Of a stretch of DNA of 64,000 bases, positions 1 through 64,000 are shown one piece after another. The notes under the pieces are model-generated. The model saw only the letters and a list, made by a program, of their open reading frames with translations. It had not been told where the DNA came from and searched no databases. Position 1 is the first letter of the stretch. Each line of letters begins with the position of its first letter. Source of the stretch: Desmonostoc muscorum LEGE 12446 (GTDB taxonomy: Bacteria; Cyanobacteriota; Cyanobacteriia; Cyanobacteriales; Nostocaceae); NCBI RefSeq assembly GCF_015207005.2, contig NZ_JADEXS020000001.1:3162001-3226000 (forward strand), given 5' to 3'. The position numbers and the translations under genes were made by a program.

Positions 1-691
1 CTACCACATTATTATTAATTACCTGAATTCCATGCTGCTTCATACCTTCTTGAATATCTGTGCGGATGTCCTCATCAAACCCCTTCAAAATCTTTTCGCC
101 TCTGATAATTTGCGTTACTTCAGAACCTAAACCGCGCATAATACAGGCGAATTCTGTGCCAATATAACCAGCGCCAATAATGGCAATGTGTTTTGGTTGT
201 TCTTTGAGATGAAAGATTTCGTTAGAGGTGATACCATATTCCATTCCTGGTAAATCTGGTTTCATAGGACGCCCACCAACAGCAATTAAAATTTTGTCTG
301 CTGTAATTTTGCGTCCATCAAGTTCTACTGTGTGAGGATCTACCAATGCGGCGCGACCGGGAATTAGTTCTACTCCGGCTTTTTCTAAAAAGCTGATATG
401 TACTTGCGACAGTCGGCGAACTTCTTTATCTATAGATGTAATGAAATGTTCCCAGTTCAATTCTGCATTACCCACTTTCCAGCCATAGCCTGCGGCGTCA
501 GTGAAGAGTGCAGGAAAGTGAGAGCCATAAACCATGAGTTTTTTAGGAACACAACCGCGAATGACACAAGTTCCGCCAACTAAATCATATTCGGCGATCG
601 CCACTTTTGCCCCGTAGCTAGCCGCACGCTTAGAAGCTGCCAAGCCTCCAGAACCCGCACCAATTACAAACAAGTCGTAATCAAAAGTCAT
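1..691 (-). CDS. gor: Glutathione reductase, 5' part (C-terminus lies outside window)
   Basis: Reading the minus strand from 691 gives about 230 residues of a pyridine-nucleotide disulfide oxidoreductase. The FAD-binding GAGSGG motif is at residues 11-16, the redox-active pair C42/C47 sits in TCVIRGCVPKK, and a second Rossmann motif IIGAGYIGTEFA near residue 171 is the NADPH site. The CVIRGCVPKK form is typical of glutathione reductase rather than dihydrolipoamide dehydrogenase. The enzyme would keep cytosolic glutathione reduced with NADPH. The gene runs off the left edge at base 1, so roughly half of the usual 450-residue protein, including the dimerisation domain, is not visible. Seen: motifs and open frame. 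Known: the family assignment. Confidence 0.93.
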   Translation of the reverse strand, partial: MTFDYDLFVIGAGSGGLAASKRAASYGAKVAIAEYDLVGGTCVIRGCVPKKLMVYGSHFPALFTDAAGYGWKVGNAELNWEHFITSIDKEVRRLSQVHISFLEKAGVELIPGRAALVDPHTVELDGRKITADKILIAVGGRPMKPDLPGMEYGITSNEIFHLKEQPKHIAIIGAGYIGTEFACIMRGLGSEVTQIIRGEKILKGFDEDIRTDIQEGMKQHGIQVINNNVV

Positions 692-996
692 AAATTTTTA
701 TATCTCTCTAGCAACAAGTTAGTTCCTGAGAACTTACACACAAAATGTCATTGAACTATATAAGGATATCCGCTATGCCCTGTGTAAGTCTTACCCTTGA
801 TTTAATCTAGCGTTAGCAGACGCTCTCTGGTCGTAGGGAATATTACTTTTTGCTTTGATAATTGTAGAGGCAGTACTTAATATTTATGATAGTTCTGCCT
901 CTGGTATCAGGTATAAATCTATGCTCCTATTGCGCTGGAGAAGCTAAATTTACAATATATTGTTGACTTCTGACAGTCCCAGCAAAGAAAGCAGGC
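692..996. other. Intergenic spacer, no gene seen
   Basis: The spacer lies between the start of gor and the end of the FecR-domain gene. It holds the promoter region of gor and a short GC-rich stretch near 810-840 of a kind seen elsewhere in the window between genes. No open frame or hairpin terminator stands out. Confidence 0.5.
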
Positions 997-2373
997 TCAG
1001 GTTGTCTCCGGACTAGTTCCGGGGTCTGTAGTTGGATTTCCCGTCCCACCACCTGTGTTGTCAGTTGGGTTTCCCGTCCCACCACCTGTGTTGTCAGTTG
1101 GATTTCCCGTCCCACCACCTGTGTTGTCAGTTGGATTTCCCGTCCCACCACCTGTGTTGTCAGTTGGGTTTCCCGTCCCACCACCTATGTTGTCAGTTGG
1201 GTTTCCCGTCCCACCACCTGTGTTGTCAGTTGGGGTTCCCGTCCCACCACCTATGTTGTCAGTTGGATTTCCCGTTCCACCACCTGTGTTGTCAGTTGGG
1301 GTTCCCGTTCCACCACCTGTGTTGTCAGTTGGGGTTCCCGTTCCACCACCTGTGTTGTCAGTTGGGGTTCCCGTTCCATTCCCAGGTGTTGGCTGGACTG
1401 AGGGATTTTGAGGTCTGGCTGTGGTTCCGCTGGAATCAACAGGAACGTTATTACTCTGAACATTGGTGTTATTATTACTCTCTGTAGTACCCCGAACAGT
1501 GTTTGTTAAGATTTGTCCTGTTTCCTCAAAGGAGTTTACTGGAGAGTCATCTGTTACGGTACTTCCTGAGGAATCATTTGTAACAGCGTCTTTGGTTGCA
1601 GAATTTGAAGGACTACTAGTTAACTCCAAGAAAGAAGGGTTTTCAACTACTCCCTGGCCTGTTACTGGGGACTGTGTTTGTAAGGCCGCAGCAGTTTCAG
1701 CTTGAACGCTGGCGATCGCTGGGTCAGGATTAGGTGTCATATTTTGCCTATTTAAATCCAGTCCCCGAACTAGATCGCTCGTTTCATAAAAATTTCTCAG
1801 ATCAAAATCGTATAAACCCTGAAATTTGCCTTTAACTATAACCATCAGCTGTCCTGCTTGCAGCACCTGGGTTTGAGAAGCTTCCTTGTTAGAAACTTCA
1901 ATGCCGCTATTTGTCAGGGCACCCACAATCGTGGTATCCGTTTGTTGATCGTACCGTACAAATAATGCTGAACCACGAATTGCCGCTGCTGCACTCGGCG
2001 TTTGTATACGTGTTTGTCCCCTTCCAGGTGGTATAAGTAGTAACGCAGTTCCGTTTGATAGTCTAAAGCTGCGAGTCTTGGGTAAAAATTGAAACATAGC
2101 CTGTTCCCCAACTCTTGCCAATGAGCCGTCGTTAAACCGCAAATCTGCTAGGGAAGCTCGACCAGTTGACAACCCATCCCCAGGAATCATTGCATCTGAT
2201 TTTTGTGCAGGACGTTTCTTAAGTTTGTTTCTGGGTATTAGTTGTACTAAGTTACGGAGATTCTGAATCTCGGCTCGTGTTAGAGGAGTGACGGCACTTA
2301 CCCGATCTGGCAAAGGTAAGACGACAATTCCCCATAAACTAATTACTAAAAGTGGTAAAGATTTATTAAACAT
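997..2373 (-). CDS. Secreted FecR-domain protein with 11-residue C-terminal repeats
   Basis: The 458-residue product begins with a signal peptide (hydrophobic residues 5-20, cleavage expected after about residue 27, VSA). Residues 63-180 match a FecR domain: GDGLSTGRASLADLRF, the SLARVGE segment and AAAIRGSALFVRYD are characteristic. A Ser/Thr/Asn-rich linker follows, then residues 337-446 are ten copies of GGGTG(N/T)PTDN(T/I), and the protein ends TDPGTSPETT. In classical systems FecR domains pass periplasmic signals to ECF sigma factors; stand-alone secreted forms like this are common in cyanobacteria and their role is not established. The tail looks like a flexible cell-surface linker. The divergent neighbour at 3569 encodes a predicted outer-membrane protein, which may act with it. 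Confidence 0.8.
   Translation of the reverse strand: MFNKSLPLLVISLWGIVVLPLPDRVSAVTPLTRAEIQNLRNLVQLIPRNKLKKRPAQKSDAMIPGDGLSTGRASLADLRFNDGSLARVGEQAMFQFLPKTRSFRLSNGTALLLIPPGRGQTRIQTPSAAAAIRGSALFVRYDQQTDTTIVGALTNSGIEVSNKEASQTQVLQAGQLMVIVKGKFQGLYDFDLRNFYETSDLVRGLDLNRQNMTPNPDPAIASVQAETAAALQTQSPVTGQGVVENPSFLELTSSPSNSATKDAVTNDSSGSTVTDDSPVNSFEETGQILTNTVRGTTESNNNTNVQSNNVPVDSSGTTARPQNPSVQPTPGNGTGTPTDNTGGGTGTPTDNTGGGTGTPTDNTGGGTGNPTDNIGGGTGTPTDNTGGGTGNPTDNIGGGTGNPTDNTGGGTGNPTDNTGGGTGNPTDNTGGGTGNPTDNTGGGTGNPTTDPGTSPETT
1034..1363 (-). repeat. Ten tandem 33-bp repeats inside the FecR-domain gene
   Basis: Ten head-to-tail 33-bp units code for the 11-residue motif GGGTGNPTDNT. Units differ at only a few positions (Asn/Thr and Thr/Ile exchanges, and TTTCCC versus TTCCC-type variants). 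Because the unit length is a multiple of three and lacks stops in several frames, long open frames also appear on the other strand; these are not genes. The array is a candidate for copy-number variation between strains. Confidence 0.95.
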
Positions 2374-3568
2374 ATAGAACTCCTATTTGATTTTTGAAAA
2401 AACTTCGTACAACTCCAAAAGGCTGATTTCCTATTCCCTACTCCCCAACGCCACTTGACTTAGCTAGCTGCTCATTTTGCGAACCAAAAAAACCGTACTG
2501 GCTCCTCCCTACCTATCGCGCTTGCGCTGCGCCCACCACGTAAATAAGTTCAAAAATCAAAGCGGAATGCCATAGTTTCATAACTTGTAAACTTCAACTA
2601 ATACCAAATACGCTGAATATTGAAGCTGCTGCTGATTGTTATACCGAGCTTTTTGATGTCAATATTATCTGCATTTGAGTCTAAACTTGATAGACAAAAT
2701 AAACAACTAATAAGTATGTATTTAGTTTGTTTAAGTTTTTAGTCTCACATTCCCGTTTTATGAAATGAAGTCTAGAGGAGGTTTCAAAACCGACGAACAA
2801 TATCAATAATTCAATAAACAATGGTTTAGAGGATATCTTTTCAAGTATTCAATATTTCAGTATCTTCCCGCCAACACATCTTCAAAAAGGGAAAAATATC
2901 TCAAACTAAACTTTGTAAACCCTGATTTTGGGGGATATACAGGTGTTGAATACGACAATCAACTTTCAGATATCGTCTTAGCAGATAATCCTTTATGATT
3001 TCCTCAGCCAACAAAAAGTTTTGGATGTCTGTTATGAGGTTAATTGCTAGTTGTATTTTACTGGCGTTCTTCTATTACTCTTATGAAAGTAGTACGATGA
3101 AGTCTCCAAAATTCTCTGCTAGACTTTCTTTGAGTTAAGAGAGTTTGTATTAGCATCAAATTTGCTGACCATTACTGTAAATACTACAGTAGATGATTTG
3201 TACAAACTATAAGTTTCAAGGTGATAGAAGAGCGTTAAGTTACCTCAGCACAATGAAAATTAATTTTTTATAGGCATGATTCGTAATTTTTCATGGGCAA
3301 CAGTTTCAGTTATGTTTACATTTTGTAATGTTGCTTTGTTTATTCCTACCTATTTATTTAAGAATAATTAAGAGAACCTTGTATCAGGGCAGATAATTCT
3401 GGCAAAACAATGTGGTAAGGAATCCGAAAAAGAGTAAGTTCAGTTTGTAGATATCAGTATATACCTAAAAAGGTGAACTACATACACTCAATTGTATTTT
3501 TGGAGTCGGAATTTATGATCGAGCTTCTAGGTTTACATTCGCTAAACGCGCTCAACGCGATCTAACAG
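2374..3568. other. 1.2-kb AT-rich spacer between divergent genes, two doubtful tiny ORFs
   Basis: This long spacer should hold the promoters of both the FecR-domain gene and the outer-membrane gene. Two tiny plus-strand ORFs can be read: 2995-3138 (47 residues, with the hydrophobic core LIASCILLAFFYYSY) and 3276-3371 (31 residues, hydrophobic centre VSVMFTFCNVALFIPTYLF). Neither has a convincing ribosome-binding site. The first could be a remnant of a signal-peptide-bearing gene. A GC-rich repeat fragment lies near 2513-2540. Confidence 0.4.
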
Positions 3569-4867
3569 ATGCGACTCAAGAACTGTAAAAATTTGTTTTT
3601 TTGGATTTTTTTAGTCTCCAGTTGTAGAAGCTGGGGTTGCATCAGAGTAAATGCAACAGAATCTCCAAATCATGATTTGGCATCAAAAATTACATCTTTA
3701 ACAAGTACGCAGGTAAGCGTTCAGCCATGTCAGGAGTTCGAGCAACGAGCGATTAGCTCTTTGTGCAAGCAGTCCAGTGAATTGCAGAGTCTGGACTTCC
3801 CAATAAAGTTATATTTGGCACAACAAACACCAGAAATTACACAAGCAGAACCAACATCAGATCCAGAACCTGGGGATACTCAAAAACAAAATGACCCGCC
3901 ACAGCTAGAATCGCAGCCAAGTAATTTACCTACATCTCCTCCAGACTCAACAGAGCAACTGTTGAATCCACCTGAGATAAATCGTTCTCAAAGGTTAGAG
4001 AGGCTAAGAACCCTGCTGCAACAGCCAAAACAGCCGTCTGAGTATGAAAGCGATCGCGAATTGGGGTTACGCGTGCGGTTAAAGCCTCTAGAACAACAGC
4101 CACTCTTACCGCAACCTGTGTCTACATTTAAACCCGTCGGCTATCTACAAGGTCGTGTAGGTTACTTCCAAACGACCAACATTTTTTCCTCAAAAAATAA
4201 TCCAACAGAAGATGGTTTAATTATTTCTGGACTGACACTAGCTTCTGCCTATTTACCTGTAGGATCTAAAACTTATTTAAACGGTTCAATTGATGGCAAT
4301 ATCATTCGTTATCTAGATCAGTCGCAATACCATTACAACCAGATCAGATTTAATCTGGGTCTTTACCAACAGTTATCGCGGCGAATGTACGGAGAAATCA
4401 GTTTCAGCAATCAGCAGTTATTTTATGCCAACAACAGCGATCGCCCCAATAGCTTCAAAGCAGGCGATCGCTTTTTAAACGAAAATTCCCTGCAACTGTC
4501 TTTCGGACGGCGAGATCCCTTAACCTCAAGATTAATGCTAGATAGCTTCTACGAATTGAGCCTAAACTTTGCCGACCCCCAAAGTCGCAGTCGCATCATT
4601 AATTCTTTTTGGTTATCTCTAAACTACTACTTGCAAAAGCCTCTCCAAGTTGGTATTGACTACCAAGTGAACTTCTCTGACTTTACACAGCGCGATCGAG
4701 AAGACCAATTTCATCGGCTATTCGCCCACTTAAATTACCTAATATCCAGTTCCAGCAGCATGAATGTTCAGACTGGGGTAACTTTGGGTAGTTCAACCGC
4801 CGAAAACATAGATTTTGATGGCTGGTTCTTCAGTATTAATTATAATTTGCAATTAGGTCGGTTTTGA
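3569..4867 (+). CDS. Predicted outer-membrane beta-barrel protein
   Basis: The 432-residue protein has an N-terminal hydrophobic segment (residues 9-20, FFWIFLVSSC) that can serve as a signal peptide, a Pro/Gln/Glu-rich linker at about 85-140, and a C-terminal half of alternating polar and aromatic strands (VGYLQGRVGYFQTTN, YLNGSIDGNIIRYLD, SLQLSFGRRDPLTSR). It ends in LQLGRF; a terminal phenylalanine is the usual recognition signal for outer-membrane barrel assembly. I do not recognise a named family. Its divergent partner is the secreted FecR-domain protein, so a joint envelope function is plausible but inferred. The frame is intact and several HIP1 octamers lie in it. Confidence 0.6.
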   Translation: MRLKNCKNLFFWIFLVSSCRSWGCIRVNATESPNHDLASKITSLTSTQVSVQPCQEFEQRAISSLCKQSSELQSLDFPIKLYLAQQTPEITQAEPTSDPEPGDTQKQNDPPQLESQPSNLPTSPPDSTEQLLNPPEINRSQRLERLRTLLQQPKQPSEYESDRELGLRVRLKPLEQQPLLPQPVSTFKPVGYLQGRVGYFQTTNIFSSKNNPTEDGLIISGLTLASAYLPVGSKTYLNGSIDGNIIRYLDQSQYHYNQIRFNLGLYQQLSRRMYGEISFSNQQLFYANNSDRPNSFKAGDRFLNENSLQLSFGRRDPLTSRLMLDSFYELSLNFADPQSRSRIINSFWLSLNYYLQKPLQVGIDYQVNFSDFTQRDREDQFHRLFAHLNYLISSSSSMNVQTGVTLGSSTAENIDFDGWFFSINYNLQLGRF

Positions 4868-4951
4868 AAAAAGTGAGGAGAGTTAAGAGTTAAGAGTTAG
4901 GAGTGAGGAGTTAAGAATTAAAACTGCTAACTCCTGACTCCTAACTCCTAA
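4868..4951. repeat. Inverted repeat of GAGTTAAGAGTTAGGAGT-type units
   Basis: Between two convergent genes, runs of AGTTAAGAGTTAGGAGTGAGG are mirrored by CTAACTCCTGACTCCTAACT, giving a stem of about 30 bp. The same unit family recurs at 34.95-35.05 kb. It may serve as a two-way terminator. Confidence 0.75.
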
Positions 4952-5773
4952 CTATAAATAAGAAATCCAATCACTCCAGCTACCAGCATAAAGTTTACCT
5001 TTGCTGATGTCGGCTAATTCTAGAGAAAGTAAATTCACACAAGCGGTAACGCCAGAGCCACAATAAACTAAGATTTCTTCGGCTGTTTCTAGGTTCTCCC
5101 AGCGACGGCGTTGTTCTGTTTGGGGGAGTAGGTAACCTGAAGAATCTGTAACTTCTTGCCAAGGATAGTTAACCGCACCAGGAATATGTCCGGCAATTTT
5201 ATCAATTGGTTCTCGTTCACCTCGGTAGCGATCGCTTTCTCTGGAATCTACCAACACTACATCTGGTATATCTTTGCGGCTTTTCACTGCTGTAATATCT
5301 ACAACTTTTTCTGTTTGCACTTCAGGTACAAATGTCGCCATGCAGAGGGGAGGAATAACATCCGTAACAGGATACCCAGCTTTTTGCCATCCAGCAAAAC
5401 CTCCATCGAGTACAGCTACTCGTTCATGTCCTAGATAGCGCAACAGCCACCATAAACGAGATGCAAAAGCAAAGCGGGAATCATCATAAGCTACAACCAG
5501 AGTTTTTTGGTAATTGACCCCGATCGCTGCAAATTTGTTAGCGATATCATTAGGCTTAGGTAAAGGATGTCTCCCGCCATGCTTACCCACTGGACTAGAA
5601 AGATCCTGATTCAAATCTAAATAATATGACCCCAAAATATGACTTTTTTGATACTGTTGTTGTCCTAGTTGTGGTTCGGCCAGAGAAAAGCGACAATCTA
5701 CAATGACTATTTGGGGGTCTTCTAGATGTTCAAACAGCCAAACTGGGGAAACAACAAATTGGATATTGGTCAT
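4952..5773 (-). CDS. sseA: 3-Mercaptopyruvate/thiosulfate sulfurtransferase, two rhodanese domains
   Basis: The 273-residue product has two tandem rhodanese domains, the length normal for this family. The C-terminal domain carries the active loop CGSGVTAC with the persulfide-forming cysteine at residue 238; CGSG(V/I)TA is the form typical of 3-mercaptopyruvate sulfurtransferases. It would transfer sulfur from a thiol donor to cyanide or thiol acceptors in the cytosol. The open frame continues upstream to 5842, but that extension translates an intergenic repeat (GGGGCATGGGGCATT), so the start MTNIQFVV at 5773 was chosen. It is divergent from, and only 82 bp away from, the MnmC-like gene. Confidence 0.88.
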   Translation of the reverse strand: MTNIQFVVSPVWLFEHLEDPQIVIVDCRFSLAEPQLGQQQYQKSHILGSYYLDLNQDLSSPVGKHGGRHPLPKPNDIANKFAAIGVNYQKTLVVAYDDSRFAFASRLWWLLRYLGHERVAVLDGGFAGWQKAGYPVTDVIPPLCMATFVPEVQTEKVVDITAVKSRKDIPDVVLVDSRESDRYRGEREPIDKIAGHIPGAVNYPWQEVTDSSGYLLPQTEQRRRWENLETAEEILVYCGSGVTACVNLLSLELADISKGKLYAGSWSDWISYL

Positions 5774-5850
5774 AGAGCATGGGGTATGGGGCATGGGGCA
5801 TTGGTAATTTGCTAATGACCAATGACTAATGACTAATGACAAATTTATTT
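5774..5850. repeat. Short tandem repeats GGGGCAT / AATGACT
   Basis: The spacer between the divergent start codons consists of GGGGCATGGGGCATT and TAATGACCAATGACTAATGAC units. The same units occur near 30.83, 37.92, 39.1, 46.5 and 60.53 kb. They artificially lengthen the open frames on both sides. Confidence 0.85.
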
Positions 5851-5855
5851 ACAAA

Positions 5856-6818
5856 ATGCCAGACTTAGAAAATTTTACACCTAAGGTCACAGCAGATGGT
5901 TCCTTCACTTTTGTTTCTCAAGAGTTTGGTGAATCCTTTCACAGCCATTATGGTGCTAAGCAGGAAAGTTTTTTCAAGTTTGTGGAACCGACTCAACTGA
6001 CTACAGCAGCGCAAAAACCAGTTTTGCGGCTGTTGGATGTTTGTTATGGTTTGGGATATAACACTGCCGCTGCTTTGCAGACAATTTGGGCAGTGAATCC
6101 GAGTTGTAAGATTGAAATAATCGGTTTAGAACTGAATTCAGCAGTACCACAAGCTGCGATCGCTCATCATTTGTTTGACAATTGGAACTGCAATTACATT
6201 GAAATTTTGTCCCAGCTAGCTTTTGAGAATCAAGTGCAAACAGCTTCCTTGAAAGCGGAGCTATTGATTGGCGATGCTAGAAAGACCATCGCCCTGGTAG
6301 GTGAGTCGGATTTTTCGGCTGATGCAATTTTTCTCGATCCGTTTTCACCACCACAGTGTCCCCAATTATGGACTGTTGAATTTATTAAACAGCTGTCATT
6401 GTGTTTACATCAAGATGGTTTATTAGCCACCTATTCTTGTGCTGCTGCTGTACGCACAGCACTTTTGTCTGCTGGTTTGGCTATCGGTTCTACGCCACCT
6501 GTGGGCAGGCGATCGCCCGGTACTGTGGCAGCAAATATAAGAGGATGGGGAGCAGGGGAGCAGGGGAGCAGGGGAGAGAAATTTCCCCTCTGCGCTTCCT
6601 CTTCTCCTCTCTCACAAGCCGAGAAGGAACACTTACTAACTCGTGCTGCCATTCCCTACCGCGATTTTGAATTGAGCGATTCCAGTGAAGTTATACTCAG
6701 GCGGCGACAACAAGAGCAACAAGCTTCTTCCCTCGAACCTACCTCTGGTTGGCGCAAAAGGTGGCTATCGGCAACGCAAGGCAGGGATTTTTTTATCGGA
6801 ACTAGTGGTCTGTCTTGA
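5856..6818 (+). CDS. MnmC-like (DUF752) tRNA/SAM-dependent methyltransferase
   Basis: The 320-residue product has a class I SAM-binding motif LLDVCYGLGYNTAAAL at residues 59-74 and the diagnostic FLDPFSPPQCPQLW segment near residue 155, both hallmarks of the methyltransferase half of MnmC, which finishes mnm5s2U at the tRNA wobble base. The oxidase half of enterobacterial MnmC is absent, as in other cyanobacterial homologues. The start at 5856 (MPDLENFTP) was preferred over 5829, which reads from repeat DNA. Residues translated from about 6540-6603 (GWGAGEQGSRGEKF) are not family sequence but a repeat element inserted in frame between VAAN and the conserved AEKEHL region. Whether the enzyme still works is unknown. 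Confidence 0.75.
   Translation: MPDLENFTPKVTADGSFTFVSQEFGESFHSHYGAKQESFFKFVEPTQLTTAAQKPVLRLLDVCYGLGYNTAAALQTIWAVNPSCKIEIIGLELNSAVPQAAIAHHLFDNWNCNYIEILSQLAFENQVQTASLKAELLIGDARKTIALVGESDFSADAIFLDPFSPPQCPQLWTVEFIKQLSLCLHQDGLLATYSCAAAVRTALLSAGLAIGSTPPVGRRSPGTVAANIRGWGAGEQGSRGEKFPLCASSSPLSQAEKEHLLTRAAIPYRDFELSDSSEVILRRRQQEQQASSLEPTSGWRKRWLSATQGRDFFIGTSGLS
6540..6603 (+). repeat. Intergenic-type GGGGAGCA repeat inserted in frame in a CDS
   Basis: Three GGGGAGCA units followed by a GGGGAGAGAAATTTCCCCTC palindrome interrupt the MnmC-like gene without breaking the frame. The same GGGGAGCAGGGGAGCA family is intergenic at 27.35, 36.9 and 39.05 kb. Confidence 0.8.
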
Positions 6819-7422
6819 AAAGTGACGCTCCTACGTCGAAGAGAGCTGCCCTAACATATCTAAGGAAGCCTGATCTCTGACTTTTTGCTACGACGGGCTG
6901 TTGAGTGACCCAACTACAGCCTTTAGGGACTTCCAAATAAAATAAAAATTCTGATTTCGTTTTCTAATACTCAGGAAACGAGTTTTTTTGAGCCAAATAA
7001 TTTAAACTATAAAATAAGTAGCCAATATTACATGTTTGTTAACAGTATTTAACTACTGCTATAACTGAGTAAGTAAAAACGTATATACCTAATGATTACC
7101 ATTAATACTGCCAACTACAAACTGGAGATTTTGATACAAAGCTTGGAGTTACAGGCTTTTATGCCGCTATTACGTAAAAAAATCTCCGTAAAAAGCCTGA
7201 TTTAACATTTGTAGTAATTTATGATACTGGAATGAGAAGCAAAAAATTTGACAACAAGAGACTCTTTATTCGTAACATAAAAAATACATACGGTGAAAAA
7301 CCCAGATTGGCAGCTTGACATCATAATAATCCCTATGGAAACCGTAAATCAAATACAGTCGAATACTAAATTTGTTTTGAAATCTGACACTGTTAACTTG
7401 TGGAAATAATTGGAGCGCCTTT
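6819..7422. other. 600-bp spacer upstream of the HD-GYP regulator
   Basis: AT-rich spacer with no credible gene. An inverted repeat pairs GGAGATTTT near 7122 with AAAATCTCC near 7180 (about 50-bp loop) and spans a 37-codon ORF from 7091 that has no clear ribosome-binding site. Promoter elements for the downstream gene should lie between 7200 and 7420, but none could be fixed by eye. Confidence 0.4.
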
Positions 7423-8682
7423 GTGATTCAATGGGAATCCAACCATAGAGGCTTTACAGAAGAAATTGTTGATGGGTCAAACCCCCTAAGCGCAGTGAAA
7501 AGTATCGGTTCAAATCATGCCATAGGCTCGCAAAATCTAGAGGGTTATTCTTTAGGCTTATCTCAAGAAGACTTGATGCTTGAAGATAACCAAGCAGTGT
7601 CTTCTTGGATGAAAAGTGATGTTAATTCTAATCAAGACTCATTGGTCTCTAAAACACTACAAGCCAAAGGTTCTAAAGTGAATGGGTTTGATTTAGATCC
7701 ACCAAAGGTTTTAGTCGTTGACGACCATGCAGCCAGTCGTATGACTGCTGTTGCCCTTTTGGGGATGGAAGGATACGAAGTGATTGAGGCAGATAGTGGT
7801 TCGATTGTTGTGGGATTAGTAACCCAAAAACAGCCAGATTTGATTTTGCTGGATGTGATGATGCCGGGAATGGATGGATTTGAAGTCTGTCAATTGCTTA
7901 AACAAGATGAGCAAACCAGACTAATACCAGTAATTTTTATTACAGCATTAAATGATCGGCGATCGCGCATTCGAGGAATTGAAGTCGGCGGAGATGATTT
8001 TCTCACCAAACCTTTTGACCGTGTAGAACTGGCGGCGCGTGTCAAGTCATTGGTGCGGCAAAAGCGTCTCAACGAAGACTTAGATCATGCCGAACAAGTG
8101 CTGTTTTCCATTGCCATGTCCATTGAAAGCCGCGATCCCAATACAGGTGGTCATTGTGAACGACTAGTAAAACTGGGACAAGCTTTTGGTGAATACCTCA
8201 ATCTCTCACGCTATCAAATTCGAGATTTGATGTGGGGGGGTTATCTCCACGATATCGGCAAGGTGGGTATTCCTGATGCGGTGCTGCTGAAAAAAGGCCA
8301 ACTCACCCCCGAAGATTGGCAGATTATGCGGCAGCACGTTTTGATTGGAGAAAAAATTTGCCAGCCACTACGCAGTATGCGCGGTGTAATTCCCATTATT
8401 CGGCATCACCACGAACGCTGGGATGGTTCAGGCTACCCCGATCGACTTAAAGGGGATGATATCCCATATCTGGCGCAAATATTTCAGTTAATTGATATTT
8501 ACGATGCTCTAACTAGCGAACGACCTTACAAAGAAGCCCTGACCACGGAAGAAGCACTTTCAGTGATGCTAAAAGAAGCTGATTCTGGTTGGCGCAATCC
8601 TAAACTAGTGGAGCAGTTTACTGAGTTTATTTGCTTTTATCAGAAAAAACAGAAAGAGTGGGAAGTAGAGAATAGGGAATAA
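7423..8682 (+). CDS. Response regulator with HD-GYP phosphodiesterase domain
   Basis: The 419-residue protein starts at GTG 7423, which follows a GGAG-like site. Residues 1-90 are an unassigned polar extension. Residues 95-210 are a CheY receiver with D100/D101, phosphorylatable D144 (ILLDVMMPGMDG), T174 and K196. Residues 225-400 are an HD-GYP domain with all signature parts: HDIGK (276-280), HHHERWDGSGYP (328-339) and DIYDALTSERPYK. This class hydrolyses cyclic di-GMP, so phosphorylation of the receiver probably controls second-messenger breakdown. No sensor kinase gene is adjacent, so it is an orphan regulator here. Motifs are seen; substrate is inferred from the family. Confidence 0.9.
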   Translation: MIQWESNHRGFTEEIVDGSNPLSAVKSIGSNHAIGSQNLEGYSLGLSQEDLMLEDNQAVSSWMKSDVNSNQDSLVSKTLQAKGSKVNGFDLDPPKVLVVDDHAASRMTAVALLGMEGYEVIEADSGSIVVGLVTQKQPDLILLDVMMPGMDGFEVCQLLKQDEQTRLIPVIFITALNDRRSRIRGIEVGGDDFLTKPFDRVELAARVKSLVRQKRLNEDLDHAEQVLFSIAMSIESRDPNTGGHCERLVKLGQAFGEYLNLSRYQIRDLMWGGYLHDIGKVGIPDAVLLKKGQLTPEDWQIMRQHVLIGEKICQPLRSMRGVIPIIRHHHERWDGSGYPDRLKGDDIPYLAQIFQLIDIYDALTSERPYKEALTTEEALSVMLKEADSGWRNPKLVEQFTEFICFYQKKQKEWEVENRE

Positions 8683-9010
8683 TGATTTGTAGCTAGTATA
8701 TAAGTGAACTTCTTGTGACTACTGAATTCTGAGTTCTTACTCTTTTGCTCATTTCAGTCTTCTATGATTAGCTGGTATATTTGAGCCTACATCTTGAGAG
8801 GATGTTTGTAAAGTCTACTGTTGTATCAAGATCCCCCCGATCAAGCCTTTCCAATGGGAGAATAACCTTCTCAAAGTCCTCCTTTTTAAGGAGAGGGGGT
8901 AAATGCGTAGAGGCATCTAAAGTTTTGGATACTTCAGGCACTACTTTTAAAACATCCTCTGAAGTAGCAACAGCATTAATCTCAATTTTACTGATAGCTG
9001 ATAGCTAATT
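8683..9010. other. Spacer before glmU with a repeat-like CCTCCTTTTTAAGGAG segment
   Basis: A frame of 75 codons (8781-9008) can be read but its residue composition is not protein-like and it contains the near palindrome CTCCTTTTTAAGGAG (8879-8893), a common non-coding motif in Nostoc genomes. It probably carries the glmU promoter. Confidence 0.5.
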
Positions 9011-10372
9011 ATGGTAGTTGTAGCAATTCTAGCAGCCGGACGCGGCACACGAATGAAATCAAGCTTACCCAAGGTTTTACACTCTTTGGGTGGGCGATCG
9101 CTAGTAGAGAGAGTTCTCAAAAGTGTAGAACCTCTTTCACCCTCACGGCGAATCGTAATTGTAGGGTATCAGTCCGAGGAAGTGAAAGCTGCTATGCATT
9201 CAATCCCCAACTTGGAGTTTGTCGAACAGACTGTGCAATTAGGAACAGGTCATGCCATCCAGCAATTACTTCCCTACTTAGAAGATTACACTGGGGATTT
9301 GCTGGTACTCAACGGCGATTTACCGTTGATACGTAGTGAAACCCTTCAGCAGATGTTACAAACTCACGCCCAAAATCAGAACGCCGCCACAATTCTCACC
9401 TCACACCTACCAGACGCCACAGGTTACGGGCGCGTTTTTTGTAACGATGAAAATATTGTCCAGCAAATGGTTGAACACAAGGATTGTACTCCTGCCCAAA
9501 GAGAAAATCACCGAATTAACGCCGGCGTTTATTGCTTTCGCTGGGAAAATTTGGCTAAGGTACTCCCTCACCTACAGGCAAACAATGCCCAAAAAGAATA
9601 TTATCTAACTGATGCCGTGACTCAAGTTGGACAAGTGATGGCAGTGGATGTAAAAGATGATCAAGAAATTCTTGGCATCAACGATCGCCTGCAACTGGCA
9701 ACAGCTTACGAAATTTTGCAAAAGCGAGTCAAGGAAAAATGGATGCTAGCAGGTGTCACCCTTGTTGACCCTGTAAGTATAACTATCGATGAAACAGTGG
9801 AGTTACAGCCAGATGTAATTATTGAACCCCAAACTCATCTGCGCGGAAATACGGTGATTCAAACAGGAAGTCACATTGGCCCAGGGAGTTTAATTGAAAA
9901 TAGCCAGTTGGCTGAAAATGTCACAGTGCAGTACTCAGTGGTTACAGATAGCACTGTACAAGCAGGTAGTCGAATTGGCCCCTATGCCCATTTGCGGGGT
10001 CACGTACAAGTGGGTGCTGGTTGTCGTGTGGGGAACTTTGTGGAATTAAAAAATACGCAGTTAGGCGATCGCACAAATGCAGCACATTTGTCGTATTTAG
10101 GCGATAGTGTTATCGGTAATCAGGTGAATATTGGTGCAGGTACAATTACTGCCAATTATGATGGCGTGAAGAAACACCATACTAAAATAGGCGATCGCAC
10201 TAAAACAGGTTCCAATAGTGTTTTAGTTGCTCCAGTTACCTTGGGTAATGATGTCTACGTAGCTGCTGGTTCCACGATCACAGAAGATGTTCCTGATGAT
10301 GCTTTGGCCATCGCTCGTAGTCGTCAGGTGGTTAAACTAGGTTGGCGTAGAAAGAATCAACTTGGAGGGTAA
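9011..10372 (+). CDS. glmU: Bifunctional GlmU: GlcN-1-P acetyltransferase / GlcNAc-1-P uridylyltransferase
   Basis: The 453-residue protein has the full two-domain layout. Residues 5-22 ([18 protein letters not shown]) form the nucleotidyltransferase signature with R11 and K21, followed by GTGHAIQQ and NGDLPL. The C-terminal half from about 250 is a left-handed beta helix of hexapeptide repeats ([27 protein letters not shown]) ending with the acetyl-CoA region [14 protein letters not shown] and [12 protein letters not shown]. It makes UDP-GlcNAc from glucosamine-1-phosphate, acetyl-CoA and UTP in the cytosol for peptidoglycan and lipopolysaccharide. Length equals the family norm. It converges with the urease operon across a shared hairpin. 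Confidence 0.97.
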
Positions 10373-10415
10373 AAGATGAAAGGTGAAGCATGAAGATACT
10401 TCACGCTTCATCTTT
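10372..10415. terminator. Two-way hairpin between glmU and ureB
   Basis: AAAGATGAAAGGTGAAG (10372-10388) pairs with CTTCACGCTTCATCTTT (10398-10414), an imperfect 17-bp stem with a 9-10 nt loop, placed right after the glmU stop. It can terminate transcription from both sides of this convergent junction. Confidence 0.7.
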
Positions 10416-10494
10416 GTTGGCGCTAGCTAGCATTATAAATAGCGATCGCATTGTGCCAGTTGCGTAAGTCCTGATCATAAGGACGCTGAGGGTT

Positions 10495-10800
10495 TTAGAG
10501 ATTTCCATTAATTTTACCGTTGAAGCCGTAGACTTGGCGACTACCAACTAAAGGAACTAACGTCACTTCTTTTTCATCGCCTGGTTCAAAGCGAACTGCG
10601 GTGCCTGCCGGGATATCGAGGCGCATTCCTCGTGCTTGTTCTCTGTCAAAATTTAAAGCGTTGTTAACTTCATAAAAGTGAAAATGAGAACCGATTTGTA
10701 TGGGGCGATCGCCTGTATTTGATACTAATAATTTGATAGGATGACGACCAACATTTAGTTCTATTTCACCTTCTGGTGTAATAATTTCTCCAGGAATCAT
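10495..10800 (-). CDS. ureB: Urease beta subunit
   Basis: The 101-residue product matches UreB in length and sequence: [16 protein letters not shown] at the start, [18 protein letters not shown] in the middle, and [19 protein letters not shown] near the end. UreA, UreB and UreC form the nickel urease trimer in which UreB packs against the catalytic UreC. It is the last gene of the minus-strand order ureD-ureA-ureB, 21 bp after ureA. The usual next gene, ureC, is absent: 120 bp further on lies the end of glmU on the opposite strand. Confidence 0.96.
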
Positions 10801-10821
10801 AATAGATTTAAAATTAAAAAA

Positions 10822-11124
10822 CTAACGAATTGGATTATGTACAGTTACTAACTTTGTGCCATCAGGGAAAGTTGCTTCTACTTGCACTTCATGTACCATT
10901 TCTGGTATTCCTTCCATCACATCATCCCGTGTTAACAATGTTGTGCCATAACTCATTAATTCAGCTACAGTTTGCCCATCTCTTGCACCTTCTAAAATAG
11001 CAGCAGAAATATAGGCAACTGCTTCAGGATAATTCAGTTTCAAACCTCTTTCTTTACGTCTTTCTGCTAATAAAGCAGCTGTAAAAATCAATAGCTTATC
11101 TTTTTCCTGTGGCGTCAATTGCAT
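10822..11124 (-). CDS. ureA: Urease gamma subunit
   Basis: The 100-residue protein begins [23 protein letters not shown], carries [19 protein letters not shown], and ends with [22 protein letters not shown], all conserved in UreA. It is a structural subunit of urease, which hydrolyses urea to ammonia and carbamate in the cytosol. A GAGGAGGAGAT ribosome-binding site (minus strand, just upstream of 11124) precedes its start. It lies 21 bp after ureD, consistent with cotranscription. Confidence 0.97.
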
Positions 11125-11145
11125 TCTGATCTCCTCCTCTGTAGT

Positions 11146-11985
11146 TCAAACCTGCCACACTCTTGGTACACACTTACCACGATTCAAAAAAGAAACTCGC
11201 AGCAGCTGCCAAACATCAATAAACCAGTTTCTCACCTCAGATGTAGAATCACCGCGATATCGACACAATAATCCATGTTGTAATCGGCTAACACCTATTT
11301 CAGTGACACCATTTCCTAAAATTCGGATTTTTTCCACCATTTCTGGTGAAACTGCACCACCAAGCCAAACTAGACTACCTATGATTGGTTTTCCAGCCAA
11401 GCCGTAGGGACTGTGGAAAACTTCCTCGCTAGCTGGTAACCATTGCCGATCAATCCACAAAGGAACACCTTGTTGCCAGATTTCAGTATGCGATCGCCAT
11501 TCTCCCTTATCGAATTTCTCTCCTCTAGCACTGCGACCAAAGCGAGTAATTTCCCAGCCTAAAAAACTAGCCCCGGTTGCTAATTCTACCCGTAAATCTT
11601 GCTGATAAATCGCACCGTTAAATAAAATCGTTTCTTGGGGTAACCATTCTAAACAAGCACCAGTATCAACTTGTATCTGCGTGTTTTGTCTAGCTTGTAA
11701 GCCATTACTGCGATATATCTTACTAGCAGCCGCTGTAGTTATTAAGGCGTGTGTATGGGGTTGGAGGTGGATATGAGAGGACAAGCGATCGCCCCCCACA
11801 ACTCCCCCAGCCGTGTGTAAAATTACGCTATGACAAACCTTTTGCCCTTCTGGATAAAATGGTCGTTGCACCTTCAAAGGCGCTTGCTGGTGATTGTAAA
11901 TTAATTCCGTTGTGTTTTGGCGATCGGCGTAAACTAAATTCAGTTTGCCATGCCAACCTTCTGTAGTTTGTGAGTTACAAGTCAT
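11146..11985 (-). CDS. ureD: Urease accessory protein UreD
   Basis: The 279-residue product has the UreD core: HTAGGVVGGDRLS, TTAAASKIYRS, CLEWLPQETILFNGA and GWEITRFGRSARGE. UreD (UreH) is the scaffold that, with UreF and UreG, loads nickel into apo-urease. It heads the ureDAB string. Its start codon directly abuts the stop codon of the upstream methyltransferase gene (11985/11986), so the two may be read from one transcript. UreE, UreF, UreG and UreC are not in this window. Confidence 0.94.
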   Translation of the reverse strand: MTCNSQTTEGWHGKLNLVYADRQNTTELIYNHQQAPLKVQRPFYPEGQKVCHSVILHTAGGVVGGDRLSSHIHLQPHTHALITTAAASKIYRSNGLQARQNTQIQVDTGACLEWLPQETILFNGAIYQQDLRVELATGASFLGWEITRFGRSARGEKFDKGEWRSHTEIWQQGVPLWIDRQWLPASEEVFHSPYGLAGKPIIGSLVWLGGAVSPEMVEKIRILGNGVTEIGVSRLQHGLLCRYRGDSTSEVRNWFIDVWQLLRVSFLNRGKCVPRVWQV

Positions 11986-12768
11986 TTAATTAATTGCTTC
12001 GCCAAGGTGTACGCTAGTGCGATAAACCAGGTACACAAAACCACTTTCATCATGAAAATTCTGATATAATTCTTGAAAACTATCAATAAGTTTGTTGTCT
12101 GCTAAACCTTCATTAGGTAGATAAGAAACGCTTTTAGCTCGTCCAATAAGTCCAGTTAAATCTAACTGTTGTCTATAAGTAAAAATGTATTCGCGGATGT
12201 TGATAAAATGAGGAGTTGCTAACAGTGGCTCTACTGACTGCATCCTTGATTCTGCTGGGTGATTGTTAGATGCTTCGCGGACTATTCGGCTATATTCTGC
12301 CGTTAAAGCATCTTCTTGATCGCGGTTATTCCACACCACTGCTAAACGTCCTGATGGTTTTAAAATTCGATGAAATTCTGATAATGCTGGTTCTGGATTG
12401 AACCAATGGAAAGCTTGAAAACAAGTAACTAAATCAACAGATTTATCAGAAATGTTGGTAAATTCTGCTGTTCCATCACGAAACTCTACTAAAGGGTGTG
12501 GTTCTGCGGCTTCTCTCATGCTCGCATTTGGTTCAATGGCGATGACATTAACTCCACACTCTGCTAATAGTCTGGAACTAATTCCTGTACCTGCACCAAT
12601 ATCTGCTGCTACAATTTGTAAATTTTTATCTAATCCTTCCAAGATAATATCAATTGCCGCTGGGGGGTAGCTTGGTCGGTATTTGACATAATCTTCCGCT
12701 CTATCAGAAAATCGGTTGAGCGGGTTTAGGGTATGTAGAGGGGTTGTTTCAGAATTACTTTGATTCAT
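11986..12768 (-). CDS. Class I SAM-dependent methyltransferase (UbiE/type 11-like)
   Basis: The 260-residue protein starts with FSDRAEDYVKYRPSYP, a segment typical of this family, followed by SAM motif I VVAADIGAGTGISSRLLAE (about residues 52-70), acidic IEPN (motif II) and the FQAFHWFNPEPALSEFHRIL stretch that is standard in type 11 methyltransferases. The substrate cannot be told from sequence. The gene abuts ureD but there is no known functional link. A copy with its middle deleted sits at 15113-15314 in the same orientation. Confidence 0.85.
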   Translation of the reverse strand: MNQSNSETTPLHTLNPLNRFSDRAEDYVKYRPSYPPAAIDIILEGLDKNLQIVAADIGAGTGISSRLLAECGVNVIAIEPNASMREAAEPHPLVEFRDGTAEFTNISDKSVDLVTCFQAFHWFNPEPALSEFHRILKPSGRLAVVWNNRDQEDALTAEYSRIVREASNNHPAESRMQSVEPLLATPHFINIREYIFTYRQQLDLTGLIGRAKSVSYLPNEGLADNKLIDSFQELYQNFHDESGFVYLVYRTSVHLGEAIN

Positions 12769-12852
12769 GGATTTTTAGGCAAAAGAAAAAAAGATTAATT
12801 TTAGGCGCATTACATTTTTTACGTACCTTGCTGCCTTACCTGCAATTTATCA

Positions 12853-14139
12853 TTATTTTTTCGCCAAGATTACATAATCGTCTAATGTATAGCATGACTG
12901 ATACTTCTGATCGAAATATTGCTGTAGTATCAGATTCATATGTAATTGCTTTGGTAATCTTTCTTGGGCAAAATTACCAAAATCCTTACCACCTAAAGGT
13001 GTTCTTAAACCTGTAGAGGTTAAATATTTGTACCAAACTAACTCTAAGCCAAGCTCCTTAATTAATTTGTTCACCACCTGATTTTCTTGATTTTGGTCTT
13101 CTATTTGATAGGCATTGTAGGCTTTGAATAACTTTTTGTCCTGAACGATTAGCAAAACATAGCCTTGATTTTTTAAACTAGTGTTAAATATTTGTCTGTA
13201 GATATTATTTGCTTGATTTCTTTTAGCTGTATCTGTAAAAAAACAGTGAGAAATTACTATAAAATCGAAAAAGTTTTTGGGTAATTTGTTATATTGATCC
13301 TTCCAAGTCAAGAAGTCAGTAGTCACAAAGCGAAAGTAAGCATTTACAGGATTTATCAGCGATTCTATATATCGTCTCCAAAACTGAAGTCCTCGGAACT
13401 GAAAGGCATCTTGCTTTTCTAAAGAGTAGTAGGATATGTGCATCTGGGAAATAGGAAAAAAGTCACCACTACTTTGGAGAAGCAAAGCTAGACCATAAGC
13501 AACTGTTCCTGGACCTGCTGCAATATCAAGAATATTAATCTTAGTGGGTAATAAACCATCCTGGTAAATGAGAAACCAGGCTAAATATACACAATATACA
13601 TTTTCTAAAAAATATTTCATCAAGTAGACATGAGGTGTCAAACTAAAACGGTAATCTGGGTCTTGTCCAATTTTTAAGTTATTAATATCATCAAAAGCAT
13701 CTTCTAGCTTTCTAGCTAGCTGTTGATCCGGAATCTTACTCAATTCTTCTTGGAGATATTCAACTAGCCTGGATTCAAAATCATCAAATATACGTTGAAC
13801 AATTCCAGTAGCTTGGAGTTTATATTTATCGTGTTGAACTAAATGAAAATTTTTGGAAATGAATTTAATAAATTCTTCGTCTGGAGTTAAGAAATTATTA
13901 GTTACTTTCGGTGAATCTGTGATTTTTTTGCTTAAATTGGCAATTTCTCGTTTATCTTCTTTAGAATAACTTTCCAGTTGTAATTTGTCTCTAAATAATC
14001 TTTCCAGCCATGAGAATCTTGCACCTGATTTTTGAATTTCTTGCAAGAGTTGTACTGCACGTTGAGTATTTCCATTCCTTAGGGCTGATTTAAACTGCTG
14101 ACTTCGCCACCAATTGGCGATCAAATTATTCATAACCAA
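12853..14139 (-). CDS. Unknown protein with SAM-binding methyltransferase-like fold
   Basis: The 428-residue product has a helical N-terminal half (residues 1-180, many charged helices) and a Rossmann-like half with ILDIAAGPGTVAYGLALLLQ at 203-222, which fits SAM motif I, and NFFDFIVISHCFF at 289-301, which fits motif IV. The C-terminal end is rich in Lys, Gln and aromatic residues. I do not recognise a named family. Its start overlaps the end of the radical SAM gene by 14 bp, so the two are almost certainly one operon and probably one pathway. Possible roles (RNA, protein or small-molecule methylation) are not distinguishable here. Confidence 0.55.
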   Translation of the reverse strand: MVMNNLIANWWRSQQFKSALRNGNTQRAVQLLQEIQKSGARFSWLERLFRDKLQLESYSKEDKREIANLSKKITDSPKVTNNFLTPDEEFIKFISKNFHLVQHDKYKLQATGIVQRIFDDFESRLVEYLQEELSKIPDQQLARKLEDAFDDINNLKIGQDPDYRFSLTPHVYLMKYFLENVYCVYLAWFLIYQDGLLPTKINILDIAAGPGTVAYGLALLLQSSGDFFPISQMHISYYSLEKQDAFQFRGLQFWRRYIESLINPVNAYFRFVTTDFLTWKDQYNKLPKNFFDFIVISHCFFTDTAKRNQANNIYRQIFNTSLKNQGYVLLIVQDKKLFKAYNAYQIEDQNQENQVVNKLIKELGLELVWYKYLTSTGLRTPLGGKDFGNFAQERLPKQLHMNLILQQYFDQKYQSCYTLDDYVILAKK

Positions 14140-15046
14140 ATCCTTCTTTACCTTCTTTAATTTCTATGTTAGGAAGCTGAGAAACTAACTTTTCCTTAAA
14201 TTTTATGTAGCTTAATTGCTGGCGATCGTACCACCAAGCATATTTTTGCTTAATTTCCTCAGCCTCTTGGCGGGTTGAGGCTACAAGTGAACGGTGATGA
14301 CTGGGGTGAAAATCTTGAATTACAACTCTATCGGCAATAGCTAGTTTGTCAATGAAACTAGCTTCATCAGTTGGGAAAGTAGGCAGTAAAGGCGTAATAG
14401 TTATAGAAATTTTGGGAATAAAACCTTTGAAGTAATCAATACTTTGTTTAATTTTTATCAGGGCATTTAATCGAGATTTAATACTAGGCGATCGCGGTTC
14501 AAAATCCTTTCTCACTGATTCGCTACCAGTGGGAATGCTCATATTAATTCGCAAGCGCTGAAATCTTTGTAAATAATCAATATCTCTGACAAGAATTGGG
14601 CTGCGAGTTTGAATCACTAATGTCGGACGATAATCAAGCATTACTTCTAGCAACCTACGAGTCAGTTGATGTTTTGACTCCAGCGGTTGATAAGGATCTG
14701 TAACGCTACTCATGTAAATTATAGGAGGCTGGTGAGGATTTTTCTTGTACCAACTATCTAACTCTTTAGCTAAAATTTCAGCTGCATTTTCCTTAACAAT
14801 TACCCATTTACCCCAGTCAAGGCGCATTTTAGTATTAGGGCTAAACGCCGCAGCATAGCAATAACTACAGCCGTATTGACAACCGCGATAAGGATTCAGG
14901 GTAAAATCATAAGCAGCGATAAAACCAGTAGCTTTCGTTAGCAGTGTTTTGGCATTTTGGAAATAAACATTGGCATCTCCAAACTTTTCTCTGACTAATT
15001 TGGTAGGAGTGCATTCGCAATAACCTTCATATTTTGGTTGTGCCAT
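14126..15046 (-). CDS. Radical SAM protein, SPL/Rv2578c-like family
   Basis: The 306-residue protein carries the 4Fe-4S radical SAM motif C56-x3-C60-x2-C63 in YRGCQYGCSYCYA, followed by SSVTDPYQPLE (a beta-2 motif) and repeated strands of a TIM-like barrel (VIQTRSPILVRDIDYL, INMSIPTGSESVRKDFEPR). This pattern matches the spore-photoproduct-lyase-like group often named Rv2578c family. The chemistry is unknown, but such enzymes generate a 5'-deoxyadenosyl radical. The overlap with the next gene suggests a joint role with the predicted methyltransferase. Confidence 0.82.
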   Translation of the reverse strand: MAQPKYEGYCECTPTKLVREKFGDANVYFQNAKTLLTKATGFIAAYDFTLNPYRGCQYGCSYCYAAAFSPNTKMRLDWGKWVIVKENAAEILAKELDSWYKKNPHQPPIIYMSSVTDPYQPLESKHQLTRRLLEVMLDYRPTLVIQTRSPILVRDIDYLQRFQRLRINMSIPTGSESVRKDFEPRSPSIKSRLNALIKIKQSIDYFKGFIPKISITITPLLPTFPTDEASFIDKLAIADRVVIQDFHPSHHRSLVASTRQEAEEIKQKYAWWYDRQQLSYIKFKEKLVSQLPNIEIKEGKEGFGYE

Positions 15047-15112
15047 GTGAATCCTGATATTTATTGAGAGTGAATTAACGCACCCTACTTATTATGATTC
15101 CCATTTTTATTT

Positions 15113-15314
15113 TTAAATTACTTCGCCAAGGTGTACGCTAGTGCGATAAACCAGGTACATAAAACCACTTTCATCACTGAAGCGCTGATATAATTATTTA
15201 AACCTCTCAATAATTTGTTGGTCAATATTTTACATAATCCTCTGCTCTATCAGAAAATCGGTTGAGTGGATTTAAGGTATCTAAGGCGATTGTTTCAGGA
15301 TTAATTTGGCTCAT
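15113..15314 (-). pseudogene. Internally deleted copy of the 11986-12768 methyltransferase
   Basis: The first 30 codons (MSQINPETIALDTLNPLNRF, then SDRAEDYVKY) and the last codons (SVHLGEAI-like, same DNA GTGTACGCTAGTGCGATAAA) of the intact methyltransferase gene are both present, joined at about 15217-15226, with some 580 bp of the middle missing. The two copies are in the same orientation and bracket the radical SAM/methyltransferase pair. The remnant cannot encode a working enzyme. Confidence 0.85.
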
Positions 15315-15432
15315 GGGTTTTGATGTCAAAGTTGAAGTGCGTAGGCGTAGCCCGTCGTAGACATCGCTATAATTCAGAAAAGCGATATCATAACAATTAA
15401 ACAGTTCTAAACAGTAACATTTATATACAATA

Positions 15433-15663
15433 ATGGAAAGATTGCTAAACATCCACATTGAGAAATTACCTGAAGGCGTTTATTTAGCAACATCTGATGA
15501 GCTTCAAGGTTTAGTAGCTCAAGGACGGACTGTTGCTGAAACTTTAGAAATTGCCCGTGATGTAGCACGTAAGTTATTAGAAGCACAATCTGAAGATCAA
15601 CAACTACATTATTTGCAACCAATAGCTGAACAATTTAACTATCCTTTAGTTATAGGTCAGTAG
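15433..15663 (+). CDS. hicB: HicB-family antitoxin
   Basis: The 76-residue protein LLNIHIEKLPEGVYLATSDE then LQGLVAQGRTVAETLEIARD matches the partial RNase H fold of HicB antitoxins, in which the order antitoxin-toxin is common in cyanobacteria. It should neutralise HicA. It is followed by a hicA-like reading frame whose coding sequence begins at the hicB stop. It lacks a separate DNA-binding domain, so autoregulation is unclear. Confidence 0.75.
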   Translation: MERLLNIHIEKLPEGVYLATSDELQGLVAQGRTVAETLEIARDVARKLLEAQSEDQQLHYLQPIAEQFNYPLVIGQ

Positions 15664-15863
15664 TCAACAGAGAGATTATCAAAATATTAAAAACCTTTGG
15701 TTTTGTTTTTCATCGTCAAGCCGCAGGGAGTCATGAAATCTGGTTTAATGCTGAAACTAATCGTTATACTACTATTCCCAATCATTCTGGTGATATGCCA
15801 GAGGGAACATTACACGCTATTTTAAAGCAAGCTGGTATTGAACCTGAAGATTTTCTTAATTGA
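15663..15863 (+). pseudogene. hicA: HicA-like mRNA interferase without a visible start codon
   Basis: An open frame of 66 codons reads REIIKILKTFGFVFHRQAAG then SHEIWFN, then NHSGDMPEGTLHAILKQAGI and ends EPEDFLN. This is a good HicA: a dsRNA-binding-like fold with the catalytic histidine in GSHEIW. No ATG, GTG or TTG occurs in frame between the preceding stop and the conserved core; the codons at the expected start are AGG TCA GTA GTC AAC. Either a rare start (ATT at 15675) is used or the 5' end has decayed. The core itself is intact. Confidence 0.6.
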
Positions 15864-16160
15864 AGAAGAATTCAGAAGTCAGAATTCAGAATCAAGACGC
15901 TCTCTACGAGACGCTAAAAGCGAACGGGGACTCGCTAACGTAACTCTTGGAGACGCTTTGCGAACGCTATCAGTTGGGGATTCAGACACGCGACTGATTG
16001 TACTCCTTAGGAGAACCCGTTGGCGCAGCCTCTCGCAGAGAAGGGTAGACCACTAAATTTTCAATTTAGTGGGGGTCTAAAAAGAGGTTATTCATCCGCC
16101 AGTCGTACATAATTCATTCTGAATTCTGACTCCTGACTCCTGAATTCTGTTCGATAAAAA
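15864..16160. repeat. Repeat island bounded by inverted GAATTCAG/TCAGAATTC blocks
   Basis: A run of GAATTCAGAAGTCAGAATTC at 15869-15890 is mirrored by TTCTGAATTCTGACTCCTGA near 16117-16150. Between them lie GC-rich ACGAGACGC/GCGAACGC repeats (15895-16040) and a hairpin CCACTAAATTTTCAATTTAGTGG at 16050-16072. The whole resembles a small non-autonomous repeat element; no transposase is present. Confidence 0.6.
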
Positions 16161-16166
16161 ATATTT

Positions 16167-18836
16167 TTATACTGCACCTTGACGTATCATCTCAAAACCA
16201 TATACATAGATATCGGCAAATTTATAGCGTTGGTCTTTTTCGCGCCATTCAATAATGCCAATTTCACTTAAAAAAGAAGCAAATTCTTCAAAATCTGCTA
16301 TATCATGTGCAGACTCTTGCCATATACTATCTAATTCATCTTGAGTTAAAAAAGCTGATTTATACTTGAGAGATTCAAAAAAATTAGCCAAATCAGGATA
16401 TTCCTCTCGGATTTCATCACAGCGTTTTTCTGATGCTTTCTTCAACCCGAATTCTAAAGATTTACTTCGCAGTAAACGGTCAGTAGGTGGTTGGATTGAT
16501 GATTTCCCTTTATAGCTTAATTCTTGCTCTTTTGCTCCTTCTAATAATATACTTAAACTCCGAGGAAAAGTAGTGCCACTTGAGTCTGTTAATCGTTCAT
16601 AAACCCATCGAGATACATATTTAGCTTTGTCTCCTGTTCTGCGACGACTTCCCCAAAGTAATTCTAAAGCTTTATCAATCACTTCTTCACTAGCTTGATC
16701 AATACTTTCAACAGCAATAGGAGAAAATTTATCAACCAAGTTCTTGAAATCTTGAGATTGTATTACTTGGCGCAGTGCTAATCGTAAAAAATCTACCCTA
16801 GTCCACTGTAAAAGAATATCGCGTCCATTGAAATGACTTTTGTTGTCGAAAATTAAGCGATTCCATATATCTTCTCTTAAGAAAACTTTAAATCTAATTG
16901 CTGTTAATCTGTTGGCATCACAAGACTGAATCAATTGAAATAAGCCGGTGATTGCTTGCTGTCTTACTTCTCCTGCTTGACGAAAATCTTCATCTAAATC
17001 ATCGTAAAGAAACCACAGTTTTTGAGATTTATTTTGGGCTTCTTGATTAATTATATTTATGACATCTTTGACGATAAGTCGCAAATGAGAATCAGTAGAT
17101 AATTGTAGCAAAGCTTGGGTAGATTCATACTGCCATCCTTCTTTAGGTAACTTATTAATAATTTCTTTCAATCCGCTAAATTTATGATTTCTAGGGAATT
17201 TAAATAATTTTTCTTGATGACATCTCAGCAGTAAATAAGCTCTCCAAAAAGATTCCCATGTTCCATCCTTTTGCTGCAAATCTCGATGGATGACTTGGAA
17301 TTCATCACGAGAGGGACGGCTTTCCTTAAATCTACCATGTGCTGACAAAAATACAGTATTATCCAATCGGCCATGAGCAAGTTTTTGGCCAACGCTTTTG
17401 TGTTTTAGAAAAAGCGAATACAGAGCAGTTTTACCTGTTCCTTTTCGTCCTCTTATCAAACAGGTAGTATCATCTAAGAATTTTTCAAAATCAGTTGTAC
17501 GCTGAAATATTAGACCCAAATGTTCTGTATCAGCAGCATTTACTTCAGGAAATTGCAGGCTTTCAATAATAGTCCAGCGTTTTTCTGAGTTAGCTAAGAC
17601 ATTTTGGCGTTGGAGTTCATCAGTTTCTTCATCAATCAAATTGGCAATTTTATTATAGTAATCTAGTAAAGCGGGGACAGGATAGTTGTCAGCCAAAGCA
17701 ATTACCTGTATGTAAGGAACTACTAAAGGTTCTTCTATTTTTGATTGATAATTATCTATATCTTCCTCATTATGGGATTTTTCATTGTTTACTATTTCTA
17801 TCCTTTTAAACAAAGATTTACAAATTTGTGTTACTTTAGCTAAGCCTATTTTAGTAACATCAGGTACAGGAGAAAAAACAAAATTCATTGATAAATTTTT
17901 CAGGCTTTTAAGCGATTGTAAAAGTAGTTCTATACCCTGTTTATTTTGTTCATTAGGGAAAAGGAAAATAATTGCTTCGTCAGCAGCTTCGATTAATGAT
18001 AAAGCTCCCCATTGATTAATTCCAGTTCTGGAATCAATTAAGAGAATATCTGGTTTTAATTGTTCGTAAATTTCACGCTTAAAAACAGACCAAAGACTTT
18101 GATCTCCATCAATAACAGTAGTAGCATGGAGATCATCAACCTTAGAAACATAATCAAGATTAAGAAAACCAGCAGGAACAACAAATAATCTCCCTGTAGC
18201 GTTAGGTATTCTCACTTCACCAAATATTTCTGCAATTGAAATATTTGGCTCTATTCCTTCTGGTAAGTAGGAACGCTCATAAAAATAGTCAACAATTCCA
18301 TATTTTGGTTGTGGTTTGAGGTCGAATGCTGTACTCAAACCCGGTGCTTCTAAATCTAAATCAACAGCTACAACTTTACGTCCCCGCATTGCTAAAATCC
18401 AAGCAACATGAGTTAATGCTGTAGTACGTCCTACTCCTCCTTTAAAGGAATAAAATGTCACTGTCCTGGGTAAACTAGGTTCGCGCTGGGGTGTAGTTAA
18501 TTGATTTTGCGGATTAGCTGCTTGAATTGCTAAATCTTGCCACGTTTGTACTGAAGCTGTATTAAAAGCCTGCGGTGCTGAAAGATTTAGTGAATCTGCT
18601 TCTTGAAGCGTATATAAGGAAATAAACCCAGCAGATAAATGAGGAACTTGTGATTTAAATAAGTTAGAAATTTGTTCTTTGCGTTGAGGAATAGATAAAT
18701 TAATAAAGCGATCGCTGACAATAGTCAAATTCAATAAACCTGATGTAGAAATATTTAAATCAACCCATTCTTTTGAATTATGCACATACTGGTTTGTAAT
18801 TTCCTGTTTTAGCAAAACCTGCCAACTTTCCTGCAT
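16167..18836 (-). CDS. Dual P-loop ATPase: KGGVGR-variant ParA-like domain fused to Sll1717-type ATPase
   Basis: The 889-residue protein has three visible parts. Residues 1-100 are a small alpha/beta domain. Residues 122-400 are a MinD/ParA-type ATPase with the variant Walker A FKGGVGRTT (131-139), VDLDLEAPGLS (158-168) and LLIDSRTGINQW (265-276); the GRTT and DSRTG forms mark a family often found in bacterial conflict systems. Residues 415-889 hold a second P-loop, IRGRKGTGKTALYSLF (461-476), a Walker B LWFLYDDLDED (607-617) and a winged-helix-like end, resembling the Sll1717 group. A strong AGAGGTGG site lies 12 nt after the stop of the HEPN-like gene, so they are one operon. The role is unknown; a defence or stress-response switch is inferred. 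Confidence 0.7.
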   Translation of the reverse strand: MQESWQVLLKQEITNQYVHNSKEWVDLNISTSGLLNLTIVSDRFINLSIPQRKEQISNLFKSQVPHLSAGFISLYTLQEADSLNLSAPQAFNTASVQTWQDLAIQAANPQNQLTTPQREPSLPRTVTFYSFKGGVGRTTALTHVAWILAMRGRKVVAVDLDLEAPGLSTAFDLKPQPKYGIVDYFYERSYLPEGIEPNISIAEIFGEVRIPNATGRLFVVPAGFLNLDYVSKVDDLHATTVIDGDQSLWSVFKREIYEQLKPDILLIDSRTGINQWGALSLIEAADEAIIFLFPNEQNKQGIELLLQSLKSLKNLSMNFVFSPVPDVTKIGLAKVTQICKSLFKRIEIVNNEKSHNEEDIDNYQSKIEEPLVVPYIQVIALADNYPVPALLDYYNKIANLIDEETDELQRQNVLANSEKRWTIIESLQFPEVNAADTEHLGLIFQRTTDFEKFLDDTTCLIRGRKGTGKTALYSLFLKHKSVGQKLAHGRLDNTVFLSAHGRFKESRPSRDEFQVIHRDLQQKDGTWESFWRAYLLLRCHQEKLFKFPRNHKFSGLKEIINKLPKEGWQYESTQALLQLSTDSHLRLIVKDVINIINQEAQNKSQKLWFLYDDLDEDFRQAGEVRQQAITGLFQLIQSCDANRLTAIRFKVFLREDIWNRLIFDNKSHFNGRDILLQWTRVDFLRLALRQVIQSQDFKNLVDKFSPIAVESIDQASEEVIDKALELLWGSRRRTGDKAKYVSRWVYERLTDSSGTTFPRSLSILLEGAKEQELSYKGKSSIQPPTDRLLRSKSLEFGLKKASEKRCDEIREEYPDLANFFESLKYKSAFLTQDELDSIWQESAHDIADFEEFASFLSEIGIIEWREKDQRYKFADIYVYGFEMIRQGAV

Positions 18837-18848
18837 TTGACCACCTCT

Positions 18849-19289
18849 TTAAAGTTGAGTAGCTTGCTTTTGTAACCACCCCTTGAGATTCTGATAAGCT
18901 TTTAGCCAGCGTTTGTAACTTTCATCATCAGGCTCAAGGCCACAATAACGCATATCTATAAAATTTTGGCTATTTGGATTTTCCACTTCATTAAGCCATT
19001 TTCGCACTTCAGGAAAATTATCAATTCTAGATTTAAGTCGATTGTGCCGCTTTAATGCTTCTATGTAACTATGTCCCGGATTAGTAATAGTATGCCCAGG
19101 ATTAGTAGAATCTGTCTTCCATTCCTGAGTTGCACCCTTTGGTAAGGTAGCAAAAATCATTGCTTTTAATAAACACTCAATGGTTACACCTCCAAAGTGC
19201 ATAGCGGCTACTCTTCTTTCCGATTCCTTTCTACATAATATTTCAGTATCAAGGTGACGCTGCATAAAAGCAGCTTGGTAATCTTCCAT
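18849..19289 (-). CDS. HEPN-like small helical protein
   Basis: The 146-residue protein is all-helical in pattern. RVAAMHFGGVTIECLLKAMI (26-45) fits the second helix of HEPN domains (usual form A-x-H-xx-A-x-E-xx-LKA), GHSYIEALKRHN (72-83) fits the following helix, and MRYCGLEPDDESYKRWLKAY (113-132) fits the RYxD-type turn and last helix. The classical RxxxxH RNase motif is not at its usual place; R26-H31 has that spacing but in the wrong helix. The start at 19289 (MEDYQAAF) was chosen because the frame to 19328 runs into the groEL terminator. It precedes the dual ATPase gene by 12 bp. Confidence 0.55.
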   Translation of the reverse strand: MEDYQAAFMQRHLDTEILCRKESERRVAAMHFGGVTIECLLKAMIFATLPKGATQEWKTDSTNPGHTITNPGHSYIEALKRHNRLKSRIDNFPEVRKWLNEVENPNSQNFIDMRYCGLEPDDESYKRWLKAYQNLKGWLQKQATQL

Positions 19290-19328
19290 TTCGTTATTTT
19301 CTCGTTTTAAACACCTGAATCTTGACAC

Positions 19329-19372
19329 AAAAAAAATAGCCGCCTCCGCAAAGGAAGCAGCTATTTTTACAA
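19329..19372 (-). terminator. Rho-independent terminator of groEL
   Basis: On the minus strand AAAATAGCTGCTTCC, a TTTGC loop and GGAGGCGGCTATTTT form a 15-bp stem followed by a run of T. It lies 20-60 bp past the groEL stop and just before the HEPN-like gene on the same strand. Confidence 0.9.
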
Positions 19373-19390
19373 AAAGGGGACTATCAAGTA

Positions 19391-21031
<1,641 letters not shown>

Positions 21032-21054
21032 CTAAATTCAAGGAGTTAAGTCAA

Positions 21055-21140
21055 TTTTTTTTTGAATTGGGCATTGGGCATTAGGCATTGGGCATCGGAA
21101 AAACTCTTTCCTATTCCCCATTCCCTATTCCCCATTCCCC
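21055..21140. repeat. GGGCATT/CCCCATTCCCTATT repeats between groES and groEL
   Basis: The groES-groEL gap contains four GGGCATTGGGCATT-type units and three CCCCATTCCCTATT-type units, which can fold on each other. Such a hairpin within the operon might alter the groES:groEL transcript ratio; this is inference. Confidence 0.8.
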
Positions 21141-21141
21141 A

Positions 21142-21453
21142 CTAGATAACGACTGCTAAAATATCTTTTTCAGAAAGCAGTACATATTCTTCGGTGCCTA
21201 GTTTGATGTCAGTACCAGCGTACTTAGAGTACAGCACCTTATCACCAACTTTAATTTCCAACTCTTGACGGCTACCGTCGTCATTACGCTTGCCAGGACC
21301 GAGGGAGACTACTTCTCCTACCTGGGGCTTTTCCTTAGCGGTGTCGGGCAAATACAGACCACCTGCGGTCTTTTCCTCAGAGGCGCTCACTTTCACGAAA
21401 ACGCGATCGCCCAAAGGTTTTACTGTAGAAACGGTTAAAGATATTGCTGCCAT
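21142..21453 (-). CDS. groES: Co-chaperonin GroES
   Basis: The 103-residue protein [20 protein letters not shown] then [20 protein letters not shown], with [15 protein letters not shown] near the end, is a clear GroES. It caps the GroEL ring. The frame opens at 21483, but [12 protein letters not shown] at 21453 has a GGAGAAA ribosome-binding site and keeps the CIRCE operator outside the coding region, so that start was chosen. It is the first gene of the groESL operon. Confidence 0.97.
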
Positions 21454-21470
21454 GTGTTTTTCTCCAGAGT

Positions 21471-21497
21471 TTAGCACTCTCAACTCCTGAGTGCTAA
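21471..21497. promoter_or_regulatory. CIRCE operator (HrcA binding site)
   Basis: TTAGCACTC, a 9-nt spacer and GAGTGCTAA form a perfect match to the CIRCE inverted repeat, 18 bp upstream of the groES start. HrcA binds this element and represses chaperonin genes in the absence of heat or light stress. Confidence 0.98.
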
Positions 21498-21870
21498 TCT
21501 ACCTAAAAGCGGCGTCCAATGGCAAGATTTTCTTAAGTACGGGTTCCCGAACTAGAATATCTTGGGTGTACTTAAGTATAAATGCTTAATTATTTTTACC
21601 TTTCGGGTTCTGTTGCCCAAGCTACGAATATTTTTATAGGGACTAGGGATTGGGTACTGGGGAATGGGGACTGGGGACTAGGTAGAGATGAGCAGAGGGT
21701 AAGTTGCAGTAAGCCTTTCCCTTGTGCTTCCCGCCTCTTCCAATGCCCCAATCCCAGGTACCCAATCCCCAGTACCCAATCCCCAGTCCCCAATTCCCAG
21801 TACCCATCTCAGTAAACTTTATTTGCAAAGCTTGGAAATTGTTATAGAACTGTAATCAGGGAGCCGCTCT
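21498..21870. repeat. Spacer with large GGGGACTGGG / CCCAGTCCCC inverted repeat
   Basis: Units of GGGTACTGGGGAATGGGGAC at 21650-21680 are mirrored by CCCAGTACCCAATCCCCAGT at 21745-21808, a potential stem of 40 bp or more. Open frames on both strands here are products of the repeat. The promoters of groES (left) and of the ferredoxin-like gene (right) must lie at the ends of the spacer. Confidence 0.75.
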
Positions 21871-22344
21871 ATGAGTAAGAATAAGGTGATCCAGAAAAGC
21901 CATCAAATCCCCAAAACCACCAAGTCTCTTGAACATAAAGCCCTGAGTAATTGTGTAGAAAGTTTAGGATTGGCAAAAATTCAGCGACATATTTTTATTT
22001 GTGCTGACCAAACAACTCCTAACTGCTGCTCAAAACGAGCTAGTCTGGAATCTTGGGAGTACTTAAAAAAGCGACTTAAAGAGTTAAAACTCGACAAGCC
22101 GCAAGCAAGTCATCCCATTTGCGTCTTTAGAACTAAAGCCAATTGCTTGCAGGTTTGTTGTTCTGGACCCATAATGGTGGTCTACCCTGATGGGATCTGG
22201 TATCGCCAAGCAAACCCAGAAGTTATTGAGCGGATCATCCAAGAACACTTAATAGGCAATAAGGTGGTAGAAGAATATGCATTTTTAACCCATCCTTTGC
22301 CAGAAACTTCCCTGGTTTCTTGTGAACACCTCATAGAGGCTTAA
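21871..22344 (+). CDS. Thioredoxin-like [2Fe-2S] ferredoxin family protein
   Basis: The 157-residue protein contains HIFICADQTTPNCCSK and, about 60 residues on, ANCLQVCCSGPIMVVYPDG followed by IWYRQANPEVIERIIQEHL. The four-cysteine arrangement and the PDGIWY segment are those of the thioredoxin-like [2Fe-2S] ferredoxins (as in the NuoE C-terminus and cyanobacterial (2Fe-2S) ferredoxin domain proteins). It probably carries electrons in the cytosol; its partner is not known. An AGGGAGC site precedes the ATG. It is a single gene, with no obvious operon partner. Confidence 0.82.
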   Translation: MSKNKVIQKSHQIPKTTKSLEHKALSNCVESLGLAKIQRHIFICADQTTPNCCSKRASLESWEYLKKRLKELKLDKPQASHPICVFRTKANCLQVCCSGPIMVVYPDGIWYRQANPEVIERIIQEHLIGNKVVEEYAFLTHPLPETSLVSCEHLIEA

Positions 22345-22669
22345 CAACCGAAGGATACGTCATAGCAGTAAGCTTTAAGAAAGTGCGGCTTGGTTTTGAG
22401 GTAGGGTCATCTTTAAGCCAATACTTAACTAGTGAGTCAGAAAGATTATTATTTAATCAGTGTTTTTTAGCTCGTCACTTTCAAAGCGATATATAATAGC
22501 GCATTATAGATACTACTGCTATACGTATCCTTGCTGGACTTTTGCTATCGAGCTAGTAGTCTCTTGAAAGTGCTCGGCATTTTTGAGACTTGAGACAGCA
22601 AAGGCAAGTTAAGTAGGCAAAAGGACAACATCTCACATAAACCACCATAGAGGATAAATATTCAAGACC
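22345..22669. other. Spacer, promoter region of the NarL-type regulator
   Basis: No ORF or strong hairpin is visible. The A/T-rich stretch 22480-22520 contains TATAATA (22490s), a possible -10 element for the downstream regulator, not supported by a clear -35. Confidence 0.35.
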
Positions 22670-23350
22670 TTGATGGACCGAAGCGCGACAAGTGCCACTG
22701 CTATGAAAGAGCCCAGCATGAAAGATCACAAACGACTTCTATTGATTGATGATGACCCTAACCTCATCTTGCTGGTGAAGGATTACTTAGAATTCCGGGG
22801 ATATGAAGTCATCACCGCCGAAAATGGACGTGAAGCTCTGGAAATTTTAGAGCAAGATGTTCCAGACATGATCATCTGCGATGTGATGATGCCGGAAATG
22901 GACGGATATACTTTTGTGGAACAAGTCCGGCAAAACGAACGCACCAGCTGGATTCCAGTTCTTTTCCTTTCAGCTAAAGGACAAAGTGCAGACCGAGTTA
23001 AAGGTCTGAACAAAGGTGCTGATGTTTATATGGTCAAGCCTTTTGAACCAGAAGAACTCGTAGCCCAAGTTGAGTCCTCACTGAAACAAACTATCCGTTG
23101 GAAAGAACACCAAGCAAAAGGAGGCGAAAACGGTTCCCGCATCCAAGTTCCCTTTGATGTGCAGTTAACCCCAACCGAACTGAAAGTAGTTCAGTTTGTA
23201 GCTAGGGGTTTAGCTAACCGCGAAATCGCTGAAGAACTTAACGTTAGTCAGCGTACAGTTGAAAGCCATGTGTCCAATATGTTGGGCAAAACCAATCTCC
23301 ACAACCGCACTGAACTGGCGCGGTGGGCGATTGAAAATCAAATGGCATAG
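22670..23350 (+). CDS. NarL/LuxR-type response regulator
   Basis: The 226-residue protein has a receiver domain (RLLLIDDDPNLILLVKDYLE, phospho-Asp in DMIICDVMMPEMDGYTF, Lys in MVKPFEPEEL) and a C-terminal LuxR-type helix-turn-helix (LTPTELKVVQFVARGLANRE, then SQRTVESHVSNMLGKTNL). It is of the kind related to plastid Ycf29. When phosphorylated it should bind DNA and control transcription. No sensor kinase is adjacent. A GAGGATAAAT site precedes the start; a later in-frame ATG (MKDHKRLL) is an alternative. Confidence 0.9.
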   Translation: MMDRSATSATAMKEPSMKDHKRLLLIDDDPNLILLVKDYLEFRGYEVITAENGREALEILEQDVPDMIICDVMMPEMDGYTFVEQVRQNERTSWIPVLFLSAKGQSADRVKGLNKGADVYMVKPFEPEELVAQVESSLKQTIRWKEHQAKGGENGSRIQVPFDVQLTPTELKVVQFVARGLANREIAEELNVSQRTVESHVSNMLGKTNLHNRTELARWAIENQMA

Positions 23351-23420
23351 CCAATTTTAGATTTTAGATTTTGGATTTTGGATTGATAACCTAAAATCCA
23401 AAATCCGAAATCCAAAATTG
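23351..23420. repeat. Inverted repeat of TTTTAGATTTTGGATT units
   Basis: TTTTAGATTTTGGATTTTGG at 23356-23382 is mirrored by CCTAAAATCCAAAATCCGAA at 23391-23412. It lies between two convergent genes and can act as a terminator. The AATCCAAAAT unit is the one found inside purL. Confidence 0.85.
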
Positions 23421-23421
23421 A

Positions 23422-23730
23422 TTACCAACCATCTTCTTCAGGATTGGATTGACGCAAAACTTCTAAATCCAGTTCATCTAAGTAGGTCAAAGCGCTTTCA
23501 ATCTGGGAAGTTGTTCCTCGTAGTTCCAAGTCGAAACAACTATATTCTGGTGCGTTTGCGCTTAACTCAGCAGCAGCAATAAGAATTGTGACACCGTAGT
23601 GAGAAACCAGTCGTGAAATGACTGGTTCCTCATGCAGATCTTTAGGAATGCGAACTTGGATGCGAGTTTGGGTGCGTCTATTATCTAAAATATCAGTATT
23701 AGATTTCACCTGTTTATCTGGAATTGCCAT
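23422..23730 (-). CDS. NIL-domain protein
   Basis: The 102-residue protein TRIQVRIPKDLHEEPVISRL, then HYGVTILIAAAEL, then FDLELRGTTSQIESALTYLD matches the NIL domain, the small ferredoxin-fold ligand-binding domain best known from methionine ABC transporter ATPases. In cyanobacteria single-domain NIL proteins are common and their ligand is unknown. It stands alone, convergent with the response-regulator gene. The C-terminal end is acidic (NPEEDGW). Confidence 0.82.
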   Translation of the reverse strand: MAIPDKQVKSNTDILDNRRTQTRIQVRIPKDLHEEPVISRLVSHYGVTILIAAAELSANAPEYSCFDLELRGTTSQIESALTYLDELDLEVLRQSNPEEDGW

Positions 23731-24053
23731 TGTAGTTTCCTATTCGACTTCTGAGATGAAGGTTTTGCTTCGCATCATTTCTTTCAAGACTCAATCCAAA
23801 CCAGGAATCTAGATAAAGATGAAGAATTACTCATAATCTAGTAGTAACGAGCTTAATCGTTATTTTATATTGATTTTGAATCAAAGTTAAATATAAACAA
23901 TCTGTAGGGTTACAACGATGGTTGTGTCCCTACTTTTTTGTATACATTTGGAAAGTGGTGTAGTAATAGTAGGTTGGGTTGACACGAGGAAACCCAATTC
24001 CAACAAATTTAATTTTTATCAAAAATATTTAATAAACTTTACTTAAGCCTGCC
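23731..24053. other. Spacer, no gene seen
   Basis: AT-rich spacer that must contain the NIL-gene promoter. A segment near 23900-24000 (GTAGGGTTACAACGATGG and GGTTGGGTTGACACGAGGAA) resembles repeat fragments common between Nostoc genes. No hairpin or ORF of note. Confidence 0.4.
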
Positions 24054-24851
24054 ATGTATGACAATATTTGTAAATTCATTGCCGAAAACTTCAAAGATGA
24101 TTTAGCAACATGGTTACTAGGTTCACCGATTAAACTAACAGAACTTAGCCCTACTGAATTATCAAGTGAACCAATTCGCGCCGACTCATTAATCTTATTA
24201 CAATCTGATAATTTAGTTTTACATACCGAGTTTCAAACCGATCCTGATGAAGATATGCCCTTTAGGATGTTAGATTATCGGGTTAGGGTTTATCGCCGTT
24301 TTCCTAACAAGGAAATGCGTCAAGTAGTAATCTATTTAAGAAAAACAAATTCAGAATTAGTCAGTCAAGATAGTTTTAAATTAAACAATACTTACCATCA
24401 GTTTGAGGTGATACGCCTGTGGTAACAGCCAACAGACATATTTATGACTACTCCAGGTTTACTACCCTTTGCCGTGCTAAGTAAGACAAACGATCCTACA
24501 ATGGTATTAACCCACCTAGCCAAAGCAGTTGAAGCAATTAGCGATCGCCAGCTACAAAGAAATATAGCTGCTGCCAGTGGGATTTTAGCAGGTCTAGTCT
24601 TAAATAAAAATGTAATTAGCAAAATTTTCAGGAGTGAGATTATGCGCGAATCAGTCATTTATCAACAAATCCTAGAAGAAGGCGAAGCCAAAGGCAAAGC
24701 AGAAGGCAAAGCAGAAGGTAAAGCAGAAACAACAAGAAAGTTGACTTTAAATTTGCTGCGAATTGGAATGAGTTTAGAGCAAATTGCTGAAGTTACTGAA
24801 TTATCTATTGAGCAAATTCAAGTTTTACAACAGGAGATTCAAAAATCTTGA
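24054..24851 (+). pseudogene. Rpn-family (PD-(D/E)XK) nuclease gene broken by one in-frame stop
   Basis: The first part, 123 codons, reads a DUF4351/Rpn-type nuclease: FIAENFKDDLATWLLG, RADSLILLQSDNLVLHTEFQ (the PD-(D/E)XK core with D and E-x-Q) and LDYRVRVYRRFP. It stops at TAA 24423-24425 in the context FEVIRLW. The same frame continues at once with QPTDIF and MTTPGLLPFAVLSK, which in relatives follows directly after VIRLWE, so a GAA-to-TAA change explains the break. The C-terminal part has KGKAEGKAEGKAE repeats. These proteins are related to recombination-promoting nucleases and transposase-like proteins. As it stands only a truncated product or readthrough is possible. Confidence 0.8.
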
Positions 24852-25065
24852 ATAAGAATTCAGAATTCAGAATTCAGAATTCAGAATGAATATAGTGGAG
24901 AATTGAGACCCACTACTTAGAAAATAGGTGACAATACAGTTCAGTTAAGCCCAAAACCCTCATGTAGAGACGCGATGAATCGCGTCTGAAAGACCAATAT
25001 TCCACGCCAATAACCCTTAACTGAACCGTATTGATTTCTAATCGCTTAGTTTTGAAATCCTTAAA
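24852..25065. repeat. GAATTCA tandem units and a perfect 8-bp-stem hairpin
   Basis: Four GAATTCA units (24857-24888) are the same family as those at 15.87 and 16.12 kb. At 24968-24987, AGACGCGATGAATCGCGTCT forms a tight hairpin of a kind dispersed in Nostoc genomes. No gene lies here. Confidence 0.8.
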
Positions 25066-26457
25066 CTAAAACTCAGCACTTTGCGGTGTACGCGGGAAGG
25101 GAATTACATCACGAATATTTGCCATTCCGGTGATGAATTGCACGAGTCTTTCAAAACCCAAACCAAAACCAGCGTGAGGAACAGTACCATAACGACGCAA
25201 ATCTAGATACCACCACAACTCCTCTGGGTTTAACCCTTGGGCTAGTACGCGACGTTCTAGAACTTCTAAGCGTTCTTCTCTCTGGGAACCACCAATAATT
25301 TCGCCAATTTTTGGGGCGAGAATATCCATTGCGCGGACGGTTTTTTCATCGTCGTTCAAGCGCATATAAAAAGCTTTTATTTTCGCTGGATAATCTGTGA
25401 CGATTACTGGTTTTTTAAACTTTTGTTCAGCCAGGTAACGTTCGTGTTCTGATTGTAAATCTAAGCCCCAACTGACAGGATATTCAAATTTGACATCAGC
25501 TTTTTCTAAAAGTGCGATCGCTTCTGTGTAAGTTAAGCGTTGAAATTCATTGTTAATAATATTCTCGGCTGTTGCCAACACAGTATTATCAATACGCTCA
25601 TTGAAAAATTCCATATCTTCTGGGCAAGTTTCCAACACATATTTAAAAATGTGTTTGAGAAACGCCTCAGCTAAATCCATATCGCCTTCTAAATCACAAA
25701 AAGCCATTTCTGGCTCAACCATCCAAAATTCTGCTAAATGACGCGAAGTATTGGAATTTTCTGCACGGAAGGTAGGGCCAAATGTGTAGACGTTGCTAAA
25801 CGCCATCGCCATGATTTCGGCTTCTAATTGACCGCTAACTGTTAAATATGTTGGTTTCGCAAAAAAGTCTTGGCTGTAATCTATTGCTTGATTTTCAGTG
25901 CGGGGAATATTTTTTAAATCCAAACTAGTAACGCTAAAAAGTTCACCCGCGCCTTCACAATCGCTAGCAGTGATGATGGGTGTGTGTACCCACAAAAAGC
26001 CTCTTTCTTGGAAGAATTGGTGAATTGCAGCCGAACAAGCATTTCTCACCCGAAAAACCGCACCAAAAGAATTAGTCCGCGATCGCAAATGTCCAATGGT
26101 TCGCAGAAACTCAAAGGAATGACGCTTCTTTTGCAGGGGATATGTATCGGGATCAGCTTCTCCGTGGACTGTTATGGATTCTGCTTTCAACTCAATCCGC
26201 TGTCCTTTTCCTAAGGAAGCCACTAACACCCCACGCACCTCAACAGCAGCACCTGTATTCAGCTTTTTCAAGATAGGTTCGTAATCTGGCAAATCCTGAT
26301 TGATGACGACTTGCAAATTAGCTAGCGATGAGCCGTCATTAACTTCAATAAAAGCAAATCCTTTGGACTCACGTTTTGTTCTCACCCAGCCTTGAACTTG
26401 GAGAGACTCATCAGGTTGACCACTCCGCAATATTTCTGCAATCCGTCGATTTACCAT
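25066..26457 (-). CDS. asnS: Asparaginyl-tRNA synthetase
   Basis: The 463-residue protein begins [20 protein letters not shown], continues with the OB-fold anticodon-binding domain ([20 protein letters not shown]), then class II motifs: motif 2 [20 protein letters not shown] and motif 3 [15 protein letters not shown] with [11 protein letters not shown] at the end, which is the asparaginyl form. It charges tRNA-Asn in the cytosol. The frame opens at 26481, but MVNRRIAEI at 26457 is the family start. A nested start would remove the OB fold. Confidence 0.97.
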
Positions 26458-26559
26458 ATTATGCAACTTATATTTCGTCAATGTAGGGACTAAAGATATT
26501 AAAGAATGTTAACTCATTAACCCAATCCAAAATCCAAAATTTAAAATCCAAAATTGGGC

Positions 26560-26922
26560 TTATCCAGCATAAGACTTTAATATCCAGCCTATGATAACGC
26601 CCATTCCACCAAAGCGGACGGCCTGCCAGAAAGGTTTTTTGAGACTACGCCAAGAAAATAACTGGCTTTCTAAGTTGAGTTCTAGCGTCTCCAAGTGCTG
26701 TTTGATTTGCCGTAACTCTGCTTTGATTTCTGGTGTCTGAGATTTGTGGCGCTTTAATTGATCCTGACGCTGCTGCAATTGAGCCTTTTGCTGACGATCG
26801 CGCTGCACTTGATTGTAACGTTCTCTCAAGGATAAGAGCGATCGCTCTACTTCCTCGATTTCTTGTGACAAATCTGGTTCCGGATTTTCCCCTGGTGGTT
26901 GTGATTGTTGAGACGGCTTCAT
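26560..26922 (-). CDS. Small coiled-coil protein with C-terminal membrane anchor
   Basis: The 120-residue protein has a Pro/Gln-rich start, a long charged helix from 20 to 90 (EEVERSLLSLRERYNQVQRD onward, many Gln and Arg) predicted as coiled coil, and a hydrophobic C-terminal segment FGGMGVIIGWILKSYAG that could be a tail anchor. I recognise it only as a conserved cyanobacterial type without known function. It is divergent from the 98-residue gene at 27008. Confidence 0.6.
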   Translation of the reverse strand: MKPSQQSQPPGENPEPDLSQEIEEVERSLLSLRERYNQVQRDRQQKAQLQQRQDQLKRHKSQTPEIKAELRQIKQHLETLELNLESQLFSWRSLKKPFWQAVRFGGMGVIIGWILKSYAG

Positions 26923-27007
26923 TTACAAGTAGTAGACTAAGATTAAAGACTAGTCTGCCAATAGTCAAAATTAAAACTATAAGTTCTCAACTCAGCACTC
27001 ATAATTT

Positions 27008-27304
27008 ATGCCTCAATCTACCCAGCTGCCGAAAACCAGTCAACTGAATGAATTTAGTACTTTAGAACTAGCCCAAGCCTTAATGCAAAGACTGAGCATT
27101 TCTCCTGACGATTGGCATCGCCTCAAGTCTAACCGCAATTCCCGCGCTAATGAACAAGTGGCAGCAGCTCTTGTTTATCTTTTAAACAATCAGCCACAAG
27201 AAGCCCAAGCGAGACTAGAACAAGCAGTTGGTTGGCTAGATCGTTCTATTTCTGCTCCTCCCTGTCCAAGTCACGGAAATAAGGGAGTAGTGAGTGGGGA
27301 GTAG
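27008..27304 (+). CDS. Conserved cyanobacterial small protein (DUF6439-like)
   Basis: The 98-residue product has one helical domain: LAQALMQRLSISPDDWHRLK followed by RANEQVAAALVYLLNNQPQE and ARLEQAVGWLDRSI. The pattern resembles a small family in cyanobacteria named DUF6439; I rely on memory for that. The last ten codons (KGVVSGE) run into the GAGTGGGGAGTAGGG repeat, so the stop codon is supplied by repeat DNA. Confidence 0.55.
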   Translation: MPQSTQLPKTSQLNEFSTLELAQALMQRLSISPDDWHRLKSNRNSRANEQVAAALVYLLNNQPQEAQARLEQAVGWLDRSISAPPCPSHGNKGVVSGE

Positions 27305-27541
27305 GGAATGGTTTCCTCACTCGCCACGGGAGCAACGCGATTTTGTGAGCAGGGGGAGCAGGGGGAGCAGGGGGAGACAAAGAAATAAGTTTATTCATGG
27401 ATATCGAGGTAGTAAAAAATACTAAAAATTTCTCTTTACTCCCCCTGCTTCCCCTGCCTCCCCTGCCTCCCCTGCTAACTTCATGATGATCTCACTTTTT
27501 CGCGCTGCTCCCCTCGCCATTCACCATTTCCCACTCCCCTC
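27290..27541. repeat. GGGGGAGCAG / CTCCCCCTGC inverted repeat
   Basis: Three GAGCAGGGG units at 27347-27374 are mirrored by CCCCCTGCTTCCCCTGCC at 27441-27475, with a central AT-rich loop containing no gene. It separates two convergent genes. Confidence 0.8.
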
Positions 27542-27991
27542 TTAACGCCGCAGAGATAGTCCCCGGCGATTTTGCATTTGTTTACAAAGCCTCAATTCTG
27601 TGCCTTTGCGGTTCCACTCTACCTGATCGAAAATTTGATGGAGAAGACAAAGACCACGACCACTTTCTGCTTCATCTGGTGGTAGATAGTCAGTTGGTTC
27701 TTCATCACTAATCGCTGAGGGAGTAAAGCCGCTACCCTGGTCTGAAATTATCCACCAATATTGATTATCTATTAAGGAAAAACGGACTACAACTCTTTTA
27801 CTCGGATCGAGATTATTGCCATGTTTAGCTGCATTTACTAGGGCTTCTTGAAGTCCTAAACGCAGTTCTGATTGTAATTTTGCTGGAATTTCTGCCAACA
27901 ATAAATCTAATATTGGACAAAGATAGAGGGTTGAGGCAAAACTAATTGTGCCCCAATAACGTCCAACTGGACGGAGGGAAATAGTAATCAC
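27542..27991 (-). CDS. RsbW/SpoIIAB-type anti-sigma serine kinase (HATPase)
   Basis: The 149-residue protein has the GHKL ATPase boxes: N box LGLQEALVNAAKHGNNLD, G1 box ISDQGSGFTP and G2 box ESGRGLCLLHQIFDQVEW. It therefore belongs to the anti-sigma factor / anti-sigma antagonist kinase group. It likely phosphorylates an STAS-domain antagonist and controls a sigma factor or PP2C pathway, but no partner gene is next to it. Length is normal for the family. Confidence 0.85.
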   Translation of the reverse strand: MITISLRPVGRYWGTISFASTLYLCPILDLLLAEIPAKLQSELRLGLQEALVNAAKHGNNLDPSKRVVVRFSLIDNQYWWIISDQGSGFTPSAISDEEPTDYLPPDEAESGRGLCLLHQIFDQVEWNRKGTELRLCKQMQNRRGLSLRR

Positions 27992-28372
27992 TAGAGAAAC
28001 CCCATAGCTTTCAGTTAGCTAGACATCAGTTTGGTGTCACAGGCACCCTGATAAAAATTGAGGTGGTCATGCTGCCTTCAAACTTGCGTCTTTAAAACTA
28101 AATTTTGAAAATGCTAGGGAGCATTGGCTCTATAAATAAGTTGGGATTGTTGGAATATATAACGGCTGTAATAAATTTGATAATGGAATTAGCAACTTCA
28201 AAAGATGCTATGAATTTTATTGAGTATTGGTATACTCTAAGGGACTTGCCGATTTGTAATTTACACAATCCCATCCATACTTTTAAGAGCCGATGCAACT
28301 TGAATTTCTTTAAACAAAATGAATTTCTATTTTTAGCTTAATTCGATTTTAGCATTATTAGTATGCACTAGA
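27992..28372. other. Spacer, no convincing gene
   Basis: A 78-codon plus-strand frame (28105-28341) and a smaller minus-strand one exist, but neither has family resemblance or a ribosome-binding site. The region lies upstream of the RsbW-like gene and downstream of rlmD, both on the minus strand. Confidence 0.45.
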
Positions 28373-29788
28373 CTACAAATTTGAAATTTCAGTTTTTTTA
28401 AAGGAATCAGCATCCTTATCCAAATCTGATAGCACAAGAAAGGCGGCAGCTTCCACATGAGCAGTTTGGGGAAAAAAATCAGCAGGTTGTACCCGTGCGA
28501 TCTTATATTGCCCATCTTCACAGAGTAATTTCAGATCGCGGGCGAGGGTGGCTACTTTACAGCTGACGTAAACAATCCGGGATGGTTTCAATTGCCGTAA
28601 AGTATCGATGACAGCGCGATCGCATCCTTTACGTGGTGGATCGAGGATTACGACTTCTGGTATTGTGCCCATTTTTGGCAGTAATTTCTCAACTGCGCCG
28701 ACTTGGAACGTCACATTCTTAATTTCATTGCGGTGGGCATTCAAAATAGCTTGTTCCACGGCTGCTGGTTGCACTTCCAAGCCTGTAGCAAGACGTACTT
28801 GTTTGGCGAGGGGCAAAGTTAAAGTGCCGATACCACAGTAGGCGTCAACTAGGAATTCATGCCCTTGAAGATTGAGTTCTGACTGAATTACCTCCAATAG
28901 TGCCTCTGCTGTTTCTGTATAAACTTGGAAAAATGTATCTGGGCGCACTTGAAATTCCAGTCCAGCAAATCTTTCACGCAGGTGGGGTACTCCAGCGATG
29001 CAACGGGTTTCTGATCCAAAGATAGCATTTGTGCGATCGCCATTGCGATTGAGGCACACTCCCATTAGCTGCGGATAACGCTTTAACCATTCCTGGGCTT
29101 GGGTTTCAATTTTTGGTAAATTCCAGTCCTTCACCACCAAAGTCAGCAACATTTCGCCAGTGTGGCGGCCGATGCGTAAACTCAGATGCCGAATTTGCCC
29201 AAGGTGGCGGCGTTCGTCGTAAATTTGCCAACCCTGCTGTTGGATATCCTGCTTTACTTCGGCAAGCATAGGATTTAAACGTGCGTCTTGGACTGGACAT
29301 TGATTTAAGTTAATTAATTGGTGACTACCTTTTTGGTAGTAACCAGCTTGTACTTGTCCTGTTGCCGACGTGCCTAGAGGATAGGTAGATTTATTTCGGT
29401 AGCCAAAAGCAGAAGCAGCAGCCAATACTGGGTCTACTGGTGGTTGGATAAAACCGCCAATACGTTCCAAAGCTTGGATAACTTGATTTTGCTTAGCGAC
29501 AAGCTGGTAATCATAATCAATATGCTGCCACTGGCAACCACCACACTTATCCGCCACAATACAACCAGGGCGGATGCGATGGGGAGATGGTTGCAATAGC
29601 TCGTGGAGCTTAGCTTGGGCGTATTTAGGTTTAACATGTAGTAAACGGACAAGAGCGCGATCGCCTGGTACAGTATCCGGGACAAACACTACACGTTCAT
29701 TAGCGCGTCCCACGCCATCGCCAGTATCACTCAGATTAGCGATCGTCACTTCAATTAATTCACCTTGTTGCCAAATTATTTTAGTCAT
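28373..29788 (-). CDS. rlmD: 23S rRNA (uracil-C5)-methyltransferase RlmD/TrmA family
   Basis: The 471-residue protein has an N-terminal TRAM domain (GELIEVTIANLSDTGDGVGR), a 4Fe-4S cysteine set in CIVADKCGGCQWQH, the SAM site LVDAYCGIGTLTLPLA, VVILDPPRKGCDRAVID and the catalytic cysteine in VYVSCKVATLARDL. This is the RumA class, which methylates U1939 (or U747) in 23S rRNA. The exact target uridine cannot be fixed from sequence. It stands alone; the divergent neighbour is apcD. Confidence 0.9.
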   Translation of the reverse strand: MTKIIWQQGELIEVTIANLSDTGDGVGRANERVVFVPDTVPGDRALVRLLHVKPKYAQAKLHELLQPSPHRIRPGCIVADKCGGCQWQHIDYDYQLVAKQNQVIQALERIGGFIQPPVDPVLAAASAFGYRNKSTYPLGTSATGQVQAGYYQKGSHQLINLNQCPVQDARLNPMLAEVKQDIQQQGWQIYDERRHLGQIRHLSLRIGRHTGEMLLTLVVKDWNLPKIETQAQEWLKRYPQLMGVCLNRNGDRTNAIFGSETRCIAGVPHLRERFAGLEFQVRPDTFFQVYTETAEALLEVIQSELNLQGHEFLVDAYCGIGTLTLPLAKQVRLATGLEVQPAAVEQAILNAHRNEIKNVTFQVGAVEKLLPKMGTIPEVVILDPPRKGCDRAVIDTLRQLKPSRIVYVSCKVATLARDLKLLCEDGQYKIARVQPADFFPQTAHVEAAAFLVLSDLDKDADSFKKTEISNL

Positions 29789-30049
29789 TTGTTATTCGTC
29801 ATTTATCATTTGTCATTTGTTATTGGGTATTGGGCATTGAAAAGAGGCTCCACGGGCAGAGGGTAAGACTGACTACAACTTCCCATCTGCTCCCCCAGTC
29901 CCCAGTCCCCAGTCCCCAATAAAGAGTCCCTAATCCCTCATCCTCTAGCCAAACGTGTAAATTCAATACATAACTAGCTCCTATCCCTTCACTTGTGTAC
30001 CTCCGACTCGCTAAACTAGCAGATAATATTTAAGGTGATTTCAATCATC
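29789..30049. other. Repeat-containing spacer with the apcD promoter region
   Basis: TTATTCGTCATTTATCATTTGT-type units (29790-29822), GGGTATTGGGCATTG (29824-29838) and CCCCAGTCCCCAGTCCCC (29892-29920) units fill the left part. The rest, 29930-30049, should contain the apcD promoter and leader. Confidence 0.6.
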
Positions 30050-30535
30050 ATGACTGTAATTAGCCAAGTTATTCTCAGAGCCGACGACGAACTGCGTTAT
30101 CCCAGCAGTGGCGAACTTAAAAATATCAAAGACTTTTTGGAAACCGGCGTACAACGGACGCGCATTGCTGCGACCCTAGCTGAAAATGAAAAAAAGATAG
30201 TTCAGGAAGCAACCAAACAACTTTGGCAAAAGCGCCCTGACTTTATCTCTCCTGGTGGTAATGCCTATGGTGAGCGCCAACGCTCTCTATGTGTCCGTGA
30301 TTTTGGTTGGTACTTACGCCTAATTACTTATGGTGTACTTGCCGGCGACAAAGAGCCAATTGAAAAAATTGGTTTGATTGGCGTGCGGGAAATGTACAAC
30401 TCATTGGGCGTTCCCGTGCCTGGAATGGTAGAAGCTATCAATTCACTCAAAACTGCCGCTCTCGACTTACTGAGTGCAGAAGATTCTATCCAAGCTGCAC
30501 CATACTTTGATTACATCATTCAAGCGATGTCTTAA
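30050..30535 (+). CDS. apcD: Allophycocyanin alpha-B chain (ApcD)
   Basis: The 161-residue protein [20 protein letters not shown] matches ApcD, with the bilin-binding cysteine C81 in [16 protein letters not shown] and the alpha-type end [12 protein letters not shown]. ApcD is a terminal emitter in the phycobilisome core and passes energy to photosystem I (and supports state transitions). The start at 30050 is preferred over 30035 because MTVISQ is the family start. It is monocistronic here, as is usual for apcD. Confidence 0.96.
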
Positions 30536-31323
30536 TACAAAGTGTGTGCTGATTCTAGGAGTATGCTTTTGCTCTACTAGAGTGAGTGTCAAGTTTTAGC
30601 ACTCGATAAGCATAAGATTACCAATTTGATCATAACTTCCCCACATTTGGTAGTGGCTGTGGCTAAATCTCTGTCAAGTTACCAACCAGTTGTGGGGAAA
30701 TTTTATTTATGTATGGGGAATGGGGCATGGGGCATGGGGTAGGGGAGATGAGGAGATGGGGAAATGGGGAGATGGGGAGAGAATTTAACCCCACCACCCC
30801 ACTCCTTCCACGTTCCCAATGCCCAATGCCCAATGCCCAATGACTAATAACAAAAAACCGACAGTCCTTAAAAAAGGCTGTCGGTAACTAGTGTGTTCCC
30901 TATTAATGACTCGGCTAGAGTTCAGTTGTCCTTAATTATGCCTAGCTGGCGATCGCAATGAGACGATCCTAATCATGTATAAGTGTGATTGTCGTCACTT
31001 GATTGTTACAGCTAAGCTGCATATGCCCGAATAATCTCTGAGTGACAGTAGATTTATACAAGTTAGGGAGTTAGAAATTTCACTGAGATTCAAAAATCAA
31101 GTTCTCCATCTGGTGTAAAGTTGTCGATATTGCTCTTGTTTACCTCTTGCTCAGGACGATGCTGTTGAGGGCATTCTGGGATTGTACTACTCAATCTGAG
31201 AAGTAAGTTTGCTTTATATTAAAAAATGCTAAGAAAGCTTAGTTTAAAAGTTTAATGAGGAGCGATCGTGGTCAAAATTATACGAAATTAAAAGTGCGAT
31301 CGTGCTTTACAACATAAAATTAA
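30536..31323. other. Long spacer with repeats, a minus-strand terminator and a possible tiny ORF
   Basis: Contains GGGGCATGGGG and GGAGATGGGGA units (30718-30780) and CCAATGCCCAATGCCC units (30815-30840). A tiny minus-strand ORF 31194-31090 with a TTG start would encode 34 residues ending NIDNFTPDGELDF; it has a protein-like composition but no ribosome-binding site that convinces. If transcribed it lies between the hydrophobic gene at 31324 and the terminator at 30858. Confidence 0.45.
30852..30884 (-). terminator. Minus-strand rho-independent terminator
   Basis: On the minus strand CCGACAGCC, a T-rich loop and GGACTGTCGG form a stem followed by TTTTTTG. It would end transcription coming from the right, that is, from the small hydrophobic gene at 31324-31608. 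Confidence 0.75.
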
Positions 31324-31608
31324 CTAGCAGCCCAAAATACTTTTAACGGCATTCACCAACATAGCTACTAATTGAACTGATGCGGTGGCTGCACCAATTG
31401 TATTCAGCATTCCTCCTATTGCTGCTGATATTGCCTCTATACTCGCTCCTGCTATAAGCATTGTTATTACTGTACTTGCAATAGAAACAATCCCAGTAGC
31501 AGCTATACCCGAACCAGCTAAAATTGCGCCAATTATAGCAATAACAATAGTCCATTCCAATGGATTAGGACTGTGACAAACCTGAATAAAGATTATAGGT
31601 AAATTCAT
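31324..31608 (-). CDS. Small, very hydrophobic Gly/Ala/Ile-rich protein
   Basis: The 94-residue product starts MNLPIIFIQVCHSPNPLEWT and then consists of three hydrophobic stretches (VIAIIGAILAGSGIAATGIV, STVITMLIAGASIEAISAAI, VQLVAMLVNAVKSILGC) with almost no charge. An AGTAGGAAA ribosome-binding site precedes the ATG and a terminator lies downstream at 30852-30884. It could be a membrane peptide, a pore-forming bacteriocin-like peptide or part of a toxin; the sequence alone does not decide. No processing enzyme or immunity gene is adjacent. Confidence 0.5.
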   Translation of the reverse strand: MNLPIIFIQVCHSPNPLEWTIVIAIIGAILAGSGIAATGIVSIASTVITMLIAGASIEAISAAIGGMLNTIGAATASVQLVAMLVNAVKSILGC

Positions 31609-31835
31609 TTTCCTACTTCAATAATGTTGCATTTAGTTAATCTTAATTTTACAAACAAGTCTTTATTTGTAATAATAGTAAAATTACTCGAATTATCCCC
31701 CTTCACCTTAATTTGCTAGTAAATTAAGTGTTTTTGCAGTTGCCTTCATTGAGTAAATCACAATAGCGCGATAAGCTAGAGTTAGCAGCAGAACTGATTC
31801 ACAACGTCTTGCAACAAACTTAGCTTGGGATAACG

Positions 31836-32150
31836 ATGACAACAGAACAAAAGCACAGCACTTATTTATCAGAAGCTGAAAGCCGTTTGCGTCAACTTCC
31901 TCCTGAGAAGTTGCGAGTAGCAGTTGCAATTCTTGCTTATCTGCAAAAAACACAAGAAAACGAAGCAACTGAGAAACTGTTATTAAATATTCCTGATTTT
32001 GCCGAATATTTCCGCGAAATTGAACAAAATGAACATAAATTAGAAAATACTGCCTCCAATCAAATTGCCTCAGATGAAGAAGTATGGCAGGCTTATTTGG
32101 TAGTTGAAAAAAAATGGGAAGAGGTTTTTCGCCGCCTTGCAGACTCCTAA
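31836..32150 (+). CDS. Putative antitoxin of a Doc-type pair
   Basis: The 104-residue acidic protein is helical (SEAESRLRQLPPEKLRVAVA, then ILAYLQKTQENEATEKLLL) and has no family I can name with certainty. It is placed directly before, and overlaps, the Doc-like toxin gene, which is the usual place for the antitoxin. The helix that follows the conserved PPEKL start resembles small cyanobacterial antitoxins annotated next to Fic/Doc. Its function is inferred from context. Confidence 0.55.
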   Translation: MTTEQKHSTYLSEAESRLRQLPPEKLRVAVAILAYLQKTQENEATEKLLLNIPDFAEYFREIEQNEHKLENTASNQIASDEEVWQAYLVVEKKWEEVFRRLADS

Positions 32151-32529
32151 ATTTCTGACTATTTCTCAAGTCTTAGATATTCACCAACGCCAAATTCAAA
32201 AATTTGGTGGAACATCAGGTGTCAGAGACGAAGGTTTGCTAGATTCAGCACTGGCACAACCTCAAGCCACCTTTGGCGGCGAACTTCTTCATCCGACAAT
32301 TGGTGAGCAAGCAGCAGCATACCTGTACCATTTAGCAATGAACCATCCGTTTATTGATGGCAACAAGCGCACGGCATTTGCGGTTATGGATACCTTCATA
32401 ACCGTAAACGGCTACAGCTTGAACTTATCCCAAGAGCAAGCTTACAACTTGGTGATTCAAGTAGTTCAGAGGGAAATATCCAAAGAAGAATTATCCGCAT
32501 TTCTGGAACTGCATCTACAAGGCAAGTAA
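32104..32529 (+). CDS. doc: Doc-type Fic-domain toxin
   Basis: The Fic/Doc signature HPFIDGNKRTAFAVMDTFI is intact, with the catalytic histidine in MNHPFIDGNKR, and DIHQRQIQKFGGTSGVRDEG matches the Doc N-terminus. Doc phosphorylates EF-Tu and blocks translation. The frame has no ATG near the family start; TTG at 32104 gives 141 residues and overlaps the antitoxin gene by 47 bp, TTG at 32137 gives 130 residues beginning LQTPKFLTIS and fits the family length better. The tight overlap supports a toxin-antitoxin operon. Confidence 0.82.
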   Translation: MKKNGKRFFAALQTPKFLTISQVLDIHQRQIQKFGGTSGVRDEGLLDSALAQPQATFGGELLHPTIGEQAAAYLYHLAMNHPFIDGNKRTAFAVMDTFITVNGYSLNLSQEQAYNLVIQVVQREISKEELSAFLELHLQGK

Positions 32530-32571
32530 ATCGATAGAATAATTCTCTGTCCCCCAGAGTGCATTAGTTCC

Positions 32572-34944
32572 ATGACTGCAACCTCAAAACCAGCTTTTTC
32601 AGCTGAAGAAATCGCCGCTGAAGGTATAAAGCCAGAAGAATACGCAGAAATTGTCCGTCGTTTAGGGCGTCATCCCAACAAAGCCGAACTGGGAATGTTT
32701 GGGGTAATGTGGTCAGAACATTGCTGTTACAAAAATTCTCGACCTTTACTCAAACAGTTTCCTACAGAAGGCGATCGCATTCTGGTAGGGCCTGGTGAAA
32801 ATGCTGGTGTTGTAGATTTGGGTGACGGACTCCAATTAGCCTTTAAAATAGAATCCCACAACCACCCCTCAGCAGTCGAACCCTTTCAGGGAGCGGCAAC
32901 GGGAGTAGGAGGCATTCTCAGGGATATTTTTACAATGGGTGCGCGTCCCATTGCCATCTTAAACTCGCTGCGCTTTGGTTCCTTAGAAGATGCCAAAACC
33001 CAAAGGTTATTCACTGGTGTAGTATCAGGAATCTCTCATTATGGTAATTGTGTCGGAGTACCCACCGTTGGTGGTGAAGTTTACTTTGATCCTGCTTACT
33101 CTGGTAATCCCCTGGTGAATGTGATGGCGCTGGGGTTGATGGAAACGCCAGAAATCGTCAAATCTGGGGCATCTGGCTTAGGTAACCCTGTGTTGTATGT
33201 CGGTTCCACCACCGGGCGCGATGGGATGGGAGGCGCGAGTTTTGCCAGTGCAGAATTGAGTGATAAATCAATGGACGATCGCCCTGCTGTGCAAGTAGGC
33301 GACCCCTTTTTGGAAAAGTCGTTAATTGAAGCTTGTTTGGAAGCTTTTAAAACAGGTGCAGTTGTCGCCGCCCAGGATATGGGAGCAGCAGGAATCACCT
33401 GTTCGACTTCCGAGATGGCGGCAAAAGGCGGTGTGGGAATTGAACTAGATTTAGATAAAATTCCCGTGCGGGAGCTAGGGATGATTCCCTATGAATACCT
33501 GCTTTCCGAATCTCAAGAACGGATGTTGTTTGTTGCCCACAAAGGGCGCGAGCAAGAGTTAATCGATATTTTTCACCGCTGGGGACTTCAGGCTGTTGTT
33601 GCCGGTACAGTGATTGGTGAACCTATTGTGCGGATTCTTTACCAAGGTGAAGTCGCAGCAGAAATTCCCGCTGAGGCTTTGGCAGAGAATACCCCGCTTT
33701 ATCAACGGGACTTGTTGGCAGAACCACCAGAATATGCCCGTCAAGCTTGGGAATGGACTGCTGATTCTTTGCCTGATTGTACAATTGCTGGAATCGAACT
33801 CCAAGGACGCCTGCAAAGCTGGAATGATATTCTCTTAACTTTGCTCGATACACCCACGATCGCTTCTAAAAGCTGGGTATATCGTCAGTACGACCATCAA
33901 GTACAAAACAACACAGTAATTTTACCAGGTGGTGCAGATGCCGCTGTTATCCGTTTGCGCCCACTGGAAGAAATCCCCAATCTCAAATCCCCAATCCAAA
34001 ATCCAAAATCGGCAGTGGCGGCTACGGTTGATTGCAATTCTCGTTACGTTTATCTTGATCCCTATGAAGGAGCTAAGGCAGTGGTGGCGGAAGCAGCACG
34101 CAATCTTAGTTGTGTAGGTGCAGAACCTCTGGCGGTGACAGATAACCTCAATTTTGGCTCTCCAGAAAAACCAATTGGCTACTGGCAATTAGCAGAAGCT
34201 TGTCGTGGTTTGGCAGAAGGTTGCCGAGAACTGGCAACACCAGTTACAGGCGGAAATGTCTCTTTGTACAATGAAACCCTTGATTCCCAAGGGACTCCCC
34301 AACCAATTTATCCGACTCCTGTTGTGGGTATGGTGGGGTTGATTCCCGATATCACCAAAATTTGTGGTCAAGGTTGGCAAACAGCAGGCGATGTGATTTA
34401 TCTTCTGGGATTACCTTTAGCATCCCAACTCACCTTGGGAGCATCTGAGTATTTAGCCACCATCCACGGTACTGTTGCCGGAAAACCGCCACAAATAGAT
34501 TTTGATTTGGAACGTCGGGTACAGAAAGTTTGTCGTGACGGAATTCGTAATGGTTGGGTACATTCAGCCCACGATTGTGCTGAGGGAGGAATCGCGATCG
34601 CCTTAGCAGAATGTTGCATTTCTGGCAACCTTGGCGCCCAAATCAATTTAGAAATAGTATCAAACCAGTCACAACGGCTCGATGAGGTACTTTTTGCCGA
34701 AGGTGGTGCCAGAATTTTAGTTTCCATAGCACCAGAACAACAAGAAATTTGGGAATCATACTTACAGGAACATTTGGGTCAAGAGTGGCAAAAACTGGGT
34801 ATAGTCGGTAATTTCGAGGCGGGTTTGGGGGTTTTAACCACTGACAACCAAGCCTTAATCAAAGTTAATATTGAACATATGAGCGATCGTTATTCCCAGG
34901 CGATCGTCAGGCGTCTCGCCATCCACACCACTACCCCCAGTTGA
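32572..34944 (+). CDS. purL: Phosphoribosylformylglycinamidine synthase subunit PurL
   Basis: The 790-residue protein is the small-type Pur[41 protein letters not shown] then [18 protein letters not shown], and [12 protein letters not shown] are all present. It converts FGAR to FGAM in purine synthesis, using ammonia from PurQ. The segment [12 protein letters not shown] at about residues 468-479 is not family sequence: it is an AATCCAAAATCCAAAAT intergenic repeat inserted in frame just before [16 protein letters not shown]. The protein is otherwise full length. purF follows 420 bp downstream, so they may be co-regulated. Confidence 0.96.
33970..34011 (+). repeat. AATCCAAA-type repeat inserted in frame in purL
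   Basis: About 39 bp (13 codons) of AATCCCCAATCCAAAATCC units lie inside purL. The same family stands between genes at 23.36, 26.52, 35.32 and 57.64 kb. The insert keeps the frame and falls at a loop before a conserved strand. Confidence 0.85.
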
Positions 34945-35362
34945 AGAAGTGAGGAGTGAAATTAGAAAAGTTAGGAGTTCAGAGTCATGAGTTAAGCATA
35001 AAAAGCCTAACTCATGACTCCTGACTCCTAAGTTCTCACTCTTCACTGACAAATTATTAACCTTTGTGAACAAAATTACGGTACTGTTTTAATGGATGGT
35101 TAAAGATTTATTAAGAACTCTGCGACTATCTATCGACATAATCCCAGTGAATGGACTACCAAATTTTAGATTTTGGATTAAGAGTACTTTTTCTACTGAA
35201 TGTATCATCCGTCAATAGCAGGTTAAACAAATCTTAAATTCTCAAGCCGCATTCCTTTTGGGGTGCGGTCAATCCAAAAGACGCTCGCGGACTCAGTAAC
35301 GCTTCGCTATCGCAAATTTCAAATCCAAAATTGATTGACCCCCCACCAGGAGCAAAGCTAGC
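34945..35362. repeat. purL-purF spacer with GAGTTAGGAGT inverted repeat
   Basis: AGTTAGGAGTTCAGAGTCAT (34970-34990) is mirrored by ATGACTCCTGACTCCTAAGT (35013-35032). A GC-rich motif GACGCTCGCGGACTCAGTAA lies at 35280-35299 and AAATTTCAAATCCAAAATTG at 35315-35334, both repeat types. The purF promoter is probably between 35040 and 35200. Confidence 0.7.
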
Positions 35363-36868
35363 ATGACTTCTATTCATTCTGTCACTTCGGATGAATACCC
35401 CGACCAGACCAACAACCCAATCGATAGTTATGAAAATCATCCCGACAAGCCAGAAGAAGCTTGCGGTGTTTTTGGTATTTACGCGCCAGGAGAAAACGTT
35501 GCTAAACTAAGCTACTTTGGATTGTATGCCCTCCAGCATCGGGGTCAAGAATCAGCTGGTATTGCTACCTTTGAGGGTACGAAAGTCCACCTCCACAAAG
35601 ATATGGGCTTAGTGTCTCAAGTCTTCAACGAATCGATCTTGGAACAGTTACCTGGTAGCCTTGCTGTTGGTCACACTCGTTATTCCACTACAGGTTCTAG
35701 CCGCAGAGTTAACGCTCAACCTGCTGTCATTGAAACTCGCTTAGGTTCGGTAGCGTTAGCACATAATGGTAATTTAGTCAATACAGTGCAATTGCGCCAA
35801 GAGTTGCTGGAGAACAAATACAACCTAATCACAACAACAGACTCAGAAATGATCGCTTTTGCCATCGCCCAAGCGATCGATGCGGGTGCAGATTGGCTAG
35901 AAGGTGCAATTGAGGCGTTTCAGCGTTGTCAAGGAGCCTTTAGTTTAGTTATTGGTACTCCCGTTGGCGTCATGGGCGTGCGCGACCCCAATGGCATTCG
36001 CCCCTTAGTCATCGGTACTTTGCCAGGTAATCCCATCCGTTACGTTTTGGCTTCGGAAACCTGTGGTTTAGACATTATTGGAGCCGAATACCTGCGGGAT
36101 GTAGAACCAGGTGAATTAGTTTGGATTACCGAAGAAGGTTTGGCTTCCTATCACTGGAGTCAACAGCCCCAGCGAAAATTGTGTATCTTCGAGATGATTT
36201 ACTTTGCCCGCCCCGATAGCATCATGCACAACGAGAGTTTGTACAGCTACCGGATGCGATTAGGGAGGCAACTAGCTAAAGAATCCGCTGTAGATGCCGA
36301 TATTGTCTTTGGTGTTCCTGATTCTGGCATCCCTGCTGCCATTGGATTTTCCCAAGCTTCTGGTGTCCTCTACATGGAAGGGCTGATTAAAAATCGCTAC
36401 GTTGGGCGAACCTTTATTCAACCAACCCAAACCATGCGCGAGTCAGGCCTGAAGATGAAACTCAACCCCCTCAAAGATGTGCTGGTTGGTAAAAGAGTGA
36501 TCATCGTAGATGACTCAATTGTGCGCGGTACTACCAGCCGAAAACTGGTTAAAACTTTGCGTGAGGCTGGTGCAGTAGAAGTACATATGCGAATTTCTTC
36601 TCCGCCAGTGACTCATCCTTGTTTCTATGGCATCGATACTGATTCTCAAGATCAGCTAATTGCTGCTACTAAATCAGTAGAAGAAATCGCCAAGCAACTG
36701 GAAGTGGATAGTCTTGCTTATCTCAGCTGGGAGGGAATGCTAACAGCCACAGGAGAAGACACTAATAGTTTTTGTTCTGCCTGTTTTACAGGAGATTATC
36801 CAGTAGCGATTCCTGAACAGGTGAAGCGTTCTAAGTTGATTTTGGAAAAAGAAAAGGTAGTAGTGTAG
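35363..36868 (+). CDS. purF: Amidophosphoribosyltransferase PurF
   Basis: The 501-residue protein has a 33-residue propeptide followed by the N-terminal nucleophile C34 in EEACGVFGIY, the glutaminase segment GHTRYSTTGSS and the phosphoribosyl site VIIVDDSIVRGTTSRKLV. It starts purine synthesis by making phosphoribosylamine from PRPP and glutamine. A GGAG site lies before the ATG. Iron-sulfur cysteines are expected from the C-terminal CSACFTGDYP. Length agrees with the Bacillus-type enzyme. Confidence 0.97.
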   Translation: MTSIHSVTSDEYPDQTNNPIDSYENHPDKPEEACGVFGIYAPGENVAKLSYFGLYALQHRGQESAGIATFEGTKVHLHKDMGLVSQVFNESILEQLPGSLAVGHTRYSTTGSSRRVNAQPAVIETRLGSVALAHNGNLVNTVQLRQELLENKYNLITTTDSEMIAFAIAQAIDAGADWLEGAIEAFQRCQGAFSLVIGTPVGVMGVRDPNGIRPLVIGTLPGNPIRYVLASETCGLDIIGAEYLRDVEPGELVWITEEGLASYHWSQQPQRKLCIFEMIYFARPDSIMHNESLYSYRMRLGRQLAKESAVDADIVFGVPDSGIPAAIGFSQASGVLYMEGLIKNRYVGRTFIQPTQTMRESGLKMKLNPLKDVLVGKRVIIVDDSIVRGTTSRKLVKTLREAGAVEVHMRISSPPVTHPCFYGIDTDSQDQLIAATKSVEEIAKQLEVDSLAYLSWEGMLTATGEDTNSFCSACFTGDYPVAIPEQVKRSKLILEKEKVVV

Positions 36869-37018
36869 GGAGTGGGGAGTGGGATGCTCCCGTAGAAGGA
36901 GCAGGGGAGGCAGGGGGAGCAGGGGAGGCAGGGGGAGAAAGAATAACCAATGCCCCATGCCCCATGCCCAATGCCTCATCTAGCTAAAATAGGTAAATAC
37001 CTTAACAAATAATGATTT
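36869..37018. repeat. GGGGAGGCAGGGGGAGCA and CCCCATGCCC units
   Basis: The spacer contains five GGGGAGGCA/GGGGGAGCA units and CAATGCCCCATGCCCCATGC units. It has no gene and creates a spurious minus-strand frame. Confidence 0.8.
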
Positions 37019-37585
37019 ATGAACCAGCCGATATCTGAGAGAGTGCGCTGGACTACTGCCGACTTAGAATTGTTTCCAGATAACGGGAACCGCTATGAAA
37101 TTATTGACGGAGAATTGTTTGTGACCAGAGCGCCTCACTGGAATCATCAAAAAACTTGTGTCAGAATTAGTACTTCGCTGGATAATTGGTCACAGACTAC
37201 TGGTCTAGGAGAAGTTGTACCTGCTCCAGGAGTAATTTTTGGCGAGAATGATAATGTGATTCCTGATGTTGTCTGGGTTAGCAATGAGAGATTGCTCCTA
37301 CTTTTAGACGAGGCGGGGCATTTAACTGGTGCGCCAGAACTAGTGGTAGAGGTACTATCTCTTGGTAGTGAGAACGAAAAGCGGGATAGGGAACTGAAAC
37401 TGAAGCTCTACTCTTCACGGGGAGTGAGAGAATATTGGATTGTGGACTGGCACAAGCAACAAGTGGAAGTTTATCGACGGGAACAAGGGAGTTTAAAGTT
37501 AGTTGCTACGTTGTTCAATGGTGATGAACTAAATTCACCGATATTGCCTAATTTTACTTGTGCGATCGCCTCCTTATTTAGCTGA
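37019..37585 (+). CDS. Uma2-family putative endonuclease (DUF820)
   Basis: The 188-residue protein contains RYEIIDGELFVTRAP, VVPAPGVIFGENDNVIPDVV (PD core), ELVVEVLSLGSENEKRDREL (E-x-K type core) and YWIVDWHKQQVEVYRREQGS. This is the Uma2 fold of PD-(D/E)XK proteins, present in dozens of copies in filamentous cyanobacteria. The function is not established; nuclease activity is assumed from the fold. All catalytic residues look intact. Confidence 0.88.
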   Translation: MNQPISERVRWTTADLELFPDNGNRYEIIDGELFVTRAPHWNHQKTCVRISTSLDNWSQTTGLGEVVPAPGVIFGENDNVIPDVVWVSNERLLLLLDEAGHLTGAPELVVEVLSLGSENEKRDRELKLKLYSSRGVREYWIVDWHKQQVEVYRREQGSLKLVATLFNGDELNSPILPNFTCAIASLFS

Positions 37586-37607
37586 AACAGCAGAAGCAAA
37601 CTAGTTT

Positions 37608-37889
37608 TCAACTATATTGTAAAAACTCGACTTTCGGCAATAACGGGTCAGTTACAATGCCCACACCAGTAAAACCCCAGCGTTTGAGCAAACTTCCTAA
37701 CTGTGTACCAGCAATTGATTCTATCGCAAAACGATTTGCCACCTCTCCTGCATGGGTGTTGAGATAACTAAGAGCATCAAAATTTTCCCGAAACAATAAT
37801 ACATAACCTGATGCTTCAGCATTGGGACGAGCTGTCAGGTAACGACCATCACTTTTTGAACGCACCAGGTAATAGACTTCGGACAACAT
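37608..37889 (-). CDS. Conserved cyanobacterial protein of unknown function
   Basis: The 93-residue protein MLSEVYYLVRSKSDGRYLTA then LLFRENFDALSYLNTHAGEV and GSLLKRWGFTGVGIVTDPL looks like a compact alpha/beta domain. I know no named family. The frame opens at 37931 but the first codons translate GGGGAGTGGGG repeats, so the start at 37889 was chosen. It follows the permease gene at 38991-37942 on the same strand by 50 bp and may be cotranscribed. Confidence 0.6.
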   Translation of the reverse strand: MLSEVYYLVRSKSDGRYLTARPNAEASGYVLLFRENFDALSYLNTHAGEVANRFAIESIAGTQLGSLLKRWGFTGVGIVTDPLLPKVEFLQYS

Positions 37890-37941
37890 GGAGTGGGGAG
37901 TGGGGGGACGCGGAGAATAACAAATGACCAATGACTAATGA

Positions 37942-38991
37942 CTAATTTAGATTTTCTAAACGAATACGTGGGTCGGCAACTTTAAGCATTAAGTCAGCAA
38001 TTAAGTTACCAATAATTAGCAAAACTGCACTCATCACTAAACTGGCCATGACTAAATATAAATCTTGAGACATTACAGCTTGTAAAGTCAATCTTCCTAA
38101 ACCAGGCCAGTTGAAGAATTGTTCGGCGATGAATGCACCGCTTAATAAACTAGCTAACTCGAAGCCCAATAGAGTAATTAGAGGGTTGATGGCGTTGCGG
38201 AGAGCATGAACATATATTACGCGATTTTCCGGTAGTCCCTTAGCACGAGCTGTTTGGATGTAATCTTGACGCAGAACATCTAATAATTCGCCGCGAGTGA
38301 TGCGTTGTAAACCAGCAAAACTAGTAATTGAGAGGGCGATGGTGGGTAAAATCATGTGCCAGCCAACATCGACGATTTTGCCAAACCAATTTAGTTCCGA
38401 GTGATTGATGCTAGTCATACCACCTACCGGGAACAACGGTGAGGTGATTTGAGCGAAGAAAAGCAGCACTAAAACGGTGATGAAACTGGGAAATCCTTGT
38501 CCAGCGTAACTAATGACTTGTAAAACGCGGTCAGCCCAACGATTTTGCTTGATGGCAGCGATAATGCCCAAGGGAATGGCGATCGCCCAAGTTACAATCA
38601 AAGAAGCGATCGCTAACAGCAAAGTTGCCGGTACTCGTTCCCACAACAGCGATACTACTGAGCGTTTATAAGAAAAACTCGGGCCAAAGTCGCCTTTCGA
38701 GACAATATTCCACAACCAAAGCCAAAATTGTTCCACCCAGGACTTATTTAAGCCCCAAAACTCCCGTAAGGCCTTAATTTGGTCTCTAGATTTTTTCGGA
38801 TCTGCTTCTAATTGAGTGACAAAATCTCCCGGAGCAAGTTGCATAACCAGAAACGATAGCGCAGACGCCAAAAACAAAGTCAGCAATGCCTGCAACAGCC
38901 GCTTCATTACGTATATAAAAGTTTCGCTTGTGACTAGCCTAATCAGCCAATCCCAACCCGTTGCTAAAGAAATTTTTGCTGTAGATGTCAT
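37942..38991 (-). CDS. ABC transporter permease of the DppB/OppB class
   Basis: The 349-residue protein has about six membrane segments (LLQALLTLFLASALSFLVMQ, LLLAIASLIVTWAIAIPLGI, VISYAGQGFPSFITVLVLLF and three more) and the permease EAA-like loop DYIQTARAKGLPENRVIYVH. The class imports dipeptides, oligopeptides or nickel across the inner membrane. No partner permease, ATPase or binding protein is in the window, so the substrate stays open. The reading frame is intact. Confidence 0.85.
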   Translation of the reverse strand: MTSTAKISLATGWDWLIRLVTSETFIYVMKRLLQALLTLFLASALSFLVMQLAPGDFVTQLEADPKKSRDQIKALREFWGLNKSWVEQFWLWLWNIVSKGDFGPSFSYKRSVVSLLWERVPATLLLAIASLIVTWAIAIPLGIIAAIKQNRWADRVLQVISYAGQGFPSFITVLVLLFFAQITSPLFPVGGMTSINHSELNWFGKIVDVGWHMILPTIALSITSFAGLQRITRGELLDVLRQDYIQTARAKGLPENRVIYVHALRNAINPLITLLGFELASLLSGAFIAEQFFNWPGLGRLTLQAVMSQDLYLVMASLVMSAVLLIIGNLIADLMLKVADPRIRLENLN

Positions 38992-39113
38992 AACATTCTG
39001 TTAGTCGTTGGTTGTCATCTGCATTACGTTTCATGATCGCTGACCAGAACAAGCAGGGGAGCAGAGGAGAATAATCAATGCCCAATGCCCTGTTTGGCCA
39101 ATGCCCCATGACA

Positions 39114-39632
39114 TTAATATTCAACCAAAGAAATAATCGGCACATTTGGCAAATGTCTGCGCCCTTCTAAATCTCGTAGCTCGATAATAAACCCAAACCC
39201 CACTAATTCGCAGCCAATCTTCTGCACCAAGTTTGCTGTTGCACTCGCAGTTCCACCAGTGGCAATCAAATCGTCCACAATCAAAACTCGGCTACCTTCG
39301 TCTAAAGCATCTTGATGGACTTCTAGGCAGTCTGTACCATACTCTAGTTGATACTCAATTGAGTGAACTGCTGATGGCAACTTACCTTTTTTGCGGACGG
39401 GAATAAAACCAGCTCCGAGTTTATAAGCCACAGGTGAGCCAAAAATGAATCCCCTAGACTCCATACCAATGACGTAATCCACTGTCATCTCAGCTTCGAT
39501 GCATTTTTGTGTTAAAAAGTCAATAGTATAGCGCAATCCCTCTGGATCGCGCAGTAGGGTAGTAATATCCCGAAATAAAATTCCAGGTTTGGGGAAATCT
39601 GGGATGTCACGAATCAGAGATTTCAAATCCAT
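39114..39632 (-). CDS. apt: Adenine phosphoribosyltransferase
   Basis: The 172-residue protein has [20 protein letters not shown] at the start, [20 protein letters not shown] and the PRPP site [20 protein letters not shown]. These are diagnostic for Apt, which salvages adenine to AMP in the cytosol. Length is standard. The upstream region (39633-39820) is filled with GGGGACTGGG repeats. It stands with purL and purF in the same 7 kb but on the other strand. Confidence 0.96.
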
Positions 39633-40116
39633 AAAATGGGGAATGGGGGTTGGGGAATGGGGATTGGGGAATGGGGATTGGGGACTAGGGATTGGGGAAT
39701 GGGGATTGGGGACTAGGGATTAGGAAAAGTAACGAGTCGAAAGTGAGGAGTTATGAATTTAAATTCCTAGCTATCCCAGTCCCCAGTCCCCAATCCCTAG
39801 TCCCCAATTCCAGATACCTGAAAAATCGTACACTATAATGTCATACGCTGGGCATGGAGGCTAAAGCTTGACCCTTGATTGACGATAAGTAGAATCTAAA
39901 TCAAGCTAGAAAAGATATAGCACTAATAAAAGAGGTGAATTAAGTTATGTTTTAAAGTTTTGAATTCAATATAGGGAATCCTTTGAGTAGAAAGAGTTAA
40001 GTAATGTATATATCAGGTAGTCATGACCACTGCCACAAGTCTAATGTTCAAGTCTTGGCTACTTATCTTAAATTTGTTTTACCTAGTCTGTCAGAAGCGC
40101 ACAAGGTATTTATAGA
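39633..40116. repeat. GGGGATTGGGGAATGG repeats and spacer
   Basis: GGGGATTGGGGAATGGGGAT units at 39636-39720 are mirrored by CCCAGTCCCCAGTCCCCAAT at 39777-39808. The right-hand 300 bp is plain AT-rich sequence with TATAAT at 39833-39838 that might be the -10 of an upstream promoter of the DUF3038 gene. Confidence 0.7.
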
Positions 40117-40743
40117 ATGAATGTTTCCGCAAGTTTAACGCCGTTGAAAAGTCCAACTCAAGATTCACTGCCGATGATTCTGGACACTTTACCAGATCCT
40201 GCGATCGCCGGACAAACATGTCCTCGAAGAACCCGGTTGCAAATTGACCTGATTTTACTGGCTATTGAAGCTTTAGAGCTTGGTGGTTCTGAAGCAATTC
40301 TGGCTTTTGCTCAAGAGTTGGATCTTAAAGGAATTGTCAAAGATCGGGTGAATTTATGGCGGATGCGTAGCTCTAATCCGCTACGGAGAGCGCACATCCG
40401 CCGCCCACTAACTATTATGGAAGCCAAAGCTTTGGTAGTCATTGCTTGTTACATAGCGCGGCGTTTAACTGTTGTCATCCGCCAGCTATTAATGATATGT
40501 CAACAAATGGAAGAAAAGCAGATTCCCCTAGAACAGAATTTGCGGCTATCTAATTACCTAGAGCGGTTTAGAGCGCATTTTAAGAGCCGGATGAATGCTC
40601 GACGTTCTGGTGTACTGGCATTGAGTTCTGATGAAAAATTAGATGAGCTAGCTATAAATTTGTTAGGACAATTATTATTTTGTACTGGTACCGCTGGAAT
40701 GCAGCGGTTTTGGATTAGTCTTTTTGACGGTGAAGTGGAATGA
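40117..40743 (+). CDS. DUF3038 protein
   Basis: The 208-residue product contains TCPRRTRLQIDLILLAIEAL, ALELGGSEAILAFAQELDLK and PLTIMEAKALVVIACYIARR, the core of DUF3038, a family restricted to cyanobacteria. No catalytic motif is visible. The protein is basic and helical. It overlaps the next gene by four bases (ATGA), so the two are translationally coupled. Function unknown. Confidence 0.75.
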   Translation: MNVSASLTPLKSPTQDSLPMILDTLPDPAIAGQTCPRRTRLQIDLILLAIEALELGGSEAILAFAQELDLKGIVKDRVNLWRMRSSNPLRRAHIRRPLTIMEAKALVVIACYIARRLTVVIRQLLMICQQMEEKQIPLEQNLRLSNYLERFRAHFKSRMNARRSGVLALSSDEKLDELAINLLGQLLFCTGTAGMQRFWISLFDGEVE

Positions 40744-42191
40744 ATATTCAACGTAAGTACAGTTTACCTAATTGTACACTGCTTTTAGAAGGGTTAAGTG
40801 ATGTTACTAGGGCTGCACACTTCCAAGAACTGCGCCCAGAATTATCAATATTGGTAAATGCAGAATGTTATTTATCTGGATATAATCAACCTCTAACTGG
40901 AGGGCGGGAGTTTTTTGAAAGTTTGGTGAGGGCGGTTAGTGGCTATGCCCAAGAATTTTTAAGTAATGTACCCAACCCACAAGCCCATAATCATGAGTCT
41001 GAGCTAGTAGAGTTTCAGAAAATTAATAGCAACCGACACCGATTAATTGTGCATTCAGAAGGCGCACCAGATGGTTTCGAGTCTAGCCCAAGCCATTCTA
41101 AGCGTCCGCCTCTTGAAATTGATTTGAGTACGGTGCAGTTGTTTGATTTGGTGGAAGCAGTAGATCAGTTTTTTGCTGATACCCAAACTTTACCAGAACT
41201 TTCCCTAGAGCTACAACCAGTTACCAGACGCTATGGCGGTGCTAGTCAAGCTTTAATCAAGCAGGCAGTTCCAGCTGCTGTGGGAGTATCAAGTTTAGCA
41301 GTAGCAGCGATCGCTTTTAACTTGATTCCACCTCCGCAAATGCGTCCACCACAGCCCAAGCCAGATGAGCAAACTACCTCAACAACCAAGAGCCTCGCTC
41401 CTTCAGCATCAGCGGCTCCAACTCCCACATCGGCTGCGACACCCATAGCTGCTGCAACTCCTACACCAACACCTGCGGCTAGTACCAAACCAGCAGTTAA
41501 AGATTTAGAAGCACTTTTAAGTACAGTTTCGGAAATTACTGATCCATCCCAGCTGCGTGCATTAAATCGCCAAGTTTATAATCAAATTCATCCAGCTTGG
41601 ACTAATCGGTCAGGATTGCAACAGGATTTGATCTATCGTCTAGGTGTAGCTGCGGATGGAGCGATCGTTGGTTATAAAGCGGTGAATCAAGAGGCAAATC
41701 AAGGAGTCGGGCAAACTCCTCTGCCTAACCTACTTTACAATCCAGCTAACCGCGCTCCCATTTCCAATGAACCCATCGCTCAATTCCGAGTAGTATTTAC
41801 TACAGGCGGTGTGCTACAAGTCAGCCCTTGGCGGGGATATGCCAGAACGCCAGAGGTGGTAGGTGCAAAAATTACTGACTCTAATATAGTCAAAGGTTTA
41901 AATCAAAAACTTTATAATACAGTTCGCCAAGCTTGGAGTGGCGCCCCCACATTTACACGAGATTTAAAATATCGGGTAGCAGTCAACAAAGATGGTGTAA
42001 TTGCTGACTATGAACCCCTAAACCAAGTCGCCTTTGACTATTTTCGGGAAACACCTCTTCCCCAGATGTTCAACGCCATCTACGGTTCCAATGCAGCACC
42101 CCCCAATAACAAAGAACCTCTTGCTCACTTTCAAGTGATATTCAAACCTAGTGGCAAATTGGAAATTACTCCTTGGCAGGGATATCAATAA
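40740..42191 (+). CDS. DUF4335 protein
   Basis: The 483-residue protein starts [20 protein letters not shown], the DUF4335 signature, then has a hydrophobic segment [20 protein letters not shown] (about 178-197), a Pro/Ser/Thr/Ala-rich linker (to about 250) and a repeated C-terminal domain ([20 protein letters not shown] and [20 protein letters not shown]), two copies of the same fold of 100 residues. It may be membrane-anchored with its C-terminal part outside the membrane. It is coupled to the DUF3038 gene. Function unknown. Confidence 0.75.
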
Positions 42192-42424
42192 TTGGGGACT
42201 GGGGAGATGAGGGAGATGAGGGTATACCTTTCCCCCGTCTGTACTAAACAGTTTGCAATAATTGGGGACTGGGGAGATGAGGGAGATGAGGGAGATGAGG
42301 GAGATGAGGGAGCACGGGGAGAATATCCCCAGTCCCCAGTCCCCAGTCCCCAGTCCCCAGTACCCAGTCCCCAGTCCCCAGTCCCCAGTCCCCAGTCCCC
42401 AGTCCCTAGTCCCCAATCCCCAAT
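42192..42424. repeat. Large inverted repeat: GGAGATGAGG and CCCCAGTCCCCAGT arrays
   Basis: Several GGAGATGAGG units (42206-42315) precede about nine CCCCAGT-type units (42330-42415). GGGGACTGGGGAGATGAGG pairs with the CCCCAGTCCCC array, giving a large potential hairpin between two convergent genes. Both strands read open without being coding. Confidence 0.85.
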
Positions 42425-44695
42425 TCACCTTGTAATCCGGCGCATATAATTTCCCCATAACTGAGCTGCTTGAGCGCTGCTACCAGATGTGGGGGAATTG
42501 TTGTCGTTTCCCAGCCAAACACCAGTTACAAGCCGCCGACTGGGAATAAAACCTATGAACCATAAGTCAACGTTTTTATCAGTGGTGCCTGTTTTACCAG
42601 CTTCTCCTAGTCCAATGGCAGCACTACGACCAGTACCTCTGGTGACTACACCACGCATTAAACTAGTCATTTCATCAGCTACATTATTTGGCAAAACTCG
42701 TTTGTTGGCGTCTGGATCTTGGTCGAAGGAGTAGATTACACGGCAAGTTTTTAGATCGTTGCGATCGCTACAATCCCCGCTATCTAAAATCCGACTAATG
42801 GCATGGGGAGGATTGGACACTCCGCGATTGCCAATGGCGCCAAAAGCACCAGTCATTTCCAAAACATTGACCACACTTTGACCCAGTACCAATCCAGGAA
42901 CTGGATCGAGGGAGGACTTTACCCCCAAACGCTGAGCCATAGCCACCACTTTATCCAGCCCAACTTCTCTGGCAACTCGCAGAGCGATGGGATTTTCCGA
43001 AAGAGCCAGCCCAGTGGCAATATCGAAACTAGTATCTGCACCAGCACGACAGGGTTTGTAAGTAAAGCCTTGCCAAGTCAAAGGAGCGCAAGAATAACTT
43101 TTTGATTCTGAAATCCCCTGTTGAATGGCGGCGGTGTAAGCAAAGATTTTGAAGGTGGAACCTGGTTGTCTTTTAGCTTGAGTTGCACGATTGAACTGAC
43201 TTTTTTTGTAATCAGTTCCCCCCACCATTGCCAAGATACTACCAGTACTGGAGTCAAGGGTGACCACTGCCCCTTGAGAAAAGTTAAAAGTTCCACCACT
43301 GCTATTTACTGAATTACGCAATGCGGCTTCTGCTTGGCTTTGGATGGCTGGATCGAGCCTGGTTTCAATAATATAGTTTCCTTCTCTTGCTGCTCCCTCC
43401 CCCAAGATTGATTCCAACTCAGAGAAAACGTAATTGTAAAAATAAGGAGCGATGGTTTTGGCTTGCTGTTCGCAAACTTTTGGACTCACTTGAACAGTGG
43501 AACGTCTAGCTCGATTGGCGTCCTCTGGTTTGATTTTGCCCATCTCCAGCAACCGTTTAATCACACGATTCCGGTATTCAGCAGTTTCTAGCTTATTTGG
43601 CCCATCCCCGCAAAAATCGAAAGCGTTGGGGGCTGGTAAAATTCCCACCAATGTTGCAGCTTCCGCTAAACTTAAATCTTTAGCTGGCTTTTCAAAGTAA
43701 TATCTGGCTGCATCCTCAAACCCAGAAGTATCCCCCCCCAAAAAAACCCGATTTAAGTACATCAGCAAAATTTCATCTTTGCTGTAAAACGTTTCTAATT
43801 TCAGGGCGACAACTGCCTCCCGCAGTTTACGTCCCAGGGTGTCTTGTCTACCTACATACTCGCGGAACAAACTGCGGGCAACTTGCTGGGTAACGGTGCT
43901 GGCTCCTTGCTGCACATCTCCGCTGCGGCTATTAATCAGCACGGCTCGGAGGATTCCCAACGGATCAACCCCAAAGTGCCAATAATAACGGCTATCTTCG
44001 GAAGCGACCACGGCAGCAGGCAAATAAGGGCCAAATTCCTCTAATCGCTTCATGTCTACGTGAGAGGTAGTCCGAGGCTCTCTCAGGGGGGTAGTGCCAT
44101 CACGGGCATAAACAACTACTGGGGCGCGTGTAGTTGTGGGCAGGGGTCTGACTGAAAATTTCAACCATTCCACGCCAATTACTAAGGCGAAGAGGGCGCT
44201 GACACCGCCGATGCCATAACCTGTCCAAGTTGCAGCTTTAATATACCAAGGTGGCGGGTCAACGTATTGCAATCGCACAGAAGCGGCGAGTTCTGGTGGT
44301 CCCAAGGTGAGAATATCACCGTGACGTAGTTCCAGAGAGTTGACACGACGCTTGCCACGATAGATGCCATTGGTGGAGTTTTCATCTTTGATGACGAAAA
44401 CTGGGGTGCGCTGAGTAGAATTGCGCGATAGCGACAGGTGAATTTGGCTGACAACAGGGTTACGGATGACGATATCGCAGGATTTGGAGCTACGACCCAG
44501 GATATAGCGATCGCCCAATAGTGGATATACCTCTGCTTTATCCGCCCCCGCATCCTGCACCCAGAGTTCCGGTACTTTGGCATTAGGCTTGAGCGCCAAT
44601 TTAGAAAAATCGACCCTAGCTTGAATCGTATGTACTGCTTGAGTCAGCTGACCTAGTAACGTTTGTGGCTTGTGAGGGGGTTGGGGAGAACTCAT
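42425..44695 (-). CDS. Class A penicillin-binding protein with N-terminal FHA domain
   Basis: The 756-residue protein begins with an FHA domain ([20 protein letters not shown], then [10 protein letters not shown] at residues 66-110), followed by one membrane helix ([20 protein letters not shown]), a transglycosylase domain ([36 protein letters not shown]) and a transpeptidase domain ([15 protein letters not shown] with the S-x-x-K serine, and GKTGTTDKN). It polymerises and crosslinks peptidoglycan. The FHA domain normally binds phosphothreonine, so the protein is probably under Ser/Thr kinase control. The end ([20 protein letters not shown]) is the usual short tail. Confidence 0.93.
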
Positions 44696-45124
44696 CGGCT
44701 ATTCACATCACACTCTTGGGTGAAGAATCGGGCGAACTACAACTTAGATGTTAATCTTCCATCATTTTACTCATAAGCCAAAGCATAAGTTGGCTAGATG
44801 ATTTCTTAGATGCATTTTATACCTAAATATATTACACAACTAAAAATAAATTGTGATTTTTATTGCTTTTTTACCAACGTTTTATTTCGTTTATCCACTC
44901 TCAAATGCTTATTTAATAGAGTTTTGCGATTTAAATAACTACAAACAGTATTCATAAACTTGTATTTTTGGACACTATATTGTGATAAACAACATATTTA
45001 ATTTTTACTAATTTTACATATCAACATATTTTGAAACAAACCTCAATATCCTCTTTTAGGAGGATTTTCTAAATTTTATTGTCTGTTTTAATAGTGCGAG
45101 TGTTCCGTTGAGGTTAATTTCAGA
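44696..45124. other. AT-rich spacer between divergent genes
   Basis: Strongly AT-rich (44800-45080), with no ORF. CTCTTTTAGGAGGATTTTC at 45050-45069 contains an AGGAGG tract that is too far from the next ATG (45125) to be its ribosome-binding site. Confidence 0.45.
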
Positions 45125-45805
45125 ATGATGGGAAAATCTCTGACCCTGATTGGTACAGCTCTATCTTTGGCACTTACCACTAATATTGCTGTTGCCCAAT
45201 CCAGTAAATCCCCCATAGCCCAATCCAGTAGCGACTCCTCCACTAGTTCACCAACGGAAATCAAGATGTCGCCAGAAGGGATGAAAATTCTGTGCGAGTA
45301 TTTCCCTCTTAACTCCCGCTGTGCTGGTGGTACAGCAGTCACGCCTACTGCTCCTGGTAGCACTACAGTCCCAACAGAAACGACGCCATCAGAAACCACC
45401 ACTCCTGATAGCACAACCACACCAGGAAGCGTTACTCCTCCCGAATCTGGCACTCCTGATAACACAAACACAACTCCAGCACCAGGAAGCGTTACTCCTC
45501 CTGAGCCTGGCGCTCCTAGCAATATAACTCCAGCACCAGGAAGCGTTACCCCTCCTGAGTCTGGCGCTCCTGGCAATATAACTCCAGCACCAGGAAGCGT
45601 TACCCCTCCTGAGTCTGGCGCTCCTGGCAATATAACTCCAGCACCAGAAAGCGTTACCCCTCCTGAGTCTGGCGCTCCTAGCAATATAAATCCAGCACCA
45701 GGAAGCGTTACCTCTCCTGAGTCTGGCGCTCCTGAACCAACTCCCAGTTCTCCTAGTTCAGTTCCAGGTTCTAGTTCGCCAAGTACTCCTAGCACAGGTA
45801 ACTAA
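45125..45805 (+). CDS. Secreted Pro/Thr-rich protein with 18-residue repeats
   Basis: The 226-residue protein has a signal peptide (MMGKSLTLIGTALSLALTTN, cleavage near IAVAQ), a short unique domain with two cysteines (SPEGMKILCEYFPLNSRCAG, residues 58-77) and a long tail of repeats of PAPGSVTPPESGAPGNIT. The unique part is probably disulfide-bonded and the tail an extended linker or cell-surface spacer. I do not recognise the family. A 235-codon frame on the other strand over the same region is an artefact of the repeat. Confidence 0.6.
   Translation: MMGKSLTLIGTALSLALTTNIAVAQSSKSPIAQSSSDSSTSSPTEIKMSPEGMKILCEYFPLNSRCAGGTAVTPTAPGSTTVPTETTPSETTTPDSTTTPGSVTPPESGTPDNTNTTPAPGSVTPPEPGAPSNITPAPGSVTPPESGAPGNITPAPGSVTPPESGAPGNITPAPESVTPPESGAPSNINPAPGSVTSPESGAPEPTPSSPSSVPGSSSPSTPSTGN
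45476..45740 (+). repeat. Five 54-bp tandem repeats inside the secreted-protein gene
   Basis: Units begin at 45476, 45530, 45584, 45638 and 45692 and code for the 18-residue motif; a diverged partial unit precedes them at about 45415. Most differences between units are single bases. Confidence 0.9.
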
Positions 45806-45872
45806 ATTCAAAGCTGCGGCATAATAATCTGACTATGAATTTGCCGTCAGCGATCGCTCTGGATCTTGACTA

Positions 45873-46000
45873 TTACACCAGTTGTAGCGGCTGGTGTAAG
45901 TTAGAAATCTAAATGATTCAAACCTCAAGATCAAGTCTTTGCATATATGACTGACAAAGGGTTTGAAGGATCAATAGCCTGGGATGATTCATCCCAGGCT
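45873..46000. terminator. Two hairpins between the secreted-protein gene and lspA
   Basis: TTACACCAGTTGTAGCGG with CTGGTGTAA (45873-45899) is one stem; AGCCTGGGATG-ATT-CATCCCAGGCT (45976-46000) is a perfect 11-bp stem with a 3-nt loop just past the lspA stop. The second probably terminates lspA on the minus strand and could serve both directions, although T-runs are short. Confidence 0.6.
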
Positions 46001-46007
46001 TAATAGT

Positions 46008-46484
46008 TTAATCCGGCCAGCCAGTTGAAGTTGGTGTTTTTTGGAAGAAAGCAATTAGTAGGCAAACAATACCGATACTAATAAATGAATCTGCCACATT
46101 AAATACGGCAAAGTTAATCAGGCGAAAATCTAGAAAATCAACAACATAGCCTAAAACAAAGCGATCGATACCATTGCCCATAGCTCCACCTAAAATCAAG
46201 CCATAGCCCAGCTGATCCCACAGATTTAACGTTGGACCAAACAGCGCCAGCCCGATCAATACTAAACTCACCCCTAAAGATAACCAACGCAACCACTCTA
46301 CTTTTCCACTTAACAAACTAAAAGCCGCACCAGTATTCGTGACATAGGTTAAGTGAAATATCCCAGGTAAGAGTGGTAGGGTTTGCTCCAAGCTGAAGGT
46401 TTGCACCACCCAGTATTTTGTTATTTGGTCTAGGAAAAAAGCTATGAAGGCAGAAATCCAGAAAAGGCGATTTTTTAAACGCAT
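46008..46484 (-). CDS. lspA: Lipoprotein signal peptidase (LspA)
   Basis: The 158-residue protein has four membrane segments and the catalytic aspartates in GGAMGNGIDRFVLGYVVDFL (first Asp) and INFAVFNVADSFISIGI (second Asp), plus YVTNTGAAFSLLSG. It removes signal peptides from prolipoproteins in the inner membrane. Lipoproteins such as the nearby PstS are its substrates. The start at 46484 gives the family length. It is followed by the bioY gene in order on the same strand only at a distance (46726), so an operon is unlikely. Confidence 0.95.
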   Translation of the reverse strand: MRLKNRLFWISAFIAFFLDQITKYWVVQTFSLEQTLPLLPGIFHLTYVTNTGAAFSLLSGKVEWLRWLSLGVSLVLIGLALFGPTLNLWDQLGYGLILGGAMGNGIDRFVLGYVVDFLDFRLINFAVFNVADSFISIGIVCLLIAFFQKTPTSTGWPD

Positions 46485-46494
46485 GGCAAATTAG

Positions 46495-46720
46495 TCATTG
46501 ATCATTGGTTATTGGTCATTGGGCACTTGTACTGAGCAAAGCCGTAAAGCCTGCGGCATAGCTACGCTTAGGGCGCGGCCTCTCGTAGAGAAGTATTGGT
46601 CATTGGTCATGAGTTTTTGACAAAGCGCAAAGTCTCAGCTAAGGCTTCCTTAGATCCGTTAGCCCAGCGTTAGCGAGGTAGCAGCGTCACTTTGTAAGAG
46701 AGGATAAAGGACAAATGACA
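46495..46720. repeat. CATTGGTTATTGGTCATTGG and GC-rich repeat spacer
   Basis: ATTGGTCATTGG units (46496-46525 and 46592-46605) flank a GC-rich stretch with GCATAGCTACGCTTAGGGCG (46556-46575) and CCTCTCGTAGAGAAG (46578-46592). No gene. Confidence 0.75.
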
Positions 46721-46725
46721 ATCAA

Positions 46726-47313
46726 CTAATAAAACATTAAGTGACGCAATACATATGCTATTACAGTCACGGCACAGACTACAGCTAGTTGCCCTGGTAG
46801 TGCAAACCAAGAATATCTAAGAATTGCTTGCATCAAAGGTAGATTTTCTGTGCCTTTCCACTGAAAAAGATAGCTAATAATCAAATAAGTAATACCGCAT
46901 AGGTGGAGAGTTAACAAGCCACAGACGCAACTAAAAGCCAGGGTTTCTAGTCGAGGTCTCGCTTTAAAGGCAAACAAGCCACAAATCCAAGCTCCAGGAA
47001 TAAAGCCTAGTAAATAGCCAAACTGAGATAGCTTGACATAACCTATACCACCACCATCGGCAAATACTGGTAATAAGGTTAACCCCATGACTAAATAGGC
47101 AATTTGCGAGAGCGCACCAGCATTTTTACCCCCTAAACAACCCACGAGGAGTACTGCGCCAATTTGAAAAGTTACACCTAAAGAAAAAGTCTGAATTCCG
47201 TGCTGACTCCAACTCCAAGGTGAAGTTATGCCATAAGCTTCTAGGAAGGTGCCACCCATTGTCAGGAGTAAGCCAATCATAGACCATAGTAATTGGTTGG
47301 AAGCAGCAAACAT
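46726..47313 (-). CDS. bioY: Biotin transporter BioY
   Basis: The 195-residue protein has about six membrane segments and the BioY traits: TFQIGAVLLVGCLGGKNAGA, LPVFADGGGIGYVKLSQFGY and LLGFIPGAWICGLFAFKARP. BioY is the substrate-binding S component of an ECF transporter and imports biotin. BioM and BioN are not adjacent, as in many cyanobacteria. The first 20 residues are hydrophobic, in keeping with a first membrane helix. Confidence 0.88.
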   Translation of the reverse strand: MFAASNQLLWSMIGLLLTMGGTFLEAYGITSPWSWSQHGIQTFSLGVTFQIGAVLLVGCLGGKNAGALSQIAYLVMGLTLLPVFADGGGIGYVKLSQFGYLLGFIPGAWICGLFAFKARPRLETLAFSCVCGLLTLHLCGITYLIISYLFQWKGTENLPLMQAILRYSWFALPGQLAVVCAVTVIAYVLRHLMFY

Positions 47314-47778
47314 TTATCAGGCAACCAAGGAAAGGCAAAAGGGAAAACCAATAGCAACCAGTATAAACATTAATATATGAAGTTTCCCACCTTGGCTTTG
47401 CCTGTAGCTCTTTGCAGAGCCCAAAGACCATGTAGGCCTTTCAATCTCTCAGTAGAATACCTGAGATGAAACTTGGATCTTGATTGATATTTGGTTGTTA
47501 ATATATAGCCCTAAATTAATTTAATAATGTGGAGATTCTAAAAAATATTTTAAACGTACCCAAATAAAATATATTTTAGTTAATTCAGTGGAAGATAGTA
47601 GTATAATTTAAATCACATGTTAGATTATTACTGATATAAACATGTGCCTTTACTGACTTTAATGTTTAGTGGTTATGAGTATGTATTAGGATTGACTTAA
47701 CCGATTGTTAACTTTTCTGTTACTCTTCAATGCTAATGTTCATACTGTTAATCCATAGCATCATCTATAAAGATCCTT
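47314..47778. other. Spacer between bioY and pstS
   Basis: AT-rich region (47500-47700) containing the Pho box described below at its right end. A near hairpin CTTTGCAGAGCCCAAAG lies at 47410-47426. No gene. Confidence 0.5.
47696..47725 (+). promoter_or_regulatory. Pho box upstream of pstS
   Basis: Three 8-bp half-sites with 3-bp spacers, CTTAACCG, GTTAACTT and TGTTACTC, recur every 11 bp and match the cyanobacterial SphR/PhoB box (consensus (C/T)TTAA(C/T)(C/T)). It lies 54-83 bp before the pstS start and predicts induction of the operon under phosphate limitation. Confidence 0.8.
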
Positions 47779-48855
47779 ATGTTCTCTTCAAAGGTGCGGT
47801 TGGTTGCTCCCCTAGTTGCTTTGGCAATTGGTATTAGCTCTTGCGGCGGCGAAAACAATCAGGCTTCTAACAACTCTAGCCCAGCAGCTGAAGGCGGCGC
47901 TACCCCAGCCACCAATACAGCAACCGGATCGAGTTTATCTGGAACAGTCAAGGTGGATGGTTCTAGTACCGTCTATCCTATTTCTGAGGCGATGGCAGAA
48001 GAGTTTCAAAAGGCGAATCCTGGGGTAAAAGTGACTGTCGCTTCCTCTGGTACAGGCGGCGGTTTCAAAAAGTTTTGCGCGGGTGAAACTGATATTTCTA
48101 ATGCTTCCCGCCCCATTAAGCCAGAAGAAGTAGAACTCTGTAAAAAAGGCAATATCGAGTACATTGAACTCCCCATTGCTTACGATGGTCTCTCAGTGGT
48201 GGTTAGTCCCCAAAATAAGTTTGTTGAGTGCCTCAAAGTTGATGAACTAAAGAAAATGTGGGAGACATCTGCTCAAGGCAAAGTCACCCAATGGAACCAG
48301 ATTAACCCGAAATTCCCTGCTGACAAAATAGGTTTGTACGGTCCTGGAACTGATTCGGGTACTTACGACTATTTCACCCAGGCAATTGTGGGCAAGGAAG
48401 GCGAAAGCCGGGGAGACTACACTGCTAGTGAAGATGATAATACCTTGGTACAAGGTGTGAGCGCTGACAAAGGCGGATTGGGCTTCTTTGGCTATGCCTA
48501 TTACGAAAACAACAAAGAGAAGTTAAAGCTGGTTGCCATTGATAGTGGTAAAGGCTGTGTTCAGCCTAGTCCACAGACCATCGGTGATGGTACTTATCAG
48601 CCGCTTTCTCGCCCAGAGTTTATCTACGTCAAGAAAACTGTGGCAACGCGTCCTGATGTCAAGGCTTTTGTTGATTTCAATTATGCTCCAGCAAACCAAA
48701 AGCTAGTTACAGAAGTGGGCTATGTGCCTTTACCTAGCGACCTACTCACTGAAGTTCAAGCACGCTTCAATAGTGGGAAAGTAGGTTCGGTTTTTGAGGG
48801 TAAAGGTTCTCAGGTCGGTGTCACTCTCAAAGATCTTCTTAAACAAGAAAAGTAA
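47779..48855 (+). CDS. pstS: Phosphate ABC transporter substrate-binding protein PstS
   Basis: The 358-residue lipoprotein has the lipobox LAIGISSC (C22) and the phosphate-binding core [38 protein letters not shown] (the SGTGGG loop) and [16 protein letters not shown]. It binds phosphate in the periplasm for the PstCAB pump. It heads pstS-pstC-pstA-pstB behind a Pho box. The acidic/Asn-rich linker (residues 24-50) spaces it from the membrane. Confidence 0.96.
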
Positions 48856-49044
48856 GAGTAGCCCTAAGGCTCAGCCCTGGTACCTGGAAATACCCAATTT
48901 TCAAAAAATTTACGCCAACCAAACTTAATTGCAGGTTTACTGGGATTGAAAATTAAGCTTTATTTCCAGCCCAAGGGCAATTTTTCCAAACTAGCATTGT
49001 GTTGTATACACAAAGGAAGTTTTCATCTATGAGGTTGTCCCCGA

Positions 49045-49986
49045 ATGGCTTCCAACCCGTTATCTAATCAACCAAGTAATTCCAACTTATGGCAGCCTAA
49101 TCGGGCTTTGAGTAAGCGGGTTGAAATTGGCGTCAAAAGCTTGTTTGCCTTGTTCGCGTTTGTCTCCGTGGCGACGACGATTGGTATTGTTTTAACACTA
49201 ATTTTTGAGACAGTATCATTTTTTGCCGAAGTCCCCATCTGGCGGTTTTTAACAGACACACAATGGACACCATTGTTTGCCAATAAGCAGTTTGGAGTGA
49301 TGGTGCTAATTAGCGCCACACTGCTGATATCTATAATTGCGATCGCAGTAGCATTACCACTGGGATTATTAGCAGCTATCTGCTTGAGTGAGTATGCTCC
49401 AGCTAAGCTGCGGAAATGGCTCAAGCCAGCCCTAGAAATTTTGGCAGGGGTGCCGACTGTTGTTTTTGGTTACTTTGCACTGTTGACAGTCACGCCATTT
49501 CTACAAACATTCATCCCTGGTATGCAGGGATTTAACGCTTTAAGTGCAGGCTTGGTATTGGGAATTTCAATTATTCCCCTGGTAGCTTCTTTGAGTGAAG
49601 ATGCTCTTTATTCCGTTCCGCGTAGTTTGCGAGAAGGTGCTTACGCGTTGGGATCAACGAAGCGGGAAACAATTATTTCAGTGGTATTACCAGCAGCTTT
49701 ATCTGGGATAGTAGCTTCTTTCATCTTGGCGATTTCCCGCGCCATTGGCGAAACAATGATTGTTACCATTGCAGCTGGTCAAAATCCTCAGTTGGGCTTG
49801 AATCCCCTAGTGCCAATTCAGACAATGACAGCATACATTGTCCAAGTCAGTAAAGGAGATACACCAGCGGGTTCACTGGCTTATAAAACTATTTTTTCAG
49901 TGGGCATGACATTATTTCTCATAACCTTGGCACTGAATATTTTTAGTTACTGGTTTGTTCGCCGCTTCCGGGAGAAATACGAATGA
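49045..49986 (+). CDS. pstC: Phosphate ABC transporter permease PstC
   Basis: The 313-residue protein has six membrane segments and the permease loop [20 protein letters not shown] and [17 protein letters not shown], typical of PstC. With PstA it forms the channel through the inner membrane. The distance to pstS is 189 bp. It ends with ATGA overlap with pstA (49983-49986). Confidence 0.95.
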
Positions 49987-50915
49987 CAAAGAGTAATATT
50001 CAATCTAAAAATCAGTTTGACTCTGGCGCAAATCGGAACTTTGATCTGTCTATCGATAAGCGCTACAACCTCGACAAAATTTTTGCGATCGCCACTTGGG
50101 CTGCAACTTTATTTGCACTGGTGGTGTTAGCTGTTTTGGTGATTGATGTTTTAGTTGATGGTCTTGGACGTTTAAATTGGTCTTTTATGACCAGTTTTTC
50201 CTCTCGTCGTGCCTCCTCTTCTGGGATATTAGCTCCCTTAGTCGGTACTATCTGGCTATTGGTAATAACGGCTTTAATCTCCTTTCCCTTAGGAGTAGGC
50301 GCAGGTATTTTCTTAGAAGAGTATGCCGAAGACAACTGGTTTACTCAGTTAATTGAAATCAACATTGCAAACTTAGCCGCAGTGCCATCTATTATTTATG
50401 GCTTACTGGGTTTGCAAATTTTTGTGCGGGTAATGGAACCAATTACTCATGGACGTAGCGTGCTAGCTGGTGCCTTAACCTTGAGTTTATTGATTCTACC
50501 AATCATCATCATTACCACTCGTGAAGCGCTGCGTGCTGTTCCTGATAGCTTGCGGCAAGCAGGTTTTGCCCTTGGTGCCAACAGGTGGCAAATCATTCGA
50601 GAACAAATTTTTCCCATTGCTTTGCCAGGTATCCTGACTGGTACAATTTTGGCACTTTCAAGAGCGATCGGTGAAACAGCTCCGTTGATTGTAATTGGGG
50701 CTGTTGGGTTCATTACTTTCTTACCTGAGCTTTCTTTAAAAGGTTTGCAAAGTTCTTTCACAGCACTGCCAATTCAAATTTTTGACTGGGTTTCTCGTCC
50801 TCAAACAGATTTTCACCAGAATGCTGCTGCTGGCATTATCGTTTTGATGGTTGTGCTGCTTTTGATGAATTCGTCAGCGATATATTTACGCAATAAATTC
50901 CAGCAGTCTCGCTAA
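49983..50915 (+). CDS. pstA: Phosphate ABC transporter permease PstA
   Basis: The 310-residue protein has six membrane segments and [40 protein letters not shown] and [20 protein letters not shown], diagnostic of PstA. The four-base overlap with pstC shows coupling. The N-terminal 35 residues are a polar cytosolic extension. Confidence 0.95.
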
Positions 50916-50956
50916 ATCAGTCAAACACATTTTCAGTATTTATCTGAAGTTTTTTT

Positions 50957-51760
50957 ATGGTAATAAACTCAACAACTGCTACATCCGAGACTATATTGCA
51001 AGCTGAACAATTATCTGTTTTCTATGGTAATTTCAAAGCGGTTCGTGATGTTAACCTAAACATTGGCAAAAACAAAATTACAGCCTTTATTGGCCCTTCT
51101 GGGTGTGGTAAAAGTACTGTACTAAGATGTTTTAATCGCTTAAATGACTTGATTCCCGGCGCACACATTGAGGGAAGAATTACTTTTGGTGAAACCAATA
51201 TTTATGACAAAAGAATTGACACAGTAGAACTGCGCCGCCGGATTGGTATGGTGTTTCAAAAACCGAACCCTTTCCCAAAATCAATTTATGAAAATATCGC
51301 CTTTGGAGCCAGGATTAATGGTTATAAAGGTGACATGGATGAATTGGTAGAGCGGAGTTTGCGACAAGCTGCTTTGTGGGATGAAGTAAAGCACAAACTC
51401 AAACAAAGTGGTTTATCTATATCTGGCGGACAACAGCAGCGGTTGTGTATTGCTCGTGCCTTAGCAATTCAGCCAGAAGTGCTGCTAATGGATGAACCCT
51501 GTTCAGCCCTTGACCCAATTTCAACTTTGCGCGTTGAAGAATTACTTCAAGAACTAAAGTCACAATATACCATTATTATCGTTACCCATAATATGCAGCA
51601 GGCTGCGCGGGTTTCAGATATGACAGCCTTTTTCAATGCACAGGCAACGGAAAGCGGCTCAAAAATGGGATATCTGGTGGAATATGACTTGACAGAGCAG
51701 ATTTTCAACAATCCTAAGCAGGAATATACGCGAGATTATGTCAGCGGCAGATTTGGATAA
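50957..51760 (+). CDS. pstB: Phosphate ABC transporter ATPase PstB
   Basis: The 267-residue protein has Walker [10 protein letters not shown], signature [17 protein letters not shown] and Walker [14 protein letters not shown], followed by the Pst-specific start [20 protein letters not shown]. It drives phosphate import. It is the last gene of the pst operon, 41 bp after pstA. The N-terminus ([20 protein letters not shown]) is normal. Confidence 0.96.
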
Positions 51761-51844
51761 ATATTTTTACTAGTTGATTTGAAAATATAGTTGAGGATAC
51801 TAGCTTAGTGTGCAAAATTCGACCACGCTGGTAGTTTTTGACAC

Positions 51845-51873
51845 TCCCCACGGCTAGAAGCTGGGGGATTTTT
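51845..51873 (+). terminator. Terminator-like hairpin after pstB
   Basis: TCCCCACGGCT, an AGA loop and AGCTGGGGGA followed by TTTTT form a rho-independent terminator about 85 bp past the pstB stop. The same CTCCCCACGGCT motif is known to me as the right end of IS200/IS605-type elements in cyanobacteria, so it may be an element remnant that serves as terminator. Confidence 0.65.
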
Positions 51874-52038
51874 GCTTCATGGGGTAGAAAACGAATTTCC
51901 CCTCAGCAAGCATCTTATTTTTATGATGCCAACCTCAATTGGCGAGCAAACGTCTATGATTCACCTTACAATTAATGGGACAGACCACTACTCATAAAAC
52001 TTACACCAGATTGCAACAGGCGTGAGGTAGAGATAATT

Positions 52039-52066
52039 GTAGGGGCACAATATATTGTGCCCCTAC
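52039..52066. repeat. Perfect 28-bp palindrome (GTAGGGGCAC-type)
   Basis: GTAGGGGCACAATA followed by its exact reverse complement. A close relative, GTAGGGGCACAGC plus GCTGTGCCC, is at 59042-59070. These are dispersed palindromic elements. Confidence 0.9.
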
Positions 52067-52141
52067 CCGTGCAATTCATTTACCTGAAATATGCTGTAAA
52101 TGTCGAGCAGCCTGCTAGTACATAGTTGGTAATAAAAGCAA

Positions 52142-52825
52142 TTACACTCTACCCGCCAAGTTCATCAGCTGTTTGAAGTTTACAAGATAAGTAATGTTGT
52201 TGGCGCTATCAATATTAATCCACCCTTTTTCATGCAATTTTTCCATGATTTTGGTTGTTTCTTCAACGCCGATTTCTGTCACCTCTGCTAAATCTTTGAA
52301 GGGAATGTTAAAAATTTCTCTTCCCTGGTTTAATTCCTGACCATAGCTTTCGCCTAAAGTCACTAAGGTATGAGCGAGTTTGACCGCTGGTGGTGAAGAC
52401 CGCATTTGCAAGCGCAGGTTAATTTGCCGTAATCGCCGCACCATCAATTGCAACATTCGGTGATGTAATTGCGGGTCTTTAAACAATATTTGAATAAAAC
52501 GCTCTCTGGAGATACTAAGTAATTTAACTGGTGAAAGGGCAATGACATCAGTTGAGCGGGGAGATTCATCCAAAATTGCCATTTCTCCAAAAAAATCCCC
52601 ACGGCCAAAAATTGCCAGAGCTACTGAATCTTCCCCGACGGTACGTCGGACTTTCACCCAACCAGAAACCACGAGATAAACGGCATTACCCCAAGCATCT
52701 TCCATGACAACAGCTCGCCCAGCTGGGTATTCATGTTCAATTGCAACGTTGAGCAGCCATTCCAAAGTCTGGGGGTTGGCTGTACTCATCAAGGGGAAAA
52801 GTTCACTAAAAACCTCTGTCTGCAT
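52142..52825 (-). CDS. Crp/Fnr-family transcriptional regulator
   Basis: The 227-residue protein has a cyclic-nucleotide-binding-like barrel (GDFFGEMAILDESPRSTDVI, RFIQILFKDPQLHHRMLQL) and a C-terminal winged helix (FKDLAEVTEIGVEETTKIME and KLHEKGWINIDSANNITYL). It lacks the four Fnr cysteines. In Nostoc, related proteins respond to cAMP or nothing known. It probably binds DNA as a dimer. The stand-alone gene lies between the pst operon and the GspE-N-like gene. Confidence 0.88.
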   Translation of the reverse strand: MQTEVFSELFPLMSTANPQTLEWLLNVAIEHEYPAGRAVVMEDAWGNAVYLVVSGWVKVRRTVGEDSVALAIFGRGDFFGEMAILDESPRSTDVIALSPVKLLSISRERFIQILFKDPQLHHRMLQLMVRRLRQINLRLQMRSSPPAVKLAHTLVTLGESYGQELNQGREIFNIPFKDLAEVTEIGVEETTKIMEKLHEKGWINIDSANNITYLVNFKQLMNLAGRV

Positions 52826-53028
52826 GAAATATTTGCAAGAATATATGGATTCAAGAGCGGAAAATTAACTTGGCTAGTATAAGTTTATTTCAACCGTAAT
52901 CTTACGTAGAATACAGACGTAAGATTTATATTTTTTGTTTTAACCTTTTTAGGTTGGTCGGTTCAGAGTTCGATTACAACATAACAATTATGTATTGCGA
53001 TCGAAATCAGCGGTTTTACTGATAGACC

Positions 53029-54258
53029 TTATGATTTACTGTTTGTTAGTGGATTGCTGTCGAGTGCTAATTTTTTGATCTGTTGGTCTAAACTTTTCAC
53101 TAGTTGATTGAGGGTAACTAAAGCTTCTAATTGCTCAGAGTCAAGGCCGCGATTGAGAAAAAGGCGTTCTTGTAGTTCATGCAACTTGAAGCTTAGTTGC
53201 TGAGAAATTCCTAAGGCATCGCGGCTTAAACGCGTCAACTGTTGTTGCTGATAAAACTTTAATGCTGCTCCCCGCAAAACTTGGAGTGTGGCTTCTTCGC
53301 CATAAATTCCTGGCATAATTCGCAAGCGTAATAGCAAACGGGTTTTTTGATATAAACATTCTTTCTCTACCTGTTTTGGTTCTGCAACCTTGGTAATGGG
53401 TAGGGAAGCAAACCGCTTTAACTCATTAAGTACTCCTTGGAAAACAGAGAGCGGCAGTTTGTCTAACACAGACTGCAATACTCCATTGTCACTCCATAGT
53501 ATCCTGCCTTCGTAAGGTTGTCTTTCTAGATATAGCCGACCAATTCCCCCTGCTAAAATTCGCCCTAGTAATTCTTCTAGTAATCTCTTGGGTGGTAGTG
53601 TTGCCAGGACTTCCACAGGACTAAACATTTCGGGAACTTCCACTGGCAGAATAAGTAAATTTTCTACTAGTGCTGCTTCGGAAGTATCCCTTTGTTGATC
53701 AGTATTTCCGGAGGTCAAGAAGGTAGTAATTTGAGAGGGATTATCTGGATTTGGGGGTGGCAAATCTACCTGCTGCCAAGAATGCTCATCAGAGGATGTC
53801 TCAGGTGCTATGAATGTTGGTAGGTGCTGTGATTCAGAGTAAGTATCACCAGAGGCAATAAACCTGTCAACAATGGTAACTGTTATTTGGTGATCCGCTT
53901 GTTGAGCGTCTAGTTGGGATGTATTCTTGTGATTGAGGTAGGCTGACAATATTCTACGGTGAGCGTCAGCTGCGATCGCCTCAGTTATGAGTGTGCAATT
54001 CATATAAGACGCAATGCGACTAACATAATCTAGTGCCTCAGTGTCTTGTGGATGAACCATACCTAGCAAGAGCTTTTTATCTTTTAAGCCGAAGGGCAAA
54101 ATTTGGTGGTAAAGACAAGCTTCAAAGGACAAAAAACTATCCATTAGCTGGAATATTTGCTCGCGTTCGCCTTCTTGCTCCCACTTGCTTTGTGTAGCGG
54201 TTCGCACCTGTTGCCCATTGACTGTGGTATTTGTGAGTTCGCCCTCTGAAGACAACAT
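53029..54258 (-). CDS. GspE N-terminal-like (MshEN) domain protein
   Basis: The 409-residue protein has an N-terminal part (LSFEACLYHQILPFGLKDKK, LLLGMVHPQDTEALDYVSRI, SYMNCTLITEAIAADAHRRI) that resembles the c-di-GMP-binding MshEN/GspE N-terminal domain of type IV pilus and type II secretion ATPases. A low-complexity linker (residues 110-190) and a helical C-terminal domain (LPPKRLLEELLGRILAGGIG onward) follow. No Walker A is present, so it is not an ATPase. It could be a regulator of pilus or secretion function; this is inference. It lies 300 bp from the HetZ-related gene. Confidence 0.55.
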   Translation of the reverse strand: MLSSEGELTNTTVNGQQVRTATQSKWEQEGEREQIFQLMDSFLSFEACLYHQILPFGLKDKKLLLGMVHPQDTEALDYVSRIASYMNCTLITEAIAADAHRRILSAYLNHKNTSQLDAQQADHQITVTIVDRFIASGDTYSESQHLPTFIAPETSSDEHSWQQVDLPPPNPDNPSQITTFLTSGNTDQQRDTSEAALVENLLILPVEVPEMFSPVEVLATLPPKRLLEELLGRILAGGIGRLYLERQPYEGRILWSDNGVLQSVLDKLPLSVFQGVLNELKRFASLPITKVAEPKQVEKECLYQKTRLLLRLRIMPGIYGEEATLQVLRGAALKFYQQQQLTRLSRDALGISQQLSFKLHELQERLFLNRGLDSEQLEALVTLNQLVKSLDQQIKKLALDSNPLTNSKS

Positions 54259-54561
54259 AGATTTGATTACTCGGTGATTGCTTATATAATATTTTCCCTC
54301 TAGTTTAGTGGGTAGTTAATAAAGATACTTTGTTTGATTGTTAAAAATTCAATTATCTATTACTTAAGTAGACGTAAGTAGCAGATAAATTTTCGGTAAA
54401 GGATTAGGAATAATACTGGGGAATGGGGAGTGGGGAGTGGGGAATGGGGAATGGAAAATCGGACAGGGAGACAAGAGGAGAAACTTGTTGCAAGTTGTCT
54501 CCCTCATCTCCCTCATCTCCCCCATCCCCGCGTCCTCCCGTCCCCGCGTCTTCACTACAGG
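54259..54561. repeat. GGGGAGTGGGGAATGG and CTCCCTCATC repeats
   Basis: GGGGAATGGGGAGTGGGGAG units (54417-54452) and CTCCCTCATCTCCCTCATCT units (54500-54524), plus CCGCGTCCTCCCGTCCCCGC, fill the spacer; the rest is AT-rich. Open frames on both strands are repeat artefacts. Confidence 0.75.
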
Positions 54562-55737
54562 TTACTCCTGGGTTCTTAAAGCTTGGGCTGCAAGATAGAC
54601 TTTTGTCCATTCACCTAGCACTTGATGGGTTTTGAGTTTTAATTGTTGGGCTATTTCTTCTATTGATTTACCTGCTCTCCGTAAATCTAGGATCTGCCGC
54701 GCCAGAGGAGTGAGTATTTCATAAAGTTGCTGCCATTGGTTTTGTGTTAGCCCTAAGTTATGTTCTTCTAAGGAAATTGAGAGCCAACTGTCTACGAGTT
54801 CTGGTTTACCTTTGAGGGCAAAGACGCGCACAGCGTGGTAACTAATTTTTTCTCGCAGTCGGTATACTTCCTTAGTTGGTTTATTCAGTCTCTTGGCAAT
54901 TTCTTCTTGGGATTTACCTTGGAGATACAATCGTAGCCACTCTACTGCCTCGATTCCCAGATTTTCTTGTAAATAATTTTCAAATTCTCTTTGTACCGAC
55001 TGACGCAGCGCTTGTTGTTCTTCTAGTTGTTGTGCTTCCTGATATTCTGCGATCGCCTGACTATCGACTAAGTTAACTCGATTGTCGCTGTCGTCTGTGA
55101 GAACTTCTTCTGAGACTAATCTAATCAAATCACGGCTTGGTACTTGGGTTAAGCCGCCACGTTGAGTACGACGCAAGTAATTGACAAAACGATAAGCCAA
55201 TAGGGGCTGATTGCGTACTGGGCGCAAACAATATTCTTCTGTGCTGGCAAACAGCAAAGCATCGGCTAATCGCCGATCGCTTGTATATTTGGCAATGTCA
55301 GCCATTTGCTGTTGCATGTAAGTGTCGTTTTGCAGTAATTCTTGTAATACTTCTTGCAACACATCGATGACACTGCGCTGGCGATCGCGGCTCAGGGCAA
55401 CCCATGTCTGAATTTTATTCCGTAATGTTGCTAAACTCCCCAGTCGGGTTATCAAGTTGCGATAAGCACGTTCTCGCCCTAACCCTAAGTAGCGTTGACG
55501 TAAAATCCTCCAGCGATATTCCATTGCTTGCTTGGCAATCTCAAATTCTTTCGGGTTAAACAGATCAAACCGTTTTGAGTCAGATCCAAGCAGCCAAAGA
55601 ATAATACTTCGCCGAGTCGCTTCAGTTTGTTCTGGACATTCTACAGCCAAGCGCTTTTGCCAATCTAGAGCCAGTTTTTCCAAATCCGTTGTCATAGCGA
55701 GATTGCGCTCCTCGAAACTCAATTTTGAAGTTTGCAT
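54562..55737 (-). CDS. HetZ-related protein
   Basis: The 391-residue protein is helical and basic. It contains ALDWQKRLAVECPEQTEATR, AMEYRWRILRQRYLGLGRER and GLTQVPSRDLIRLVSEEVL, and near its end two helix-turn-helix-like segments (GKSQEEIAKRLNKPTKEVYR and GKSIEEIAQQLKLKTHQVLG). This matches my memory of the HetZ-related family of filamentous cyanobacteria; HetZ itself is a DNA-binding factor needed for early heterocyst development. The two HTH-like segments fit a DNA-binding role. M5 (55737) with GGGGG just upstream was chosen; ATG 55695 is an alternative. Confidence 0.6.
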   Translation of the reverse strand: MQTSKLSFEERNLAMTTDLEKLALDWQKRLAVECPEQTEATRRSIILWLLGSDSKRFDLFNPKEFEIAKQAMEYRWRILRQRYLGLGRERAYRNLITRLGSLATLRNKIQTWVALSRDRQRSVIDVLQEVLQELLQNDTYMQQQMADIAKYTSDRRLADALLFASTEEYCLRPVRNQPLLAYRFVNYLRRTQRGGLTQVPSRDLIRLVSEEVLTDDSDNRVNLVDSQAIAEYQEAQQLEEQQALRQSVQREFENYLQENLGIEAVEWLRLYLQGKSQEEIAKRLNKPTKEVYRLREKISYHAVRVFALKGKPELVDSWLSISLEEHNLGLTQNQWQQLYEILTPLARQILDLRRAGKSIEEIAQQLKLKTHQVLGEWTKVYLAAQALRTQE

Positions 55738-55749
55738 CACAACCCCCAT

Positions 55750-56757
55750 TCATCCCATCTAACCTAATTGTTTAACTGGCAGCTGCCCCAGATTTCATGA
55801 AATTCATGAAAACATCTCAGTGATTCCACTTTTATTACGTCTAAATTGACTAACTTTATGCAGAATTTTTTATATTGATGCTTTCCTTGGAAATTCAAAG
55901 TGCCCCAAACCAATATCTATCAGGCATTTCCGTCAATTCTGTTAATTTAAACTTTTTGTTAAGTTATGTTTTTTAACTGAGAACAGAAATCTAGCTAGAG
56001 TAGTGAGGATAATACATCGTTACAAAAGATGGGTTGGGGAAATCTGACCTTTCGGAACCTAACCGAGGAACGAATATAATTTAACTCAACATTGGACGTT
56101 ATTTCACCCGTATAAGTTTCAACTATCGGCAAGGCTTTACTTAGTTAAATACTTGGTTTTACTTTTAACTATAAAATAGTCATTACGTGTATACATTGTA
56201 ATTAGCAGCTAATAATAAAGATTAAAATTTTAATACCGCAAATATCTTGATCAAGCTAATTGGTGCTTTGAATAATATCCAATAATTGTCTTTGCGTTGA
56301 TGTCGATCGCGCATACCGATCCTGCGATCGAAAAATACAGCATAATTGGTAAATTCTCCGAATAATAATTAGGAAATGAAGAGTGCTGAGTTAGAAATGA
56401 GTACGTTTACTCAGCACATAGGGTTTGAGAGCAACTAAATTTATTTATGAAAATTTGCCAAATATTTTTTAAGGGGACACTCATGCTGAGAAAAAATACG
56501 TCCTTGCTTCAATACCCCCGTTTCGCTATGGGGTAGTACTGGGCACTCAGCACTCCATTACTCAGTACTACTGAATGTAGCTGGCGATCGCTATTCTAGA
56601 TAGTAAAGATAAATATAGGAATTGTTCCTTTTGATTTTTAAGCAAAGCCAAAGACGCTTGACTTATAAACAAGCATGAGCCGTTGGTCTAGGGCGATGAC
56701 TCCGCCAACGGCAAAGGGGAAAAAGGCGTGATTTTGAATTGAGAAAAAGAGTTGATT
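55750..56757. other. 1-kb spacer without a recognised gene
   Basis: The spacer is AT-rich. Hairpins seen: GTGCTGAG (56385) with CTCAGCAC (56412), and AGTACT-rich sequence at 56535-56575. An imperfect stem GGTTGGGGAAATC..GGAACCTAACC lies at 56032-56064. GCCGTTGG (56691) pairs with CCAACGGC (56717), close to the ccmK4 stop, and may terminate it. A small RNA here is possible but not supported by a known consensus. Confidence 0.4.
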
Positions 56758-57108
56758 CTATCGCCCGTTTGAGGATCTAACAATGGGGTTTTCTACAGAT
56801 TCCCGATATTGTTGGACTGCTTCTGTGTAAGCAATTGGCAGAACAGCTTCAACGTTTTCATGGGGACGAGGAATAATCACCCAAGATTCGAGAGTACCAC
56901 CATAAACATTTTCTGCGGCTTCAACACCAGCAGCCATAGCTGTTTTAACCTCAGAGACATCACCACGAATATTAACTGTAAAACGAGCGCTACCGACTCG
57001 GATGTAACCAACCAGAGTGACTCGTCCAGCTTTTACCATAGCATCTGCTGCTGCTAACACAGCAGGAAAACCCTTAGTTTCCAGCGCTCCAACTGCTTGT
57101 AGTGACAT
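56758..57108 (-). CDS. ccmK4: Carboxysome shell protein CcmK4
   Basis: The 116-residue BMC-domain protein [20 protein letters not shown] with [20 protein letters not shown] and [20 protein letters not shown] matches CcmK4: a hexameric shell tile with the pore loop RVGSAR. It is the second gene of ccmK3-ccmK4, 86 bp after ccmK3. CcmK4 can form mixed hexamers with CcmK3 and modulates shell permeability under changing conditions. Confidence 0.92.
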
Positions 57109-57194
57109 TAGTAATCTCCTGTATGAATAAACGATATGTGGCGCAACAAATTAATTGTACGAAGCTTCGCTACAGATTTTAATGGCGAAATTGC

Positions 57195-57506
57195 TTAGAA
57201 CATACGGAAAGGTTCTGATTCTTCAGTGAAATGGATTGGTAATATAGTTTCGACATTTTCCGGGGGATTGGGAACTATGTAATGGGTGATTACTGTTTCG
57301 GCTTTTACTTGCTCTCCAGCATTAATACCTTCTTCAACGGCTCTTTTTACTTCAGCAACTTGTCCCCGGACGGCGACTACAAAACGACCACTCTCGGCTA
57401 GACCATAATACACCAACGTAACTGCGGCAGATTTCACCATTGCATCTGCTGCGGCTAAGACACTAGGAAAACCTAAAGTTTCAATTACGCCAACCGCCAT
57501 TGGCAT
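57195..57506 (-). CDS. ccmK3: Carboxysome shell protein CcmK3
   Basis: The 103-residue BMC protein MPMAVGVIETLGFPSVLAAA, VTLVYYGLAESGRFVVAVRG and THYIVPNPPENVETILPIHF fits CcmK3. The pore loop reads LAESGR instead of the usual KxGS form, in line with CcmK3 not forming homohexamers and needing CcmK4. It is the first gene of the pair and lies outside the main ccm operon, as is typical. Expected to be a minor shell component. Confidence 0.92.
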   Translation of the reverse strand: MPMAVGVIETLGFPSVLAAADAMVKSAAVTLVYYGLAESGRFVVAVRGQVAEVKRAVEEGINAGEQVKAETVITHYIVPNPPENVETILPIHFTEESEPFRMF

Positions 57507-57866
57507 GGCATCAGCTCCTGGATTAAGGGATAGGCGATATTAATTGTACGTGGGTTTAGTCCCAATTTTGACATTTTGGAAAACTTTCTTTAATGGGGGG
57601 TTGGGGGAGTTGGGAGTGGGGAGTGGGGAGTTATACGATTTTGGATTTGAGATTTTGGATTTTGGATTGAGAATTGCCTTGTGCATCTGGGTTATGTTAA
57701 TCCATCTGTGGCAATCATTTTTCAAATTCCTATTAGAATGTTTTGATAGGGGCTGAATTATGTTTTATGTATTACAAGTAATACTTGAGAATATTTAGTC
57801 TGGTAATTTTGTAGTTGAACAAAATCAGTCATGTTGTAAGTGAGCTAGTACGATAAACTGAGATTT
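57507..57866. other. Spacer upstream of ccmK3 and the hydrolase gene
   Basis: Contains GGGGGTTGGGGGAGTTGGGA (57596-57615) and TTTTGGATTTGAGATTTTGG (57640-57659) units. The rest is AT-rich; it carries the divergent promoters. Confidence 0.6.
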
Positions 57867-58757
57867 ATGTTTCCGAATTTTCTTCCTACAGCAGTTGGGC
57901 AACTAACAGAACCAGCTTCGATCGCACTAGCTCGGAGTATTCAAACAACTGCGATCGCTACGCCTTTAACTAATCAAGCAATTACCACAACCTATGTCAA
58001 GGAAGGGAGTGGTGGAACTCCTATTTTATTAATTCACGGCTTTGATAGTTCTGTATTAGAATTTCGTCGGCTTTTGCCTTTGCTTGCTGGGAATAATGAA
58101 ACATGGGCAGTGGATTTGTTGGGTTTTGGGTTTACAGATAGACTCTCAGGAATTGCTTATAGCCCAACTGCAATTAAAACCCATCTTTATTATTTTTGGA
58201 AAAGCCTGATTAACCAACCTGTAATTTTGGTGGGGGCTTCAATGGGGGGTGCGACGGCAATTGATTTGGCGCTGACTTACCCAGAAGTTATCAAAAAGCT
58301 GGTGTTAATTGATAGTGCTGGGTTGGCGGGTGGTTCACCATTAAGTAAATTCATGTTTCCCCCATTGGATTATTTAGCAACTCAGTTTTTGAGTAATATG
58401 AAGGTGCGCGATCGCGTTTCCCGCATTGGATATAAAAATCAAAGTCTTGCTTCTTTGGATGCTCTATATTGCGGGGCATTACACTTACAAATGCCGAGTT
58501 GGCATCAAGCTTTGATTGCTTTCACTAAAAGTGGTGGTTATAGTGCTTTTAGATTTAAGATACTATCACAAATAGTGCAACAGACACTAATTTTATGGGG
58601 CGATTCCGATAAAATTTTGGGTACTAAGGATGCCACGAGATTTAAAAGAGCAATTCCACAAAGTACCCTCGTTTGGATTCAAGATTGTGGACACTTACCT
58701 CACTTAGAACAACCACAAATCACTGCCCAGCATATTTTAAACTTTTGTAATGAATGA
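57867..58757 (+). CDS. Alpha/beta hydrolase
   Basis: The 296-residue protein has the oxyanion loop LLIHGFDSSVLEFRRLLPLL, the nucleophile serine in ILVGASMGGATAIDLALTYP, the aspartate in LILWGDSDKIL and the histidine in QDCGHLPHLEQPQ, so the catalytic triad is complete. The substrate is not known; in cyanobacteria close relatives are annotated as general hydrolases. The N-terminus MFPNFLPTAVGQLTEPASIA has no signal peptide, so it acts in the cytosol. Frame and length are normal. Confidence 0.85.
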   Translation: MFPNFLPTAVGQLTEPASIALARSIQTTAIATPLTNQAITTTYVKEGSGGTPILLIHGFDSSVLEFRRLLPLLAGNNETWAVDLLGFGFTDRLSGIAYSPTAIKTHLYYFWKSLINQPVILVGASMGGATAIDLALTYPEVIKKLVLIDSAGLAGGSPLSKFMFPPLDYLATQFLSNMKVRDRVSRIGYKNQSLASLDALYCGALHLQMPSWHQALIAFTKSGGYSAFRFKILSQIVQQTLILWGDSDKILGTKDATRFKRAIPQSTLVWIQDCGHLPHLEQPQITAQHILNFCNE

Positions 58758-58764
58758 TATTAAG

Positions 58765-59118
58765 TCATAAGTGATTCTCTCTAATAGTTTCAACCATTGC
58801 TTTCCAATCTTGTGCATGGTAAATAAATTTACTTATAACTTTAATTTTTCTACCGTTTTGAAATATATAAAGACTATCATTTTCTATCAATAAGTCTTTA
58901 TAGTTATCAAAGCGATATTTTACAAAACTTATCCCTACCAAATTCTTTGTCGCAATCTCTGTTGCATAGACAAAACATACCAAATTTTGTAGTACCAAAA
59001 CAGACCATACTATTTGCACAATAGCAGATAAAGACCATGCTGTAGGGGCACAGCAACGCTGTGCCCTTACGAAAGATATGGTTTTTAAACTTATCCATAT
59101 TTGGTATTTATATTTCAA
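58765..59118 (-). pseudogene. Probable gene remnant disrupted by a palindromic repeat
   Basis: The last 65 codons (KNLVGISFVKYRFDNYKDLL, then IENDSLYIFQNGRKIKVISK and FIYHAQDWKAMVETIRENHL) look like a real protein end. The first 45 codons of this 117-codon frame are read through a GTAGGGGCACAGC palindrome (59042-59070) flanked by ACCAT/ATGGT sequence, and are not protein-like. The original 5' end seems lost or displaced. The overlapping frame 58907-59098 is no better. Confidence 0.4.
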
Positions 59119-59217
59119 TATGATTTGTCACGAAAAATATGACATGAGCGCCTAACGCATGGTGTTATGTGGGGGTGCGTTATGCGAAAGCCGTAACACA
59201 CCCTACCTTTTGATTTA

Positions 59218-59823
59218 CTAGTCAAGTAACCACATCTGATTTGAACCATCAGCAGACTCATCTGGTTGATTTTGAGCTAATTTTTCGGATGAGCGATGTG
59301 ATTTTTTGTAGTTAAGTGGATTGTAGTGTTCTTTTATTGGTTTTATAGCACTAGTTTCTTTAACAACAAGTTTAGATTTATCTTCAGCCGTTTGTTTTAA
59401 AGCATTAATTTCTTCTATAAGCTGGGAATTTGCTTCTGCAAGTTGCAGTGCTGTTTTTTTTGTTTCGTCAAGTTCTTTTGTTAGCTGTTCTGCTATGGTT
59501 TTTTGTTCAGAGGCTAATGTTGTTTGTCTAGATAATTTTGATTTCAAATCAGTAATTTCTTGTTCTAGGGAAGCTTCTTTTTGATGACTTTTTTCTAGAT
59601 TACTTGTCAAGTCTTTGATAGTTACTTCTAAATCAGCTTTAGTGGGATTTGTGCGCCTATTAGTAGTTGGTTCGGGTGTTTGTGGCGAGGATTCTTCATC
59701 AGTTGCAGCGTCTTCTTGAGTAATTTCTTCTGCTGAAACTTCGATCGCAGAGTCATCTTCTGGGGATGTAATTTTTTGCGCCTCTTGTTGTAGTAAATCC
59801 GATAGACTTTGTTTCTTAGCCAT
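59218..59823 (-). CDS. mcdB: Coiled-coil protein, candidate McdB (carboxysome positioning)
   Basis: The 201-residue protein starts [17 protein letters not shown], has an acidic, disordered N-terminal region (residues 20-65), a long coiled coil (about 66-150, LEVTIKDLTSNLEKSHQKEA and onward) and a polar end that closes with NQMWLLD. A conserved C-terminal tryptophan is the hallmark of McdB proteins, which link carboxysomes to the ParA-type ATPase McdA. Its start overlaps the stop of the ParA gene (TAATG), with GGAGAAAA as ribosome-binding site, so they are co-translated. ccmK3-ccmK4 lie 1.7 kb away. The assignment is inference. Confidence 0.55.
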   Translation of the reverse strand: MAKKQSLSDLLQQEAQKITSPEDDSAIEVSAEEITQEDAATDEESSPQTPEPTTNRRTNPTKADLEVTIKDLTSNLEKSHQKEASLEQEITDLKSKLSRQTTLASEQKTIAEQLTKELDETKKTALQLAEANSQLIEEINALKQTAEDKSKLVVKETSAIKPIKEHYNPLNYKKSHRSSEKLAQNQPDESADGSNQMWLLD

Positions 59824-60455
59824 TATTTTCTCCAATCACGCTGTAGTTCATCAGCTGCGCGGCGATAGTCTAACTCCGCCTCCCGCGCATTTCCTCCTCG
59901 CCATTGAGTAATTGCTACACCTTCAAGCGCGGCTCGTTCATGAGCTTTGTAGGCACGGATCAAGGTATTAAAAGCAGGAATACCTAGTCGAGTGAGAGTG
60001 TTTTTTGCTTCTAGTGCTTCCCCCAAGCTGCGCGTATCGACTTTGGTGAGCAATACCCGATGGGGAGTTCCCAAGGGGATGACGGCTTCCTTAACTGTTT
60101 CCACGAGGACAGCTAAATCCATTGCAGACGGGGGTGTAGGCAAAACTAGATAATCTGCGATCGCAACTACCGCCACTAATGCTTCAGAGCGCAGTGCGGG
60201 AGGCGTATCCACCACTACTAAATCGTAACCTTTTATCTTTCCTAAATCACCTAAAAGTGTCGGATCTGTTTCTTGAGATAAATCAAATCCCATTCCTTGC
60301 TGACTACGCCCGAACCACCAACTGGCGGAACCTTGAATATCTGCGTCAATCAGCAACACCTTTTTTTTCTTCGCAAAGTTTGCAGCCAGGTTGATTGCGG
60401 TAGTCGTTTTACCGACTCCTCCTTTACCGTTGAGAATAGCGATGATTTTGGGCAC
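59823..60455 (-). CDS. mcdA: ParA-type ATPase, candidate McdA
   Basis: The 210-residue protein begins at GTG 60455 ([20 protein letters not shown]), contains the deviant Walker [24 protein letters not shown] and [20 protein letters not shown]. It is a short ParA of the McdA/MinD-like class. The longer frame to 60560 reads GGGGAGT repeats and was rejected. In cyanobacteria such ParA proteins position carboxysomes on the nucleoid (McdA type 2). Partner: the downstream coiled-coil gene. Partition of a plasmid is unlikely because no parS-like array or ParB is seen. Confidence 0.65.
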
Positions 60456-60560
60456 TGCTTTAGGTAGGAAAAGGGAGTGGGGGGTGGGGAGTGGGGAGTC
60501 GGGGGATGAGGGAGATGAGGGAGATAACCAATACCCAATGCCCCATGCCTCATGCCCCAT
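60456..60560. repeat. GGGGAGTGGGG and CCCCATGCC units
   Basis: GTGGGGGGTGGGGAGTGGGG (60477-60496) and CAATGCCCCATGCCTCATGC (60536-60555) fill the gap between the ParA gene and the P450 gene and create false N-terminal extensions in both. Confidence 0.8.
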
Positions 60561-60660
60561 TTCCTACTCCTTAATGATGAATATACCGCTTTGTGTGACC
60601 CTCAATCACACAAAAACTCGTAACAATAAAATTCATAAGCCATTAATTCCACAAATTTCT

Positions 60661-62043
60661 ATGACAGCAACTTACAACCTACCTGATGGGCCTCAAATAC
60701 CGCGCTGGCTGCGGATGGTCAAGTTTATTAGTCAGCCTGTAAAATATGTGGATGATTTTGCCAAAATCTATGGTGATACTTTCACCATTAAGAGTAGTCG
60801 CTCAGATAATGCTCTTGTGTATTTTAGTAAACCCGAAGCACTGGAGCAGATTTTTACATCTGATTTGAGTTCTTTTGAGGTTGGCAGGGGAAATATTGGG
60901 CTAAGATTTTTACTTGGCGATCGCTCTTTTATGTTATCAGATGGGGATCGCCACCAGCGCCAACGGCAATTATTAGCTCCTCCTTTTCATGGGGAAAGAA
61001 TGCGGGCTTACGGCGAGGATATCCGTAAAATAACACAACAGGTGAGTCATGAATGGCAGGTTGACAAGCCTTTTAAAATCCGTGAGTCGATGCAAGAAAT
61101 CACTTTGCGTGTTATTCTGCGGGTTGTGTTTGGTTTGGAAGAAGGAGAGCGGTTTGAGGAACTAAGGCGATCGCTAAGTGATTTACTAGATTTCATCACT
61201 TCCCCTTTAATGTCTAGCGCCTTCTTTTTCCGGTTTATGCAAAAAGATTTCGGCAAATGGAGTCCCTGGGGTTGGATTCTCCAACAACAGCAAAAAATCG
61301 ATCGATTAATTTATACTCTACTTCGGGAACGTCGCGCCCAATCTGCTCAAAATCGCCAAGATATCCTCAGTTTGATGATGGCTGCTCGTTATGACGATGG
61401 TCAAGGGATGTCAGATAAAGAATTGCACGACGAATTAATGACACTGCTAGTTGCGGGACATGAAACTACTGCTTCGGCGTTGACATGGGCATTTTACTGG
61501 ATTGATTATTTACCAGAGGTGCGTGAGAAGTTGTTAAAAGAACTCGACACTGTTGGTGTTAATCCAGATTTAAGTACCATTGCTAAATTGCCTTATTTAA
61601 CAGCAGTTTGCCAAGAAACATTGCGAATTTACCCAATTGCCATGAATGCTTTCTTGCGGATTGTGAAAAACCCAATTGAAATTACAGGTTACAAATTGCC
61701 ACAGGGCACGTTAATTCTCCCCAGTATTTATTTAGCGCATCATCGTGAAGAAGTTTATCCAGAATCCAAAAAGTTCAAACCAGAACGATTTTTAGAAAGA
61801 CAATATTCACCATACGAATATTTACCGTTTGGTGGCGGTAATCGTCGCTGTATTGGTATGGCATTTGCTCAGTATGAAATGAAAATTGTCTTGGCAACTA
61901 TTGTGTCAGAATTTCAATTATCTCTAACGAACAAACGTCCAGTGCTTCCTGTGCGCCGCGGTTTAACTGTCGCCGCACCCGCTGGAATGCGGATGATTGC
62001 AACACCTCAAGTAAAACTGGCGAATACACCAGCGCTGGTTTAA
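60661..62043 (+). CDS. Cytochrome P450 (CYP110-like)
   Basis: The 460-residue protein has the oxygen-binding I-helix LLVAGHETTASALTWAFYW, the ExxR motif ETLRIYP and the heme-binding PFGGGNRRCIGMAFAQYE with the proximal cysteine. The PDGPQIPRWLRMVKFI start is typical of cyanobacterial CYP110, which hydroxylate fatty acids or terpenoids. The start 60661 was chosen; the open frame to 60391 covers repeat sequence and overlaps the ParA gene. No ferredoxin reductase is adjacent. Confidence 0.92.
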   Translation: MTATYNLPDGPQIPRWLRMVKFISQPVKYVDDFAKIYGDTFTIKSSRSDNALVYFSKPEALEQIFTSDLSSFEVGRGNIGLRFLLGDRSFMLSDGDRHQRQRQLLAPPFHGERMRAYGEDIRKITQQVSHEWQVDKPFKIRESMQEITLRVILRVVFGLEEGERFEELRRSLSDLLDFITSPLMSSAFFFRFMQKDFGKWSPWGWILQQQQKIDRLIYTLLRERRAQSAQNRQDILSLMMAARYDDGQGMSDKELHDELMTLLVAGHETTASALTWAFYWIDYLPEVREKLLKELDTVGVNPDLSTIAKLPYLTAVCQETLRIYPIAMNAFLRIVKNPIEITGYKLPQGTLILPSIYLAHHREEVYPESKKFKPERFLERQYSPYEYLPFGGGNRRCIGMAFAQYEMKIVLATIVSEFQLSLTNKRPVLPVRRGLTVAAPAGMRMIATPQVKLANTPALV

Positions 62044-62046
62044 GTT

Positions 62047-62078
62047 ATTAGGTTGGGCATTAAAATACCCAACCTAAT
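62047..62078. terminator. Hairpin between convergent P450 and acetyltransferase genes
   Basis: ATTAGGTTGGG, a 10-nt loop and CCCAACCTAAT form an 11-bp perfect stem directly after the P450 stop. It sits in the 38 bp between two convergent stops and most likely terminates both transcripts. Confidence 0.8.
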
Positions 62079-62081
62079 AGC

Positions 62082-62690
62082 TTAATGTTGAACTACTTCA
62101 ATAGAGAGTTGAATTTCTTGCTGAGATGCGAGTTTTTCATAATGTTCTTTGTCGCGGTATTTAATTGTTCTCATGGGTTGATTGCCAACAATTGCTAAAG
62201 GTTCAACATTAGCAGTGACAACCGTACCAGCCGCTACAATTGCACCATCTCCAATGGAAACTCCCGGAATAATTAAGACATTTCCAGCAATCCAAACATT
62301 GCGACCGATAATAACAGGTTTATGAATGTAAACATTATGTTCATAGGGCAAATCATTACTTTGATAGTCGTGATTTGCCGAGAGAATGACAACATTAAAT
62401 CCAAGTGTTGTGTTGTCACCAATTGTAATTCCGCCACGTCCATCTAAGATGACATCTTGACCAATGTAGACTTTATTTCCCAGAGATACATTTTGGGGAT
62501 GTTCAATTCTCACGTCTCGCTTAAATCGTAGACCTGAGCCACAAAATTTTAACTTATTTTTGAGTTCTTGATGTTTATACCGCCTGATTTTACTTTCTAG
62601 GTAGTCTCCCCATAGTACCAAACGAGGTACTAACCGTTGTTCAAATAGTCGCTCTAATTTATTGGTAATTTTGTCTTTGATTTGTTTCAT
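62082..62690 (-). CDS. Hexapeptide-repeat acyltransferase
   Basis: The 202-residue protein has a left-handed beta-helix of hexapeptides (DVILDGRGGITIGDNTTLGF, HKPVIIGRNVWIAGNVLIIP, GVSIGDGAIVAAGTVVTANV) and the catalytic histidine in VILSANHDYQ. It belongs to the maltose/galactoside O-acetyltransferase group. Its acceptor sugar is not known. Residues 1-45 are a charged helical extension. Nothing suggests an operon. Confidence 0.85.
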   Translation of the reverse strand: MKQIKDKITNKLERLFEQRLVPRLVLWGDYLESKIRRYKHQELKNKLKFCGSGLRFKRDVRIEHPQNVSLGNKVYIGQDVILDGRGGITIGDNTTLGFNVVILSANHDYQSNDLPYEHNVYIHKPVIIGRNVWIAGNVLIIPGVSIGDGAIVAAGTVVTANVEPLAIVGNQPMRTIKYRDKEHYEKLASQQEIQLSIEVVQH

Positions 62691-62839
62691 AAAACCTCAC
62701 GGAAGTTTGACAAATCTCTGGTTTTAACCCAGGAAGGGAAAAGGAAGCGGGAATTTGGTACATGTCACATTTATTAGGTTTCCCCAATAACAGTATTTTC
62801 TCTCGCGTGAGTACCGTTTCTTTAAAAGTGGATTGGGCA

Positions 62840-62860
62840 AACCCTATTAAGGATTGAAAC
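62840..62860 (+). repeat. Lone CRISPR-repeat-like 3' half
   Basis: AACCCTATTAAGGATTGAAAC resembles the 3' half of a cyanobacterial CRISPR repeat (as I recall it, a form ending CCCTATTAGGGATTGAAAC) with two mismatches. It occurs once, with no second repeat or spacer, so it is not an array. Confidence 0.3.
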
Positions 62861-62878
62861 GAGCAGGAATTTTCCAAA

Positions 62879-63304
62879 ATGATCCCTGGAACACCCATTA
62901 ATAAAATGTATATCGAATTACTCAAATCTTTTCCTCCTCGTCCTATCACTTCCGAGGAAGAATTCCTGGCTACACAAAAAGTGATTGATTCCTTGATTGA
63001 TAAAGGTCAATTAACACTAGATGAACAAGACTATCTCAATGTTTTAGGTACTTTGGTTTATGAGTACGAGCAAAAATATCATTCTATACCTGATATTCAT
63101 GGTGTAGAATTACTCCAAGCATTGATAGCCGAATTTGATTTACAACAAAAAGACTTAATTCCTATATTTAAAACTGAGTCGATTGTATCTGAAGTCTTAA
63201 GTGGACAACGCCAGCTGACAGTTAACCATATTGGGAAACTCGCGGAGTTTTTTAACATTTCTCCTGCTGCATTTTTTGAGTCAGTGTTGAGAAAGAAAGT
63301 TTGA
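62879..63304 (+). CDS. HigA-like helix-turn-helix antitoxin
   Basis: The 141-residue protein has ITSEEEFLATQKVIDSLID, a helical middle (ELLQALIAEFDLQQKDLIPI) and a helix-turn-helix IGKLAEFFNISPAAFF. This is the HigA/XRE antitoxin type found in cyanobacteria. The usual toxin gene (higB) upstream is not present: only 188 bp separate it from the acetyltransferase, and a short frame there has no HigB motif. It may be an orphan antitoxin or regulator. Confidence 0.7.
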   Translation: MIPGTPINKMYIELLKSFPPRPITSEEEFLATQKVIDSLIDKGQLTLDEQDYLNVLGTLVYEYEQKYHSIPDIHGVELLQALIAEFDLQQKDLIPIFKTESIVSEVLSGQRQLTVNHIGKLAEFFNISPAAFFESVLRKKV

Positions 63305-63388
63305 GTAAAACTGATAACCACTTTATAGCCAAAGTTTTTGTTCAAAAGGCGCTTTAGGGTTGATAATCGGTTTTTTAAAGGTCTTAAA

Positions 63389-63814
63389 TTAATCTTTTAT
63401 TTGCTCACTCATCCGCTGTTCCAGCACTTCCAATAACCCATCCACATCTTTACCAGCTTGCTCAAAACAAATCGGTGGCGCAGGTTCCGGTGCAAACTGA
63501 ATTAACTTAATTTCACCCTTCCCAATCCCAATCATCACAACTTCTATTTCTGGTTTATGATTCTCGATAATTCCCAAAATTTCTTGCAGCCGATTTTCAA
63601 CTTTATCATTTAATTTTTCTATCTGTTCTTTCGGACAATAAACAAAATGCGGCTTTGGTTGCAAATCAATACCAACAGTACCTTGACTGTCACCATTTGC
63701 TAACCACAATCCCCAAAATAGCGCCGCCAATTCTTGCTGATTTGCTTTCACAAACTTATCCAACTGGCGACGCCACTTGTTATCTCCTGTTTCCGGCTGA
63801 CTGCTACCAAACAT
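63389..63814 (-). CDS. Conserved cyanobacterial protein, candidate CcmS carboxysome chaperone
   Basis: The 141-residue protein MFGSSQPETGDNKWRRQLDK, AALFWGLWLANGDSQGTVGI, DLQPKPHFVYCPKEQIEKLN and EVVMIGIGKGEIKLIQF is conserved in beta-cyanobacteria. I recall it as the family named CcmS, a chaperone that binds CcmK1 during carboxysome assembly; this is from memory and not verified. The frame opens at 63907 through TAATTCG repeat units, so MFGSSQ at 63814 was chosen (an ATG also lies at 63817). Confidence 0.5.
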   Translation of the reverse strand: MFGSSQPETGDNKWRRQLDKFVKANQQELAALFWGLWLANGDSQGTVGIDLQPKPHFVYCPKEQIEKLNDKVENRLQEILGIIENHKPEIEVVMIGIGKGEIKLIQFAPEPAPPICFEQAGKDVDGLLEVLEQRMSEQIKD

Positions 63815-64000
63815 CATAAATAATTCGTAATTCGTAATTCGTAATTCGTAATTAACATATTTAGAAATAGATCTTTCAAGATGGCAGGACTTACGCAACT
63901 GGCACAAATAGCGGGCAGGGCGCAGCCCTGACAGGCGACAATTTAAATCAAACCAAGCACATAAGAATACTTGGGCGTTTCAGTTGCTGAATTAAATAAT
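63815..64000. repeat. TAATTCG tandem repeats and GC-rich fragment at the window end
   Basis: Four TAATTCG units (63821-63852) mark the start region of the CcmS-like gene, and GCGGGCAGGGCGCAGCCCTG at 63911-63930 is a short repeat. The last 70 bp hold nothing recognisable. Confidence 0.7.

Follow-up and report, generated by a model that had tools for sequence, protein, structure and literature searches.

Background

In the genome of the cyanobacterium Desmonostoc muscorum LEGE 12446, a small HEPN-like protein (A) and a protein with two ATPases in one chain (B) are encoded side by side behind groEL, and the question arises of what this pair does and whether it has been seen before. The original prediction, made from the window (the whole stretch of 64,000 nucleotides that was analysed), took the pair to be a candidate for an undescribed conflict or defence system. 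We found that the pair represents PDC-M28, a candidate defence system already catalogued, in a fused form, and so is not undescribed. New here are the fusion of the B and C modules, a weakly matched BolA-like start of B, and a set of residues in A that may form an alternative active site where the Rx4-6H motif is missing.

PDC-M28 is one among many defence candidates that exist only as database entries. According to the accessible parts of the sources, PDC entries were derived by a 'guilt-by-embedding' screen, most of them being unvalidated (PMC12988326, PMC10855318), and they are termed unpublished candidates (PMC11811056). A literature search found no paper on PDC-M28; as most subscription papers and bioRxiv lay outside its scope, this silence is weak evidence. 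The search on KGGVGR or Sll1717 gave one unrelated paper only.

Results

Gene arrangement and linkage

Both open reading frames were present on the minus strand with the predicted lengths (Table 1); an alternative upstream GTG start would lengthen A to 159 residues. The entire spacer on the coding strand is AGAGGTGGTCAA (18837-18848). A strong site 12 nt past A had been taken as a sign of operon coupling. The coupling stood, and the distance has to be corrected: 12 nt is the length of the whole spacer, and AGAGGTGG begins directly 3' of the A stop codon and ends 4 nt short of the B ATG. An element like the terminator hairpin of the window also precedes A in close relatives.

Table 1. Features of the A-B locus and its upstream neighbour, in window coordinates
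Feature	Position	Strand	Basis
Gene A, HEPN-fold protein of 146 aa, PDC-M28A relative, putative effector	18849..19289	-	
Gene B, fused double ATPase of 889 aa, PDC-M28B and M28C relative	16167..18836	-	NCBIfam, PADLOC
A-B spacer, 12 nt, with Shine-Dalgarno-like AGAGGTGG serving B	18837..18848	-	read directly
BolA-like N-terminal domain (tentative), B 1-90	18567..18836	-	PF01722, PDB profile search
KGGVGR-variant ParA/MinD-type ATPase, B 123-309	17910..18470	-	KGGVGR at 18426-18443
Variable linker, B 331-433	17538..17846	-	low identity, AU tests of flanking parts, short B forms
Sll1717-family P-loop ATPase, B 434-874	16215..17537	-	NF047389 E=1.2e-42
Walker A GRKGTGKT of the Sll1717 half	17427-17450	-	
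Walker B-like YDDLD of the Sll1717 half	within 16989-17018	-	
Terminator-like hairpin with T run behind groEL; its end is about 39 nt from the A start	19329..19368	-	read directly
groEL, located upstream in many Nostocales; context outside the system	19391..21025	-	

The relatives bore out the coupling and the expected co-occurrence of homologues. A lies directly before B in 22 of 23 cyanobacterial relatives, the exception (L027) being an A remnant without B at the same groEL-ureD place, and in 75 loci of the best 80 (of 229 relatives). In three of the five other loci (L125, L139, L144), B lies on or close to a contig end; L101 has the end of A only, and L107 has no A. This linkage ruled out scattered homologues that never co-occur.

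Relation to PDC-M28

With PADLOC-DB 2.0.0, the window pair matched PDC-M28A (E=4.4e-6), M28B (1.8e-40), and M28C (6.3e-29), the matches being judged by E-value, apart from PADLOC's own score cut-offs. All three modules are present, and the order of A and then fused B-C is kept. A search of 24 genomes with M28C gave a match in 21 and included eight separate C genes. The cyanobacterial three-gene form has the order A-B-C in seven of the eight loci examined (L065-L071; L072 is broken), with A of 144-175, B of 454-473 (with KGGVGR), and C of 504-528 residues. PADLOC was applied to one of them, L066, and named all three modules. In L067, a distance of about 2 kb separates the fused from the three-gene form. 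From the PADLOC modules and the cyanobacterial loci with separate genes, we filed the window operon as a fused PDC-M28 variant. The claim of an undescribed system thus fell, since the same three modules were already in PADLOC-DB as candidate PDC-M28; the check for a pair already catalogued came out positive.

Protein A

A gave no Pfam or NCBIfam match at E<=0.1, and a profile search against solved structures gave none at E<=1. The AlphaFold2 model (pLDDT 92.7) aligned best with HEPN structures and has the four-helix HEPN fold. The model thus upheld the earlier description of A as HEPN-like, and the structural alignment ruled out a reading of A without a HEPN fold, within the limits of that search.

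For the comparison of residues, 26 of the 76 A proteins were aligned with three canonical PDC-M28 A rows (29 rows). E38, C39, K42, and H73 are kept in all 26, and R114 and Y115 in 25, the exception being the shortened A of L118; the canonical rows also have all six residues. The Rx4-6H RNase motif occurs in none of the 62 rows of alignment A1, all of which have R114, and in none of the 28 of the 29 rows that cover the region. Rx3H was found in three A rows. As the missing Rx4-6H motif implies, RNase activity of A may be absent. In the accessible part of a survey of HEPN families (PMC3710099), some families that have lost Rx4-6H are said to be possibly limited to binding substrate, and a set of Glu-x3-Lys, His, and Arg is given as a possible alternative RNase site in families without the His of the motif. 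By its residues, A would have this alternative site of the AF0298/AbiV type (Ex3K/R in helix 2, His between helices 2 and 3, and the Arg of the motif), with the helix limits taken from the AlphaFold2 model.

Protein B

The two P-loop modules predicted in one chain both exceeded their curated NCBIfam cut-offs: AAA_KGGVGR matched residues 123-309 (E=2.9e-49; 168 bits, cut-off 90), and ATPase_Sll1717 scored 146.6 bits (cut-off 75). The limits first assigned to the modules (131-276 and 461-617) fall inside these matches (123-309 and 434-874). Across 43 chosen relatives, the alignment shows no change in KGGVGRT, in the second Walker A (G463, K465, G, T, G, K469, T470), or at D612 and D615 in the Walker B-like stretch (43/43 in each case); therefore, both ATPases look intact. 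Identity is low across B 340-430 in most of 13 relatives, and short B forms end near this linker. In a structure search with B, aimed also at the folds of the BolA-like and Sll1717 parts, the ParA domain filled the match list.

The start of B is tentatively regarded as BolA-like from profile matches. PF01722 matched about B 31-77 in all 15 chosen rows at E<=1, the best value (0.0046) being under the Pfam cut-off; window B scored 17.7 bits against a cut-off of 25.7 and so falls outside the family by that measure. In a set of five proteins, PF01722 was found in three. A PDB profile search with the head of B gave 4pui (E=0.012), 5y4b (BolA-like protein 2; 0.2), 5zb6 (1.6), and one unrelated viral chain (0.47). 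We take 4pui, titled SufE-like, to be of the BolA type, as presumably is 5zb6 (UVI31+). Two His that we assume to be typical of BolA are not kept in B alignment A2. A profile of the head matched the three loci from Bacillota (E=3e-9 to 1e-18) and, weakly, those from Pseudomonadota (7e-13 to 2e-3; 0.2 in L144, which is cut by a contig end).

Short forms of B

In five loci of the best 80 (of 229), B ends near residue 405-420 without the Sll1717 part, and these short forms keep A. No Sll1717 part was found behind the short B (end near 406) in L128, L131, L138, L143, and L153; the reading of such loci as split genes was dropped for this reason. Three genomes from a single genus, of which two are Microcystis, have a B that stops at about residue 406 and a GmrSD_N/DUF262 gene directly downstream (PF03235 E=2e-26 to 5e-26, over the cut-off). 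A PDB search with this gene gave weak matches only (7p9k, DUF262, E=0.17), and the 183-aa gene behind it in Microcystis gave no match to HEPN_MAE_28990 at that place. L128, L131, and L138 have similar B ends, with no DUF262 gene recognised by eye. Decay and module exchange are both possible origins of these short B forms.

Distribution and decay

A was found in 24 of 386 cyanobacterial genomes, the source genome included. The best 80 of the 229 loci cover Cyanobacteriota, Chloroflexota, Bacillota, Pseudomonadota, and Thermodesulfobacteriota. A quick tree built from 65 B rows, which carries a warning of long branches and paralogues, placed cyanobacterial L130 and L150 among proteobacterial rows (SH-aLRT 100 and 98), and this suggests transfer. 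A is lost or shortened and B retained in L101, L107, and L118, and both genes are decayed in L027/L030. The dN/dS values of 0.09-0.30 in 18 comparisons indicate purifying selection.

The groEL site and expression

Upstream groEL on the same strand was observed in 22 loci of the best 80 (of 229), all in Nostocales genera when L089 is set aside; in L102 (Okeania), groEL is nearby on the opposite strand. The gap between groEL and A was 100-262 nt in 15 of 21 measured loci, and in many Nostocales the locus has a fixed place behind groEL.

At this place, the parts of the locus appear to have different histories. In AU tests with 22 sequences, A, B 1-330, and B 430-889 each rejected the trees of the others, with log-likelihood differences of 289 to 2585. 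In the control, two halves of groEL (21 sequences) differed by 20 and 34 and were nominally rejected too (AU p 0.036 and 0.0008). As the mutual rejection was far beyond this control, we infer that A and the halves of B recombine. Immune loci often recombine, and the apparent module exchange is a suggestive sign of one.

A crude pattern, TATAC or TATAG, which by eye is part of a longer conserved stretch, lies no more than 60 nt from A in 18 of 26 Nostocales-type loci, even when groEL is as far as 2-3 kb off. It is missing near A in L074, L080-L083, L086, L099, L100, and the window. In the window, A starts about 39 nt past the groEL terminator, and near relatives are similar; judging from the sequence, A and B may be expressed there by read-through or from another promoter.

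Prophage, plasmid, and neighbouring genes

Relatives were found on eight IMG/VR contigs. Against NCBIfam, six of these relatives all exceeded the KGGVGR cut-off; Sll1717 matched in five, over the cut-off in L157 alone. Small genes with ExxxK and RY precede the relatives in L154, L155, L156, L157, L159, and L160, with profile support of 2e-7 to 0.1 (0.1 in L155); PADLOC gave 2.9e-21 for the small gene of L157, 0.0035 for that of L155, and no match for that of L159.

In L155, the fused gene is flanked by a portal gene (phrog_68) and by phrog_91 ('nicking at origin of replication'), and head and terminase genes lie farther out; by gene order, this prophage is P2-like. According to the accessible part of PMC9122126, P2-like phages have a hotspot of anti-phage systems between gpA and gpQ, and the place in L155 corresponds to gpQ-gpA and thus to this published hotspot. 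L160 has a three-gene form beside portal, terminase, and capsid genes with 40-52% identity to their L155 counterparts, and gpA was not found there within the 15 kb examined. L156 has tail genes on one side and an integrase on the other, and L159 an integrase on one side and moron/tail-fibre genes on the other. L157, near replication genes, is a typical three-gene PDC-M28 (A 2.9e-21, B 1.2e-82, C 4.4e-113). A Nostoc plasmid carries a fused copy (32% identity) near hsdR and a recombinase. No match at E<=1e-10 was obtained among 50,697 named phage records, and the DNA of the L159 gene had no match in E. coli genomes.

A PADLOC scan of neighbours (123/166 picked ORFs beside 20 non-cyanobacterial loci, E<=1e-8) matched 124 families. 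In the 25 listed, mad2 had three members and 24 others one each; the singletons listed included ZorD, DpdE, DrmD, BrxHI/II, HmaA, RT_UG29, RTasDnaG-like, SoFic, and PDC-M26A. These are raw counts in which several helicase models may share an ORF, and they speak neither for nor against an enrichment of defence genes. Five window neighbours gave one match, a methyltransferase (mad2).

Discussion

We consider that the conserved two-gene unit is probably a defence module. The prophage-borne relatives made the conflict or defence role that had been predicted likely, and this carriage is the strongest evidence for defence; it concerns distant relatives rather than the window copy. Patchy occurrence with decay and the recombination of A and the B halves at the groEL-linked site also support defence.

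For the mechanism, we lean towards a fused PDC-M28 variant in which B senses infection and frees an A RNase, and the infection aborts. B would act as sensor and switch, binding ATP and changing its state when a cue from a phage or plasmid arrives. The Sll1717 half would receive this cue, and the KGGVGR half would pass the signal on. The BolA-like start may provide a surface for docking or serve as a second input. A would be kept silent by B and then be freed or assembled into an RNase, with Glu38, His73, and Arg114 as its site, as proposed for the alternative HEPN site of AF0298 and AbiV. Active A would stop translation, leading to abortive infection. The odds that A is an RNase effector are about even. 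Several observations count against this reading: the short B forms would not be expected if both ATPases were strictly needed, many Nostocales have the locus at a fixed groEL-linked place, A has no Rx4-6H, the BolA match is under the Pfam cut-off, no named phage matched, profile support is weak or missing for two small genes beside the prophage relatives (L155 and L159), and the control halves of groEL are nominally incongruent as well.

In a second form of defence, A would be a non-catalytic adaptor or a nucleotide- or RNA-binding subunit, and B or a bound host factor would do the harm. We regard it as possible but doubtful. The absence of Rx4-6H from both sets of A rows (0/62 and 0/28, with Rx3H in three rows), the retention of A beside short B forms without Sll1717, and the motif-less families that may only bind substrate, in the accessible part of PMC3710099, all favour it, whereas the Glu, Lys, His, and Arg set is conserved over five phyla and in the three-gene form.

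Gene order bears on a toxin-antitoxin or addiction unit, in which A would be a toxin restrained by B and the unit would serve its own persistence rather than phage defence. The small HEPN gene comes first and its partner second, one copy lies on the Nostoc plasmid beside hsdR, and HEPN toxins are common in toxin-antitoxin pairs, as stated in the accessible part of PMC3710099. However, the unit decays, with A lost or shortened and B left in three loci and both decayed in L027/L030, and L155 is located in a defence hotspot. An 889-aa double ATPase would also be very large as an antitoxin. We therefore consider an addiction unit unlikely. Less likely still is a housekeeping stress module linked to groESL, in which the ParA-type ATPase would serve positioning or protein quality. 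Upstream groEL in 22 of the best 80 loci (of 229) and the start of A shortly behind the groEL terminator in the window and near relatives agree with such a role, but the other 58 of the 80 (some on short contigs) have no same-strand upstream groEL, A is in just 24 of 386 genomes, 18 of 26 Nostocales-type loci have their own upstream element even with groEL 2-3 kb off, and prophages carry relatives.

Going beyond the favoured mechanism, we tentatively suggest a new immune architecture, in which the BolA-headed ParA/MinD-type and Sll1717 ATPases would make up a sensor of recombining modules and unlock a HEPN RNase with a non-canonical Glu-His-Arg site, and the sensor half could be swapped as in the Microcystis DUF262 loci. 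If true, immunity would here be controlled by a ParA-type switch. To our knowledge, such immune systems are unusual. The present study adds to PDC-M28 the fold of the small subunit, a candidate active site, a natural two-gene fused form, relatives in the P2 hotspot, and signs of module exchange, none of which we found described; the compact two-gene pair is easy to test.

The closest known system, PDC-M28, shares the three modules with the window pair in the order of A, KGGVGR, and Sll1717. Its B and C are separate genes, whereas here they are one chain, and the M28C match is weaker in unbroken fused B (about 5e-20 to 8e-30) than in separate C genes (1.6e-60 to 1.1e-80). The canonical PDC-M28 B examined has a different start, in which no BolA-like stretch was recognised, unlike fused B. 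MinD, ParA, and Soj ATPases have a signature that usually ends differently from the KGGVGR of B, and B differs from them in being fused to a second ATPase. With HEPN proteins of the AF0298/AbiV type, A appears to share the residue set (Glu38-x3-Lys42, His73, and Arg114); unlike them, it has a double ATPase as its partner.

Loss of the operon between groEL and ureD

In one locus from the same genus as the window (L030, genome G068), a remnant of gene A, which encodes the HEPN-fold protein, was found between groEL and ureD (9939-10616). The remnant is split by an insert and continues into the terminal part of the methyltransferase frame. The operon was lost in this locus, at the site equivalent to that of the window.

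In the window, the region upstream of A (19289-19370) contains no promoter-like stretch of the kind found before A in other Nostocales, and the same is true of the near relatives; thus, A directly follows the groEL terminator in these loci.

Genes downstream of the operon

Features downstream of the A-B operon in the window
Feature	Position	Strand	Remark
Methyltransferase gene	11986-12768	(-)	Start also present at 15222-15311
Short copy of the 5' end of the methyltransferase gene	15222-15311	(-)	Upstream of radical-SAM-like gene
Two small genes, HicB-HicA-like	15433-15861	(+)	Immediately downstream of the operon

The two small genes were identified by eye and resemble a HicB-HicA toxin-antitoxin pair. 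The first of them gave no PADLOC match, and a relative of it is also present in loci L033, L080, L081, L086, and L090. The stretch between the short copy and the methyltransferase gene looks as if it had arisen by insertion with partial duplication.

Variant arrangements in relatives

In two Microcystis loci, L143 (9437-11093) and L153 (9336-10959), B ends before the Sll1717 half and is followed downstream by a GmrSD_N/DUF262 gene and then a gene of about 180 amino acid residues. Genome G320, which has both the fused B and a separate C, contains an additional ORF of 912 amino acid residues (C208, 74437-75627) that matches M28C (3.3e-30), a module of the candidate defence system PDC-M28. In locus L067 (420-6350), about 2 kb separates the fused operon from a three-gene PDC-M28, in which the modules are separate genes.
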